From: Gammaproteobacteria bacterium
GTDB lineage: Bacteria; Pseudomonadota; Gammaproteobacteria; Pseudomonadales; CAMLJR01
Assembly (NCBI GenBank): GCA_029265075.1
Contig: JAJUJZ010000005.1
Coordinates: 1 to 55,907, forward strand
Length of the DNA: 55,907 bases
Reading direction: 5' to 3'
Under the pieces are notes generated by a model, which searched no databases, was not told where the DNA came from, and worked only from the letters and a program-made list of their open reading frames with translations. Position 1 is the first letter of the stretch; every line of letters starts with the position of its first letter. Shown one piece after another: positions 1-55,907 of this stretch. The translations under genes were made by a program, and so were the position numbers.

Positions 1-1212
1 CACCGGGCGGCCACGCGTTTTGCCATCATCGCCGAAAAAGCCGGTGACGAAGTCGATCGGTTCACCCACCGGCCGGCCATTCTCGAACCGCACGAATACC
101 ACCTTGTAGCCCGACGGTACCTTGCGGTTCCAGCTGCCGTGTTCGCCGACAAATACCCCGTCTGCAAACTCCGCTCCCATGGCCGGTGTGGAGAAGGCAA
201 CACCCAGCGCCGCCACGTGGGCGCCGAGGCTGTAGTCGGGGACGATCGCCGCAGCGACCTTAGCGGGGTCCTGGGGCCGCACCCGGTCATCGATGTTTTG
301 CCCCCAGTAGCTGTATGGCCAGCCGTAGAAACCGCCCTCCTGCACCGAGGTGAGGTAATCCGGCACCAGGTTGGCGCCGATCTCATCACGCTCGTTAACA
401 ACTGCCCACAACTGGCCAGTGCCGGGCTGTACCGCTAGCGCGGTCGGGTTGCGCAGGCCGGTCGCGTAAGTGCGGTGCATTCCGGTCCGCGGATCAATTT
501 CCCAGACCACGGCGCGGTCGACCTCCGCCGTCATGCCGCGCTCGGTGATATTGCTGTTGGAGCCGATGCCGACATAGAGGAAACGGCCGTCAGCGCTGGC
601 GGCCAGCGCCTTGGTCCAGTGGTGATTGATGGCAGCTGGCAGGTCGGTGACCTTTTCAGGCGGACCGCTGGCCTGGGTCTGCCCCACCCGATAATCAAAA
701 CGAACCAGCGCATCCTGATTAGCAACATAGAGATCCGAATCAATCAGTGCGAGCCCATAGGGCGCATTCAGGTTTTCGGCAAAGACGGTCCGCAACTCAT
801 AGGTACCGTCGCCGTCACTGTCACGCAGCAGCGTGAGCCGGTTGCCGCTGGGCACCGACGTAGTGCCCTTCGATTTGATGAAGCCGGCGACCACATCCTT
901 CGGCTTGAGGGCGGGCGCACTGCCGCCGCGACCTTCCGCCACCAGGATGTCGCCATTAGGAAGCACCAGTGTCTGTCTCGGGATGCCGAGATCGGTGGCG
1001 ATGGCAGTCACCTCGTAACCAGCCGGTACGATGGGCTGACGATCGCCCCACGGCGCTGGCTCAGCGATGGTCATATTGGGCAGCAAACCCCGCTGCGGCG
1101 AAGGCAGCGCAATGTCAGCACCGGGCCCAACCTGCAATTCGTCGGTGTCACTGCCGCAGCCACCCAGCAGCAGCGCTCCCAGTATGGTCGTCACGACCCA
1201 CAAGCGACTCAT
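1..1212 (-). CDS. PQQ-dependent sugar (L-sorbosone-type) dehydrogenase, lipoprotein, C-terminus cut by window edge
   Basis: The reading frame is open from an ATG at 1212 to the window edge, about 404 codons. The start gives a signal peptide with a lipobox LLGGC near residues 15-19, so the protein is probably an exported lipoprotein. Beta-propeller-type segments follow, including NGDILVAEGRGG, LNAPYGLAL, GLRNPTALAVQPGTGQLW and GEHGSWNRK, which match the soluble glucose/sorbosone dehydrogenase (GSDH) family. These enzymes oxidise sugars or aldehydes in the periplasm with PQQ. The true substrate cannot be told from sequence. The start overlaps the stop of the upstream DUF2231 gene by 4 bp (ATGA), so the two are probably co-translated. 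The 3' end lies outside the window. Confidence 0.85.
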   Translation of the reverse strand, partial: MSRLWVVTTILGALLLGGCGSDTDELQVGPGADIALPSPQRGLLPNMTIAEPAPWGDRQPIVPAGYEVTAIATDLGIPRQTLVLPNGDILVAEGRGGSAPALKPKDVVAGFIKSKGTTSVPSGNRLTLLRDSDGDGTYELRTVFAENLNAPYGLALIDSDLYVANQDALVRFDYRVGQTQASGPPEKVTDLPAAINHHWTKALAASADGRFLYVGIGSNSNITERGMTAEVDRAVVWEIDPRTGMHRTYATGLRNPTALAVQPGTGQLWAVVNERDEIGANLVPDYLTSVQEGGFYGWPYSYWGQNIDDRVRPQDPAKVAAAIVPDYSLGAHVAALGVAFSTPAMGAEFADGVFVGEHGSWNRKVPSGYKVVFVRFENGRPVGEPIDFVTGFFGDDGKTRGRPV

Positions 1213-1646
1213 CGGTCACCTCCCGCACGCAACCCGCCAAAACCCAGCCAGCTGGCTGCTGCCGCCAGCACGACCACGATCACCGACAGCACCAGCGCGG
1301 TCGGCATGCTCGCCCAGGCATCTTTCGCATGCGTCAGCGCATCGATGAAACCGACGAGCCAGGTCGCTGCCAGCAGCACCGTGTAAACCGCCCTTTGCCC
1401 GCTCCGGTACTGCAAGCGCACAAGATCGATCACAGCACACAGCAATGCCAGCCCAGCAACCACCAGAGCACCGGCAAGCAGCCACGAGGCGAAGTTATTC
1501 CACTGGATCTGATAAGTGCGGGCGTAGGCGATATCGCTCAGCAGTGCGCCAAGAAACAGCGGTACGCAGCCGGCGAGAAAAAACGCGTGGAGGGGATTGA
1601 TCCAGTAACGTCCGGTGAAGTCGGCTCTCTCGACAGCGGCAGACAC
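1209..1646 (-). CDS. DUF2231 family four-helix membrane protein
   Basis: A 145-residue inner-membrane protein. I chose the GTG at 1646 because a GGGAGG ribosome site sits just upstream and because the family signature INPLHAFFLAG begins about 15 residues in. Four hydrophobic helices are visible (about residues 15-35, 45-65, 78-98 and 112-135). DUF2231 proteins are often found next to sorbosone/glucose dehydrogenases, and a role in heme or quinone-linked electron transfer has been suggested but is not established. Here the stop overlaps the dehydrogenase start (ATGA). A longer frame reaching 2120 exists but runs antisense into the alkA-like gene and is not believable. Confidence 0.8.
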   Translation of the reverse strand: MSAAVERADFTGRYWINPLHAFFLAGCVPLFLGALLSDIAYARTYQIQWNNFASWLLAGALVVAGLALLCAVIDLVRLQYRSGQRAVYTVLLAATWLVGFIDALTHAKDAWASMPTALVLSVIVVVLAAAASWLGFGGLRAGGDR

Positions 1647-1850
1647 AGCACTTCCTCCCTGAAGGTGGGGCGGCGTCAACCGTATGCGCTGGCGCCGCAA
1701 GGCAGCCTGTTCGGCGACAGGCACGTGCGAGAGGTACGACAACCCTGGCTGCTGATGTCTCCCGAAAGTGGCATTACCGTGCGGGGGATTGCCGAAGATC
1801 ATGTCCGAAAATGGCCACACCTGTCGCGGCAGGCGGCGTAGACTGCAACC

Positions 1851-3338
1851 ATGACTCACACCCCGCTGGACCACAGCCAATGCTACGCGGCCATTCAGGC
1901 GCACGATGCTCGCTTTGATGGTCTTTTTTTCGTGGCAGTGCGCAGCACCCGCATCTATTGTCGGCCGGTGTGCCGGGTGCGGCTGCCGCGGCCGGAAAAC
2001 TGCTCCTTTTTCCGTACTGCGGCCGGCGCCGAGCAGGCAGGTTACCGTCCCTGCCTGCGTTGCCGGCCCGAGCTGGCACCCGGTCTTGCCGGCGTCGATG
2101 CCGTGCGGCGCACGGCGCATCAGGCAGCCGAGCGCATCCGTCAGGGTGCGCTGGCGGAAGGGTCACTGGAAATGCTGGCGGCTGAATTCGGCCTCAGCTC
2201 GCGCCAGCTCCGCCGCGTGATTGAGGCGGAATACGGGGTCGGACCGCTGGCACTGGCGACCACTTATCGTCTCCATCTCGCCAGGCAGCTCCTGACCGAC
2301 ACTGATCTCAGGATCATCGACGTGGCTTACGCGAGCGGGTTCTCCAGCCTGCGCCGCTTCAATGATGCGCTGCGCCAGCACTATCGGCTGAAACCATCTG
2401 ATTTGCGTCGCGGCAAGCTGGGTCGTCACAGCACTGCATTCGCGCTGCGCCTCAGCTACCGGCCGCCGCTGGCATGGGACGTACTGGCAGGATTCCTCGC
2501 CAGTCGCGGCAACGCCCGCATCGAGCAGTATCAGGACGGACACTATCGCCGCTGCGTACGGCTCGGCACGCAGCTGGGCTGGATCGACGCGTACAACGAT
2601 GCCAGCGCCGCCCAGCTGGTGATCGAAGTCTCCTGCTCGCTGCTGGCCAGCCTGCCACGGCTGCTCGCGCGGCTGCGCATACTGTTTGATCTCGATGCCA
2701 GTCCACAACTGATCGACGCCCGGCTGTCGGAGGATCCGTTGCTGGCTCCGCTCATTGCACAGCACGCCGGCCTGCGCGTGCCCGGAGCGCTGGATCCGTT
2801 CGAGCTCTGTCTGCGAGCCATTCTCGGGCAGCAAGTCACAGTGAAGGCCGCCAGCACCCTGTTCAGTCGCTTTGTCGCAGCGTTCGGCGACACCGTCGAG
2901 ACACCATGGCCGGGGCTGGACCGGGCGGCACCGCAGGCCGCGACGCTCGCAGCGGCGCCGCTGCAGACGCTCATCGACCTGGGACTCACCCGCCGCCGGG
3001 CGGCGACTATCCACGCGATCGCGAACGGTGTGGTGCAGGGTGATCTGCAACTGAACAGCAGCGACCGTGCAGCCGTCATCGAGCGCCTGCTCACTTATCC
3101 CGGCATCGGGCCGTGGACGGCTCAGTACGTGGCCATGCGGGCACTGGGCGATCCCAACGCACTGCCGGCGTCCGACCTCGGACTGATGCGGGCGCTGTCG
3201 GTGGGCACCGCTCGCGAAGTCACCGCGCGCGCTGCCGCATGGCAGCCGTGGCGCGCCTATGCTGCGCTGCATATCTGGAGCAGTTCGCAGGCGCGTGCCG
3301 TACCCAGGGAGAGCATCGTATGTCCTGCTACACCGTGA
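1851..3338 (+). CDS. alkA: Ada N-domain/AraC/AlkA fusion: regulatory DNA-3-methyladenine glycosylase II
   Basis: A 495-residue three-part protein. Residues 1-75 are the Ada metal-binding methyl-phosphotriester domain, with Cys37, Cys41, Cys68 and Cys71 in the spacing of E. coli Ada Cys38/42/69/72. Residues about 100-195 are an AraC-type double helix-turn-helix ([30 protein letters not shown]). Residues about 205-490 are the AlkA glycosylase, with helix-hairpin-helix [15 protein letters not shown] and the probable catalytic Asp442 in ASDLGLMRA. By family knowledge it should sense methylated phosphate, activate the alkylation response and excise 3-methyladenine-type lesions. The 3' end overlaps ogt by 19 bp, so repair and regulation form one operon. 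Confidence 0.9.
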
Positions 3339-3811
3339 TCGACAGCCCCATCGACCCGCTGCTGCTGGTGAGCGATGGCCATAGCCTGACCGGGCTTTAT
3401 ATGGATGTGGAGCGCTTTCTGCCTCAGGTGGCCGCCGCGGCAGAAGAAGACCCGGCACCGTTCGCGGCAGCCATCGACCAGCTGCAACGCTACTTCGCAG
3501 GCGAGCTGCAGCAGTTTGACCTGCCGCTCAGCGCCGCCGGCACGCGATTTCAGCGCGCAGTGTGGCAGGCGTTGCGTGAAATCCCGTATGGGACGACGGT
3601 GAGTTACAAGCAGATGGCACAGCGGCTCGGCACCCCCGGCGCAGTGCGCGCTGTCGGGCTCGCCAACGGCCGCAACCCGATCTCGATCATTGTGCCGTGC
3701 CATCGCGTCATCGGTGCGAACGGCAAGCTGGTGGGTTATGGCGGCGGCATGGCACGCAAGCAGTGGCTGCTGGCGCATGAGGCCAGGCAGCGCTCTCTGC
3801 TGATCGCCTGA
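3320..3811 (+). CDS. ogt: methylated-DNA--[protein]-cysteine S-methyltransferase
   Basis: A 163-residue O6-alkylguanine-DNA alkyltransferase. It has the acceptor motif [10 protein letters not shown] with Cys127, the Arg-finger/recognition-helix region [20 protein letters not shown], and [11 protein letters not shown]. It transfers the alkyl group from O6-methylguanine to its own cysteine, a one-time reaction. The start at 3320 lies inside the end of the Ada-AlkA gene. The two together re-create, in split form, what the single E. coli Ada protein does. Its stop is only 6 bp from the stop of the convergent DUF2147 gene. Confidence 0.93.
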
Positions 3812-3817
3812 GCGCGC

Positions 3818-4228
3818 CTAATCGTCGGCACGCTCCCACACCTGGGTGCGGTAAAACACTCCGAGATAGCCGCGGACTTTCAGGTGCTGCGCATCGTCCA
3901 GCCAGAGTCTGGCGCGGTATTCCTTGCCATTGGCCGGGTCAAGAATCTTGCCGCCGCTCCACGCGTCGCCATCGCGCTCGAGCCCCGAGATGATCTCCAT
4001 GCCAACGATCGGCTGCCCCCGTCGTTCGCCCTTGCACTTATCGCAACGGGTATCCGGCGCGCGGGACAACAGCTCGGTCACCCGGCCGAACAGTTTGCCG
4101 TCCCGCTCAGACAGCTCCACAATCGACTTGGGCAGACCAGTTTCGTCATCGATCGTTTTCCAGCGCCCGGTGACATCTGCCTGGGCCAGACCAGCCGCCA
4201 GCATCAGAAGTAAAGCCAGGGTTCGCAT
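3818..4228 (-). CDS. DUF2147 family exported protein
   Basis: A 136-residue protein with a clean signal peptide (about residues 1-17, ending LAQA) followed by GRWKTIDDETGLPKSIVEL, the opening strand of DUF2147 beta-barrel-like proteins. The usual C-x-x-C is present (DTRCDKCKGERRGQPIVGM), and the end LKVRGYLGVFYRTQVW is typical of the family. It is predicted to be periplasmic. Its function is unknown; related proteins have been studied structurally without an assigned reaction. It is convergent with ogt and divergent from the globin gene. Confidence 0.85.
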   Translation of the reverse strand: MRTLALLLMLAAGLAQADVTGRWKTIDDETGLPKSIVELSERDGKLFGRVTELLSRAPDTRCDKCKGERRGQPIVGMEIISGLERDGDAWSGGKILDPANGKEYRARLWLDDAQHLKVRGYLGVFYRTQVWERADD

Positions 4229-4346
4229 CCGCTACACCTCGCTGAGTTGCCCAACGCCTGAGTTGTTTCACAAAGACCCGCTGAGCCACACTCTGTTCCG
4301 TCGCGCCCAGCTCAGCATTTGAATGCCGGGCACCCTGCAACCGCGG

Positions 4347-4364
4347 CATTTTAAATTCAAAATG
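4347..4364. promoter_or_regulatory. perfect AT-rich palindrome upstream of the globin gene
   Basis: CATTTT-N6-AAAATG is a perfect 6-6-6 inverted repeat ending 23 bp before the globin ATG. It lies between the divergent DUF2147 gene and the globin. The AT-rich symmetric shape resembles nitric-oxide-responsive NsrR sites in general character, but it is not a full match to a consensus I can quote. This is a candidate operator only. Confidence 0.4.
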
Positions 4365-4387
4365 ACGTTATCAGAAGGAATCACGAC

Positions 4388-4819
4388 ATGCAGCAGGGTC
4401 AGCGCCCATATGGTGAGGGCGACGCATCGTTCCAGGCCGCTGGCGGCGAAGCAGGCATCCGTCGGCTGGTCGATGATTTCTATCGCATCATGGACGAGCT
4501 GCCCGAGGCGGCGACGATTCGCGCCATGTACCCGCAATCGCTCGACCAGGCGCGCGACCGGCTGGCAAGCTTTCTGTGCGGCTGGCTGGGGGGTCCGCGT
4601 CGCTATTCCGAAAAATATGGTTCTATCAGCGTTCCCCGGTTTCACACTCAATGGCAGATTGGCCCGGCAGAGAGCGCTGCGTGGCTGTGCTGTATGGAGC
4701 TGGCCATTGCCCGCCAGCCTTACGCACCAGAGTTTGCCGACTACCTGCTTACACAGCTCCGGGTGCCCGCCAGCCGCATCGTCGATGCCTGTCGCAAACT
4801 GAGGCCAGGCAGCTTATGA
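4388..4819 (+). CDS. group II truncated hemoglobin
   Basis: A 143-residue globin. LVDDFYRIMD carries the B10-type Tyr, FLCGWLGGPRRYSEKYG is the family hallmark, His86 in PRFHTQWQIG is at the proximal F8 position, and Trp99 is at the G8 position characteristic of group II. These small heme proteins bind O2 or NO and are usually linked to NO or oxygen stress. Start: ATG at 4388 with AAGGA about 8 bp upstream. A perfect palindrome lies just upstream and could be an operator. The stop is 26 bp from that of the convergent sulfotransferase gene. Confidence 0.88.
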   Translation: MQQGQRPYGEGDASFQAAGGEAGIRRLVDDFYRIMDELPEAATIRAMYPQSLDQARDRLASFLCGWLGGPRRYSEKYGSISVPRFHTQWQIGPAESAAWLCCMELAIARQPYAPEFADYLLTQLRVPASRIVDACRKLRPGSL

Positions 4820-4845
4820 CAGCAGCTGCCGGGAGATCGGGGGCT

Positions 4846-5733
4846 TCAGCTGAGCGAGGCTGGGCCGGCTGACTGCCCCATGTTGTGCGAGGACTGCATT
4901 GCGGCGGGCAGTGCCTCGCCCTCCAGCATCCAGCTGTAGGGCGTTGCCACCAGCCGCTCCGCGACTTCATCAAAATTGGCAATCAGGTCAGTAAGGGGCG
5001 CGTCGTTGGTACGCCGCAGCCTGACCTCGGCCGGTGCGGGTTCGAGATCAAGGAAGGCGCAGATACGCTGATAAGCGGCCACCGGATTGCGCTCGATATC
5101 GCGTTCGTAAGTGAGCTGCAGAGCCTGCTGGCCTTGCAGCGCCCGCCGTGTGGCCTGATGCAGTTCGTCGAAGATGGCGAAACGCTCGAGCAGTGAAACC
5201 TGCGTTCTGCCGAGTGGCACTGCTTCAGGATCGATGACGATTGGCGGATGCTCGACCTGCTGATCAATGCGGGCGTGCGAACGCCCCGTCTGCCGCAGAC
5301 GGATGGTCGACACGACCTGGCGCAGGTAATTCTCCCGGCGCACCTCAATGAAACGATCAACGCCATGCCGCATCAGCCAGTCGACAAACGGGCCGATCTC
5401 CAGTCCATATACGTAACCGTGCTGATCCGTCTGGTGTTTGGCTTCAAAACCATAAATGCGCCCCGCCCTGGCCGCATGACCGACCCTCATCCGCAGATCG
5501 ACCAGCGGCGGCAGCAGATCGCGACGTTTGGAACGCAACTTGCCGCGTCGACGCTGCAGACGACGCTCGAACAGCTCTCCGTCCCAGTGAATCTGCGGAT
5601 GCTGCTCCAGCAGCTTGGCAACCACGGTAGAGCCGACCCGGCCGGTATGGAACATCGCCACATGGCCGCCCGCCTGCTGCCCTGCCCTGTAATCGTCGAC
5701 CAGAGAAATGACTCGGTTTATACCGCTGCTCAC
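4846..5733 (-). CDS. sulfotransferase family protein
   Basis: About 295 residues from a GTG at 5733 that is preceded by AAGGAG at 7-bp spacing. The upstream in-frame 39 codons (to 5850) are Arg-rich and lack family similarity, so I excluded them. The phosphosulfate-binding loop is FHTGRVGSTVVAKLLEQHP (residues about 28-46), a variant of the P-loop-like 5'-PSB motif of PAPS-dependent sulfotransferases. A later RRENYLRQVVS matches the 3'-phosphate-binding helix region. The acceptor is unknown. No PAPS synthesis or polysaccharide genes are beside it. Members also include enzymes of lipid and carbohydrate sulfation. Confidence 0.75.
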   Translation of the reverse strand: MSSGINRVISLVDDYRAGQQAGGHVAMFHTGRVGSTVVAKLLEQHPQIHWDGELFERRLQRRRGKLRSKRRDLLPPLVDLRMRVGHAARAGRIYGFEAKHQTDQHGYVYGLEIGPFVDWLMRHGVDRFIEVRRENYLRQVVSTIRLRQTGRSHARIDQQVEHPPIVIDPEAVPLGRTQVSLLERFAIFDELHQATRRALQGQQALQLTYERDIERNPVAAYQRICAFLDLEPAPAEVRLRRTNDAPLTDLIANFDEVAERLVATPYSWMLEGEALPAAMQSSHNMGQSAGPASLS

Positions 5734-5908
5734 ATCACCACTCCTTGTGCGCCTTTGCCGGTCGAGTATAACGATTGGACTACGTCTCCTTGGAGGCGCC
5801 GTGCGCGAACTGTTGCACCAGATCTCATCGAATTGACGTAAAGGCGACATCGATCACACCCTGGCCATCGACGTTGTCCGCGAGACCGGCTCGTTGTGTG
5901 AAAGGGGG

Positions 5909-5937
5909 TTATCCACGGCTGAGGCCACGTCTATACT
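5909..5937 (+). promoter_or_regulatory. candidate sigma70 promoter for the TIGR03862 flavoprotein gene
   Basis: TTATCC (5909) and TATACT (5932) are separated by exactly 17 bp. The -10 is one mismatch from consensus; the -35 is weak (3 of 6). The predicted transcript would start about 25 bp before the ATG at 5968. The TTATCC part also resembles a DnaA-box core but stands alone. Confidence 0.4.
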
Positions 5938-5967
5938 TCGCGAATTTTTCGCCGCCGGTCTGCAGCC

Positions 5968-7251
5968 ATGACGCTTCCCCCATCCGACGTCTCGTTGAAC
6001 ACCGCATCGTCGCTGCCGGCCGTCGCCGTGATCGGCGCCGGTCCCGCCGGGCTGATGGCCGCCGAAGTCATCGCTGGTGCCGGTCTGCCAGTGCATGTTT
6101 ACGATGCCATGCCGAGCGCCGGCCGCAAGCTGCTCCGGGCCGGCATCGGCGGCCTCAACCTCACCCATGCCGAACCGTTAGAGCGCTTCGAACTGCGCTA
6201 CGGCGAACGCAGCGCTGCAATCAGCTCGCTGCTGCGCCGCTTCGGCCCGCAACAGCTGATCGAATGGGCCGGGGAGCTGGGCATCGACACCTTTATCGGC
6301 TCATCACAACGCATATTTCCGGTGGGCAAGAAGGCTGCGCCGCTGCTGCGCGCCTGGCTGCACTGCCTCCGCGAAGCTGGCGTACAGTTCAGGATGCGGC
6401 ACCGCTGGTGTGGCTGGGAGCGGTCGGGTGCGCTGCGTTTCCAGACGCCGGACGGAACCGAGACAATAAAGGCGAAAGCGGTCGTGCTGGCCCTGGGCGG
6501 CGCGAGCTGGCCTGAACTTGGCTCGGACGGCAGCTGGACATCCCTGTTAGCGCCGGCAGAAATTCCGCAAGCGCCGCTGCGCCCGAGCAACTGTGGCTTC
6601 CATGTTCACTGGAGTGGTCATTTTCGGGAGCGCTTCAGCCGCATGCCCATCAAGGCTGTGCGGGGGCGGCTCGATGCCGGCCCCTGGCAGAGCGGCGAGC
6701 TGATGGTGACTGATCACGGCCTCGAAGGTGGCCTGCTGTACGCGCTGTCCGCCGCAGCACGAGAGCAGGTAGCGAAACTGGGTGGCGCGACGCTCTGGCT
6801 TGACCTTGCTCCGGAGCGCAGCCGCGAGCAGTTGCAGGCACGGCTAGAGGCGCCGCGTGGCAAGCGGTCGCTCGCCAGCCATCTCCGGGTCCGGGTCGGC
6901 ATCGATGGCCTCAAAGCGGGCCTGTTGCGAGAGTTCGCAGCCTCCGGGCAACTGCAGTCACCAGCGGCGCTGGCCGGGCTGCTCAAGGCGCTGCCGGTGC
7001 CGCTGGGCAAGCCGTTTCCGCTGGCGCGTGCCATCAGTACGGCCGGCGGCGTACGTTTCGAGGGCCTGACTGACGAGCTGATGCTGAAGCGACTGCCCGG
7101 TTTCTTCTGCGCCGGCGAAATGCTTGACTGGGAAGCACCGACGGGAGGTTACCTGCTGACTGCCTGCTTCGCTTCTGGCTACACGGCGGGCCACGGTGTG
7201 GTGAACTGGCTCGCCGCGCAGCGGGCAGCAGACACCCCACGGCAACCGTAA
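5968..7251 (+). CDS. TIGR03862 family flavoprotein (NAD(P)/FAD-dependent oxidoreductase)
   Basis: A 427-residue flavoprotein. The FAD Rossmann motif VIGAGPAGLMAAE starts near residue 21, followed by the family signatures AGRKLLRAGIGGLNLTHAEP, TFIGSSQRIFPVGKKAAPLLRAW and LALGGASWPELGSDGSW. The C-terminal FAD-contact segment GFFCAGEMLDWEAPTGGYLL is complete. It belongs to the HI0933/BaiN-like group. The physiological substrate is not known for this subfamily. The ATG at 5968 is supported by a good -10 element upstream. The gene is followed 51 bp later by yghU, possibly from its own promoter. Confidence 0.87.
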   Translation: MTLPPSDVSLNTASSLPAVAVIGAGPAGLMAAEVIAGAGLPVHVYDAMPSAGRKLLRAGIGGLNLTHAEPLERFELRYGERSAAISSLLRRFGPQQLIEWAGELGIDTFIGSSQRIFPVGKKAAPLLRAWLHCLREAGVQFRMRHRWCGWERSGALRFQTPDGTETIKAKAVVLALGGASWPELGSDGSWTSLLAPAEIPQAPLRPSNCGFHVHWSGHFRERFSRMPIKAVRGRLDAGPWQSGELMVTDHGLEGGLLYALSAAAREQVAKLGGATLWLDLAPERSREQLQARLEAPRGKRSLASHLRVRVGIDGLKAGLLREFAASGQLQSPAALAGLLKALPVPLGKPFPLARAISTAGGVRFEGLTDELMLKRLPGFFCAGEMLDWEAPTGGYLLTACFASGYTAGHGVVNWLAAQRAADTPRQP

Positions 7252-7302
7252 ATGGCGTATGGTTTAGCGCCTGAATCACGGTAACGGCACAGGAGGCAAA
7301 TG

Positions 7303-8142
7303 ATGGCTGAGAGCTACACACCGCCGCGCGTCTGGCGCTGGAACAAGAGCAACGGCGGCGAGTTCGCCCACATCAATCGTCCGATCGCCGGCGCCACCCA
7401 TGAGAAGGAGCTGCCCGTCGGCAAGCATCCGCTGCAGCTCTATTCACTGGGTACGCCCAACGGGCAGAAGGTGACCATCATGCTCGAAGAGCTGCTCGAG
7501 CGCGGCCACCACGGTGCCGAATACGATGCCCACCTGGTCGAGATCACTAAGGGCGATCAGTTCAGCACCGGCTTTGTAGCGCTGAATCCCAATTCGAAAA
7601 TTCCAGCGTTGCTCGACCGCAGTACCGATCCCGCCATACGGGTTTTCGAATCCGGCGCTATTCTGCTGTATCTGGCGGAAAAGTTTGGCGAGCTGCTGCC
7701 CACTGATCTGGCGCAACGCACAGAATGTCTCTGCTGGCTGTTCTGGCAGATGGCCAGCGCCCCGCTGGTGGGAGGCGGCTTCGGCCACTTCTATGCTTAC
7801 GCGCCTGAGAAGTACGAGTATCCGATCGATCGTTACACCATGGAGACCAAACGGCAGCTCGATGTGCTCGACCGTCGCCTCGCCGAACATTCCTATGTCG
7901 CCGGCAACGAATACACCATCGCGGATATCGCTGTCTGGCCGTGGTACGGCGCGCTGGTGCGGAACGACGCCTACAATGCCGCCGAATTTCTGGAAGCAGC
8001 GACCTACACGAATGTAATTCGCTGGGCCGAACAGATCGCTGAACGCCCCGCCGTACAGCGGGGCCGGCGGGTCAACCGCACCTGGGGCGAACCCGCCGGG
8101 CAGCTGCCGGAGCGGCACGACGCCAGCGACTTCGATAAATAA
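7303..8142 (+). CDS. yghU: glutathione-dependent disulfide-bond oxidoreductase, GST superfamily
   Basis: A protein of about 279 residues closely following the YghU layout: an N-terminal extension (PPRVWRWNKSNGG, INRPIAGATHEKELPVGKHPLQLYSLGTPNGQKVTIMLEEL in pieces), a thioredoxin-like GST N-domain with LNPNSKIPALLD and FESGAILLYLAE, then an all-helical C-domain with YTIADIAVWPWYG. E. coli YghU reduces disulfides using two glutathiones. Two ATGs lie side by side (7300 and 7303). The second has the better 6-bp spacing from AGGAGG, so it is used here. The protein should be cytosolic. Confidence 0.92.
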   Translation: MAESYTPPRVWRWNKSNGGEFAHINRPIAGATHEKELPVGKHPLQLYSLGTPNGQKVTIMLEELLERGHHGAEYDAHLVEITKGDQFSTGFVALNPNSKIPALLDRSTDPAIRVFESGAILLYLAEKFGELLPTDLAQRTECLCWLFWQMASAPLVGGGFGHFYAYAPEKYEYPIDRYTMETKRQLDVLDRRLAEHSYVAGNEYTIADIAVWPWYGALVRNDAYNAAEFLEAATYTNVIRWAEQIAERPAVQRGRRVNRTWGEPAGQLPERHDASDFDK

Positions 8143-8169
8143 CACCAGCGCCGTACTGCCGAGGCGGCA

Positions 8170-10278
8170 TCAGAACCGGTAGCCTACCGTGACCGAGCCG
8201 TTCAGTGGTGCGGCGTAATAGCCGACTTCATAAAGGCTGGTGAGATATTTCTCATTGGTCAGGTTGTTTACGTTCAGTAGTACATAGGCGTTGTCACTGA
8301 AATCCCAGCGCGCGAAACCGTTCACCAGCAGATAGCTGCGCTGACGGATTTCCACATTGGAGTAACCATCCAGTTTGGCGGTGTCACTCTGCCAGCGGCC
8401 GCTGAGGCCAATACTGATATCTGGATTAACCGGTAACCGCGAACTGATCGCGAAGTTGACCGTTCGGCGCGGCACCCATTCGTAGGTGTCGTCGCCCTGT
8501 TCATCCTCGAGCTGAAGCCAGGTTGCGCCGATCAGCACTTCGACATGGTCGCCAATCCGCCCCGACAGCTCCAGCTCGACGCCTTCCGACCTGATGTCTA
8601 CACCGGTGTAGTAATAGTTGTTGGTAGCCGGATTGAGTCCGACGAAAGTCCCCAGTCCTTCCTGCTCGGCACTGAACAGTGCCAGCGTCGTCAGCAGCTG
8701 ATCATCCAGCCATCCCGCCTTGACACCGGCTTCGTAGTTGACTCCCTTCGTCGGCGCCAGATATTCCTGATTGATGTCGTAATAGTCCTGCGGCTGATAG
8801 ATATCCGAATAGCTGGCGTAGACCAGCACTGCGTCGGTGATATCGACCGTTACGCCGGCATAGGGACTGATCTCACGCTCGCTCTGGCTGAACGGGTCGC
8901 TGAACAGATCGCCGTCGCGCCTGAACTCTATCGCGTTGACGCCAAGAACCACAGCAACGCGATCATGCGGCTTGAGCCGGGTGGCGCCGTACACGCGGGT
9001 CAGTTCGATATTCGTCAGACTGTAATGCGTACGGTCACCCCAGGCCGGCTCTGGTACCACATCGCCCCCATAGGGAAACGCCGGCAACGGCCCCCAGGCC
9101 GGATCAGTGCCGGACACCGGGCGCATGTGAAGCTTGCGGCGGCCTTCCGCATAGCTGACGCCGGCTGCCACTTCATGCTTTCGGCCGAAGGCCGAGAAGG
9201 CGCCGGTCAGCGCGAGGTCGAAAAGATGGGCATCGTCACGCGTGGGATAGCTGCCGGGATTACCCATCAGCCCCAGCCGGGTCACCGGATCGAAACCACT
9301 GGTGGCCTCCGGGAACACAAAGAAAAGTTTGCCGTCGTCCTCGAACAGCCGGTAGTTGTAGCTCAGCTTCAGCTCCCAGCCCGGTGCCAGGGCGACGGCG
9401 TATTCCGCGAATGCGTTATGGTTCTCCGTATCCCACCAGGCCCAGTCCTGCGAGGTGGAAGCACTCCGCCTGAAACTTGCCTGCGATCCGTCGCTGTAGC
9501 CCAGCACCAGCGCACCCCACATGTTCGAGTCGGTGTGGGAGACCTGATACGAATAGCCAGCAGTCAGCGTCGACCGGGCGCCGAGCTGCCCGTCGATCAC
9601 GCCGTACAGGAAGGTGCGGTCGTTCTCGAGGTCGCGTATGTGGGAGCCCCTGTCTTCGGTCGCCACCACCACGCGCGCCGCCCATTGACCGTCATCGGTC
9701 AGCGGCGCGGAGTAGTCAGCTTCGAGACGTACCAGATCTTCCGAGCCGGCCGTCATGCTGACACTGCCTTCGCGCTGGTTGGTGGGCCGTTTGCGAACGT
9801 AGTTGATGGTGCCGGCGGCGCTGCCGACGCCGGTCAGCAGACCGTTGGCCCCGCGGATCACCTCGATTTTGTCGAAGCCGAACGAATCGATCGCTCCCAC
9901 CACCAGCCCCCAGTTATTGGGCAGGCCGACGCCGTCAATCTGAGTGCTCTTGATCTCAAAGCCACGCGCTACATAGTTGGTCCGATTGGTTTCCCACTCC
10001 TCCACGGAGATGCCAGTCGCCAGTCGCAGCGCCTCGTTGAGGCTGTCGGCGCCGAAGTTCTGCATTTGCTGATAGTCGACAATGCTGATCGACTGGGGCG
10101 TCTCCCTGGGATCCAGCGGCAGACCGGTCGCCCCCTTGCTCGTCCTTGACTCCCGCACTGCGGTGATCAGCAACTCCTCCATGGCAGGAGGCGTCTGGCC
10201 ATTTTCTGAGGCCTGCAGGGAAGACGTGGCAACCAGCGCACTGAGCAGCGCCAGCCGCAGACAAGGGGCATCGGGCAT
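8170..10278 (-). CDS. TonB-dependent siderophore receptor
   Basis: An outer-membrane receptor of about 702 residues. The start at 10278 gives a signal peptide (CLRLALLSALVATSSLQA). GGAG lies 9 bp upstream, and the 32 residues further upstream look non-coding. The plug domain is seen in LDPRETPQSISIVDYQQMQNFGADSLNEAL (in pieces), IDGVGLPNNWG and IEVIRGANGLLTGVGSAAGTINYVRKRP. A beta-barrel rich in alternating strands follows and ends VGYYAAPLNGSVTVGYRF with the terminal Phe typical of BAM substrates. The layout matches TIGR01783-type ferric-siderophore receptors. The ligand is unknown. A dyad upstream at 10336-10358 is a possible iron-responsive operator. Confidence 0.92.
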   Translation of the reverse strand: MPDAPCLRLALLSALVATSSLQASENGQTPPAMEELLITAVRESRTSKGATGLPLDPRETPQSISIVDYQQMQNFGADSLNEALRLATGISVEEWETNRTNYVARGFEIKSTQIDGVGLPNNWGLVVGAIDSFGFDKIEVIRGANGLLTGVGSAAGTINYVRKRPTNQREGSVSMTAGSEDLVRLEADYSAPLTDDGQWAARVVVATEDRGSHIRDLENDRTFLYGVIDGQLGARSTLTAGYSYQVSHTDSNMWGALVLGYSDGSQASFRRSASTSQDWAWWDTENHNAFAEYAVALAPGWELKLSYNYRLFEDDGKLFFVFPEATSGFDPVTRLGLMGNPGSYPTRDDAHLFDLALTGAFSAFGRKHEVAAGVSYAEGRRKLHMRPVSGTDPAWGPLPAFPYGGDVVPEPAWGDRTHYSLTNIELTRVYGATRLKPHDRVAVVLGVNAIEFRRDGDLFSDPFSQSEREISPYAGVTVDITDAVLVYASYSDIYQPQDYYDINQEYLAPTKGVNYEAGVKAGWLDDQLLTTLALFSAEQEGLGTFVGLNPATNNYYYTGVDIRSEGVELELSGRIGDHVEVLIGATWLQLEDEQGDDTYEWVPRRTVNFAISSRLPVNPDISIGLSGRWQSDTAKLDGYSNVEIRQRSYLLVNGFARWDFSDNAYVLLNVNNLTNEKYLTSLYEVGYYAAPLNGSVTVGYRF

Positions 10279-10335
10279 CGGACCCATCTCCATTCCATGA
10301 GCTGAAAAACGCACAGTAATGCAAACCGGTCTCGG

Positions 10336-10358
10336 ATGCAAACGGTTATCGTTTACAT
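10336..10358. promoter_or_regulatory. 23-bp interrupted palindrome upstream of the siderophore receptor (candidate operator)
   Basis: ATG-c-AAACG-gttat-CGTTT-a-CAT is symmetric over 23 bp with only the central five bases and one flanking pair not pairing. It lies 58 bp before the receptor start. Part of it (ATGCAAAC) is repeated directly 17 bp away at 10319. Fur-type control of a siderophore receptor would be expected, but the match to the Fur 7-1-7 consensus is only partial. Confidence 0.5.
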
Positions 10359-10393
10359 TGCCGCGCCGAATCACTCCTCAGGCGCAGTCCGAT

Positions 10394-10419
10394 TCAGCCG
10401 TGATCGGTACCACGGCTGA
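10394..10419. repeat. inverted repeat, 9-bp arms, in the receptor/dioxygenase intergenic region
   Basis: TCAGCCGTG-N8-CACGGCTGA is a perfect 9-bp inverted repeat. It sits roughly midway between the divergent receptor and dioxygenase-like genes, in the only non-coding stretch there. It could be an operator or the base of an RNA hairpin. A smaller dyad (CAGCCTC-N5-GAGGCTG) follows at 10468-10486. Confidence 0.5.
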
Positions 10420-10518
10420 TTTGCGTTCACGGCAGGACTGGGTCAGACTCGGGGTTCACTTTATTTACAGCCTCCGGATGAGGCTGGCTGGCTCAGCCCG
10501 GGATGTACAACAGAGCCA

Positions 10519-11440
10519 GTGGAACGTTTGCTTACCTTGGCGAAGGGCATGGATAGTTTTCGTCAGGCTGCCCGCATCGGACGGCACGATCACCCCCTCA
10601 GCACGCTCAGGCAAGCCCTGAGTCGCTGGCGAGTACGCTCCCTCGTCAGCAGCATCCGCGCGCTGATTCATTTCGGCCCGTGGCGGCATCTCTGTCGCGC
10701 TGCAGTACGGCTCAGCCGGCCGCCCGTTCACATGGCGCCCCGGCAGAGCGAGCGGCCCTCACTCCTGCCGCAGCTCGACACTTCATCAGCAGTGAGGCAG
10801 TTGCAGCAATCGAGCTACGCCGTAGTCGGTGCGCTGCACCCAGCACCACTGGCACGTCTGCGATCGATCACCGAACGCCTGCCGCTGGGTGAATATCCAC
10901 TGATGCATCTTGATCGACGACGACATCGCTGACCTCGCTCGCGATCCGCAGGTGCTGGCAGTGCTGCGGGCCTGGTTCCGCTGTGAACCGGTGCTGCTTG
11001 AATCAACCCTGATGGTGACCGGTGGCCAGGGCTCACTGCGCAGCGGCGACCAGACCCACTTTCACTACGACTTTGCGGGCTGGCACTCGCTCAACCTCTT
11101 CCTCTACCTCACTGATGTGCAAGAGGGCTCCGCCGTGCACGAGGTCGTGAGCGGCAGCGATCGCAGCATCGGGCTGCGCGAGATCTGCCTCTCCGTGAAT
11201 CGCACCGAACAGCGGGTGGTCCGCCACTTTGGCGCGGCCATCCATCCCATCATGGGGCCTGCTGGCACGCTGTTTTTCGAACACACTGAGGCGCTGCACC
11301 GTCGCCGCATCAGTGGCGAACGTCGTGTCATGCTCAATCTGCTCTATGCCAGCCACCGCGGCTGGCTCAGTCACGGGCGCGCATCCGCTGAGCAGCTCCG
11401 GCGGCGCGCCCGGCAGTGGGCAGCCGCCTCGGACGCCTGA
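10519..11440 (+). pseudogene. phytanoyl-CoA dioxygenase (PhyH)-like gene, apparently frameshifted near 10905-10912
   Basis: Two frames together make one plausible Fe(II)/2-oxoglutarate dioxygenase-like protein of about 305 residues. Frame 1 (10519-10932) supplies the N-part, ending LRSITERLPLGEYPLMH. Frame 2 (from about 10910 to 11440) continues IDDDIADLARDPQVLAVL, then the metal ligands His-Tyr-Asp in HFHYDFAGWH, the strand LNLFLYLTDV, and a distal His in HTEALHRRR. Frame 2 has no credible start of its own: its first usable codon is a TTG with no ribosome site. A one-base change would restore a single frame. It could be a real mutation or an assembly error. Substrate unknown; the gene is divergent from the siderophore receptor. 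Confidence 0.65.
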
Positions 11441-11484
11441 CTCAGTCCCACACAAACGACCGTTATCATTGCTATGATCGACAG

Positions 11485-11516
11485 CCCGCGCTGCCAGCAC
11501 AGCGCGGGTTCGAACC
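11485..11516. terminator. GC-rich hairpin plus adjoining 10-bp palindrome between the dioxygenase-like gene and the SDR
   Basis: CCCGCGCTG-N6-CAGCGCGGG (11485-11508) is a perfect 9-bp stem. It is directly overlapped by the palindrome GGTTCGAACC (11507-11516). No U-tract follows, so a rho-independent terminator is doubtful. A hairpin in the SDR leader or an operator is equally possible. Confidence 0.35.
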
Positions 11517-11539
11517 ATAATGGATAACAGGAGTGCATC

Positions 11540-12352
11540 ATGAAAGAGCTGCGAGACAAGGTTGCGGTCATTACCGGCGGCGCCTCGGGGATTGGCAGGT
11601 CGCTGGCGGCACGCTTGCAGCAGGAAGGCATGACCGTTGTCATTGCTGACTTCGACCGCGATCAGCTCGCGCGAACCAGCGATGAACTGGGCGTGCTGGG
11701 CGTGCCGACCGATGTGTCACGCTACGAAGAGGTGGAACAGCTGGCTGCGACTGTCAAGGCACGGTATGGCGCGGTGCATCTGATCTGCAACAATGCAGGC
11801 GTTGGCATCTATGCCGGCTTCGAACGACTCTCGCTCGACGATATCCGCTGGATGATGGATGTCAATTTCTGGGGTGTCGTCCACGGTACCCGGGCGTTCC
11901 TGCCGTTGCTGCGAGAGAACGCCGACGGCGGCCACATCATGAACACCGCCTCCATGAACAGCCTCTATGTGCTGCCGGGCGGCACGGCGTATGGCGCATC
12001 AAAGTTCGCAGTACTGGGATTCACCGAGACACTGGCCGCCGAGCTGGCGCTGGAAGGGGCGCCGATAGGTGTCACCGCCTTCTGCCCCGGCCCGACTCGC
12101 ACTGCCATTGCCGAAAGTCCGGGCAAGCGCCCGCGCAGCTACGGCACACTGCCGGTGCTGGATGAAACCGATGTGGCCAGCCGTGCTTTCCAGTCACTGA
12201 ACCTCGACAGCTACATCGCCCCCGAGCCCGTCGTGGAGATGGCGGTCGAAGCGATCCGGGAAAACCGTTTCTGGGTCATTTCTCATCCCGACCTGATGGA
12301 GCCCTATACAGAGCGTCACCAGGCAGTGATGGCGGCTATCGGCCGCGCGTAG
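11540..12352 (+). CDS. short-chain dehydrogenase/reductase (SDR)
   Basis: A 270-residue classical SDR. The cofactor loop is TGGASGIG (residues 12-19), NNAG is present, the catalytic pair is Tyr151 and Lys155 (YGASK), and Ser is upstream in NTASMNSL. FDRD after the second strand ends in an acidic Asp, which suggests NAD(H) rather than NADP(H) preference. After the active site it has CPGPTRTAI. The ribosome site AGGAG lies 6 bp before the ATG. The substrate cannot be predicted. The neighbouring SnoaL-like gene is convergent. Confidence 0.9.
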   Translation: MKELRDKVAVITGGASGIGRSLAARLQQEGMTVVIADFDRDQLARTSDELGVLGVPTDVSRYEEVEQLAATVKARYGAVHLICNNAGVGIYAGFERLSLDDIRWMMDVNFWGVVHGTRAFLPLLRENADGGHIMNTASMNSLYVLPGGTAYGASKFAVLGFTETLAAELALEGAPIGVTAFCPGPTRTAIAESPGKRPRSYGTLPVLDETDVASRAFQSLNLDSYIAPEPVVEMAVEAIRENRFWVISHPDLMEPYTERHQAVMAAIGRA

Positions 12353-12358
12353 CGCGCT

Positions 12359-12393
12359 GGCAGGGCCCCGTCGCTGGAAGATGGGGCCCTGCC
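12359..12393. terminator. bidirectional hairpin between convergent SDR and SnoaL-like genes
   Basis: GGCAGGGCCCC-N13-GGGGCCCTGCC is an 11-bp perfect stem placed exactly between the two convergent stops (12352 and 12411). It lacks a long U-tract on either side. Position and strength still favour transcript ending or RNA 3'-end protection for both genes. Confidence 0.55.
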
Positions 12394-12410
12394 CGATATT
12401 CAGCCACTGA

Positions 12411-12908
12411 CTATCTGGGCAGGTACCTGGCTCCTGGCGGCTTGCCTTCCGTCCACAGCGGTGATGAATCCCAGTGCTCGGCGATGCGGCCATTTTCGAT
12501 GCGGAACATGTCGAACCAGGTCATGTAATAGACCTCCCCCTCGCAGGTCGGATTATCGACCTTGCGCACGAAGCTCAGCGTGACCTTGTCACCCTCCGCA
12601 ACCACCGCGATCAATGGCTGTCTGATCCGATCAGCGATTTCACCAGGCTCGCGGACCTGCTTGAAGAAATCGACGAAGGTCTGGCGCCCGGATGGCAGAT
12701 TGGGGTTGTGCTGGATGTACTCGTCGGCCATAAATTCGGCAGCGCGATCCAGATGACCTCCCTCATAGACGATCCGCCAGAAATCGAACACCAGACGCTT
12801 GTTGCGCGCCAGCTCCGGGTCATCACTCTGCAGCAGGGCCAGCTGATCCTCACATGGCTCAGGCGGTACCCCCGTCGGCCGCACCGGGTTGAAACGAGTT
12901 TCTTGCAT
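12411..12908 (-). CDS. SnoaL-like/NTF2-fold protein
   Basis: A 165-residue cytosolic protein with the SnoaL-like polyketide-cyclase/NTF2 pattern: an N-terminal helix ARNKRLVFDFWRIVYEGGHLD, then ADEYIQHNPNLPSGRQTFVDFF, then the beta-sheet segments VVAEGDKVTLSF, MTWFDMFRIENGRIAEHWD. These folds often act as isomerases, cyclases or hydratases on small molecules; the reaction here is unknown. It is divergent from the Bcr/CflA exporter, with a TetR-like dyad between them, so the two may share control. Confidence 0.85.
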   Translation of the reverse strand: MQETRFNPVRPTGVPPEPCEDQLALLQSDDPELARNKRLVFDFWRIVYEGGHLDRAAEFMADEYIQHNPNLPSGRQTFVDFFKQVREPGEIADRIRQPLIAVVAEGDKVTLSFVRKVDNPTCEGEVYYMTWFDMFRIENGRIAEHWDSSPLWTEGKPPGARYLPR

Positions 12909-12971
12909 GCAGCTATCCTCCAGGCTGTCTGATTATCTGACGGCTCTGATCGCCGTTACCTGAAGCATAAC

Positions 12972-12989
12972 CTGAACCGACTGGTTCGG
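12972..12989. promoter_or_regulatory. candidate TetR-type operator between the SnoaL-like and Bcr/CflA genes
   Basis: The core GAACC-GACT-GGTTC is a perfect 5-4-5 inverted repeat; widened to CTGAACC/GGTTCGG it pairs 6 of 7. An ACCGACTGGT-type core is common in operators of TetR-family efflux repressors. The site is 87 bp before the exporter ATG and 64 bp before the SnoaL-like start. No TetR gene is in the window, so the regulator is unknown. Confidence 0.4.
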
Positions 12990-13058
12990 CACCTCTGCTG
13001 ATTGCCAGCAGCGGTTTCTGCGCGTATCGTGCACGCTCTTCCTGGTAGTATCGTCGTG

Positions 13059-14249
13059 ATGCACACCCTGCCCAAAACGCCACCGCTGATCATTCTCGCT
13101 CTGGCCTCGGCCGTCATGATCGGCCCCTTCTCGCTAGACACTTATCTGCCGGCCTTTCCGGCCATCGCTGCAGCGCTGGAAGTGGATGAACAGGCAATCT
13201 CGCTGAGTGTGTCGGTCTACATCATTTCGCTGGCGCTGGGACAACTGGTGGGTGGTGCGCTGTCCGATCGCTTCGGGCGCAAGTCTGTCCTGTTTGGCGG
13301 ACTGGGGCTGTTTGCAGTCACCAGCCTGTTCCTGGCGCAGGCGCAGACGCTCAACAGCCTGTTGCTTGGGCGTGCAGTACAGGCCTTCGGCGCGGGCTGG
13401 GCTCTGGTGTCGGTTCCCGCTCTGGTGCGGGACCGGCTCTCAGGCCAGGAAGCTGCCAAACTGTTTTCGATGATGGGGCTGATCGCCATCATCGCCCCGG
13501 CCATAGCACCATCGATTGGCAGCCTGCTGCTCAAACTTGGTCCGTGGCAGCTGGTGTTTTACTTTCTGGCCTTCTATGCGGTGCTCATCATGCCGCTGCT
13601 GGCGCATATGTTTGCAACCTGGGCATTGCCGCCACCTGCGCGATCCGGACCACAGATCGGTTTCATTGCCCGTTATGTCGACGTACTGAGCAACCGCGCC
13701 GCGCTGCCCTTTATTGGCTGGCAGGTAGGCTGCTTCTCGATCGTCATGATCTTCATTTCGCACGCATCGTTCATCTATCAGGGGCACTTCGGGCTGTCCG
13801 AGGATGGCTTCGCACTGTTTTTTGCGCTCAATATTGTCGCCATGATGGGCTTCAATCTGACGAACCGGGCCCTGCTGGCGCGGCTGCAGTCTGTGCGGAT
13901 CCTGCGTATGGGCACAGTGCTGCAGGCGGCGAGCGTGCTGGTGCTGGTGGTAGCTGCGGCCCTGGACAGTTCACTTGTCGTAATCGTGCTGCTGCTCGCG
14001 CTAAGCATCGGATCGGTGGCGCTGATCGGTCCTAATATTCAGGCCTGCTTTCTGGAACACTTCCCCACCAGCGGCGGCACCGCTGCGGCCCTGATGGGCG
14101 CTTCGCAGTTCGGCTTTGCGGGCATCATCTCTGCATTCACCGCGCTGCTGCCTCACACCATCACGGCAATGTTTGCAGCGATGCTGGTCTGCGCCGCCGG
14201 CAACCTTTTCTTCATGTGGCGCCTGCAGGTCAACAGCCGTGCCGGCTGA
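13059..14249 (+). CDS. Bcr/CflA family multidrug exporter (MFS)
   Basis: A 396-residue major-facilitator protein with 12 predicted helices. The start MHTLPKTPPLIILALASAVMIGP and the first-loop signature SLDTYLPAFPAIAAAL are diagnostic of the Bcr/CflA drug:H+ antiporters. GGALSDRFGRKSVLFGGL is the motif-A loop. I chose the ATG at 13059 to match family starts, although the ribosome site is poor; a GTG at 13056 abuts it. Likely role: export of hydrophobic drugs or metabolites across the inner membrane. Divergent from a SnoaL-like gene. Confidence 0.9.
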   Translation: MHTLPKTPPLIILALASAVMIGPFSLDTYLPAFPAIAAALEVDEQAISLSVSVYIISLALGQLVGGALSDRFGRKSVLFGGLGLFAVTSLFLAQAQTLNSLLLGRAVQAFGAGWALVSVPALVRDRLSGQEAAKLFSMMGLIAIIAPAIAPSIGSLLLKLGPWQLVFYFLAFYAVLIMPLLAHMFATWALPPPARSGPQIGFIARYVDVLSNRAALPFIGWQVGCFSIVMIFISHASFIYQGHFGLSEDGFALFFALNIVAMMGFNLTNRALLARLQSVRILRMGTVLQAASVLVLVVAAALDSSLVVIVLLLALSIGSVALIGPNIQACFLEHFPTSGGTAAALMGASQFGFAGIISAFTALLPHTITAMFAAMLVCAAGNLFFMWRLQVNSRAG

Positions 14250-14358
14250 CAGTCGCAAGGCGTGATCCAGCCCGCAGGACCTGCAGCCGCCGGCGACTTG
14301 CCGGAATTTATCGCTTTGCGGGCAGTCTTTTTAATACCTTCAACAACGGAGCAGGACC

Positions 14359-14622
14359 ATGAAGCGGATTCTGACGATCGGCGCCTGTGCGCTGCTGTTT
14401 TCGAGTGTGACCTTCGCTTTCGGCGATGATGATGAAAAGGTGTCGGCTGACGCGCTGATCAAAGCGGTGCAGACCGCTGTTGCCACCTATCCCGGCGAGA
14501 TCTCTGACGTCGAGGTGGACAAGAAACGGGACAAACTCGTGATCGAAGTTGAAGTCGTTGGTGCTGACGGCGAGCGCGAAATCCACATCGACGCGGCGAC
14601 CGGCGAAGTGATCAACAAGTAG
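14359..14622 (+). CDS. small PepSY-domain exported protein
   Basis: An 87-residue protein with a signal peptide (residues 1-20, ending TFAFG) and one PepSY-like domain. The hallmark ending DGEREIHIDAATGEVINK matches the strand-turn that defines PepSY. Such proteins are periplasmic; inhibitory or chaperone-like roles are proposed for the family. GGAGCAGG before the ATG serves as ribosome site. It is monocistronic and followed by a strong hairpin terminator. Confidence 0.85.
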   Translation: MKRILTIGACALLFSSVTFAFGDDDEKVSADALIKAVQTAVATYPGEISDVEVDKKRDKLVIEVEVVGADGEREIHIDAATGEVINK

Positions 14623-14632
14623 TGCGGTACAA

Positions 14633-14667
14633 CCCGCCCCTCATCACGAGGGGCGGGCATTGCTTTT
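14633..14667 (+). terminator. rho-independent terminator after the PepSY gene
   Basis: CCCGCCCCTC-N5-GAGGGGCGGG is a perfect 10-bp GC stem beginning 10 bp after the PepSY stop. It is followed by CATTGCTTTT, a short U-rich tail. Confidence 0.8.
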
Positions 14668-14726
14668 GTACTTTTCCTTCCAGTTCTTCGTTCCCACCCC
14701 CGACAATCCGCTCATCCGGACGGCTG

Positions 14727-15368
14727 TCATGCCGTGGATTGCAGCTGCTCACCCGGCGTGTCGACGGCACGTCTGATCCAGCGATAGACACGCATCGGCG
14801 GCACATTGCGCCACTCGCCAACCGTGCAGGGCTTGCCCAGAATCGGCTCCGCCAGCACCGCTACGTCATTGCGGAACTGATAGGCGACAAAACGACCGCC
14901 CGGCGCCAGTAAACCGGCGATCGACTGCAGGATGCTGCGGCCAGTCGCTGCCGGCATCGTCGAGAACGGAATACCGGAAATAATGGCGTCCGGCGCGCCG
15001 AGTCCGTAGTGCTGGAGAATGGCCGGCAGATCCGCGGCACTGCCGTGGTGATTGATGAGCCGCGGGTCGGTGATATTTACATCGAGCAGGTCAATGAATT
15101 CGCGGCTCATGTCGATGGTCAGCAGCGTGGCATCAGCCGGCAGCCGGGCCAGAATGGCTCGCGTCGTGCCACCAGTCCCTGGCCCCAGCTCGACCACGAG
15201 GCGGGCTTCGTCCAGCAGCGCCGCCTGGATGATCTTCTGCTCCAGGAAGCGTGAGCTCGGAATCAGAGAGCCGACTTCCTGCGGGTTGCGCAGGAAGCCG
15301 GCGAAGAAGGCCAGCGGGTTGGTATCTCGGATGGAAAGACTGTCACTGCTCAGCCGGGATTCGCGCAT
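14727..15368 (-). CDS. class I SAM-dependent methyltransferase, phospholipid N-methyltransferase-like
   Basis: A 213-residue methyltransferase from the ATG at 15368 (GAGAGG just upstream). FFAGFLRNPQEVGSLIPSSRFLEQ is the hallmark N-terminus of PmtA/KsgA-like phospholipid methyltransferases, and VVELGPGTGGTTRAIL (residues 58-73) is the SAM-binding loop. IISGIPFSTMP replaces the NPPY-type motif, as in PmtA. A likely role is methylation of phosphatidylethanolamine or a related polar head group. It may instead methylate another amine. It lies directly downstream of purF on the same strand, 82 bp away. Confidence 0.78.
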   Translation of the reverse strand: MRESRLSSDSLSIRDTNPLAFFAGFLRNPQEVGSLIPSSRFLEQKIIQAALLDEARLVVELGPGTGGTTRAILARLPADATLLTIDMSREFIDLLDVNITDPRLINHHGSAADLPAILQHYGLGAPDAIISGIPFSTMPAATGRSILQSIAGLLAPGGRFVAYQFRNDVAVLAEPILGKPCTVGEWRNVPPMRVYRWIRRAVDTPGEQLQSTA

Positions 15369-15450
15369 ACGGCCCTCTCGTCCGGTAATCGATAAGGGAC
15401 CGCATTGCTTCGGTCCCATCCGTCACGAGACAGCGCGCCCGACCGTAGGT

Positions 15451-16980
15451 TCAGGCGATATTGTTATGTAACCCGATCACCGCATCGGCGCCACCACTGC
15501 TCCCCGCCGCGTCGCGTCGCGCCTTGCTGGCATCACTGCGTTCGTCGGCAATACGCTGCAGATAGCTGGCATCGACATCGCCGGTGACGTACTTGCCATC
15601 GAAGACCGCGCAGTCAAACATCTTGATCTTGGGACTGCCCTCCGCCGAGCTGGCGACGAGGTCGTCCAGGTTCTGATAGACCAGCCAGTCGGCACCGATC
15701 AGCTGAGCCACCTCTGCCTCGGTCCGGTTGTGTGCGACCAGCTCCTCCACGCTCGGCATATCGATGCCGTAGACGTTGGGATAACGCACGGGTGGCGCTG
15801 CCGAGGCAAAATAAACTTTATTCGCGCCCGCTTCCCGTGCCATCTCGATGATCTGCCGGCAGGTCGTTCCGCGGACGATCGAGTCATCCACCAGCATCAC
15901 ATTCTTGCCCTGAAACTCCAGCCCGATGGCATTCAGTTTCTGGCGCACCGACTTCTTGCGCTGGTTCTGGCCCGGCATGATGAAGGTACGACCGATATAG
16001 CGGTTCTTGACCAGGCCTTCCCGGAACTTCACCCCAAGACGCTGAGCCATCGCCTGCGCCGCCACCCGGCTGGAGTCGGGAATCGGAATGATGACGTCGA
16101 TATCGTGATCGGGCTGCTCCTGCAGGATTTTCTCGGCCAGCTTCTCGCCCTGCCGCAACCGCGCCTTGTAGACCGACACCCCGTCCATGATGGAGTCTGG
16201 CCGCGCAAAGTAGACATGTTCGAAGATGCAGGGCGACAGTACGGGTGCATCCGCGCACTGGCGGCTGTGCAGCCGGCCCCGCATATCGATATAGATGGCC
16301 TGCCCCGGCTCGACATCGCCGATCAGTTTGAAGCCCAGCACGTCCAGAGCAACGCTCTCGGAGGCGAACATGTACTCGGTGCCCGCGGGCGTTTCCCGCT
16401 TGCCATAGACGATCGGCCGGATGCCGTGCGGATCACGGAAGCCGATCAGTCCGTAGTTGGCGATCATCGCAACCACGGCATAGCTGCCCTTGCAGCGCCG
16501 GTGCACACTGCGCACCGCGTCGAAAATATCGTCCGGCCCCGGCACCAGCTTGCCCAGCGTCTGCAGCTCATGGGCAAAGACGTTGAGCAGGACCTCCGAG
16601 TCGGACTCGGTATTGAGATGACGCAGATCGGACTGGAACAGCTCACGGCTCAGCTCAGTCGCATTAGTGAGGTTGCCGTTGTGGGCCAGCGCAATGCCGT
16701 AGGGCGAGTTGACGTAGAACGGCTGCGCCAGCGCCGGACTGGAGGAGCCGGCCGTCGGATAGCGGACGTGACCAATGCCCATGGTGCCGTGCAGGTCGCG
16801 CATGTGGCGGGTATGGAACACGTCGCGCACCAGGCCATTGCCTTTGCGCTGATTGAAGGTGCCGTTGTGGCACGTCACGATGCCGGCGGCATCCTGGCCG
16901 CGATGTTGCAGAACCGTCAGGGCGTCGTACAGCTCCTGGTTGACATACTCGTTGCCGACAATACCGACGATCCCGCACAT
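15451..16980 (-). CDS. purF: amidophosphoribosyltransferase
   Basis: A 509-residue enzyme committing PRPP to purine synthesis with glutamine as ammonia donor. It starts [13 protein letters not shown], so Cys2 becomes the N-terminal nucleophile of the glutaminase domain once Met is removed. [11 protein letters not shown], the YPTAGSSS loop and the [10 protein letters not shown] segment follow. The PRPP loop [13 protein letters not shown] lies near residues 355-367. The ATG at 16980 has GGAG 8 bp upstream; the longer frame upstream belongs to cvpA. Operon with cvpA, the classic purF pairing. Confidence 0.97.
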
Positions 16981-17006
16981 ACCGCTTACTCCGCCAAAAG
17001 GTCTGC

Positions 17007-17552
17007 TCAGTACACTGGTTGGGCAGCGGGCTCGACCGCTGCCCCCGACTGCAATTGATCCAGAACGCCGCCGCTCCAGCCCACGATTGAACCGAAGCTT
17101 TCCCGCGACCATCCCTCCATCATCACGAAGTGGGGAATTAGCCGCGACTGCTGCCACCAGGGGTCCTGGTCGACGGGCAGCAGCATGGGTGTGAGGATGA
17201 TCAGAGCCAGCACCAGCAGCAGCCCGCGCGCCACGCCGAAGCCCATCCCCAGCAGCCGGTCAAGGCCGCCGAGTCCAGTGGCTCGAATCAGAGAAACCAG
17301 CAGATAGTTGAGCAGGCTGCCGATCAGCAGCGTGCCAGCGAAAAGAGCAATGAAGGCGAGAACAGTGCGAATGGAGGGCGTTTCGATCCACTGCGCCAGC
17401 ACCACCGCAAGTCGCGGATGAAAGGCGATGGCGACAAAACTGGCGATAACCCATGCTAATAGTGACAGCGCCTCTTTGACAAAGCCGCGCCAGATACTGA
17501 TCAGGCAGGAGATGCTGATGATGGCGACAATGGTCCAGTCAGCCCAGTTCAT
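17007..17552 (-). CDS. cvpA: CvpA family inner-membrane protein
   Basis: A 181-residue protein with four predicted helices. It opens [23 protein letters not shown], where the family's early acidic residue and the RG after helix 1 are conserved; [21 protein letters not shown] is the other conserved block. First named for colicin V production, it is now linked to envelope homeostasis. It lies 26 bp upstream of purF, as in enterics and pseudomonads, with a good promoter upstream. Confidence 0.93.
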
Positions 17553-17618
17553 TCCGGTCCTGCAGCTCCGCGGGCGATAGCGTGACGGCCTATCCCGTCA
17601 TGCTCGAGGAAGGCGCGC

Positions 17619-17647
17619 ATTGTATCAGAGGTGCAGGAGACGCCCAA
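17619..17647 (-). promoter_or_regulatory. sigma70 promoter for cvpA-purF
   Basis: On the minus strand TTGGGC and TACAAT are spaced by 17 bp, followed by a GCGCGCC discriminator of the kind seen at growth-rate or stringent-controlled promoters. It lies about 67 bp upstream of the cvpA ATG. I see no clear PurR-type palindrome overlapping it. Confidence 0.6.
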
Positions 17648-17698
17648 CCTCCCCCGCCATAGGGAGATGCCGCAGTAGCGCTTATGCCTCGTGCCGGG

Positions 17699-18349
17699 TC
17701 AGGGCTCGAATTTGACTACCAGCGGTTTGACATCGAACTGCGTGGCGATGGTCTGCCGCTGTGCATCGGCCTGATTGCGGTTCAGCCAGGGGCCGGCATA
17801 GACGCGGTGGATGGTCTGGCTGCCGCTTCGTGCCGACCGGCTGAAGGCCTTGAAGCCGGCCGCCTGCAGATCCTTCACCAGCTTCTGAGCGCTGGCCTCG
17901 CTGGACAGCGCGGCCACCTGCACCAGCCACCCCTCGGGCGTACCGCTCGGGTCCAGTGCAGCCTGCGGTGAGGCAGAGGGCTGTGCCTGCGGCTCGGGTG
18001 CGGGCTTCGGTGCCGGCTTTGGTGCAGATTGGGGCGCAGGGACCGGCGCGGGCGCTGACTCGATCGGGCGGGAAGATGGCGCCGCAGCGGGAGCCAGCTG
18101 TTCGGCAACAATCTGTTCATCGCGCGCCGCCCGATCGAAATCAGGCGCCGGTGTATCGCTCAGCCCTTCGGGAATACGGGGCTCGGCAACAGTGAAACGT
18201 TCAATCTCAGGCACCGGCGGGATCATGCTGTCGCCCGCCAGCTGGAATTCGCCCTCGCCGGCATCGAGCAGCCAGAACCACGCAACGACACCCAGCAGAA
18301 TGAGTGCGATGGCTCCCGTCAGCCGTTGCTTCAAGCGGTCGCGCGCCAT
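17699..18349 (-). CDS. SPOR-domain membrane protein (DedD-like)
   Basis: A 216-residue bitopic protein: a short cytoplasmic start with basic residues, a single helix (about residues 12-27, GAIALILLGVVAWFWLL), a Pro/Ala-rich linker (about residues 75-133, PKPAPKPAPEPQ), and a C-terminal SPOR domain (about residues 139-214) with GWLVQVAALSSEASAQKLV and VYAGPWLNRNQADAQ. SPOR domains bind denuded septal peptidoglycan, so it should localise to the division site. It lies between folC and cvpA, the same position as the DedD-like gene in other gammaproteobacteria. Confidence 0.9.
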   Translation of the reverse strand: MARDRLKQRLTGAIALILLGVVAWFWLLDAGEGEFQLAGDSMIPPVPEIERFTVAEPRIPEGLSDTPAPDFDRAARDEQIVAEQLAPAAAPSSRPIESAPAPVPAPQSAPKPAPKPAPEPQAQPSASPQAALDPSGTPEGWLVQVAALSSEASAQKLVKDLQAAGFKAFSRSARSGSQTIHRVYAGPWLNRNQADAQRQTIATQFDVKPLVVKFEP

Positions 18350-18388
18350 GCCAGGCTTCCCATTTCAACTGTTTCCAAAACCGCCCCG

Positions 18389-19699
18389 TCAGGCGGCGGC
18401 TGCATCCAGCACGCGGCTGCGCAGCGCCGCGACCGTAAAGAATGAACCAAACACCAGAATCCGCTGGCCTGGCTGGCAGTCACGCAGTGCTGCTTCCCAC
18501 GCCTCTTCCACGCTGTCGGTGGTATGGACCCGCAGCCCCTGCTGACAGAGCGCGACAGCGAGCGCTGCACTGGGCGCCGCGCGGACATTGCCGCCGAGCT
18601 CGCCGACATACCAGTCGTCGATGGCGCTGGCGAGCGCCGCGATGACGCCGTCCCGGTCTTTGTCGCCCATCATGGCGAACACCGCGCGGGTCGGCGCCGG
18701 CTGCTGCGCCAGTCGCGTCGCCAGCCAGCGTGCTGCATGCGGATTATGGCCAACGTCAAAGATGACCTCGATATCCCGATAGCGCAACCGTTCGAACCGG
18801 CCCGGCAGACGAGCGGCCTCTAAGCCCTCGACCACGGCCTGACGCAATGCCGGCCAGCCGCCTGGCTGCAGGTCGGCCATGATCAGCGCAAAGGCCGTCA
18901 GAGCCGCCGCCACACTCGGCAGGGGCAGATCGGGCAGCGGCAGGTCCACCAGCGCGGGCGCGCCACAACCCACCGGCGGGCGCCATGACCAGTGATCGCT
19001 GGAAGCGTTGAAGTCCCAGGCCTCGCTGACTGGCAGCCACTGCGCCTGAATCTGGCGCGCGTAATCGCCGACAGAGGCCGGCGCAGCAGGGTCGGCGCAG
19101 ATGGCAGCGCGTCCGCTGCGGAACACCCCGGCTTTTTCACGTCCGATTGCCTCACGGCTGTCGCCCAGCCAGTCCTGATGGTCGAGATCAATGCTGGTGA
19201 TGATGGCAACGTCGGCATCGATCAGGTTGACGGCATCGAGCCTGCCACCCAGGCCCACTTCCAGCAGCCATACGTCGAGGTCCGCCTGCGCAAACAGCCA
19301 GAACGCCGCCAGCGTGCCGAATTCGAAATAGGTGAGCGAAATATCTGCCATGGCGGCGCGCACGGCCTCGAAGGCACGGCACAGCGATGCATCATCGACG
19401 GCGGCGGCATCAATGCGTACGCGCTCGTTGTAGCTGAACAGATGAGGAGAGGTGTAGGCACCGACCCGCTGGCCGGCAGCGATAAACATCGCCTCCAGCG
19501 CGGCCACGCAGGAGCCCTTGCCATTGGTTCCGGCTACGGTGATCACTCGCGGGCGTCCCGGCGCCGTGGTGTCGATCAGCGGGCCCATCCGCCCGGCGAC
19601 CGCACGCACGCGGTCGAGGCCAAGATCGATCTGGCTCGGATGGTTGACCTCCATCCACTCCAGCCACTGCTCCAGCGTTCGTGCAGTCACGTCAGACAA
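18389..19699 (-). CDS. folC: bifunctional folylpolyglutamate synthase/dihydrofolate synthase
   Basis: A 436-residue Mur-ligase-like enzyme. The ATP loop VAGTNGKGSCVAALE (GTNGKGS, residues 57-63), the TSPHLFSYNERVRID segment and EVGLGGRLDAVN are diagnostic. It adds L-glutamate to dihydropteroate and then to folates. The C-terminal domain contains FDVGHNPHAARWLA. The 5' end lies 39 bp downstream of accD and the 3' end 39 bp before the SPOR gene, consistent with one operon. Confidence 0.96.
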   Translation of the reverse strand: MSDVTARTLEQWLEWMEVNHPSQIDLGLDRVRAVAGRMGPLIDTTAPGRPRVITVAGTNGKGSCVAALEAMFIAAGQRVGAYTSPHLFSYNERVRIDAAAVDDASLCRAFEAVRAAMADISLTYFEFGTLAAFWLFAQADLDVWLLEVGLGGRLDAVNLIDADVAIITSIDLDHQDWLGDSREAIGREKAGVFRSGRAAICADPAAPASVGDYARQIQAQWLPVSEAWDFNASSDHWSWRPPVGCGAPALVDLPLPDLPLPSVAAALTAFALIMADLQPGGWPALRQAVVEGLEAARLPGRFERLRYRDIEVIFDVGHNPHAARWLATRLAQQPAPTRAVFAMMGDKDRDGVIAALASAIDDWYVGELGGNVRAAPSAALAVALCQQGLRVHTTDSVEEAWEAALRDCQPGQRILVFGSFFTVAALRSRVLDAAAA

Positions 19700-19738
19700 C
19701 TCCTGCAGTCAGCCGATGCGGTCGCCGCGCAGGCCGCG

Positions 19739-20608
19739 TCAGCCGAGCTCCTGATGGGTAAGCTTGGCCAGCAAGCGGGCAATGGTGTCACGCATTTCAT
19801 GGCGGTGCACGATCATGTCGATAGCGCCATGTTCGAGCAGGAATTCGCTCCGCTGGAAGCCGGCGGGCAGTTTCTGACGAATGGTCTGCTCGATGATCTG
19901 CGGGCCGGCGAAGCCGGCGCGGGCGCCCGGCTCGGCGATATTGATATCACCCAGCAGCGCCAGACTGGCCGAGACACCGCCATAGATCGGGTCGGTCAGT
20001 ACAGAGATGTACGGTACGCCGCTCTGCTTCAGCCGCTCCAGCACGGCGCTGGTCTTGGCCATCTGCATCAGCGACAGCAGCGCTTCCTGCATACGGGCGC
20101 CACCGGATGCCGCGAAGCAGACCAGCGGCATGCGCTCTTCCAGCGCCAGATTGGCCGCGCGGGTGAACTTCTCTCCCACAGCCGTGCCCATCGAGCCGCC
20201 ATGGAAGCTGAATTCGAACGCCACTGCCACCAGTGGCAGCTGATGCAGCGTGCCGCGCATGGCGATCAGCGCATCCTGCTCGCCGGTCGCCTTCTGCGCC
20301 TGCGTCAGCCGGTCCTTGTAGCGTTTGACGTCCTTGAACTTGAGCCGGTCGACCGGCTTCACGTCCTCAAAGACCTCCTGACGGCCATCCTCATCGAGGA
20401 AGGCAGCGAGCCGGCGCCGCGCACCGATGCGCATGTGGTGATCGCATTTGGGGCAGACGTCGAGACTGCGCTCGAGCTCCGGCCGGTAAAGAACCGCCTC
20501 GCACTTGCTACACTTTTTCCAGAGCCCCTCCGGCACGCTGGAACGGCGCTCAGCCTGTTTCGGCTCTGAGCGAATGATGGAGGGGACAATCTTGTCAATC
20601 CAGTTCAT
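19739..20608 (-). CDS. accD: acetyl-CoA carboxylase carboxyltransferase subunit beta
   Basis: A 289-residue AccD. The N-terminal zinc ribbon uses Cys33, Cys36, Cys52 and Cys55 (KCSKC...VCPKC). The crotonase-like core has [36 protein letters not shown] in segments, and [16 protein letters not shown]. With AccA it transfers carboxyl from carboxybiotin to acetyl-CoA to begin fatty-acid synthesis. It lies between trpA and folC, in the frequent accD-folC pairing. Confidence 0.97.
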
Positions 20609-20656
20609 GTAGTAATCGGCCTTTCTTCTCGTCGTACAGACGTGCGAAATATCGGA

Positions 20657-21472
20657 TTATAAAGCGTCGACAGCAGCGCGAATCTCGCCAATGAGTGCCG
20701 CGGTATCACGCGCCAGCTCCTCGGTCGAGCGTCCTTCACGGGTAGCAGCAGCCACACGCTCGACCAGTGCCGAGCCGATGACTACTCCATCCGCGACGCG
20801 GGCAATGGCGCTGGCCGAAGCCGCATCCTTGATGCCAAAGCCGACCGTGACAGGCAGCGAAGTAATTGCCTTGATCCGAGCCAGCAACGCTGCCACCGCC
20901 GACACGTCGAGATGGCCGGCGCCAGTGACGCCCTTGAGCGATACGCAGTAGAGATATCCGCTCGCCATGGCGGCAACCTTGCGGATGCGCTCATCGGTGG
21001 TGGTCGGTGCCAGCAGAAAAATCATGTCGATGCCGGCTGGCCTGAGCTGGTCGGTGAGATCGCCCGCTTCCTCCGGCGGCATATCGACAATCAGCACACC
21101 GTCCACGCCCGCGGCCGCGGCTTCCCTGGCAAACGCCTCATATCCGATCCGCTCGACCGGGTTGGCATAGCCCATCAGCACCACCGGCGTTTCGTTATCG
21201 GTGCGCCGGAACTCAGCCACCATAGCGAGGATGTCGCGCAGGGTGGCGCGATGCATCAGCGCCCGCTCGTGTCCGAGCTGGATCACCGGCCCTTCTGCCA
21301 TCGGATCGGAAAATGGCACGCCCAGCTCGACGATGTCGGCGCCCTGCGCCACCAGCTCGTGCATGAGCGGCACGGTGGTGTCGGGGCTGGGATCCCCGGC
21401 CACGATATACGGCACCACTGCCTTGCGCCCGGCGCTGGCCAGCTGTTCCAGCCGTGCACTGATTCGACTCAC
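20657..21472 (-). CDS. trpA: tryptophan synthase alpha subunit
   Basis: A 271-residue TIM barrel that splits indole-3-glycerol phosphate and feeds indole to TrpB. Catalytic Glu49 lies in DIVELGVPFSD. The second acid of the pair, Asp60 in E. coli and Salmonella, is Glu60 here (DPMAEGPVIQ); codon GAA is clearly read. The phosphate-binding GFGIKD and VIGSALVE are intact. The start lies 36 bp after the trpB stop. The gene order is trpF-trpB-trpA-accD. Confidence 0.96.
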   Translation of the reverse strand: MSRISARLEQLASAGRKAVVPYIVAGDPSPDTTVPLMHELVAQGADIVELGVPFSDPMAEGPVIQLGHERALMHRATLRDILAMVAEFRRTDNETPVVLMGYANPVERIGYEAFAREAAAAGVDGVLIVDMPPEEAGDLTDQLRPAGIDMIFLLAPTTTDERIRKVAAMASGYLYCVSLKGVTGAGHLDVSAVAALLARIKAITSLPVTVGFGIKDAASASAIARVADGVVIGSALVERVAAATREGRSTEELARDTAALIGEIRAAVDAL

Positions 21473-21508
21473 TGTTTGACCCCTATCAAATGTTCTCGCC
21501 CACGGCGC

Positions 21509-22732
21509 TCAGAAACTGATGCCATCGAGATCAGCGACTGTATGAATATCCTTGTCGCCCCGTCCCGACAGGTTGACGATGATGATCTGGTCCGGCCGCA
21601 TGGTCGGCGCCAGCTTCTGCGTCCAGGCGATGGCGTGGCTCGACTCCAGCGCCGGCATGATGCCCTCAGTACGCGTCAGCATGCGGAAGGCGGCCAGCGC
21701 CTCGTCGTCAGTAACAGGTTCGTAGCGCACGCGCCCGATATCGCGCAGCCAGGCGTGCTCCGGACCGACGCCGGGGTAATCGAGGCCGGCAGAGATCGAA
21801 TGAGTCTCTATGATCTGACCCGCCTCGTCTTGCATCAGGTAGGTGCGGTTGCCGTGCAGTACGCCCGGCAGACCGGCATTGAGCGGTGCGCCGTGGCGGC
21901 CACTCTCGAGCCCGTAGCCACCGGCCTCGATGCCGTACATCGCGACACTGGAGTCTTCGAGGAAAGGATGGAACAAACCGATGGCGTTGGAGCCACCGCC
22001 GACGCAGGCAACCAGTGCATCGGGCAGCCGTCCGGTCATCTCCAGGCACTGCGCGCGCGCCTCGCGGCCAATGATTGCCTGGAAGTCGCGCACCATTCTG
22101 GGATAGGGGTGCGGGCCGGCCACGGTGCCGATGATGTAGAAGGTGTCGTCGACGTTGGTGACCCAGTCGCGCAGCGCCTCGTTCATCGCATCCTTCAGCG
22201 TGCGTGAGCCCGACTTCACCGGAATCACTTCAGCACCCAGCAGCTTCATGCGGTATACGTTGATGGCCTGCCTGCGCACGTCTTCTTCGCCCATGTAGAC
22301 CTGGCACTCCATGCCAAACCGTGCGGCGACGGTGGCAGTGGCCACGCCGTGCTGGCCGGCGCCGGTCTCAGCGATCACGCGCTTCTTGCCCATGTGCCTG
22401 GCAAGCAGCCCCTGACCGATGGTGTTGTTCACCTTATGCGCGCCGGTGTGGTTGAGATCCTCCCGTTTGAGGTAGATCTGCGCACCACCCAGCTCGCGGC
22501 TCCAGCGCTCCGCATAGTAGAGCGGCGACGGCCGGCCGACGAAGTGCGCCAGGTCGCGATCCACTTCCGCCAGGAATACCGGATCGACCGACAGCCGCTC
22601 ATAGGCGGCAGCCAGCTCATCCAGAGCGTAGATGAGGGTTTCGGAAACGAAGCGCCCGCCGTAGGGACCAAAATGGCCGCGCTCATCGGGCATTGCTGCG
22701 TAATCGATCTGTTCGGGTTTCTCTGTGGTCAC
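21509..22732 (-). CDS. trpB: tryptophan synthase beta subunit
   Basis: A 407-residue PLP enzyme joining indole and serine. The PLP lysine is Lys100 in [15 protein letters not shown]. The catalytic Glu sits in [13 protein letters not shown], and the phosphate loop is [16 protein letters not shown] near residue 22 is the classic N-terminal motif. The start overlaps the trpF stop by 4 bp (ATGA), suggesting translational coupling. Confidence 0.97.
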
Positions 22733-23388
22733 TGACCGACTCCAGATTGTTCTGCGCTGCGGGCCTGATCGGCCTTTCGCACCGCTGCCAGGAAGGCGTG
22801 AATAAGGGCTGCGTCCTTGACGCCACGACGCGACTCCACCCCGCCGCTGACGTCGACGGCATAGGGTCTTACCGTAGCGATGGCCGCGCCGACATTGTCG
22901 GCGTTGAGGCCGCCGGCCAGCACGATGTGCGGCGCCAGTTCGGCAGGCACGCGGCTCCAGTCGAAAGCGGCACCGGTGCCGCCCGGCACGCCGGGCTGGT
23001 AGGCGTCGAGCAGCAGAGCCGCTGCGCCCGCAAATTGCTGCCGCACCTGGTGGAGCTCCACGCTATCGCGCATCCGCACGGCCCGCAGCCACGGCCGGTG
23101 AAACTGTTCGCACCAGGCGGCTGGTTCGTCGCCATGAAACTGGAGCATGCCCAGTGGCACACTGCTCAGCACGTCGCGCACGGCCGACGCATCGGCATCG
23201 ACGAACAGGCCCACGGGCGTAACGAACGGCGGCAGCACGCGGCAAATGGCAGCTGCCTCGGCGATGGTGACGGCGCGCGGGCTGTGAGCGTAGAACACCA
23301 GACCGATCGCGTCGGCGCCGGCCGAGCACGCCGCCAGCGCATCTTCCCGAGTGCGAACCCCACAGATTTTCACTCGCGTACGCTGCAC
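22729..23388 (-). CDS. trpF: phosphoribosylanthranilate isomerase
   Basis: A 219-residue TIM barrel catalysing the Amadori rearrangement of PRA in tryptophan synthesis. The general base Cys9 is in [12 protein letters not shown] and the general acid Asp128 in [23 protein letters not shown] and VDVSGGVES form the phosphate site. It heads trpF-trpB-trpA. The remaining trp genes are not in this window. The 142-bp gap to truA may hold its promoter, although no strong -35/-10 pair is obvious. Confidence 0.95.
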
Positions 23389-23530
23389 GCTGATCGTCCT
23401 GCCACGCCCAAAAAAGACGCCGAATGGTAACAGAATCGCGCACAGGCTGTCTGCGCGGCAGCTTCACCGCAGGCACAAGGCTGAGCCTGTCGCGGTCATC
23501 AATACAGCGGCTTGCTTCCAGGCAACCCGT

Positions 23531-24388
23531 TTACACGCCCATCAGCAGCGGCGTCAGAAACGCCGGGCCCGGGGCGGTTTCCGGCAGCCCGTATCGCGCC
23601 GGATACTGCACGTCGACCAGGTAGAGGCCCTGCGGGGGCGCAGTCGGAGCAGCCCGGGTACGGTCACGGGCGGCGAATACTTCGGCGGTCCAGCCCGGCG
23701 GCTGCCGGCCACACCCCACTTCCATCAAGGTGCCGACAATGTTGCGCACCATATGCAGCAGAAAGGCATTCGCCTGAATCTCGACCACCACCCAGTCGGC
23801 ATACCGCTTTACGGAGACGAAATGGACGTTGCGCATGGGGGTGCTGGACTGACAGCCAGCGCCGCGGAACGAGCTGAAATCCTGCTCGCCCAGCAGGCAC
23901 TGCGCTTCCGCATGCATCAGGTCGGCGTCGAGCGCGTAGTGAAAAGTGGTGGCCAGCCGGCTGAAATGCGCTGAGCGCACCGGCCGGTTAAGAATCACGT
24001 AGCGATAGCGACGGGCGGTCGCGGTGAAGCGTGCATGGAAGTCAGCCGCCACAGGCCGCGCCCACTGCACGGCGATACCCGCCGGCAGATGCGTGTTGGC
24101 ACCAATGACCCAGGCCTTTTCGTCGCGCGCCACTGGCGTATCGAAGTGCACGATCTGCCGCGCCGCATGCACGCCAGCATCGGTGCGGCCAGCGCAGGCG
24201 GTGACAATGGGCGCAGCCGCAATCCGGCTGAGCGCCTGCTCCAGCGTCTCCTGTACTGTCGCCAGCCTCAGCTTGCGCTGGGACTGCCAGCCATAGAAGC
24301 CACTGCCGTCGTATTCCACTGCGAGGGCGACCCGGTCACCCGCCGTAAACCGATGTGTAAAAGGCGCCGCGAACGACTGCTCACTCAT
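23531..24388 (-). CDS. truA: tRNA pseudouridine(38-40) synthase
   Basis: A 285-residue TruA. The catalytic Asp70 is in CAGRTDAGVHAARQIVHF. The N-terminal LAVEYDGSGFYGWQ, the YRYVILNRPVRS strand and the C-terminal FLLHMVRNIVGTLMEVG are family marks. It modifies uridines 38-40 of the anticodon stem. It follows fimV by 13 bp, the order fimV-truA-trpF known from Pseudomonas. Confidence 0.96.
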   Translation of the reverse strand: MSEQSFAAPFTHRFTAGDRVALAVEYDGSGFYGWQSQRKLRLATVQETLEQALSRIAAAPIVTACAGRTDAGVHAARQIVHFDTPVARDEKAWVIGANTHLPAGIAVQWARPVAADFHARFTATARRYRYVILNRPVRSAHFSRLATTFHYALDADLMHAEAQCLLGEQDFSSFRGAGCQSSTPMRNVHFVSVKRYADWVVVEIQANAFLLHMVRNIVGTLMEVGCGRQPPGWTAEVFAARDRTRAAPTAPPQGLYLVDVQYPARYGLPETAPGPAFLTPLLMGV

Positions 24389-24401
24389 TCGCCATGTTTC
24401 C

Positions 24402-27400
24402 TCAGGAGATGCGGCTCAGCAGGCTCTGCGCCTCTTCCTTCTGCGGATCGGTTCCTTCCACCACCACTTCATCGAGAATGTCGCGGGCACCCGCCGTGTC
24501 ACCCATGTCGATATAGGCGCGGGCCAGATCGAGCTTGGTTGCCACCTCATCAGCGTCGGCAAGGAAATCGAACTCGTCCTCAGCGTCAGCTGCCGCCAGT
24601 TCCGGGGTATAGGGTTCGAGGTCCGTCAGGTCAGGCAGGTCCGTGCCAAACGGCGTCTCTTCCGCAGCAGGCTCCAGCGCGTCGTCTGCCAGCAGGTCGT
24701 CGCCAGACTCGTCATCGGTATCGCCGGCCAGTGCCGCCGCGAACTCGTCGAGTTCGCCGAGCACATCCTCATCTTCGTCGGTTGCAGCCGTCGACGTGGC
24801 ACCCGGCAGCTCCCCGAGGCTGTCGAGACTTTCCAGCTCATCCAGCTCATCGATCTCTTCCAGATCGCCCAGGCCTTCGAGTTCGAACCCGCCGCTCGCG
24901 GGCGCCGCCGACTCCTCTGCGGCGGTCTCACTGGTATCTGCTGGCTCGTCGAGCCCGCTCATCAGCTCGTTGAAGGCGGCATCCAGATCCGCATCGCTGA
25001 TCGCTTCGTCATCTGCTGCCGGTTCCGCCGGCTCTGCTGGCGACAGCTCGGTGGCGGGCAGATCAAATGCTGCAATCTCTTGTTCCAGCTCATCCGTGGG
25101 CTCGACCTCGAAAGCGTCGAAGGCTGCATCGAGGGACTCCTGCTCCAGCTCGGAAAGATCGAGATCCAGGTCGCCTTCGAGATCGAGTTCGCCGTCCAGC
25201 TCCAGCTCGGCGTCATCAGCCAGCGTTTCGGCTGCTGGCTCGTCAGCAGGCGCTTCCGACCCAGTCCCGTCTGCTTCGTCCGCTGCTGCAGCTTCCACCC
25301 GCGACTCTTCACTACGCTCTTCGAACTCGAGGTCGTCGAGCCCAAAAAGGTTGACGTCCGCGTCCTCTTCCGCCGTCTCCGGCTCTGAGGTACCCAGCTC
25401 CGCGGTGTCGAGCTCCAGGTCGCTGAAATCGAGTTCCTGTTCAGTCCCGTCCTGCGGCGTCACGAGATCATCGAGGTCGAGCAGCGGGCCTTCTTCTTCC
25501 ACTGGCTCCTCCCGGTCGAAGATCAGCTCGTCCTCGGCGTCGCTGGTCTCAGTATCGTCTTCCGCGCCAGTCATCGCCGCCGCAGCCGCACCACCCAGCG
25601 CTGCAGCGCCCAGAGCGGCCGCGCCTGTCAGCGATGCTGAAGCGGGTGTGTCTCCCAGATCATCGAGCCAGCCGTCGACACCATCGACCGACGACAGCAG
25701 CTCCTTGACCTGCGCCACCGCCGGCTCGTCACCCAGCGACAGGAGCTGGCGGAACTCGGCCCGAAACGCGTCGCGCTCACGCATCTCGAGGTAGACCTCG
25801 AGCAGCTTGACGCGCAGATCACTGCGCGCCGGCTCCTGGGCAATGGCTGACTGCAGCAGATCAACGGCCTGCTGGTAGCGGCCATAGGCGATGTAGATAT
25901 CGGCTTCGGCCACAGCATCGCCGGTCTGGGAACGCACCGGCTCAGCGGCCGGCGCTTCAGAGGCTGCTGCCTCTTCGGCTGCAGCCTCCACTTCGTCACG
26001 CGGCGCGATGCCGTCATCGCTGACAACGACATCGTCACGGTCGAGCTGCTCGTCGGCAGCGAACACCACTGGCGGCGTGTCGTCTTCTTCGAGCGCGGCC
26101 AGCGCTTCGCGCTCAGCAGCGGCACGGCGGCGCTGTGCAATGATGAGTGCGGCCAGCAGGATCAGGGCGGCGCCGCCGGCAATCGGCAGCCATAGCATCG
26201 CCATCAGATCATCGATCAGTGAGCCTGATGAGCTGGCCGGAGCCGTCGCTGGTGCTGGCTGGGGCTGCGAGGCGTCGGTCGCCGCGGGCGCAGTATCCGG
26301 TGCAGCCGGTGCAGTCGCCGGGGGCGCAGCCTCTGTGGTATCGCCGGCAGCTGCCTGCAGGGCCGCCAGCTGATCGTCTTTCAGCGTCAGCAGTCGCTGC
26401 AGCGTTGCAATCTGCCGCTCCATGTCATCGAGGCGAGATTCCAGCTCGGCATTTTCGCGCCGGGCGCTGTCGAGGCTTTCACGGGCTGCGGCAAGCTCGT
26501 CACGCAGCGCAGCGCCCTCCCCTGCCCCGGCAGCCGCACCATCACTGGCAGTCAGGCGATCGCTGTCACCAGCCGTCGCAATGGACAGGCGCTCCCGCTC
26601 CTGCGGACCCGCGTCGTCGCTGGCGGCGGGCCGGCGGGCATCAAGCTGCGGTCCGGCCAGAGTCGTCGCAGGCGCACGGCCGCTGCGCCATGCTTCGTTG
26701 TGTTCACGCACGGTTGCCAGTGCCACATCAGCACTGACGGCCCGGACAGCGTCAGCAGATGGAATACGCAGTACGTATCCCGACTTCACCAGATTGATGT
26801 TGCCGCGAATGAATGCCTCCGGGTTAGCCTGCTGGATGGCCACCATCGTCTGCTGGAGGTTGACGTCGCCAGAAGGCCGGAACCGTGCCGCGATGGAAGA
26901 GAGAGTGTCGTTGTGCTGAACCCGGTACTCACCCGGGCCCGTAGCTGCTGGCTGGGTCAGCTGCGGGCGCGGCGAGGCTCCCGCTGCTGACTGCTGTGAT
27001 ACGCGCGGCCCTACGGCCGGGGACTGAGTCCGCTGCTGCACCGTCGCGAGGGCTGAGCCCGTCGCGGCGGGCGCCGGCGCGGCGCTGAAGGTGGGCGGGT
27101 CCAGCAGCACAGCGTATTCACGCAGCAGGCGCCCGCTGGGCCAGCGAGTTTCGACAATGAAATTGAGATAGGGCTCGACGACTGCTTCGCGTGTCGTCAC
27201 GCGAATGACGCCATTGCCGCGCTGATCGAGTTCGACGTTGAAACGCAGATTGGTCAGGAAATAGTCGCGCTCGACACCGGCCCGCTGAAAATCCTCCGGC
27301 GCGGCCAGCTGGACCCTGATCTGGGTCTCATCCAGATCGCCGGCGTCGAACAGCCGGATCTCCGCGTCAAGCGGCTGGTTCAGGGAAGATTTGACCGCCA

Positions 27401-27485
27401 CATTGCCAAGACCCAGCGCACTGGCGATATCCGCTTGCAGCGCGCTCAGCGCCAGCACAGCCATCGCGATCTTCTTCCGCACCAT
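24402..27485 (-). CDS. fimV: FimV-type peptidoglycan-binding polar hub protein
   Basis: A 1027-residue bitopic protein. Signal peptide (residues 1-24); FimV N-domain (ALGLGNVAVKSSLNQPLDAEI, then EDFQRAGVERDYFLTNL); a LysM-like domain (about residues 186-245, YRVQHNDTLSSIA); a coiled coil (about 335-380); a transmembrane helix (about 428-450); a TPR-like region (about 523-587, DIYIAYGRYQQAVDLLQSA); then about 380 very acidic, Glu/Asp/Leu-rich residues; and the conserved FimV C-terminal TPR (from about 975, TKLDLARAYIDMGDTAGARDILDEV). In Pseudomonas FimV organises type IV pili and polar signalling. No pilus genes lie nearby, and the acidic linker is repetitive in composition. Confidence 0.93.
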   Translation of the reverse strand: MVRKKIAMAVLALSALQADIASALGLGNVAVKSSLNQPLDAEIRLFDAGDLDETQIRVQLAAPEDFQRAGVERDYFLTNLRFNVELDQRGNGVIRVTTREAVVEPYLNFIVETRWPSGRLLREYAVLLDPPTFSAAPAPAATGSALATVQQRTQSPAVGPRVSQQSAAGASPRPQLTQPAATGPGEYRVQHNDTLSSIAARFRPSGDVNLQQTMVAIQQANPEAFIRGNINLVKSGYVLRIPSADAVRAVSADVALATVREHNEAWRSGRAPATTLAGPQLDARRPAASDDAGPQERERLSIATAGDSDRLTASDGAAAGAGEGAALRDELAAARESLDSARRENAELESRLDDMERQIATLQRLLTLKDDQLAALQAAAGDTTEAAPPATAPAAPDTAPAATDASQPQPAPATAPASSSGSLIDDLMAMLWLPIAGGAALILLAALIIAQRRRAAAEREALAALEEDDTPPVVFAADEQLDRDDVVVSDDGIAPRDEVEAAAEEAAASEAPAAEPVRSQTGDAVAEADIYIAYGRYQQAVDLLQSAIAQEPARSDLRVKLLEVYLEMRERDAFRAEFRQLLSLGDEPAVAQVKELLSSVDGVDGWLDDLGDTPASASLTGAAALGAAALGGAAAAAMTGAEDDTETSDAEDELIFDREEPVEEEGPLLDLDDLVTPQDGTEQELDFSDLELDTAELGTSEPETAEEDADVNLFGLDDLEFEERSEESRVEAAAADEADGTGSEAPADEPAAETLADDAELELDGELDLEGDLDLDLSELEQESLDAAFDAFEVEPTDELEQEIAAFDLPATELSPAEPAEPAADDEAISDADLDAAFNELMSGLDEPADTSETAAEESAAPASGGFELEGLGDLEEIDELDELESLDSLGELPGATSTAATDEDEDVLGELDEFAAALAGDTDDESGDDLLADDALEPAAEETPFGTDLPDLTDLEPYTPELAAADAEDEFDFLADADEVATKLDLARAYIDMGDTAGARDILDEVVVEGTDPQKEEAQSLLSRIS

Positions 27486-27772
27486 ATTTATTTACCCTGT
27501 CAGTCGTGCCGCTATAAAAAGGATCGGTCCCTGCCCTCAGTACTCCGCGACTCAGCTAAACCGCGCATCAGCGCGAGCGGCGAACGATGGCGTCATTGCC
27601 GGGAGCACTTCCGTCCGTAACGGAAAGAGGATCAGAAGCAATCAACCAGGCAATGCAGTCCACAGCAGAAAATAAAGACGTGGTGTTAGGTCGACTACGC
27701 CATCCTGGCCAACACTACGGTATCTGCGCGATCCCCTGGTGGTTACTGAACGAATACCGTTTTAGATATTAG

Positions 27773-28783
27773 TCAGGGGTGCGCTTTTAGCAAGGCAAAG
27801 GCTATCTCAGCCGTGTTAACTGCCGCACCCTTCCGGATATTATCCGCCACACTCCACACAGTAAGCCGGTTGCCCTCGCCCTGACGCACCCGGCCGACCA
27901 GCACCTCGTCGCTGCCGGCACCATCGCCGACCGGCGACACCACACCGGTACCTTCAAGCAGCGTGACGCCCGCCTGCTCTGCCAGCAGACGCCGCGCCTC
28001 GGCGGCATTCAGCGGCTGGGCGGTCTCGATTTCCAGAACCTGGGTATGGCCGTAGAACACCGGCGCAATAGCGAACGAAGCCTGCACCGACAGTGCACCA
28101 ATGCCAAGCACCTTGCGCAGCTCGGCACCGAATTCACGCTCTTCGTCGGTGTAGTCATCCGCGTGAGCGGCATCGAAAGTGGTGATGAGGTTGAAAGCGA
28201 TCTGCGCTGGCAGACAGCCATTGGAGATTGCCTGCACGTTCAGCAGCCGCGCAGTCTGGCCCGCCAGCTCGGCTACCGCGGCCTTGCCGCGGCAGGAGAC
28301 TGCCTGGGTGGTATGGGCGACGACGCTGACCAGCCCGGCCGCGCGCGCGATCGGCGCCAGCACTGCACTGGCCTGCACCACTGCAGCCGCCGGCGACGCA
28401 ACCAGCCGCGTCCCGGCTGCCAGCTGTTCGCTGTTGATGCCGGACACCACCAGCGGCACCCCGGTACCGAGCCGTGAATGACGGCTCAGATCGACCACCG
28501 CACAGCCGGCGGCCAGTGCCCGCGGCACATGGGTGGCTGCCAGACTGTCGGGCAGGCAGAACAGCGCCAGATCGGCGCTGGTGAAGTCGAATTCGTCAAT
28601 CGGCCTGATGGGATGATTGCGGTTGGCGAAAACAGCCGACTCCTGCTCGTCGGTGTCGCGGCCGAGCAGATGGAGCTTTGCAATGGGGAACGACTGTTCC
28701 GCCAGCACTTCCAGCAGGGCACTGCCCACTGCACCGGTGGCGCCCGCTACCGCCACCGTATAGCGACGCTCGGCACCACTCAT
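27773..28783 (-). CDS. usg: Usg-1-like catalytic-cysteine-less aspartate-semialdehyde dehydrogenase paralogue
   Basis: A 336-residue member of the Asd fold. The NADP-binding AVAGATGAVGSALLEVL (from residue 11) and the C-terminal dimerisation domain are retained. The active-site motif that reads N-P-N-C-S/A-x-x-Q in true Asd is S-P-A-A-A-V-V-Q here, so the nucleophile Cys is Ala133. It is therefore not expected to be an active dehydrogenase. It matches the Usg-1 protein found beside asd in pseudomonads; its role is unknown. It starts 3 bp after asd. Confidence 0.9.
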   Translation of the reverse strand: MSGAERRYTVAVAGATGAVGSALLEVLAEQSFPIAKLHLLGRDTDEQESAVFANRNHPIRPIDEFDFTSADLALFCLPDSLAATHVPRALAAGCAVVDLSRHSRLGTGVPLVVSGINSEQLAAGTRLVASPAAAVVQASAVLAPIARAAGLVSVVAHTTQAVSCRGKAAVAELAGQTARLLNVQAISNGCLPAQIAFNLITTFDAAHADDYTDEEREFGAELRKVLGIGALSVQASFAIAPVFYGHTQVLEIETAQPLNAAEARRLLAEQAGVTLLEGTGVVSPVGDGAGSDEVLVGRVRQGEGNRLTVWSVADNIRKGAAVNTAEIAFALLKAHP

Positions 28784-28786
28784 GCG

Positions 28787-29893
28787 TTACGACTCCTGCA
28801 GGATGCGGAGCATGCGGCGCAGCGGCTCGGCTGCACCCCACAGGAGCTGATCGCCAATCACGAAGGCGCTGATGTACTCCGGCCCCAGATTGAGCTTGCG
28901 CACCCGGCCGACGCCGATATCCAGCGTGCCGGTGATGGCCGCCGGGGTCAGCTCTTTCGCGGTCAGCGCACGGTCGTTGTCGACCCACTTGACCCAGTCA
29001 TTGCCCGACTTGATCAGCGACTCGATCTCGGCCAGCGGCACCTCGCGCTTCAGCTTGATGGTGAGCGCCAGACTGTGGCAGCGCATTGCGCCGATACGTA
29101 CGCAGAGGCCATCGACCGGAACGGTTTCGGTGGTGCCGAGGATCTTGTTCACCTCAGCCTCTCCTTTCCACTCCTCACGTGACTGCCCGTTATCGAGCTG
29201 CGAATCGATCCAGGGGATCAGGCCGCCCGCCAGCGGCGCGTCGAAGTATTCACGCGGCACCTCGTCGCGAATCACCTGCGCCACCTTGCGGTCAATATCG
29301 ATGATCGACGAAGACGGCGAGGCAAGCAGATCAGCCACGCTGTCGTGGATCACGCCCATTCCTTTCAGCAGTTCGCGCATGTGGTTGGCACCGCCACCCG
29401 AAGCTGCCTGATAGGTCATCGAACTGATCCAGTCGACCAGGCCGGCACGGATCAGGCTGCCAATACCCATCAGCAGAATGGAGTTGGTGCAGTTGCCCCC
29501 GATGAAATTGCGGACGCCACGCTCGAGGCCGTCACGGATCAGGTCACCGTTGACCGGATCAAGCACGATAATGGCGTCATCTTCCATCCGCAGTGCGGAG
29601 GCAGCATCGATCCAGTAGCCGTTCCAGCCGGCGCCGCGCAGATCGCCATACACCTGCTTGGTGTAGTCGCCGCCCTGACAGGAGACGATGACATCAAGCT
29701 GCTTAAGGCTGTCGATCGAGTAGGCATCCTGCAGCGGCGGCACTTCGCGGCCAATATCGGGACCCTGGCCGCCGACGTTGGACGTTGTGAAGAAGATCGG
29801 TTCAATGCTGGCGAAGTCGTTCTCCGCCACCATGCGTTCCATCAGTACCGAACCGACCATGCCGCGCCAGCCGACAAAACCTACCTTCAACAT
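28787..29893 (-). CDS. asd: aspartate-semialdehyde dehydrogenase
   Basis: A 368-residue Asd making aspartate semialdehyde for lysine, methionine and threonine. It starts [21 protein letters not shown], the NADP loop of the enteric type. The nucleophile is Cys135 in [15 protein letters not shown], the same number as E. coli. The ATG at 29893 is chosen over the longer frame because homologues begin there and AGGTGA precedes it. It follows leuB by 119 bp and precedes its inactive paralogue. Confidence 0.96.
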
Positions 29894-30012
29894 GGAATCA
29901 CCTATGCCCCGCCCCTGTATGGGCTGCCATTCGTTCACGGGAGAGCGGCGCACCGGGATCACCGGGCGCCGCGGAAAAAAGCAAGTAAGTCTAACAGGTC
30001 ACGCGCGCTGTT

Positions 30013-31095
30013 TCAGGAGCCACGCAACGCTTCTGCGACGGCGTCGCCCATCTCGGCGGTGGTGACCAGACGGGTGCCATCGGTGTAGATGTCGGGGGTC
30101 CGCAGCCCCTGATCCAGCACCTTGCCAATCGCTGCTTCGATGGCATCGGCGGCTGGCGCCGCATCCAGCGAATAACGCAGCATCATCGCCGCCGACAGCA
30201 GCATCGCCAGTGGATTGGCTTTGCCCTGCCCGGCGATATCGGGCGCCGACCCGTGGCACGGCTCGTACATGCCCTGCCCTTTACTGTTGAGTGACGCCGA
30301 CGGCAGCATGCCGATTGAGCCGGTCAGCATGGCAGCCTCGTCTGAGAGGATGTCGCCGAACAGGTTGCCGGTGACGATGACATCGAACTGCTTGGGTGCG
30401 CGCACCAGCTGCATGGCGGCGTTGTCGACGTACATATGGCTCAGTTCGACGTCCGGGTACTCCTTCGCCAGCTCGTCCATCACTTCCCGCCACAGCACCG
30501 TCACGTCGAGCACGTTAGCCTTGTCGACCGAACAGAGCTTGCGGTTGCGGCGCTGCGCCAGCTCGAACGCCTGACGACCGATGCGGCGGATTTCCGACTC
30601 ACGGTAGCGATCGGTGTTGAAGCCTTCGCGCTCGCCGTTCTCGAGCGTCCGGATACCGCGCGGCTCACCGAAATAAATACCGCCGGTCAGCTCGCGCACA
30701 ATGAGGATGTCGAGGCCAGCCACCACTTCCGGCTTGAGCGACGAAGCGTCAGCCAGCTGCGGATAGAGGATGGCTGGCCGCAGGTTGCCGAACAGATCGA
30801 GTTCGGAGCGGAGCTTGAGCAGCCCTTTCTCCGGACGGATGGCGCGATCCAGCTGGTCCCACTTCGGGCCGCCGATGGCGCCGAACAGGATGGCATCGGC
30901 CGCGCGCGCCTTCTCCAGCGTCTCGTCCGGCAACGGTACGCCGGTCGCATCGATGGCGGCGCCGCCCATCAGGGCGTCGTCATAGGTGAGGCCGAGCTGG
31001 AAACGCTCATTGACGACATCGAGCGATTTGATCGCTTCCGCCATGATTTCTGCGCCGATACCGTCGCCGGCGATTCTCAGTACTTTTCTGCTCAT
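30013..31095 (-). CDS. leuB: 3-isopropylmalate dehydrogenase
   Basis: A 360-residue leucine-pathway dehydrogenase. It starts [18 protein letters not shown]; homologues begin here, so the additional 47 upstream codons are discarded. [12 protein letters not shown], the metal ligands in [20 protein letters not shown] and the [18 protein letters not shown] signature are all present. NAD specificity is expected from the family. Separated from leuD by 268 bp that contain a repeat element, so it may have its own promoter. Confidence 0.96.
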
Positions 31096-31224
31096 CGTTT
31101 TGAATCCGTTGTAAATTGCGCATAACTGCCGGGCTTGTTGCATCAATCTCCACCGACCCAGCCTACGTGTTCTGCAGGCATCTCGCGCTACTGCTCCGCC
31201 ATTCCACGCTGCTTCTGACAGCTG

Positions 31225-31342
31225 GTCATCCCGCACCCCTCTGGAACCCGGTTATCCCGAGCCTTGCTGACACCCCGCCATCCCCGCGCAGGCGGGGATC
31301 CTGCAGTCGTGGCACCTGGATTTCCGCTATCGCAGGTATGAC
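31225..31342. repeat. 118-bp intergenic repeat-like element with GTCAT/ATGAC ends inside the leu cluster
   Basis: Bounded by GTCAT (31225) and ATGAC (31338-31342), and built from CCCGC/GCGGG hairpin units. The clearest is ATCCCCGC-N4-GCGGGGAT, a perfect 8-bp stem at 31280-31299, with a decayed partner TGGATTTCCGCTATCGC near 31317. The pattern resembles the short GTCATTCCCGCG...CGGGAATGAC intergenic repeats known from many proteobacteria. No second copy is in this window, so repetition is inferred, not shown. Confidence 0.55.
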
Positions 31343-31363
31343 GCGCGTGGAACTGCCCTGCCG

Positions 31364-32014
31364 TTACTGCGCGAGCGTCTCAAACAGCCACGGCTGGGCC
31401 GCGCGATGACGCTCCTCGAAGGCGCGAATCGCATCGGCATCCTGCAGCGTCAGGCCGATGTCATCGAGGCCGTTGAGGAGGCAGTGCTTGCGGAAGGCGT
31501 CCACTTCAAAGGAGCAGGAGACTCCATCCGGGCGCGTCACGGTCTGCGCCGCCAGGTCGACGGTAAGCTGGTAGCCCTCGGTCGCTTCGCACTGTTTGAA
31601 GAGCTCATCGACCTCCGCCTCTTTCAGCACGATCGGCAGCAGGCCGTTCTTGAAGCTGTTGTTGTAGAAGATGTCGGCGAAGCTGGGCGCGATGATGGCG
31701 CGGAAGCCGTATTCTTCCAGTGCCCACGGTGCGTGTTCACGCGACGAGCCACAGCCGAAGTTCTCACGCGCCAGCAGCACACTGGCGCCCTGGTAGCGCG
31801 GCTGATTGAGCACAAAATCGGGGTTGAGCGGACGGTTTGAACAGTCCTGGCCGGGCTGACCGACGTCGAGGTAGCGCCACTCATCGAACAGATTGGGACC
31901 GAAGCCCGTGCGTTTGATCGACTTCAGAAACTGTTTTGGAATGATCTGATCGGTATCGACATTGGCGCGGTCGAGCGGCGCCACGAGACCGGTGTGCTGC
32001 GTAAAAGCTTTCAT
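31364..32014 (-). CDS. leuD: 3-isopropylmalate dehydratase small subunit
   Basis: A 216-residue swivel-domain subunit. It starts [31 protein letters not shown] in the family pattern and contains [35 protein letters not shown] (in pieces), the substrate-recognition loop. It combines with LeuC to isomerise 2- and 3-isopropylmalate. It lies 29 bp downstream of leuC. Confidence 0.96.
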
Positions 32015-32043
32015 TTTCGCTACTCCTGGTTTCGCTGCGCTGC

Positions 32044-33483
32044 TCAGGCAGACATCAGTTCACGAACGTCGACGAAATGGCCCGTTACCGCGGCCGCGGC
32101 CGCCATCGCCGGGCTCACCAGATGGGTGCGGCCACCGGCCCCCTGACGCCCCTCGAAGTTACGGTTAGAGGTCGACGCGCAATGCTCGCCGCTCTCAAGC
32201 CGGTCCGGGTTCATCGCCAGGCACATCGAGCAGCCCGGCTCACGCCATTCGAAACCGGCCTCGATGAAGATCTTGTCGAGCCCTTCCTGTTCAGCCTGCT
32301 TTTTCACCAGTCCGGAGCCCGGTACCACCAGCGCCTGCTTCACAGTGGGTGCCACTTTGCGCCCTTTGGCGACAGCGGCTGCTGCCCGCAAGTCTTCGAT
32401 GCGCGAGTTGGTGCAGGAGCCGATAAAGACACGATCCAGCGTGATCTCGGTGATCGGCTGATTGGGACGCAGCCCCATGTATTTCAGCGCGCGCTCGATG
32501 GAGTCGCGCTTGACCGGGTCGCTTTCCTGCGCGGGATCCGGCACCCGCGCATCCACCGGCACCACCATCTCCGGCGAAGTACCCCAGCTCACCTGCGGCC
32601 TGATTTCTTCGGCCTTCAGCGCCACCACCTTGTCGAAGTGAGCATCGTCATCGGAGACCAGGGTCCGCCACAATGCGACAGCACGCTCCCAGTCAGCACC
32701 TTTCGGCGCGAACGGCCGACCCTTGACGTATTCAATGGTCTTCTCATCGACTGCAACCAGACCAACCCGCGCACCCGCCTCGATGGCCATGTTGCAGATC
32801 GTCATCCGTCCTTCCATCGAGAGATCGCGGATAGCGCTGCCGGCGAACTCGAGTGCATGGCCGGTGCCGCCAGCGGTGCCGATCTTCGCGATGATGGCGA
32901 GCACGATGTCCTTGGCGGTCACGCCAGCAGGCAGCTTCCCATCGACCACCACTTTCATGTTCTTCATCTTTTTGGCAACGAGGCACTGAGTGGCGAGCAC
33001 GTGCTCAACCTCGGAGGTACCGATGCCGTGGGCAAGCGCCCCGAAGGCACCGTGCGTCGAGGTATGGGAGTCGCCGCACACCACCGTCATGCCCGGCAGC
33101 GTGGCACCCTGCTCTGGGCCGACCACGTGGACGATGCCCTGGCGCACGTCGTTCATCTTGAATTCGAGGATGCCGAAATCGTCGCAGTTGGCGTCGAGCG
33201 TCTGCACCTGAATGCGCGAGATCTCGTCAGCAATCGCCTCCACGCCCGCTTTGCGATCCGGTGTGGTGGGCACGTTGTGATCGGGCGTGGCGATATTGGC
33301 ATCAATGCGCCAGGGCTTGCGGCCTGCCAGTCGCAGCCCTTCGAACGCCTGCGGCGAGGTCACTTCGTGCAGGATGTGGCGATCGATGTAAATCAGCGAC
33401 GAGCCGTCATCGCGTCGCTTGACCTCATGCATTTCCCACAATTTGTCGTAGAGCGTTTTGCCCTGGCTCTGCTGGCCGGCCAT
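32044..33483 (-). CDS. leuC: 3-isopropylmalate dehydratase large subunit
   Basis: A 479-residue aconitase-family subunit holding a [4Fe-4S] cluster through Cys357 (FIGSCTNSR), Cys418 and Cys421 ([11 protein letters not shown]). [30 protein letters not shown] is seen in the active-site region. It opens [15 protein letters not shown] after a short lead. Divergent from the LysR regulator across 113 bp with a dyad (33543-33565). Confidence 0.97.
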
Positions 33484-33542
33484 GGTGCTTCCTCACAGCA
33501 ATGAATAAGGAGTCGAAAGCGCAATCGTAAATGGCGGATGGC

Positions 33543-33565
33543 GATAACACAAATTCATGTTTATC
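33543..33565. promoter_or_regulatory. candidate LysR-type operator between leuC and the regulator gene
   Basis: An AT-rich imperfect dyad, GATAACA-N8-TGTTTATC, in the 113-bp divergent intergenic region, the usual place for a LysR-family binding site. One base is unpaired in the arms. It ends 31 bp before the regulator ATG. Confidence 0.45.
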
Positions 33566-33596
33566 ATGCGGGCAATTCCACTAAGGAATACCAGTA

Positions 33597-34475
33597 ATGG
33601 ATACTCAGGCGTTGCAGGCCTTCGTCGCAGTTGTCGATCACGCCTCATTTTCGGAGGCCGCCGAGAGCCTGCATCTGACCCAGCCGGCCGTGTCAAAACG
33701 GATCGCGCTACTGGAAAGCCAGCTCGATTGCCGGCTGTTCGACCGCATCGGACGCAACGTGACCCTGACCGAAGCCGGCCGCACGCTGCTGCCCCACGCA
33801 CGCACGGTACTGCGGGAGCTGCGCGAGGCTCGGCGTGATATCCAGGATCTGCACGGCAGCATCAGCGGCGTACTGAGCATGGGGATCAGTCATCACCTGG
33901 GCCTGCACCGGCTGCCGCCCATCCTGCAGCAATTCGTAGCGGCCTTTCCGGAAGTGCGGCTCGATATCGAGTTTCTCGACTCGGAACTGGCCTACGAACG
34001 CGTGCTGCATGGCGAAGCCGACATCGGGGTCATTACGCTGGCACCGGAAGAGAAACCGTCTCTCAGGCAGCGCGTTATCTGGCGCGACCCGTTAACAGTC
34101 GTGGTCGCCGCCGATCACCCACTGGCGAGCAAGACGCAGGTCACGCCGGCGCAGCTGAGTCAGCATCGCGCCATTTTGCCGGGTCTCGAGACCTACACTG
34201 GCCGAATCGTGAAGGCTCTGTTCGATGCGCAGCGGCTGCCGCTCGACCTCTCCATGTCGACCAACTATCTGGAAACTCTGCGGATGATGGTATCGATCGG
34301 CCTCGGCTGGAGCGTACTGCCCCACACGCTGCTCGACGCGTCACTTGCCCCGCTGGAGCTCGAAGGCGCTCATCTGGAACGTCAGCTCGGCGTGGTGACG
34401 CACCGCGAGCGCAGCCTCTCGAATGCGGCGCGGGCCCTGCTCGATCTGCTTATCGCTGCCGCTGACGAACGATAG
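33597..34475 (+). CDS. LysR family transcriptional regulator, divergent from leuC
   Basis: A 292-residue LysR protein. The winged helix-turn-helix covers residues 1-60 (ALQAFVAVVDHASFSEAAESLHLTQPAVSKRIALLE). The co-inducer-binding domain follows, with ADIGVITLAPEE and VVVAADHPLA. Start: ATG with AAGGA about 11 bp upstream. By location it may control leuCDB, as suggested for homologues beside leuC in pseudomonads, but no target is proved. Its last 26 bp overlap the convergent VanZ-like gene. Confidence 0.92.
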   Translation: MDTQALQAFVAVVDHASFSEAAESLHLTQPAVSKRIALLESQLDCRLFDRIGRNVTLTEAGRTLLPHARTVLRELREARRDIQDLHGSISGVLSMGISHHLGLHRLPPILQQFVAAFPEVRLDIEFLDSELAYERVLHGEADIGVITLAPEEKPSLRQRVIWRDPLTVVVAADHPLASKTQVTPAQLSQHRAILPGLETYTGRIVKALFDAQRLPLDLSMSTNYLETLRMMVSIGLGWSVLPHTLLDASLAPLELEGAHLERQLGVVTHRERSLSNAARALLDLLIAAADER

Positions 34476-34830
34476 CCGCGACCGCCGCGAACAGCAGAAT
34501 ACCGACGCCGTCGGCCACAACATCAAGTAGCGATGCGGTGCGGGTAGCGGTGAATGACTGGGCCACTTCGAGACCGATGCCATAGGCCAGCACAGCCGGT
34601 GCCAGTACCCGCCAGAAATGAAGTTGCGGCAGGGCCAGCCGCGCCAGCAGCGTCAGTGTGAAAAAACCAAGCGCGTGATCCGCCTTGTCCCAGAAAGTGG
34701 TCACCGGCACCGCGGTGACGGGAATCAGCGCCAGCCAGGTCACGGCGATCAGCAACAGGGCCAGCCCCACCCGCGCGCCCTGAACCATCCAGCCCGGCAA
34801 CGGACTGCTAAGGCTTGCCTCGATATTCAC
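34450..34830 (-). CDS. VanZ-like membrane protein
   Basis: About 126 residues from a GTG at 34830 that overlaps the previous stop (GTGA). Three to four hydrophobic helices. TTFWDKADHALGFFTLTLLARLAL and YGIGLEVAQSFTATRTASLLDVVADGVGILLF match the VanZ-like domain, including the conserved Asp and the D-x-x-A-x-x-x-G end. VanZ-like proteins are linked to teicoplanin tolerance in enterococci; the role in Gram-negatives is unknown. The 78 codons upstream in this frame lie antisense or out of frame to its neighbour and are ignored. Confidence 0.8.
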   Translation of the reverse strand: MNIEASLSSPLPGWMVQGARVGLALLLIAVTWLALIPVTAVPVTTFWDKADHALGFFTLTLLARLALPQLHFWRVLAPAVLAYGIGLEVAQSFTATRTASLLDVVADGVGILLFAAVAAIVRQRQR

Positions 34831-35174
34831 TGCCAGTGCAACTCCATCCAGGTCTGTGCCGGGCCGCCGGGCGGCTGGTAGACCGGCCATAGCGAAAACA
34901 GCACCAGCAATAACCAGATCAGCAGTCCCATCACGGCGCCCGGCAGCTTCAGCTCCCAGCGACTCGCCAGCCGGGCATAGCCACGGCACAGCAATGCCAG
35001 CGCCAGCGCCCACCCGGCGATGGCGGCAAATCCCCCGATGCTGCCAGCTTCGCGACAAAGCCCCCACCAGCGTGACAGCGCCAGCCAGCCCAGCTCGCCC
35101 TGCAGCCAGACTGGCAGCGGCAGAATCAGCAGCAGCGCTACCCAGAGGACAATGGCGGCAACTCCGGCTCGCAT
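34827..35174 (-). CDS. small membrane protein of unknown function
   Basis: A 115-residue protein beginning MRAGVAAIVLWVALLLILPLPVWL at 35174. Three hydrophobic helices are visible (about residues 4-24, 42-62 and 77-97), then a short tail QPPGGPAQTWMELHWQ. I recognise no family. It begins 10 bp after the MBL-hydrolase stop and overlaps the VanZ-like gene, so the three form a small operon. Whether the protein itself is conserved cannot be judged here. Confidence 0.65.
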   Translation of the reverse strand: MRAGVAAIVLWVALLLILPLPVWLQGELGWLALSRWWGLCREAGSIGGFAAIAGWALALALLCRGYARLASRWELKLPGAVMGLLIWLLLVLFSLWPVYQPPGGPAQTWMELHWQ

Positions 35175-35184
35175 CGCGACAGCC

Positions 35185-35829
35185 TCAGCCGAACCGCTGA
35201 TCGGCAACGAAAGGGTTGCTGCGCCGCTCGTCGCCGAATGTCGACATCGGGCCGTGGCCCGGCACGAACGCCACGTCATCGCCCAGCGGCCAAAGCTTTT
35301 CGCGAATCGAGCGGATAAGATCGTCGTGGTTGCCGCGCGGGAAGTCGGTGCGGCCGATTGATCCCTTGAACAGCACATCGCCTACCAGCGCCAGCCGCAG
35401 CGCGCGGTGGAAAAAGACCACATGGCCGGGCGTATGGCCGGGACAGTGGATCACTTCCAGCATCTCGCTGCCGACCGTGACCTGATCGCCATCGTCCAGC
35501 CAGCGATCCGGCGCAAACGCGACTGCCGGTGGAAAGCCCATCTGTGCACATGCTTCGGGCAGCCGCTCGAGCCAGAACTGGTCATCGCGATGGGGGCCTT
35601 CAATCGGCACACCAAACCGCTGCCGCACCTCCTCGGATGCCGCGCAATGGTCGAGATGCCCATGGGTCAGCAGCACTTTTTCAAGCGTGACATCCAGCTG
35701 CTGCAGCGCATCCGCCAGCCGGTCGACCTCGCCGCCGGGATCAACCAGCGCCGCACGCCGCGTCGCCTCGCAGACGAGGATGCTGCAATTCTGCTGAAAG
35801 GGAGTAACTGGAACGATGGCAAACTTCAT
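35185..35829 (-). CDS. MBL-fold hydrolase, YcbL/glyoxalase II-like
   Basis: A 214-residue metallo-beta-lactamase-fold enzyme. The metal motif is THGHLDH (His56, His58, Asp60, His61), with further ligands in HCPGHTPGHV, LVGDVLFKGSIGRTD and VPGHGP. The short length, without the glyoxalase II C-terminal helical domain, points to the YcbL type I GlxII-like group. Hydrolysis of a thioester such as S-lactoylglutathione is possible but unproven. First gene of a three-gene cluster. Confidence 0.88.
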   Translation of the reverse strand: MKFAIVPVTPFQQNCSILVCEATRRAALVDPGGEVDRLADALQQLDVTLEKVLLTHGHLDHCAASEEVRQRFGVPIEGPHRDDQFWLERLPEACAQMGFPPAVAFAPDRWLDDGDQVTVGSEMLEVIHCPGHTPGHVVFFHRALRLALVGDVLFKGSIGRTDFPRGNHDDLIRSIREKLWPLGDDVAFVPGHGPMSTFGDERRSNPFVADQRFG

Positions 35830-35963
35830 GAGGACCTCCGCGAGGTCCGGACTTTAGCACACGCCTGCGGCGCGGCGCTGTCTCCGCCCGCTACGCGGAC
35901 TCCGGCTCGAACCCTGACGAGGCTTCTCACCCCTGTGGGGCGCCTGCGTGTTACTCCGGCGTC

Positions 35964-35982
35964 CAAAATGCTGCGCATTTTG
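35964..35982. repeat. 8-bp-arm palindrome upstream of the MBL hydrolase
   Basis: CAAAATGC-TGC-GCATTTTG is a perfect inverted repeat with a 3-base centre. It is in the 218-bp gap between tRNA-Ser and the MBL gene, a stretch with several CG-rich direct motifs (CGCTACGCGGACTCCGG, GGCTCGAACC). This could be a decayed tRNA-adjacent insertion site or an operator. Confidence 0.4.
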
Positions 35983-36014
35983 TCGAACCTGTGGGTTCTC
36001 ATCCCGGAAACAGA

Positions 36015-36047
36015 CAAAAAACCCGGCGCGAGGCCGGGTCTTTTGTT
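36015..36047 (-). terminator. terminator of the tRNA-Ser transcript (works on both strands)
   Basis: ACCCGGC-N5-GCCGGGT stem at 36021-36039. On the minus strand it is followed by TTTTTTG, a good U-tract, directly after the tRNA 3' end. On the plus strand CTTTTGTTT follows it, so it may also stop readthrough from the left. Confidence 0.8.
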
Positions 36048-36138
36048 TGGCGGTGAGGGAGGGATTCGAACCCTCGATACGCTGTTAACGTATACACACT
36101 TTCCAGGCGTGCGCCTTCAACCACTCGGCCACCTCACC
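36048..36138 (-). tRNA. tRNA-Ser (anticodon GGA)
   Basis: A 91-nt class II tRNA with encoded CCA. The acceptor stem GGTGAGG pairs with CCTCACC, the discriminator is G, the anticodon loop reads CTGGAAA with GGA in the middle, a long variable arm is present as in serine tRNAs, and the T-loop GGTTCGAATCC is intact. The gene reads UCC/UCU codons. It has its own terminator immediately downstream. Confidence 0.97.
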
Positions 36139-36238
36139 AAATTCTTGTCTGTACGGTTTCAACCAGCTCAGTGCCAGCTGCAGGACCGGACGCCTGCGCG
36201 CGTTGTCGCCGATAATCAGCGATCGCGCGAGGGCGGCT

Positions 36239-36267
36239 ACTCTAGCGGAGAACCTTGCATGAGGCAA
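36239..36267 (-). promoter_or_regulatory. candidate tRNA-Ser promoter
   Basis: TTGCCT and TAGAGT on the minus strand with exactly 17 bp between, followed by a GCCGCCC discriminator typical of stable-RNA promoters. The predicted leader is about 95 nt, rather long for a tRNA, so a closer promoter may have been missed. Confidence 0.45.
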
Positions 36268-36416
36268 TCCGGTTACGCCATTTAGGTAACCGAGGCATTT
36301 AGCGGGGGAAGCCAGCGCGGCGGAGCGGTTTGGCCGTGGGCACCGATCCACGAGTTCGTGCGCGGCAAAGCAGGTCCGCTCAGGAAGCCGTGCGGACCCA
36401 GTCCTTCCCGGCAGCG

Positions 36417-36444
36417 AACAGCCTGGCTCATCTGCCAGGCTGTT
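36417..36444. repeat. 11-bp perfect hairpin downstream of the rubredoxin gene
   Basis: AACAGCCTGGC-N6-GCCAGGCTGTT. It begins 14 bp after the rubredoxin stop, the position of a terminator, but the run after the stem on the minus strand is not U-rich. It may serve as a 3'-end stabiliser. Confidence 0.5.
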
Positions 36445-36458
36445 TGCTACCTCGCTTC

Positions 36459-36629
36459 TCACCCCACCACGTCCGCCAGCTCAAACTGCTCGCGGCTGCG
36501 CTCGCAGGAGGGGCAGCACCAGTCGGCCGGGAGTTCCTCCCACAAGGTTCCGGCAGGAATGTTGTGGGCAGGGTCTCCCTCAGCTTCATCGTAAATCCAG
36601 CCGCAGCCGGCGCAGATCCACTTCTTCAT
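36459..36629 (-). CDS. rubredoxin (56 residues)
   Basis: A complete small gene: MKKWICAGCGWIYDEAEGD starts it, and the second iron knuckle is DWCCPSCERSREQFE. The four ligands are thus two C-x-x-C pairs (Cys6/Cys9 and Cys39/Cys42; Cys40 or Cys38 adjacent), binding a single Fe. The conserved aromatic/acidic WIYDEAEGDP and PAGTLWEELPADW segments identify a rubredoxin. The usual role is one-electron transfer, for example to alkane hydroxylase or in oxidative stress response. No alkane hydroxylase or rubredoxin reductase is in the window. It is followed by a perfect hairpin. Confidence 0.9.
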   Translation of the reverse strand: MKKWICAGCGWIYDEAEGDPAHNIPAGTLWEELPADWCCPSCERSREQFELADVVG

Positions 36630-36655
36630 GCGCTGAACCTGTCACAGCTGTTGCG

Positions 36656-37222
36656 TCAGTTGTCGTAAGCCCCCGGGTTGGTGCCGGGCGTGTCGTGGCG
36701 GCGCATCGTCTCGGGGGATTCACTGCCGCGTTGTTCGAACTCTCCGGACTGCGGAGCACCGGGGCCGGTCTGCAGATCGCCCTGCCATGAGTCCCCCTGG
36801 TCAGCCCCGCGCGTACCATCCATCGCTGGCGCTCCCATGCCGTCCCGCCCGCGCTCGGTGTCGTCGACTGCTTCACGCTGGTGGGGCGAACTCGGTACAT
36901 CGTCGGTACGCATTTCGTCCGAATGCTGGGTGGCCGTGCCCGCGCCGGAGGTGCCCCGGTCGCTGGCATCACCCATACCCTGATCGCGCTCAGTGCTGAG
37001 ATCGCGATGCGGATCCCGGATCGTTGAGCCACCAATGGCCTGGCCGACGGTGCCTGAACTGGTGCCGGTGCTGCCGGTGGTGGAGGAGCTATCACGCTCC
37101 TGGTTGTAGCTGGGCTGATCCAGCAGCGTTGAGGCGGTGTCTGCCGACACCATGGCGGGAGCTGCCAGTCCGGCAAACGCCAGCGCCAGCAGTGTCCGTT
37201 TCGAAGTCAGCACTTGATACAT
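36656..37222 (-). CDS. exported low-complexity hydrophilic protein, function unknown
   Basis: About 188 residues from the ATG at 37222, preceded by GGGAG and AAGGAG. The start gives a good signal peptide (KRTLLALAFAGLAAPAMVSA). The mature part is almost wholly hydrophilic, rich in Gly, Ser, Thr, Asp, Arg and Gln, with repeated small motifs (GMGDASDRG, RDGMGAPAMDGTRG), no Cys and few hydrophobics, so probably intrinsically disordered. No family recognised. It ends 26 bp before the rubredoxin start. Possible stress or envelope-matrix protein, a guess only. Confidence 0.65.
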   Translation of the reverse strand: MYQVLTSKRTLLALAFAGLAAPAMVSADTASTLLDQPSYNQERDSSSTTGSTGTSSGTVGQAIGGSTIRDPHRDLSTERDQGMGDASDRGTSGAGTATQHSDEMRTDDVPSSPHQREAVDDTERGRDGMGAPAMDGTRGADQGDSWQGDLQTGPGAPQSGEFEQRGSESPETMRRHDTPGTNPGAYDN

Positions 37223-37336
37223 CTCCTTTCTCCCTTCTGACAGTTTGCTCCATTGCCGGAGCCGCATCGACCTCGTCGGAGGTCAAGGGATAAGGCACGT
37301 GCTGCCGCTGCCAGTTCCTACGGCAGAGCAAAGGTG

Positions 37337-37849
37337 TCAGACCGGACCGAATGGTTCAAAAGCGGACTCATCCGCCACTGCCGCCAGCGGCGACGGCTCG
37401 GGCTGGCGATAGTACTGAATGATCTGGCCCAGCTTGGCGACCAGCACATCCCAGGCAACCTCGCCATTGCGGCCGGCCAGAACGGCCTCGCGCTCCGCCA
37501 CCAGGAAAGCGTGCCGCAGCGCCAGGGTCTGACGTTCGAGTGGTGTCTCATGCGCAATGTCGAGGACGATGTCGCGATCGGGCGTGAGCAGAAGGTGGCG
37601 CGCCCGGGTGGCGCTGATCTGCGTCTCGATGTGTGTGAGGGCTGTCTGAGCCGGCTCGGGACGACCCCGTGCGGCGATCACTGGCATCGCTGGTGCGCTG
37701 GGTGTAGCAGTCTGCAGCATTTTCAGCTGCTGCCGCTGTCGTCGCCACAGCGCGGTCATCAATGCCAGCGCCAGTGTCAGAACCACCACCAGCTCCAGCA
37801 GCACGATCATGCCCCAGCTCAACATTTCCACCGCATCCCGCCAATCCAT
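37337..37849 (-). CDS. single-pass membrane protein of unknown function
   Basis: A 170-residue protein: short N-tail, one hydrophobic helix (about residues 12-34, MIVLLELVVVLTLALALMTAL), a basic stretch WRRQRQQ, then a soluble domain with an Ala/Pro linker and a helical ending (VAWDVLVAKLGQIIQYYRQPEPSP). No known motif. It lies between a low-complexity exported protein and queF, on the same strand as both, with its stop 114 bp from the neighbour's start. Confidence 0.6.
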   Translation of the reverse strand: MDWRDAVEMLSWGMIVLLELVVVLTLALALMTALWRRQRQQLKMLQTATPSAPAMPVIAARGRPEPAQTALTHIETQISATRARHLLLTPDRDIVLDIAHETPLERQTLALRHAFLVAEREAVLAGRNGEVAWDVLVAKLGQIIQYYRQPEPSPLAAVADESAFEPFGPV

Positions 37850-37925
37850 ATGCTGACGGCTGCCACTGGCCGGGCCGTCAGTGGCAGTCTAGACAACCGT
37901 GCGGAGAGTCTCCAGGCGCTGTCGT

Positions 37926-38753
37926 TTACTGGCGGAAGAGCCGCCCGCGCGGCAGCGGAGCCGTGGCAGCGGAAGGTGCATTGCTGCGCCAGGGGTTGAT
38001 GTCGAGACCACCGCGCCGCAGATAGCGCGCGTGCACTGTCAGACGCGCGGGCCGGCAATGACGCAGCAGCTCGAGGAAGATCCGCTCCACGCACTGTTCG
38101 TGGAAATCCTGGTGCAGGCGATAGGAAACCAGATAAGCCAGCAGCCCCGCGCGATCGAGGGCCGGTCCTTCGTAGTCGATCTCAACTGTGCCCCAGTCGG
38201 GTTGTCCGGTGACCGGGCAGCGCGAGCGCAGCAGACGGCTGAAGAGCTGTTCATGTACCAGCCTGGTGTCGTCGGCGCGCAGCAGTTCCGGTGCCGGCTC
38301 GTAACGATCGATCGCAACCGGCAGATCATCGAGGCAGTAGCCCGCGGGCTGCGACACCACCTGTGGCCATTCGTCGGGCTCGTACAACGCCACCTCGACT
38401 TCGGCACCGGCGCAGGCCGTCAGATCGGCGGCAATCAGTTCGGCCACTACCGTCAGATCGGCAAAGCGCGTCTGATTGAGCGAGTTGAGATAGAGCTTCA
38501 GCGACTTGGATTCGATCAGATTGGGCGAGTCCGCCGGCACTACGAACTGCCCCCACGCGATCCGCGGCTTGCCGTGCGGATCGAGCCAGGAGAGCTCCCA
38601 CGCATTCCACAGGTCCCAGCCGGAGAACGGCAACGTCTGCTCCAGCCCGATCCGGGCCCTGCTCTCCGCCCGCGCAATGGGGAACAGCAGTCCCGGATCA
38701 TAGGGCAGGTCATAACTGGTCGTTTTGCCCAGAGGGCTGTCCGGATGGTCCAT
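37926..38753 (-). CDS. queF: NADPH-dependent 7-cyano-7-deazaguanine reductase
   Basis: A 275-residue long-form (YqgZ/proteobacterial-type) QueF that reduces preQ0 to preQ1 for queuosine. The nucleophile is Cys179 in RSRCPVTGQPDWG and the partner Asp is Asp186, keeping the 7-residue spacing of E. coli Cys190/Asp197. ESKSLKLYLNSLNQTRF and HEQCVERIF are also family marks. It begins 2 bp after the ABC permease stop. No preQ1 riboswitch is possible upstream because coding runs right up to it. Confidence 0.95.
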   Translation of the reverse strand: MDHPDSPLGKTTSYDLPYDPGLLFPIARAESRARIGLEQTLPFSGWDLWNAWELSWLDPHGKPRIAWGQFVVPADSPNLIESKSLKLYLNSLNQTRFADLTVVAELIAADLTACAGAEVEVALYEPDEWPQVVSQPAGYCLDDLPVAIDRYEPAPELLRADDTRLVHEQLFSRLLRSRCPVTGQPDWGTVEIDYEGPALDRAGLLAYLVSYRLHQDFHEQCVERIFLELLRHCRPARLTVHARYLRRGGLDINPWRSNAPSAATAPLPRGRLFRQ

Positions 38754-38755
38754 AA

Positions 38756-39532
38756 CTACTGCCGCAGGCGCTTGCCGGTGATCAGGAGATACATACTGTA
38801 GGCGTAAGCGGCTACCGTAAACAGGCCGACCATCACGAAAGCCACTCCTACATCGACATCGGAATGCCCCAGAATGCCGTAACGGAAGGCATTGACGATG
38901 TAGAGCATGGGATTAAGTTTCGAGACACCGGCCCAGAACTCCGACAACAGATCGATCGAATAGAACACACCACCGAGGTAGGTCAGCGGCGCCAGCACGA
39001 AAGTCGGGACAATGGAAATGTCGTCGAAGTTGTTGGCAAACACGGCGTTGATAAAGCCACCGAGCGAAAACAGCAGTGCCGTCAGCACCAGGATACTCAG
39101 CGTCACCAGCGGGTTGTGCATCGGCAGATCAGTGAAGAACAGCGCCACCACCGTAACAATGGCGCCCACCAGCAGGCCGCGGATCACCCCTCCCGTCACG
39201 AAGCCGAGCAGAATGGTGTGGTTGGAAACGGGCGACACCTGGATCTCCTCGATGAAGCGCTGAAACTTGGCGCCAAAAAAAGAGGAGACCACGTTGGCGA
39301 ACGAGTTGGTGACTACCGCCATCATGATCAGGCCGGGTACGACAAACTGGATATAGGTGTAACCGCCCATCTCGCCGATGCGCGAGCCGATCAGCCGCCC
39401 GAAGATCACAAAATAGAGTGTCATGGTGATGGCCGGTGGCAACAGCGTCTGCAGCCAGATGCGGATGAACCGGCGCACCTCGCGCCTTACCAGCGTGTAG
39501 TACGCATTCCATTCAGCCTGCCACGAATTCAT
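38756..39532 (-). CDS. ABC-2 type transporter permease
   Basis: A 258-residue integral membrane protein with six helices. It opens WQAEWNAYYTLVRREVRRFIRIWLQTLLPPAITMTLYFVIFG and contains the ABC-2 signature TYLGGVFYSIDLLSEFWAGVSKLNPMLYIVNAFRYG in pieces. It matches the YadH-type family. The ATPase gene overlaps its start by 4 bp (ATGA). The exported substrate is unknown; YadGH-type pairs are proposed to export lipids, drugs or polysaccharides. Confidence 0.92.
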   Translation of the reverse strand: MNSWQAEWNAYYTLVRREVRRFIRIWLQTLLPPAITMTLYFVIFGRLIGSRIGEMGGYTYIQFVVPGLIMMAVVTNSFANVVSSFFGAKFQRFIEEIQVSPVSNHTILLGFVTGGVIRGLLVGAIVTVVALFFTDLPMHNPLVTLSILVLTALLFSLGGFINAVFANNFDDISIVPTFVLAPLTYLGGVFYSIDLLSEFWAGVSKLNPMLYIVNAFRYGILGHSDVDVGVAFVMVGLFTVAAYAYSMYLLITGKRLRQ

Positions 39533-40491
39533 GCCTGGCCCCCTGCAGCGCGAGCCGCCACCGCGGCCGGCGACGTTCCTTTTTCAGCCAGCAAGGTCAC
39601 GAACAGCTCCTCCAGCCGGTTGGCTTTGTTGCGCATACTGGTGACCGTAACGCCCTGTCCGCTCAGCCAGCTGAACAGCTCATTCAGGCTTTCGCCCTTT
39701 TCGATTTCCACCTGAATGCTGTGCGGGTCAATGATGTGACCGTCGAACGGGCTGAGGTCCAGCCCGGCCGGCACCTCTTCGCGAGTATCGAGAATGAAAT
39801 GCTCCTTGTGCAGCGTTTTCAGCAGCGCCTTCATACTGGTGTTTTCAATAATCTCGCCATGGTCGATGATGGCGATATTGCGGCAGAGGCTCTCCGCCTC
39901 TTCCAGATAGTGCGTGGTGAGAATGATGGTGGTGCCCTGCTGATTAATTTCGCGCAGGAATTCCCACATCGACCGGCGCAGCTCGATATCGACCCCGGCG
40001 GTCGGTTCGTCCAGGATCAGCAGCCGCGGCTCATGGACCAGTGCCCGGGCAATCATCAGGCGACGCTTCATACCACCCGACAGCATGCGCGCGGCATTAT
40101 TGCGCTTGTCCCATAAGCCCAGCTGACGCAGATACTTTTCCGCGCGCTCCAGACCGAGACGACGCGGCAGACCGTAATAGCCCGCCTGGTTGGTGACGAT
40201 ATCGATCACCTTCTCGAACTGATGAAAATTGAACTCCTGCGGCACCACGCCGAGCTGACGTTTGGCGCCGGGGAAGTCAACATCGATGTCGTAGCCAAAC
40301 ACCGAAACCGTGCCGCCGCTCTTGCGGACCAGCGAGCAGATGATGCCAATGGTGGTGGACTTACCTGCCCCGTTAGGGCCCAGCAGGGCAAAAAAGTCCC
40401 CCTGCCCGACAGTCAGGTCGATGCCTTTGAGAGCCGCAAAGCCGTTGTTGTAGACCTTGGTCAGCCCTTTGATGGCCAATGCAGTAGTCAT
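39529..40491 (-). CDS. ABC transporter ATP-binding protein (YadG-like)
   Basis: A 320-residue ATPase. The Walker A loop is GPNGAGKST (residues 38-46), the signature LSGGMKRR, the Walker B plus catalytic Glu LLILDEPTAGVD, and the switch His in TTHYLEEAE. The C-terminal extension of about 80 residues is typical of ABC-2 exporters. I chose the ATG at 40491, which begins MTTALAIKGLTKVY as homologues do. It is coupled to the permease gene by an ATGA overlap. Confidence 0.93.
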   Translation of the reverse strand: MTTALAIKGLTKVYNNGFAALKGIDLTVGQGDFFALLGPNGAGKSTTIGIICSLVRKSGGTVSVFGYDIDVDFPGAKRQLGVVPQEFNFHQFEKVIDIVTNQAGYYGLPRRLGLERAEKYLRQLGLWDKRNNAARMLSGGMKRRLMIARALVHEPRLLILDEPTAGVDIELRRSMWEFLREINQQGTTIILTTHYLEEAESLCRNIAIIDHGEIIENTSMKALLKTLHKEHFILDTREEVPAGLDLSPFDGHIIDPHSIQVEIEKGESLNELFSWLSGQGVTVTSMRNKANRLEELFVTLLAEKGTSPAAVAARAAGGQA

Positions 40492-40635
40492 AACAGCCCC
40501 TGGCAACTACGGCGAAGCGCCGCGCGAAAAAGGTGCTGATTGTAACTGACTGGGCAGGGAGACGAAAATGAACGCCCGGCGCCGCGCTAGCGGTCCGGCG
40601 GTACAGCAGTCAGGGGCAATGGAAAATGCAGAAAC

Positions 40636-40664
40636 AAAAAAGGAGCCGCTCAGGCTCCTTTTTT
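40636..40664. terminator. bidirectional rho-independent terminator of the tRNA-Gly/tRNA-Glu operon
   Basis: AAAAAAGGAGCC-N5-GGCTCCTTTTTT is a perfect stem with runs of six A and six T on either side. It therefore works as a terminator in both directions. It is placed 76 bp after the tRNA-Gly end. Confidence 0.92.
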
Positions 40665-40739
40665 ATCTGCTCTATCTGCTTTTGCGCAACTTGCGCATCT
40701 GCTTTTCGATTGCAGCACCGTGTCTGCGAATCGGGAATT

Positions 40740-40815
40740 TGGAGCGGGAAACGAGGCTCGAACTCGCGACCTCAACCTTGGCAAGGTTGCGCTCTACCAA
40801 CTGAGCTATTCCCGC
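40740..40815 (-). tRNA. tRNA-Gly (anticodon GCC)
   Basis: A 76-nt tRNA with encoded CCA. The acceptor stem GCGGGAA pairs with TTCCCGC, the D-arm AGCTCAGTTGGTAGAGC is canonical, the anticodon arm CCTTGCCAAGG carries GCC, and the T-loop GTTCGAGCC is intact. It reads GGC/GGU codons. It lies 23 bp downstream of tRNA-Glu in the same transcript. Confidence 0.97.
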
Positions 40816-40838
40816 CTGCTACCGTAGTTCGGTAAAGA

Positions 40839-40914
40839 TGGCGTCCCCAAGGGGATTCGAACCCCTGTTACCGCCGTGAAAGGGCGGTGTCCTAGGCCTC
40901 TAGACGATGGGGAC
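40839..40914 (-). tRNA. tRNA-Glu (anticodon TTC)
   Basis: A 76-nt tRNA with encoded CCA. The acceptor stem GTCCCCA pairs with TGGGGAC and the anticodon arm CCGCCCTTTCACGGCGG carries TTC. It is very close to the E. coli glutamate tRNA in the arms. It is the first gene of the two-tRNA operon, 55 bp after the -10 element of a near-consensus promoter. Confidence 0.97.
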
Positions 40915-40969
40915 GCCGAGCACTCTTCGCTGCTCGCTCTGTTTCGCGTTCAGCGTCGAAGTGGCGCGC

Positions 40970-40998
40970 ATTCTATGCACCGGTTTGGAAAGCGTCAA
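40970..40998 (-). promoter_or_regulatory. strong sigma70 promoter of the tRNA-Glu/tRNA-Gly operon
   Basis: TTGACG and TAGAAT separated by 17 bp on the minus strand, followed by GCGCGCC, a GC-rich discriminator expected at stringently controlled stable-RNA promoters. This is the best promoter match in the window. Confidence 0.85.
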
Positions 40999-41187
40999 CC
41001 CCTGAGATCAAAAAAGTTTATCGACCGGCCAGACTCAGCAGGCCAATGCATAATAAAACGTCTAGACTTCAGGCTCGGGTCGGATCCCTGGCTACCTGCC
41101 GCCGTGCGAACCTTCATCACTGTGGCAAAAACGTCCTATAACAGGTTGCCTGCATTCCGGATCAGCCGGGCGCAACGAGAGGAATTC

Positions 41188-41952
41188 ATGTCCACTACAG
41201 CCATAATCACTGCCATCTCGGCGGCACTGGCCGTGCTCGTCGTGGTGGTATTCGCGATGCAGCAGATTGAAAAGAGCAACAACGAAAAGCAGGCGCTGAT
41301 TGCTGCCCTCAAGAGCCGGCTGCGCGGCTTTCACCACCTGCTCGACGGTTTCCCGGAAGGATTCCTGAGTGCCGACCTGCGGGCACTGGTCTGCCACTGT
41401 CTGCTTGACTCAATCGACCAGCTCATCAAGCTGGAGCCGCGCAACAAGGATCATCGGGCCGAGCGTGACCGCATTATGGAGCGCCTGAACAAGATCAGGA
41501 GCGAGGTGGTGACCGCCGGCTATCAGCCGCTGACCAACCCCGATCAGATCCAGGAAGTGCAGCGGCTCCTCAACAGCCTCTACAACGTGGTGCAGAAGCT
41601 GGTCGAGCGGAAACGGATCACCCAGCTGGAAGGTGCCAGCTTCGCCCGGCAGATCGCGACGCTGACGGTGCGGGTCGCGGTTGACTCCCATCTGCAGTCG
41701 GCGCAGCAGGCGCTGTCCGACGGCAAGCCGCGCCTGGCCATCCACTACTACTCGCTGGCAGTCGACAAGATGAAAAAGAGCAATACCGACGGTCAGTACA
41801 GCAGCCAGATGCAGCTGTATGAGCAGCGGATTGCCGAGCTGGAGGTGCTGGCCGAGCAGCAGCAGACCAGCGCTGTCGCTACCCCTGCGGAGGAGTGGGA
41901 AGATTTCAGGGAGGACGACGACGCCTGGAAAAAGAAAAGCCTGTACGACTGA
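41188..41952 (+). CDS. membrane-anchored helical protein of unknown function
   Basis: A 254-residue protein starting MSTTAIITAISAALAVLVVVVFAMQQ, one N-terminal transmembrane helix (about residues 5-24) followed by a long, strongly helical and charged cytoplasmic region with possible coiled coil (about residues 28-45, 125-135, 215-230). The end is very acidic (EEWEDFREDDDAW) then basic (KKKSLYD). GAGAGG precedes the ATG at 41188. I recognise it only as a conserved hypothetical type of pseudomonads. The protein has no enzymatic motif. Confidence 0.75.
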   Translation: MSTTAIITAISAALAVLVVVVFAMQQIEKSNNEKQALIAALKSRLRGFHHLLDGFPEGFLSADLRALVCHCLLDSIDQLIKLEPRNKDHRAERDRIMERLNKIRSEVVTAGYQPLTNPDQIQEVQRLLNSLYNVVQKLVERKRITQLEGASFARQIATLTVRVAVDSHLQSAQQALSDGKPRLAIHYYSLAVDKMKKSNTDGQYSSQMQLYEQRIAELEVLAEQQQTSAVATPAEEWEDFREDDDAWKKKSLYD

Positions 41953-41980
41953 GCATCAGGGCGGCCGGCAGGCCGCCGGC

Positions 41981-42382
41981 TCATTCTGCGGGCTCAAATT
42001 TCACGGCTACGGAGTTGATGCAGTAGCGCAGCCCGGTCGGCGGCGGCCCGTCGGGAAAGACGTGGCCCAGATGCGCGCCACAGCGCTTGCAGAGCACCTC
42101 GGTGCGGATCATGCCGTGACTGGTGTCGCGCTGCTCTTCGATACTTTCCGGGTTGAGCGCACTCGAAAAGCTGGGCCAGCCACAGCCGGCATCGAACTTG
42201 GTCCCAGCCTCAAACAGCAGCTCACCACAGCAGCGACAGCGATAGACGCCCTCGTCCCAGTGATTCCAGTATTCCCCGGAAAACGGCCGCTCGGTGCCCT
42301 TCTGGCGGCAGACCTCATACTCTTCCGGTGACAGCTCGGCGCGCCACTCGGCATCGGTCTTGCTGATTTCGCGTTCACTCAT
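41981..42382 (-). CDS. msrB: peptide-methionine (R)-S-oxide reductase
   Basis: A 133-residue MsrB. The catalytic Cys121 is in [13 protein letters not shown] structural zinc is bound by Cys49/Cys52 (CRCC) and Cys98/Cys101 (CKRC). GCGWPSF and [14 protein letters not shown] are family hallmarks. It repairs the R-epimer of methionine sulfoxide in proteins and is cytosolic. It is divergent from alaA across 143 bp. Confidence 0.96.
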
Positions 42383-42525
42383 CCCTTAACCTCGAAAGAC
42401 CTTTGTCAGACCACTCATGGACGCTGTCCCGCCCCCTGCCGGGTCATGGCAGCCGGAGCCCATTTCCCCTACACTTAGGGGCTTGCCAGCCCGACCGTGG
42501 GCAGGGCCATATCCGGTTGCCGAGC

Positions 42526-43740
42526 ATGTCAAAGTTCTACAAATCCGACAAACTGAACAACGTCTGTTATGACATTCGCGGGCCTGTCATGCGTGAAGCA
42601 GTGCGCATGGAAGAAGAAGGCCACCGCATTCTCAAGCTGAACATTGGCAATCCGGCGCCATTCGGCTTCGACGCGCCTGACGAGATCATTCAGGACGTGA
42701 TCCGCATGCTGCCCAGTGCTCAGGGCTACTGCGACTCGAAGGGCCTCTACTCCGCCCGCAAGGCCATCATGCAGGAAACGCAGAGCCGCGGCATCCAGGG
42801 CGTTGATATCAACGACATCTACCTCGGCAATGGCGTCAGCGAGCTGATCACTGTGGCCACCCAGGGCCTGCTCAACAATGGCGACGAGGTGCTGATTCCG
42901 GCCCCCGATTACCCGCTCTGGACCGCTTCGGTGCGACTCGCGGGCGGCCGCGCAGTTCATTACCGCTGCGACGAGCAGGCCGACTGGACGCCCGATCTTG
43001 CGGACATTCGCGACAAGATCACGGCGCGCACCAAGGCGATCGTCATCATCAACCCCAACAACCCCACCGGTGCGGTCTATCCGCGCGACGTCCTGGAACA
43101 GCTGGTAGCAGTGGCGCGCGACCACAACCTGGTGATCTTCGCCGACGAGATCTACGACAAGATTCTCTACGACGGCGCGGTACATGTGCCGCTGCTGTCG
43201 CTGGCCGATGACGTGCTCTGCATCAGCTTCAATGGTCTCTCCAAGGCTTATCGGCTGGCCGGCTTCCGCAGCGGCTGGATGATCATTGGCGGTGCCAAGC
43301 ACATCGCGCGCGACTACATTGAAGGGCTGGATATCCTCACTTCGATGCGCCTCTGCGCCAATGTACCGGCCCAGCATGCCGTGCAGACTGCGCTCGGCGG
43401 CTATCAGAGCATCAATGATCTGGTGCTGCCCACCGGCCGGCTCGGCCGTCAGCGTGATCTCGCCTGGGAGATGCTCAACGCTATCCCGGGTGTCTCCTGC
43501 GTGAAGCCGAAGGGCGCGATGTACCTGTTCCCGCGGCTTGACCCGAAGGTGCACCCGATCAGCAACGATGAGCAGCTGGTGCTCGACCTGCTGCGTCAGG
43601 AAAAACTTCTGCTGGTGCAGGGCACGGCATTCAACTGGCCGGAGCCAGACCACTTCCGGGTCGTATTCCTGCCGCAGCCCGATGACCTGCAGATGGCGAT
43701 GGAACGTTTCGGCAACTTCCTGTCGCGCTACCGTCAGTAA
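42526..43740 (+). CDS. alaA: alanine transaminase, AlaA-type PLP aminotransferase
   Basis: A 404-residue class I aminotransferase starting MSKFYKSDKLNNVCYDIRGPV, the same start pattern as E. coli AlaA. The PLP lysine is Lys240 in SFNGLSKAYRLAGFRSGW. PNNPTGAVY and ADEIYDKILYDG (PLP-ring Asp/Tyr) are present. It makes alanine from pyruvate with glutamate as donor. A short gene of unknown role follows 5 bp later. Confidence 0.93.
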   Translation: MSKFYKSDKLNNVCYDIRGPVMREAVRMEEEGHRILKLNIGNPAPFGFDAPDEIIQDVIRMLPSAQGYCDSKGLYSARKAIMQETQSRGIQGVDINDIYLGNGVSELITVATQGLLNNGDEVLIPAPDYPLWTASVRLAGGRAVHYRCDEQADWTPDLADIRDKITARTKAIVIINPNNPTGAVYPRDVLEQLVAVARDHNLVIFADEIYDKILYDGAVHVPLLSLADDVLCISFNGLSKAYRLAGFRSGWMIIGGAKHIARDYIEGLDILTSMRLCANVPAQHAVQTALGGYQSINDLVLPTGRLGRQRDLAWEMLNAIPGVSCVKPKGAMYLFPRLDPKVHPISNDEQLVLDLLRQEKLLLVQGTAFNWPEPDHFRVVFLPQPDDLQMAMERFGNFLSRYRQ

Positions 43741-43745
43741 GCGGC

Positions 43746-44225
43746 ATGGCGGACCTGCATATCGACGATTTTTTCAAGGATGCAGGGCTGATTCTGCTGC
43801 AGCTCTACAACGGCTTTCCGCGCCGGCAGCTGCTTTATGTCGAAGACATCATCGGGCCCACCGAGGTCGACGAATTCGGCCTGCCGGACGCCCGCCATCA
43901 GGCATGCTTCAGCACCATGCTGTGGCTGGCCGAGGAGGGCTGGCTGCGCTACGACTCCACGATCCGGCAGGAAGCGCTGGACCAGGCCGTCCTGACCAGG
44001 AAAAGCCTTCTGCTGCTGAGCGGGGTCGATCAGCGCGCCGCTGCCCTGCCTGCGTCCGGGACGGCGCCCGCCTCGCTCACCAACGCCGCTCGCACCCGCG
44101 TGACAGCACTGCGGCGAGCGCTGAAGGACGGCAATACGATCGCCATCAGCGCCACGGTGCGCGCCCTGCTGAGCGCCGGCACACCGGAACCCCACACCGG
44201 ACCTGACGTCACTGCTGAGCTTTGA
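43746..44225 (+). CDS. uncharacterised protein downstream of alaA
   Basis: A 159-residue soluble protein, MADLHIDDFFKDAGLILLQLYNGFPRRQ, with mixed helical composition and a low-complexity Ala/Thr-rich middle (ALPASGTAPAS). The first 90 residues contain the better conserved-looking part (EEGWLRYDSTIRQEALDQAVLT). It starts 5 bp after the alaA stop, so it is co-transcribed. No family name can be given; the winged-helix-like FSTMLWLAEEGWLRYD suggests a possible DNA-binding or adaptor fold, low certainty. Confidence 0.7.
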   Translation: MADLHIDDFFKDAGLILLQLYNGFPRRQLLYVEDIIGPTEVDEFGLPDARHQACFSTMLWLAEEGWLRYDSTIRQEALDQAVLTRKSLLLLSGVDQRAAALPASGTAPASLTNAARTRVTALRRALKDGNTIAISATVRALLSAGTPEPHTGPDVTAEL

Positions 44226-44249
44226 TTCCGACCGCCGGCACTCTAGAAT
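44222..44249 (+). promoter_or_regulatory. candidate promoter for the small 44355 gene
   Basis: TTGATT and TAGAAT with a 16-bp spacer, starting within the last codons of the upstream gene. It would give a leader of about 100 nt for the 70-residue ORF. Confidence 0.35.
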
Positions 44250-44354
44250 CCTGAACATCAGCCCGCAGGCAGGTCAGATAACAACACCGGGGGATGAGCG
44301 TCATCGCCGTGTAACAAACTCGGCATACGGTGGCCGCAGTCAAGGAGGTTATTG

Positions 44355-44567
44355 ATGAGTACCGTAATACCGAGCGGCTGCTCCGGCGATGCACCCACTG
44401 TCCTGCGTGACCAGGAGCTGAAAAGCCGCTTTGTCGGCGCCATGCTCGACGACACCGGCCGCGAAATCCCCATCACCGAAGAGATGATCACTCAGGCACT
44501 GCTGTCACTCGACGGGCTGACTTGTCCCGCCTCCCGAAACCCCAGTGCCAGCAGCGTGCCACGCTGA
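44355..44567 (+). CDS. small protein of 70 residues overlapping the end of pdxB
   Basis: MSTVIPSGCSGDAPTVL to ASRNPSASSVPR. The ribosome site AAGGAGG lies 6 bp before the ATG, one of the best in the window. The middle, GREIPITEEMITQALLSL, resembles the small PA1571-type proteins I recall from Pseudomonas, a recollection I cannot verify here. Its last 76 bp are antisense to the 3' end of pdxB. Function unknown. Confidence 0.65.
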   Translation: MSTVIPSGCSGDAPTVLRDQELKSRFVGAMLDDTGREIPITEEMITQALLSLDGLTCPASRNPSASSVPR

Positions 44568-45703
44568 GCATCACTTAGAGACTGCCACTGCCGCAACGGC
44601 ACGGCGCTGAGCTCACGCCGCACCGGATACTCCTTCCGCAACCGATCGAAAGCCGCACCGATCTGCTGCCGATCACCCCTGGCGCCTGCCACAGCCGCCC
44701 GTAGCCGCGCGTCATCCTCCCGCACGTCGTACACCGCCAGCAGCGCGTCCCTGATCAGCTGCACACCCGTTGCGCCAGGGTCGGGCAGCTCGACGGCCGA
44801 AACTCCGGTCGCCGGGCTCTGCGGGGATGACAGCGGCAATCCGAGCGCCGTACAGCAGGCGGCCAGCAGCATCTCAGTGCCGCGCAGCTTGCCATCCAGA
44901 CTGTAACCGGCGATATGGGGCGTGCCGATGGCCACCCGGTCGAGCAACAGCGGCGCAATCGCGGGCTCCTGCTCCCAGACATCCAGCACTACGCGCAGTG
45001 CGGAGGAGCGCCGCTCGAGGGTTCGCAGCAGCGCCTGATTGTCGATGACCGGCCCACGGCCGGCATTGAGCAGCACACTGCCCGGCTGCAGCTGGCCGAG
45101 CTCGCGCTCACCGATGAGGTGATGGGTAGGCCAGCGGCCGGTGCGGGTCAGCGGCGTATGCAGACAGATGACCTCGCAGCCCAGCACTTCTGCCAGCGGT
45201 ACCAGCGCCGGTCGAACCGCTGCCGGCATATCCGCGGTTCCGGCCAGCAACGGGTCATAACCGACCGCTTCGATTCCCATCGTCTGCAGACGCTGCAACA
45301 GACGCCCGCCGACGTTGCCAAGCCCGACAATACCCACCCGGGCCTGCCGGGCCAGCAGCGGCTCCAGCACGCCATCGAGCACAGCCAGCACGCTCAGCAC
45401 GTACTCCACCACGGAGACCGCGTTGCATCCCGGGGCATTGGCGTAGCCGATGCCCTGCGTGCGCAGCCATTCGGTATCGAGATGATCGACGCCGATAGTC
45501 GCCGTGCCCACCCAGCGCACCGGGCTGCCGGCCAGCAGCGCGCTGTTGACCGGCGTGACCGAGCGCACCAGCAGAACGTCGGCATCGGCTACATCGGCCG
45601 CGCTCATGGTCCGGCCAGCAACGGTGCGCACGCGACCCAGTGCGCTGAACAGCTCGACGACGCGTGGCATGTTCTCATCCGCGACAATAGTCAGGGAACT
45701 CAT
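44492..45703 (-). CDS. pdxB: erythronate-4-phosphate dehydrogenase
   Basis: A 403-residue D-2-hydroxyacid dehydrogenase for pyridoxal-phosphate synthesis. It begins LTIVADENMPRVVELFSALGRVR; the Rossmann loop is VGIVGLGNVGGRL; the catalytic Arg lies in NAGRGPVID, the Glu in DVWEQEPAI, and the His in IGTPHIAGYSLDGK. The PdxB-specific C-terminal domain follows. Its 3' end overlaps a small convergent ORF by 76 bp, and its start is divergent from the next gene across 272 bp. Confidence 0.95.
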   Translation of the reverse strand: MSSLTIVADENMPRVVELFSALGRVRTVAGRTMSAADVADADVLLVRSVTPVNSALLAGSPVRWVGTATIGVDHLDTEWLRTQGIGYANAPGCNAVSVVEYVLSVLAVLDGVLEPLLARQARVGIVGLGNVGGRLLQRLQTMGIEAVGYDPLLAGTADMPAAVRPALVPLAEVLGCEVICLHTPLTRTGRWPTHHLIGERELGQLQPGSVLLNAGRGPVIDNQALLRTLERRSSALRVVLDVWEQEPAIAPLLLDRVAIGTPHIAGYSLDGKLRGTEMLLAACCTALGLPLSSPQSPATGVSAVELPDPGATGVQLIRDALLAVYDVREDDARLRAAVAGARGDRQQIGAAFDRLRKEYPVRRELSAVPLRQWQSLSDAQRGTLLALGFREAGQVSPSSDSSA

Positions 45704-45975
45704 CTGTCAGAAAACTCTCAGTCAGCAGCTGGCACGGCAGTGTGCCGGAACGGGTGCGCTCCGAGCCAGTAACACCGCGGCACCGCGACCGGCGGTGACG
45801 AACTTTATTCAGCAGAAGCAGGTCTGATTCATATGCGCCGATATCACCGTTTTGCCGCCAGGCAAGATTGGCGGAAACCGGAAGGCGGGCACCAGCAACC
45901 GTCTCGGACTGCGCGCCAGGCCGGGTCTCATCAGACCAGACTGCACCAGCCCGAGAGTTTTAGGAGTTGTTCGCT

Positions 45976-46674
45976 ATGGCCCAATTGATGGCTCCGCCGC
46001 CTCCCGACAATGTGGTCGATCTGTTTTCGGGCAAGCTGCTGTCCCAGCTTGACGGTGAGCAGATCATCCGGCTATCGCCCGAGTACGACGGTCTCAGCAT
46101 TCTCTACTCCAACCGCCACACCGACGCCAACAAACTCTACGCCATGAAGGTACTCTGCTGGGCACTGCTGGCCAATGGCGAAGTGATCGGCCTGGTGCCG
46201 TGGCTCGACCGGCTCTGCCCCTGCACTGACCTTGATGACCCCCAGACGGGTTACTGGGAAGGCTATTACGATCCGGCCTCCGATCAGCTGTTTTTCGATC
46301 CGCCGCCGCACAAGGTGGCCGAGCTGGAATCCGCTGCGGATTACTTCGATGCCGGCCTCGACAACCCCAACCAGGTCGTGCAGGAAATTCCCGACACCAT
46401 CGGCACCCACGCCATGCTGACCGGCGACAACGATCACACCCTGGTCCTGACAGAAGTGCTGAGCTGGCGACTGATGAACGACGGTCGGGTAGAAGCGATG
46501 CTGATCAACGAAAGCAGCGTCCAGTCTACGCCGGTGCTGCCGGGCGATCAGTGTCTCTATCCGGCCAGTGAAAATCCGCGCTTCCGTTACTTTTTCCAGC
46601 ATCACATCGCCAACCAGATCAAATCGGAAGACCCGGTTGCCCTGGCGGCCATCGCGATGCTGTTTGAGTCGTGA
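45976..46674 (+). CDS. conserved-looking hypothetical protein, 232 residues
   Basis: A soluble acidic protein with no signal peptide, MAQLMAPPPPDNVVDLFSG. Distinctive segments: RHTDANKLYAMKVLCWALLANGEVIGLVPWLDRLCPC and YWEGYYDPASDQLFFDPPPHKV. TAGGAG lies 9 bp before the ATG. No catalytic motif is recognised. The gene is monocistronic and convergent with tusA (6 bp between stops). A hairpin (CCGCCA-N8-TGGCGG) is found in its 5' region near 45855-45874. Confidence 0.72.
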   Translation: MAQLMAPPPPDNVVDLFSGKLLSQLDGEQIIRLSPEYDGLSILYSNRHTDANKLYAMKVLCWALLANGEVIGLVPWLDRLCPCTDLDDPQTGYWEGYYDPASDQLFFDPPPHKVAELESAADYFDAGLDNPNQVVQEIPDTIGTHAMLTGDNDHTLVLTEVLSWRLMNDGRVEAMLINESSVQSTPVLPGDQCLYPASENPRFRYFFQHHIANQIKSEDPVALAAIAMLFES

Positions 46675-46680
46675 GGAGGC

Positions 46681-46914
46681 TCAGCCCTTGCGAATGAGGT
46701 AGCAGAAGCGATCGCCGTCCTGATTGGCGGCGACCAGTTCGTGGCCCAGGAAGGCGCAGAACTTGGGGATGTCGCGCTGGGTGGAAGGGTCGGTGGCGAT
46801 CACGCGCAGCAGACTGCCGCTGGCGAGATCGCGCACAGCGTTATGCAGCATCATGACAGGCTCGGGGCAGAACAGCCCCGAGGTATCGAGCGTGTGATCG
46901 ACAGTGTCGTCCAT
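46681..46914 (-). CDS. tusA: sulfurtransferase TusA
   Basis: A 77-residue Tus[22 protein letters not shown] carries the persulfide-carrying Cys16 in the C-P-x-P motif. [26 protein letters not shown] is the ferredoxin-like second half. It relays sulfur from IscS to tRNA thiolation (mnm5s2U) and other paths. A TTGCAG-N17-CACAAT promoter candidate lies upstream. Confidence 0.93.
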
Positions 46915-46951
46915 AACCGGACTGGTACCTCAACTTCTGGCAAAGGCTGAC

Positions 46952-46980
46952 ATTGTGCCGATCGCTGCCTTGCGCTGCAA
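46952..46980 (-). promoter_or_regulatory. candidate promoter for tusA
   Basis: TTGCAG and CACAAT on the minus strand with a 17-bp spacer, about 38 bp upstream of the tusA ATG. Both hexamers are 4-5 of 6 matches. Confidence 0.45.
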
Positions 46981-47004
46981 AGGGCCGTACGGCAGGAGAC
47001 GGGA

Positions 47005-47403
47005 ATGAAACGACCAAACTGGTCTGAGGGCAGCAGCGACAGTCCCGCCAGCAGCGACGAGCTGTTCAGCCGGGGCACGCTCGAACTGACGTTTTCCGTG
47101 CTGCGCAAACCCTACCCTGCCCTTGCCCTGGCGATTCAGAATGCGCTGGCGCAGGCTTATCCACGTCATGATTACCAGACCGGCCTGCACAGCAGCGAGC
47201 TGCCGCTGAGCAGCGATACGATCGACCGGATTGCACTGGCGCTGGCCGTGCTCAGTCGCCGCTGTGCCACCGGCAGTACCCAGCACGGCAGCACTCCGTG
47301 CGATCTCGCTTTGCTGCGAAGTCTGCTGCTGGACTGGATGATGCTGGCGCGCAGTCGCGACAATGACAGCGACGAATTCGACGGGCCGGCTAACTCGGCC
47401 TGA
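47005..47403 (+). CDS. hypothetical protein, 132 residues
   Basis: MKRPNWSEGSSDSPASSDELFSRG, hydrophilic at both ends with a helical Ala/Leu-rich centre (LALAIQNALAQAY, IALALAVLSRRC). AGGAG lies 7 bp before the ATG. No family recognised and no membrane segment certain. It is divergent from tusA and convergent with the UPF0270 gene, with a 2-bp gap between stops. Confidence 0.55.
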   Translation: MKRPNWSEGSSDSPASSDELFSRGTLELTFSVLRKPYPALALAIQNALAQAYPRHDYQTGLHSSELPLSSDTIDRIALALAVLSRRCATGSTQHGSTPCDLALLRSLLLDWMMLARSRDNDSDEFDGPANSA

Positions 47404-47405
47404 AG

Positions 47406-47678
47406 TTACCGATACCGCAGCGCTGGTGGCACCGCCTCGCGCGGGACGATCGAGCAGCTTTCTGAGATCGGATCAAACATCAGAAAGACCTCGCGCTGCT
47501 CAAGGGCACGCCGCACCTGAGCCACCTTGGTAGCAAGCGACACTTCCACCTCACCGTAATCGGTGCCTTCCCGGCTGATGAACGCCTCAATCACGGCCTG
47601 CAGCGTGTCGGGCGCCAGCTGCTCGGCCGGTACCACCAGAACACCTTCGGTCACCTCGAACGGTGGCGGTGTCTCCAT
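47406..47678 (-). CDS. UPF0270 (YheU-like) protein
   Basis: A 90-residue protein from the ATG at 47678. [45 protein letters not shown], shown here in pieces, closely follows the YheU pattern ([22 protein letters not shown] in E. coli). The end [12 protein letters not shown] is also as expected. Structure known in the family, role unknown. It is coupled to the thiamine-binding-type gene by a TGATG overlap. A GTG at 47681 is an alternative start. Confidence 0.88.
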   Translation of the reverse strand: [90 protein letters not shown]

Positions 47679-47983
47679 CACGACTCCTGCAGCAGCGCCT
47701 GTACGCTGGCGACCTTGCGTTCCAGGGCATCGTCGCGATCAACCCGGGTGCCGATCTTGAGCGTGGTATTGATGCGGGGCGCACCCATCTCATGCACCCG
47801 GTTGTGGCAGCGTTTGATCGCTTCCATCACTGGTTCCCATTCGCCCTCGATGTTGGTGCCATAAGCGTGCAGTTCATGCTTGAGCCCGCATTGCTGCAGG
47901 ATGCGCTGGCACTCGGCGATATAGGGCGAGAGCGACAGATCGCCTCCCAGCGAAATCAGACAAAAATCGACAATCACCTTCAC
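47678..47983 (-). CDS. MTH1187 family thiamine-binding protein
   Basis: A 101-residue ferredoxin-like fold, MKVIVDFCLISLGGDLSLSPYIAECQRIL, with the hallmark ELHAYGTNIEGEWEPVMEAIKRCH and MGAPRINTTLKIGTRVD. Members bind thiamine-type molecules as homotetramers and are proposed to act in thiamine transport or salvage. Here it is translationally coupled to a UPF0270 gene and no thiamine genes are near. Confidence 0.9.
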   Translation of the reverse strand: MKVIVDFCLISLGGDLSLSPYIAECQRILQQCGLKHELHAYGTNIEGEWEPVMEAIKRCHNRVHEMGAPRINTTLKIGTRVDRDDALERKVASVQALLQES

Positions 47984-48013
47984 AGTGCGCCTCCTCGAAC
48001 GAGAACAGTGTGA

Positions 48014-48289
48014 TTACTTGCGACGCAGCCAGTGCAGCAGCAAGCTGCAGGCGAAGGCCAGCGCTATCACAATGGCGAGCCCGAATACACTCGCCACGAA
48101 ATAGCCTATCAGTTCCGCCGGGTCGACATCCCAGCGCTCGACGGCCGCGAACAGCAGCACTGCCAGCGACAGCAGAGCAATCAGCGGCGTGCGCCAGCGG
48201 CTGGCACGGCGCCAGCGTGCAGCCAGGCCCGGGGATTGAGAGAGCGATGAGGACGCTGCCGCTTTCCGCGGCGAGGTGTGCTTGGCGAT
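48014..48289 (-). CDS. two-helix membrane ORF lacking a usual start codon
   Basis: Starting immediately after the TGA of the upstream gene and in the same frame, 97 sense codons run to TAA at 48014. From about residue 38 there are two good transmembrane helices, PLIALLSLAVLLFAAV and YFVASVFGLAIVIALAFACSLLLHW, separated by an ERWDVDPAELIG loop. No ATG, GTG or TTG occurs in the first 45 codons. The best candidate is an ATC at 48289, with GAG upstream, giving IAKHTSPRKAAA. It may use a rare start, be a remnant, or be affected by an error at the A6/T6 run (48302-48307). Confidence 0.4.
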   Translation of the reverse strand: MAKHTSPRKAAASSSLSQSPGLAARWRRASRWRTPLIALLSLAVLLFAAVERWDVDPAELIGYFVASVFGLAIVIALAFACSLLLHWLRRK

Positions 48290-48307
48290 GGTTATGTTCT
48301 CAAAAAA

Positions 48308-48739
48308 TCAGTATGTGCTGGTTTCGCGGGTCCATTCGCAGCGCATGGAGAGTGGACCGGAGCGCGGCGCATGGTAGTTGGTATCCGCCTCCCAGGTGAA
48401 GGTATGCACACCACTCAGCTCGGTCTCAAGGTGCACGGTTACCGAAACCCAGTACATCTCTTCGAGTAGCGACTCAAAGCGGGCTATCCACTGCTCCCAC
48501 TCGTACTCGACACCACGATAGGAGCCACCGAAGGCCACCACATCAGTCTGCAGCCCGCCGACGACCAGCGCCTCGCTCGGCAGCGCAAACATTTCGCGGC
48601 TGATCAGCGGCCACTCCTCGATGCTGGGCAGGCTCAGTAAAGCACGGCGGTTAACTTCGCGTCGGCGCCGGATCTCCTCGACATCGCCGCCGAACACCAT
48701 ATCTTTGATGCAGCCGTAGACCACCGACTCCTGTCCCAT
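48308..48739 (-). CDS. uncharacterised 143-residue protein
   Basis: Begins MGQESVVYGCIKDMVFGG at 48739, with GAGG 5 bp upstream (a GTG at 48754 is also possible). The rest has NRRALLSLPSIEEWPLISREMFALPSE, GGSYRGVEYEWEQWIARFESLLEEMYWVSVTVHLETELSG and ends CEWTRETSTY. It has the look of a widely spread proteobacterial hypothetical family, but I cannot name it. An immunity-type fold is one option, without evidence. Cytosolic, no signal. Confidence 0.7.
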   Translation of the reverse strand: MGQESVVYGCIKDMVFGGDVEEIRRRREVNRRALLSLPSIEEWPLISREMFALPSEALVVGGLQTDVVAFGGSYRGVEYEWEQWIARFESLLEEMYWVSVTVHLETELSGVHTFTWEADTNYHAPRSGPLSMRCEWTRETSTY

Positions 48740-48826
48740 CCTTGCCTCGCTCACTGGTTGCGCAACGACTCGGACATTAGCAAAAGCGCATTGATTCCGT
48801 AAACGGCCGGTTTTGGGACGCCTGCC

Positions 48827-49987
48827 TCAGCCGGTGGTCTGCACGCCCGGCCGACCGATCCAGCCCCATACCAGCGCCCACGCCAGCAGTGCTGCCACAG
48901 CGGCAAACACAAAGGTGACGGCCGGCGACCAGTCCCAGAGCAGGCCGCTGACCACTGCGCCGACACCGCCGCCGGCGCCGTAGGAAATGCCGCTGTAAAG
49001 CGCCATCCCCTGTCCGCGCCGCGCTTCGCTGAAGAAGCCCCGCACCAGCTCCACCGCGCAGGCATGATAGGCTGCAAAGCTCGCTGCGTGCAGACACTGC
49101 GCCACCACCAGGATCGCCAGCGAGTCAGCCAGCAGGCCCGTCAGCAGCCAACGCAATGTCGCGAGCGCCAGGCTGGCGAGCAGCAGTGTACGGATGGCGA
49201 AGGCCGCCAGCAGACGGTGCATAACCAGGAACAGGCCCACCTCGGCACATACCGCCAGCGCCCAGAGCAGCCCGATGGCGCCACGACTGTAGCCGTACAG
49301 CTCCAGATAGACGCTGAAAAAAGTGTAATAGGGCCCGTGCGCAACCTGCAGCAGAAAACAGCTGCCGAGGAAGGCGAGCAGCGGCGGGTGCCGCAGCAGC
49401 GTACTCCAGCTTTCGCCTGGCGCGTTGCCGCTGCTGCCGCCAGCCCGCCGCACATCGGCGACCGCGAAACTGGCGATCACGATACCGGTCAGCACCAGCG
49501 CGAGGATCACCGGCAGCCAGCTGATATCGATGTGGTCGAAGATGAAGCCGAGCCCGACGACGGCGGCAATGAACCCGAGCGACCCCCACACACGAATCAG
49601 GCTGTAGCGATGCGCCTGCGTACCCAGGTGCGCCAGCGTCACCACTTCGAACTGCGCGAGCATGGCATTCCAGAACAGGGTGAAACCGGTGACAACGATG
49701 GCTAGCCAGAGAAAATCCTGGCGCCAGAAAACCCCGCAGAACATGATCAGCGCCGCCAGCGCGCCGCCGCGGATAACCGCCATGCGCCGCCCGGTGCGAT
49801 GCGCCAGCCAGCCCCAGAGGCTGGGGCCGACGATGCGAGTGGTCTGGATCATCCCCGTCAGCAGACCGATGGCCGCGGCGCCGTAGCCGAGCTGCTGCAA
49901 ATAAAGCGGCCAGAACGGTAGCCAGCTGCCGAATAAGGCGAAGTAGACGGCGTAGAACGCTGACAGACGCGCGTATGGAACTGCCAC
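48827..49987 (-). CDS. MFS transporter of the HcaT/MFS_1-like family
   Basis: A 386-residue 12-helix protein. LSAFYAVYFALFGSWLPFWPLYLQQLGYGAAAIGLL is the classic opening of the HcaT (3-phenylpropionate) and PA1682-like group, and GWLAHRTGRRMAVIRGG is the motif-A loop. The substrate is unknown. It sits 3 bp downstream of aroC, the arrangement known for the PA1682-aroC pair in Pseudomonas, which suggests but does not prove a link to aromatic metabolites. Confidence 0.9.
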   Translation of the reverse strand: MAVPYARLSAFYAVYFALFGSWLPFWPLYLQQLGYGAAAIGLLTGMIQTTRIVGPSLWGWLAHRTGRRMAVIRGGALAALIMFCGVFWRQDFLWLAIVVTGFTLFWNAMLAQFEVVTLAHLGTQAHRYSLIRVWGSLGFIAAVVGLGFIFDHIDISWLPVILALVLTGIVIASFAVADVRRAGGSSGNAPGESWSTLLRHPPLLAFLGSCFLLQVAHGPYYTFFSVYLELYGYSRGAIGLLWALAVCAEVGLFLVMHRLLAAFAIRTLLLASLALATLRWLLTGLLADSLAILVVAQCLHAASFAAYHACAVELVRGFFSEARRGQGMALYSGISYGAGGGVGAVVSGLLWDWSPAVTFVFAAVAALLAWALVWGWIGRPGVQTTG

Positions 49988-49990
49988 GCG

Positions 49991-51097
49991 TCAGCGGTCG
50001 CCCGGTGTCGCAGCCAGTAGCGGCGTCGCCACCTGTACACCGGCGTTCTGGGCACGGTGGCGCAGCAGGTGATCCAGCAGCACGATGGCAACCATCGCCT
50101 CGGCAATCGGCGTCGCGCGGATACCGACGCAGGGGTCGTGGCGACCCGTGGTAACCACCTCCACAGGGTTGCCGTGAATGTCGATCGAGCGACCCGGCAC
50201 CAGAATGCTGGAAGTGGGCTTGAGCGCAATATGCGCCACCAGATCCTGTCCCGACGAGATGCCGCCCAGCACGCCGCCGGCGTTGTTGCCGATAAACCCG
50301 TCGGGGGTCAGCTCGTCGCGGTGCTCGCTCCCCTTCTGTTCGATGCAATCGAAGCCGGCGCCAATCTCGACCCCCTTCACGGCATTGATGCTCATCAGAG
50401 CGTGCGCGACATCAGCATCAAGCCGGTCGAAAATCGGTTCGCCCAGCCCCACCGGCATGCCTGAGGCGACTACCGTGATCCGCGCACCGATGGAGTCACC
50501 CTCCTTGCGCAACTGCTGCATGTAAGCTTCCATCGCCGGCACCTGATCCGGATCGGGACAGAAGAAAGGGTTGGTCTCCACCACCGACCAGTCGACTTTG
50601 CCGGCGCGGATCGGGCCAAGCTGGGACAGATAGCCCCGCACCTGAATGCCGGCCTGTGCCGCCAGATATTTCTTTGCTACCGCGCCCGCCGCGACCCGCA
50701 TGGCGGTCTCACGCGCCGATGACCGGCCACCGCCCCGATAGTCGCGGGTGCCGTACTTGTGCCAGTAGGTGTAGTCGGCGTGCATCGGCCGGAAACGGTC
50801 CGCGATCTTGCTGTAATCCTTGGAACGCTGGTCGGTATTCTCGATCAGCAGGCCGATCGGCGTGCCGGTGGTAACGCCTTCGAAGACCCCCGAAAGAATC
50901 TGCACCTGGTCCTCTTCACGCCGCTGTGTGGTGTAGCGGGAGGTGCCCGGCTTGCGGCGGTCGAGGTCGCGCTGGATATCCGCCTCGCTCAGCGGCAGCC
51001 CGGGGGGGCAGCCATCAATGATGCAGCCGAGCGCGGGGCCATGGCTTTCGCCGAAGGTAGTGACGGTGAACAGCTTCCCGATGGTGTTGCCGGACAT
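49991..51097 (-). CDS. aroC: chorismate synthase
   Basis: A 368-residue enzyme making chorismate from EPSP using reduced FMN. It starts [61 protein letters not shown] and [14 protein letters not shown] carry FMN/substrate residues; [20 protein letters not shown] and [20 protein letters not shown] are the C-terminal signatures. The C-terminus has a short extra tail. Operon with the MFS gene; a 115-bp gap separates it from prmB. Confidence 0.97.
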
Positions 51098-51212
51098 GCG
51101 GTGTTTCCTCTCAGGCCCGAGTCATCAGGTCGGGCGCGCAAAAAAGGGGGTCATTATAGCGGCCCGCCAGCCGCCTGCGCCCGCGGGCGCACTGGCTGCA
51201 GCACAGAGCCGG

Positions 51213-52127
51213 CTAGAAATGATCCGCACAGGCGTCGAGCTGTTCACGGGTCAGCAGAAATACGCCGTGGCCGCCGCGCTCGAACTCAATCCAGGTGAAC
51301 GGCACCAGCGGATACGCTTCCTCCAGCGCCTCCCAGCTATTGCCCACTTCGACAATCAGCAGCCCATGCTCGCTGAGGTGGTCAGCCGCCTCCCGCAGGA
51401 TGGTGCGCACCAGATCGAGACCATCGTCGCCGGCAGCCAGCGCCAGTTCGGGCTCGTGCCGGTATTCCGGTGGCAGTGAGGCCATGTCGAGCGCGTCCAC
51501 ATAGGGCGGGTTGCTGACGATGATGTCGAACTCCTCATGCTGCAGTTCCGAGAAGAGATCGGACTGCACCGCTTCGACCCGGTCCTGTACGCCGTGGCGC
51601 ACGATATTGGCCTCAGCCACGTCAAGCGCATCCTGCGAAATATCGGCCAGCACCACTTCCGCTTCTGGCAGGTAGAGAGCACAGGCAATGCCGATGCAGC
51701 CGCTGCCGGTACAGAGGTCGAGCACCCGCTCGACCGGCTGCTCGCCAACCCAGGGCTCGAATCCCTGCTCGATCAGCTCTGCCAGCGGCGAGCGCGGAAT
51801 CAGCACGCGGTCGTCCACCGTGAAGGGATAACCGGCAAACCATGCCTCGCCCGTAATGTAGGGCACGGGTACGCGCTCGACGAACCGTGTCTCCAGCGCA
51901 TCCAGCACCAGGTGGCGCTCCTCGGGCGTCAACCGCGCATCGATGACGGCATCGAGCTGATCGTAAGGCAAGTAAAGACAATGGAGGACCAGCGCCACCG
52001 CTTCATCCAGCGGGTTGTCGGTGCCGTGACCGTAATAGAGTCCCGCTCGCTGAAACTGGGTCATGCCCCAGCGAATGAAGTCACGAATGGTGCTGAGGTG
52101 CGCGGCAATCTGGTCGCGGGCTTCCAT
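51213..52127 (-). CDS. prmB: 50S ribosomal protein L3 N(5)-glutamine methyltransferase
   Basis: A 304-residue methyltransferase. The SAM loop is [11 protein letters not shown] (residues 136-146) and the catalytic NPPY is at 206-209. The HemK-like N-domain starts with [23 protein letters not shown], which distinguishes PrmB from PrmC. The ATG at 52127 has AGGAGAAACC upstream. The 36-codon extension to 52235 would run into the promoter and is rejected. It is divergent from folE. Confidence 0.94.
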
Positions 52128-52222
52128 GGTTTCTCCTGGCGGCCGGGTAAACGGGCGGATCACAAGCGTCGAGCGGGCTGCAAGCCACCTGCAGGGAGCT
52201 CTGATCCGCTGACAATGGGCGC

Positions 52223-52251
52223 ATTGTAGCGACATGACGGGCGCTCGCTAA
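52223..52251 (-). promoter_or_regulatory. candidate prmB promoter
   Basis: TTAGCG and TACAAT on the minus strand with a 17-bp spacer, followed by a GCGCCC discriminator. It lies about 95 bp upstream of the prmB ATG. Confidence 0.5.
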
Positions 52252-52272
52252 ATGGAATCCGAACAACCCGGT

Positions 52273-52302
52273 TTGTGGCAGCGTGCACCCCCTTGGTAAG
52301 AT
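52273..52302 (+). promoter_or_regulatory. candidate folE promoter
   Basis: TTGTGG and TAAGAT with an 18-bp spacer, followed by GGCCGCC. It lies 34 bp before the GTG start of folE, an ordinary leader length. It supports the GTG at 52337 over longer upstream starts, which would lie before or inside the promoter. Confidence 0.55.
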
Positions 52303-52336
52303 GGCCGCCCTCTTACTTGCGCGGAAGGACTCCACC

Positions 52337-52879
52337 GTGGAAAAAGCATTCGCTCAGATCATCGAACGTGTTGGCGAAGATCTGCAGCGCGATGGCCTGC
52401 GCGACACCCCGAAGCGGGCCGCCAAGGCGTTTGAATTCCTCACCCGGGGCTACCGGCAGTCGCTGGATGAGGTCATCAACAATGCGCTGTTCGACTCCGA
52501 CTGCAACGAAATGGTAGTGGTGAGCAACATCGAGCTCTACTCGATGTGCGAGCACCACCTGCTGCCGTTCATCGGCCGCGCGCATGTTGCCTACATCCCA
52601 CAGGGCAAGGTGCTCGGCCTCTCCAAGGTGGCCCGCATTGTCGACATGTATGCCCGGCGCCTGCAGATTCAGGAGCAGCTCACCACGCAGATCGCCGAGA
52701 CGGTCATGAACGTGACCGGCGCGCTTGGCTGCGGCGTGATCATCGAAGCGCAGCACATGTGCATGATGATGCGTGGCGTCGAGAAGCAGAACTCGATGAT
52801 GCGGACCTCTGCCATGCTCGGGTCCTTCCGCAGCAACACCGCAACCCGCAGCGAATTCCTGGCACTGGTCGGAAAGTAA
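52337..52879 (+). CDS. folE: GTP cyclohydrolase I (FolE)
   Basis: A 180-residue FolE that opens GTP to form dihydroneopterin triphosphate for folate. The zinc ligands are Cys71 and His74 ([11 protein letters not shown]) and Cys142 ([14 protein letters not shown]). [14 protein letters not shown] is the other signature. The GTG start gives [16 protein letters not shown] and has AAGGA 8 bp upstream. Its stop faces the DUF4892-type gene, with a GC hairpin between. Confidence 0.95.
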
Positions 52880-52884
52880 TCGGC

Positions 52885-52903
52885 AGCCCGGCTCAGCCGG
52901 GCT
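52885..52903. terminator. weak hairpin after folE
   Basis: AGCCCGGC-TCA-GCCGGGCT, a perfect 8-bp stem, lies 6 bp after the folE stop and before the stop of the convergent gene at 52955. No U-tract follows, so it is at best a weak or rho-aided terminator. Confidence 0.45.
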
Positions 52904-52954
52904 CGTCCAGCCCAGTGGTCACGTCCCCCCCCGCGCTGACCGACAGATAAGAAG

Positions 52955-53863
52955 CTAACGACCAGCGCGCACCAGCTCGATCCGGTCGACACGACCCAGC
53001 GTTCCCGGCGCCAGCGGCCCGACACCGGCCGCCTGCACCCGCTGTGCCGGGATGCCGCGTTCGACCAGACTGGCCACCACCCGGTCGGCGTACTCCTGGG
53101 CCCGCGCCTGCAGCGCGTCGACATCCATTGCGCCGCTCGTGCCGGCGTAACTATGACCCACGACGTAGAGACTCACCGACAGATCCTTGCGCAGCGCCTG
53201 GACCAGTGCGGCAAGCGCATCATCTGCGACTACCGGCTCGCGCGCCGCTGCCTCAGCCTGTGCAAACACCAGCTGACCATGCTCGCGCAGTGGCAATAAC
53301 AGCCCGTCAGCAGTGATCTGTAACGGCCGGTCGCTATCGAGCGTTATGATATCAAGGTGGGAATAGACGCGCCGGTTGCCTCGCTCCACCGAGTAAATCG
53401 CAACGGCATAGTGGTGGCCGTCTTCGGTCAGCTCCAGCGCATCGAACCACTGCGCGCCATCCAGTCCGTACAGTTCGCGGTTGTCGAACACCGCATTGGC
53501 CCACTGGTTGCTGGGTCCGCAGGCGCGGCCGCGGCAGCCATACAGACTGCGCGCGCCGACAGCCCGCAACGCGGTCAGCCAGTGGCGATGCGCCTCGGCG
53601 GCGCTGTAGCCATCGGCGATGCGCCAGGTGAAGCGCGCCAGCGTACCAGTCAGCCGCTCGCTCTGCTCCAGTTGCCAGTCGCCGCCGGCCCGGCGCCAGG
53701 CGCTGAGCGGCAACAGGTAGTCCTGGTTGTCCGCAACGCGCTGGCGCTCCAGCTCGGCGGGTCCGAACGGCTCCACCAGCGGCTGGGTGGGGTTCGCCAG
53801 CGCTGCGCTCGCCAGCAGCGTCAGCGCCGCGATGCCAGTACCAAGGAGGGTTCGAATAGTCAT
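52955..53863 (-). CDS. OmpA-like/DUF4892 envelope protein
   Basis: A 302-residue protein with a signal peptide (residues 1-23, ending SAALA). A DUF4892-like first part contains RYTW-type elements (LARFTWRIADGYSA, GRACGPSNQWANAVFDNRELYG). The C-terminal part, SLYVVGHSYAGTSGAMDVDALQARAQEYADRVVASLVERG, resembles an OmpA-like peptidoglycan-associated domain. It is therefore probably a periplasmic or outer-membrane-linked protein. The start overlaps the sixA stop by 1 bp (TAATG), so it closes the gpsA-sixA operon. Confidence 0.8.
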   Translation of the reverse strand: MTIRTLLGTGIAALTLLASAALANPTQPLVEPFGPAELERQRVADNQDYLLPLSAWRRAGGDWQLEQSERLTGTLARFTWRIADGYSAAEAHRHWLTALRAVGARSLYGCRGRACGPSNQWANAVFDNRELYGLDGAQWFDALELTEDGHHYAVAIYSVERGNRRVYSHLDIITLDSDRPLQITADGLLLPLREHGQLVFAQAEAAAREPVVADDALAALVQALRKDLSVSLYVVGHSYAGTSGAMDVDALQARAQEYADRVVASLVERGIPAQRVQAAGVGPLAPGTLGRVDRIELVRAGR

Positions 53864-54348
53864 TAAATGTCCGAATCAGCCAGTGATGCAGGTGTCGTGA
53901 TGCGCACCAGCCGGGCCATGCCGGGCACGGCCATTTCGACGGCCAGCTCCGCCAGCCCGGCGGTGACCATCGGCTCGGCCCGCGCAATATCGCCATGCGC
54001 CAGCAAACCTGCAAGAGCACCTGCAAAGGGTTGATGGGTGACCAGCAGAACACTGCCTGTCAGCGATTCAAGTTCAGCAAGGGCGACCAGAGGTCGTGTT
54101 TCGGGTACCAGCCAGTCGACGGTAGCGAGCTGTGTGTCCGGTAGCGACGCCTGCACGGCAGCCGCGGTTTCCTGCGCTCGCCGTAGCGGGCTGACCAGAA
54201 TGCGGCTCGGCGGGTGTGGCTGCGTCGCCAGCCAGGCCCCCATTTGCCGCGCCTCTGCCAGTCCGCGCGCCGTCAGCGGCCGCTCTGCATCACTGGTGCG
54301 AGCCGGTGCGGCCTCGCCGTGCCGCAGGATACGCAGATGCAGACTCAT
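53863..54348 (-). CDS. sixA: phosphohistidine phosphatase SixA
   Basis: A 161-residue histidine phosphatase, the same length as E. coli SixA. The RHG motif ILRHGEAAP has the phosphorylated His10; the second catalytic His is in LLVTHQPFAGALAGLL. LTARGLAEARQMGAWL also fits. SixA acts on phosphohistidine proteins such as the nitrogen-related phosphotransferase NPr. The ATG overlaps the gpsA stop by 4 bp (ATGA). Confidence 0.93.
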   Translation of the reverse strand: MSLHLRILRHGEAAPARTSDAERPLTARGLAEARQMGAWLATQPHPPSRILVSPLRRAQETAAAVQASLPDTQLATVDWLVPETRPLVALAELESLTGSVLLVTHQPFAGALAGLLAHGDIARAEPMVTAGLAELAVEMAVPGMARLVRITTPASLADSDI

Positions 54349-55361
54349 TTCAGTGTGAATTCCACGTCGCGATTCTGCTCGGCCCACATCAGGCTGCCAA
54401 CCACGGTAGCGATGTCGCGCCCGTTGTGGAGGATTTCGTAGAGCCCATTCACCAGCGGCATCCGCACCCCGAGCTGCTCTGCCTCCTCCTTGAGGAGGTA
54501 CAGCGTATTGACCCCTTCCGCCACCTGGCCAAGCTCCGTCAGGATCTCGTCCAGCGCACGCCCTTTGCCGAGCGCATAGCCGACCTGATAGTTGCGACTC
54601 AGCGGCGACATGCAGGTGACGATCAGATCGCCGACGCCCGCCAGTCCCAGAAATGTCAGCGGATCGGCCCCCTTGCGCACTGCGAACCGGCTCATTTCTG
54701 CCAGCGCGCGGGTGATCAGCATGCTGATGGTGTTCTGGCCAATGCCGAGCGCAGCAGCCATGCCGGCCATCAGCGCATAGACGTTTTTCAGCGCCCCGCC
54801 CAGCTCCACGCCATACATGTCGGCGCTGGCATAGACGCGGAAATAACCGCAGTGCAGGAGCTGCTGTACCACCTGGATCAGCTCCGCATCGGCACTGGCT
54901 ACCACCGTCGCTGTCAGCTGCTTGGCGGCGATTTCGCGCGCCAGATTCGGCCCGCTCATGGCGCCCAGCCGCACCTGCGGGATCTCTTCGGCCAGCACCT
55001 GGCTCATCAGCCGGAAGCCGCTGGCCTCAATGCCCTTGGTGGTGCTGAGAAGAATGCAGTCTTTTCCAAGGTGGGGCGATACGGCACGCGCTACTTCCCG
55101 GCACGACTTGCTCGGCACCGCCATGAACACTACGGTAGCACCCGCTACCGAGCGCACCAGGTCGGTGTCTGCGCGCAGTGCGGGGTTGAGCGGATAGTCG
55201 GGAAGGTAGTCGTTGTTGGTGTGTGCCGTGTTGATCTCTGCAGCGCGCCCGGCATTGCGCACCCAGAGCACGACATCATGGTCGTTGTCAGCCACGATGT
55301 TGGCGAGAGCAGTGCCGAAGCTGCCTCCGCCCAGCACCGCGACCCGGTGTCTTTGTGACAT
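54345..55361 (-). CDS. gpsA: glycerol-3-phosphate dehydrogenase [NAD(P)+]
   Basis: A 338-residue GpsA making sn-glycerol 3-phosphate for phospholipids. It starts MSQRHRVAVLGGGSFGTALANIVADN with the nucleotide loop. VFMAVPSKSCREVARAV, TKGIEASGFRLMSQVL and AGVGDLIVTCMSPLSRNYQVGYALG, in pieces, are family signatures. The catalytic Lys lies in VELGGALKNVYALMAG. The ATG at 55361 is chosen because the upstream 34 codons contain the REP-like intergenic element. Operon gpsA-sixA-DUF4892 gene. Confidence 0.95.
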   Translation of the reverse strand: MSQRHRVAVLGGGSFGTALANIVADNDHDVVLWVRNAGRAAEINTAHTNNDYLPDYPLNPALRADTDLVRSVAGATVVFMAVPSKSCREVARAVSPHLGKDCILLSTTKGIEASGFRLMSQVLAEEIPQVRLGAMSGPNLAREIAAKQLTATVVASADAELIQVVQQLLHCGYFRVYASADMYGVELGGALKNVYALMAGMAAALGIGQNTISMLITRALAEMSRFAVRKGADPLTFLGLAGVGDLIVTCMSPLSRNYQVGYALGKGRALDEILTELGQVAEGVNTLYLLKEEAEQLGVRMPLVNGLYEILHNGRDIATVVGSLMWAEQNRDVEFTLK

Positions 55362-55441
55362 ACCCAGAATGTCCAGCGATAGGAAACGGCGGCCAGTATA
55401 CCAGCGCAACCGCTCCTCGCTGGCAGCCTGCCTGCAGAGAG

Positions 55442-55503
55442 TGCCGGCGGGACCGCTCCCCACAGGAGATCAACCACTCCTGCGGGAACCGGCCCCGCCT
55501 GCA
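55442..55503. repeat. REPIN-like inverted pair between htpG and gpsA
   Basis: Two 27-bp units in head-to-head orientation with an 8-bp spacer: minus-strand 55442-55468 beginning CTCCTGTGGGGAGCGG and plus-strand 55477-55503 beginning CTCCTGCGGGAACCGG. By my alignment 22 of 27 positions match. Each unit also has a GC core that can fold. This is the arrangement of REP doublets (REPINs) known from Pseudomonas, whose units begin CTGTGGGAGCGG. It lies wholly intergenic and may be the htpG 3' hairpin. Confidence 0.7.
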
Positions 55504-55507
55504 CTGT

Positions 55508-55907
55508 TTACTGGCTCAGTTCCAGCAGCAGGCGGTTGAGCCGGTGCACGTAGGCTGCCGGATCCTTGAGCTGCCCACCTTCCGCCAGCTGTGCCTGATC
55601 GAACAGCACCTCCAGCAGATCGGCAAACCGGTCCTCATCCGGCTCCTGGTCGAGCCTGCTCACCAGCGGGTGTGTGGGGTTGAGCTCCAGCGTCGGCTTG
55701 CTGTCCGGCACCTGCTGCCCGGCCTGCTCCAGCAGCCGCCGCATCTGAGCCCCCATATCGAACTGGCCGACCACCAGACAGGCCGGCGAATCGGTAAGGC
55801 GGTTGGTCACACGCACCTGTTCCACCTTCCCTTCAAGCACTTTGCTGGCACGTTCCACCAGCGCCTCGTGCTCCTTAGCCAGCTTCTCCTTCTCTTGTTT
55901 GTCAGCC
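55508..55907 (-). CDS. htpG: molecular chaperone HtpG (Hsp90), C-terminal part
   Basis: The last 132 codons of HtpG; the gene continues beyond the right edge. [38 protein letters not shown] and [16 protein letters not shown], in pieces, are the hallmark of the HtpG C-terminal dimerisation domain. The final residues are [10 protein letters not shown]. Its ATPase and middle domains are not in view. It is followed by a REP-like pair. Confidence 0.95.

Follow-up and report, generated by a model that had tools for sequence, protein, structure and literature searches.

The question raised by this locus is whether two short reading frames that adjoin each other on the forward strand belong to one gene and, if so, what the change of frame between them means. 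The window, that is, the whole stretch of DNA analysed (55,907 nucleotides; G000:C163:1-55907), is present once in assembly G000 and carries a GTG-started frame (10519-10932, +, frame 1, 137 aa), here called the N-part, and a TTG-started frame (10910-11440, +, frame 2, 176 aa), here called the C-part. A preliminary description had assigned both to one Fe(II)/2-oxoglutarate (2OG) dioxygenase-like protein split by a one-base shift. The two frames are indeed present at these coordinates, the N-part runs out of frame after LPLGEYPLMH, and the HYD motif lies in the C-part, all as described there. The features are listed in Table 1.

Table 1. Features of the split dioxygenase-like locus, in window coordinates
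Feature	Position	Strand	Remarks
N-terminal part of dioxygenase-like gene	10519..10908	+	frame 1, ends at last residue alignable with relatives; 33% over 131 aa to L013
Start codon of N-part	GTG 10519 or ATG 10549	+	uncertain
Junction, reading frame +1	10909..10912	+	4 bases versus 3 in L013
C-terminal part of same gene, with stop codon	10913..11440	+	frame 2; 49% over 169 aa to L013; 31 plasmid records matched (tblastn)
HYD codons; H52 and D54 of the C-part are putative metal ligands	11063..11071	+	both residues invariant in alignments A1 and A3
Codon of the distal His (H130 of the C-part), putatively the third metal ligand	11297..11299	+	invariant in A1 and A3
Codon of R139 of the C-part, which may anchor 2-oxoglutarate	11324..11326	+	invariant in A1 and A3

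A first scan of genome contigs with the single C-part sequence yielded no relative. Among plasmids, 31 records were matched by tblastn (Azospirillum, Rhizobium, Sinorhizobium, and others), all with less than 60% identity and, for the 20 listed of the 31, with 26–34%. An alignment of the C-part with eight plasmid homologues (A1) was then used as a profile against the genome contigs, which gave 223 relatives; 80 of these were retained, with locus L013 from Marinobacter denitrificans as the best match (48% identity in that search). A second alignment (A3) comprises 41 full-length relatives. Phage records contained no match, and a viral scan with the A1 profile found no relative.

In M. denitrificans JB02H27 the two halves lie side by side in one frame of 307 aa (L013:2602-3525). 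Both align nearly over their full length: in single-subject searches residues 3–130 of the N-part (E = 5e-17) and residues 2–170 of the C-part (E = 3e-50) matched L013 with the identities given in Table 1. A near-identical protein (L096, in genome G323) is likewise encoded in one continuous frame, and these two Marinobacter sequences are the closest intact evidence. In each of the 88 homologous loci considered (8 from plasmids and 80 from genome contigs), at least 93 codons upstream of the C-part are free of stops in its frame, as compared with 3 codons in the window. Homologues starting at the second frame, which the preliminary description had regarded as speaking against a single gene, were sought among these loci and none was found; L070, which had been taken for one, has a frame that is open further upstream (at least 93 codons) and is therefore no exception. 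Because the frame of L013 is continuous, because four window bases correspond to one codon of L013 when its protein is used as query (tblastn), and because the frame is open upstream in 88 of 88 loci, the two frames are the halves of one gene with a net +1 frame change. The split gene proposed in the preliminary description is thus borne out.

The junction itself reads CATCTTGATC (10906-10915) and lies just 5′ of three GAC triplets (10916-10924); it contains no homopolymer longer than two bases. Contrary to the preliminary description, it does not lie in a run of GA repeats. In agreement with the switch at this position, the codon-preference scores pass from frame 1 to frame 2 between blocks 10835-10924 and 10880-10969. 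Only one lesion was seen: the N-frame is open from a stop at 10417 to the junction, and the C-frame is open to 11438. In the remaining homologues, whose C-parts are less than 40% identical, the linker at the junction appears by eye to be longer (about 10–25 residues). The longer linker of the Azospirillum and Rhizobium homologues had suggested a deletion of some 20–25 codons at this point; the idea was dropped, the linker of L013 being as short as that of the window gene.

As to the enzyme family, the C-part holds an HxD...H triad and a downstream Arg, to which only putative roles can be assigned. H52, D54, H130, and R139 are invariant in A1, the same columns are invariant in A3, and all four residues are shared by L013. 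By analogy with the superfamily we take H52, D54, and H130 to be metal ligands, and R139 presumably anchors 2-oxoglutarate. Scans of Pfam, NCBIfam, and PHROGs with both window parts returned no family, and a PDB sequence search with the C-part returned nothing. The Pfam family PhyH (PF05721; phytanoyl-CoA dioxygenase and bacterial relatives) is matched by 37 of the 41 relatives (E ≤ 0.01), whereas its gathering score is reached neither by the two window parts nor by L013, and for this reason the window gene is filed as a PhyH relative on a divergent branch rather than as a scored member. The PKHD-type Pfam family, that of the dioxygenase PiuC, is not among the Pfam hits of the 41 relatives.

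A profile of the 41 relatives matches GriE (E = 1e-4) and EctD in the PDB, and the AlphaFold2 model of the intact relative L013 (pLDDT 78.8, pTM 0.75) has a double-stranded beta-helix fold, the best PDB matches of which are all Fe/2OG oxygenases. For example, the comparisons with ColD, H11, FtmOx1, and GriE gave VIA-align Z values of about 19–20 over 183–209 residues, and EctD is among the best Foldseek matches. These proteins of solved structure, which include the leucine hydroxylase GriE, the proline hydroxylase H11, and the ectoine hydroxylase EctD, have the same fold as the L013 model. Identities are about 14–22%, and the substrate of the window gene is not inferable from them. The family matches and the modelled fold of L013 thus support the view that the window gene encodes, or once encoded, a PhyH-type Fe(II)/2OG-dependent oxygenase, and since the model has this fold, the earlier guess at the family holds. 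In the model, helices 90–100 and 110–121 and strand 102–107 are confidently predicted and all lie upstream of the break; because the N-part corresponds to these elements, the C-part on its own would make up only part of the fold.

One gene with one frame switch, its catalytic residues downstream of the break, can be explained in several ways. In our opinion the locus is a frame-broken gene of a PhyH-like oxygenase, probably by a real and recent loss-of-function indel, to which we give a probability of about 0.6 and which we consider likelier than a sequence error. The gene of a PhyH-type Fe(II)/2OG-dependent oxygenase would then be broken at about codon 131 (net +1). Ribosomes starting at the N-terminus would add about six wrong residues past the junction and stop at 10932, releasing a product that would lack any metal ligand, and the C-terminal part has neither a plausible start signal nor the conserved first strand of the fold. 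The indel would have arisen recently in the sequenced population and turned the locus into a young pseudogene, the oxygenase being dispensable and patchily distributed. We infer that the frame change is real and the product inactive. A literature search for phytanoyl-CoA dioxygenase together with frameshift and pseudogene retrieved no paper.

That the lesion is recent, or else an artefact, follows from the otherwise open gene and from an N-part that is not over-diverged. Its identity to L013 is 33%. Among 820 intact pairs, the 73 with a similar C-part identity average 27% (sd 4.8) in this region; judged by these pairs, the divergence of the N-part is not raised. It should be noted that in codon bias the N-part (10519-10908) ranks at the 2.2nd percentile among 362 genes of the genome and the C-part at the 21.8th, the low value of the N-part counting against a plain, strongly native gene. 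The dioxygenase gene is absent from the congener G001 and has a match in 20 other genomes of the 390 in the order. The gene is dispensable in the group, and in view of this distribution its recent horizontal arrival is possible. Internal stops are absent from 21 of the 22 matches in other genomes of the order. A weak relative (L105; G340:C87:35656-36003; E 4e-6) has three stops in frame and is possibly another decayed copy.

The only other explanation with an appreciable, if clearly smaller, chance of being right is that the organism has an intact gene, the frame change being an assembly or consensus error. In favour of this, the gene is open apart from one lesion, its catalytic residues are conserved, and its divergence is not excessive; the genome is fragmented (214 contigs totalling 2,786,570 bases, 89.89% complete), and the sequence fits a local assembly error as well as it fits a real lesion. 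Homopolymers are the commonest place for indel errors of this kind, however, and the junction has none longer than two bases. Furthermore, 1072 genes from a 1598-kb sample of the same-genus genome G001 were set against 606 kb of G000: the 116 genes matched at ≥40% identity (110 kb) and the 208 matched at ≥30% identity (148 kb) showed no other frame break, whereas L013 as query recovered the break at 10909-10912 in the same test. Two further breaks on contig C20 (L161) were discarded once the reference genes had been re-chosen by codon preference; they are antisense shadow ORFs, as the genes retained there are on the opposite strand. Since no other break occurs in the 116 genes, widespread assembly error is less likely, but by the rule of three the absence of breaks in 110 kb is compatible with error rates of up to roughly one per 37 kb, and one local error still fits.

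The preliminary description had offered inactivation, sequencing error, and recoding side by side. The first two both still fit; the third finds no support. Programmed +1 ribosomal frameshifting would join both frames into one protein, and indeed the shift is +1, both frames are otherwise open, and the junction has a CUU codon, like the shift site of prfB. All of the 88 homologous loci are continuous, however, so that there is no conserved shift site; the next codon, GAU, is a common one (25 per 1000) and not a stop; RNA downstream of the junction folds no better than shuffled sequences (z = −0.13); and no Shine-Dalgarno-like stretch is seen by eye close to the shift site. A recoding site confined to this lineage, at which a little full-length oxygenase would be made in certain conditions only, seems just as improbable. 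Least credible of all is that the frames encode two separate functional proteins, the second starting at TTG 10910, for although this codon is in frame at the junction and all of the conserved residues that are putative ligands lie in the C-part, 0 of 88 relatives start there, no Shine-Dalgarno-like stretch is seen by eye upstream of 10910, and strand 102–107 with its two flanking helices lies upstream of the break in the L013 model.

The divergently oriented neighbour (8170-10374, −) encodes a TonB-dependent siderophore-type receptor (TIGR01783, 279.3 bits versus a cut-off of 223.5), and a role of the oxygenase in iron-related metabolism had been suggested on account of it. The receptor is FhuE-like, scoring below the FhuE cut-off, and its best match in G001 is 52% identical. 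The receptor is of the siderophore type, as had been assumed, yet it does not adjoin the homologues examined, and the suggestion finds no backing. For example, none of the eight plasmid homologues has an annotated TonB receptor within about 3 kb, L013 has other neighbours, with no ORF long enough for such a receptor, G323 has the dioxygenase homologue and the receptor on different contigs, and G001 has kept the receptor (52%) and has no dioxygenase match. The pairing of receptor and dioxygenase is not conserved among the homologues examined. A precedent for such a partnership is cciT-cciO / PiuA-PiuC (PMC12004947). There, too, a gene for a TonB-type receptor lies beside a dioxygenase-like gene, but the two form an operon and are co-conserved, whereas the window pair is divergent and unconserved beside the homologues. 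Elsewhere in the window, 1851-3338 (+) encodes a protein of the Ada-AlkA fusion type with Ada zinc-binding, AraC-type HTH, AlkA N-terminal, and HhH-GPD domains in one frame, and 24402-27485 (−) encodes a protein of 1027 aa with a FimV N-terminal domain.

The finding is most likely an ordinary frame-broken gene and nothing of a new kind, and no open question is settled by it. Annotation of this assembly should mark the copy as frame-disrupted rather than as two proteins. What the finding adds is a small branch of PhyH-like oxygenases that otherwise has no name, intact members of which are found in Marinobacter.
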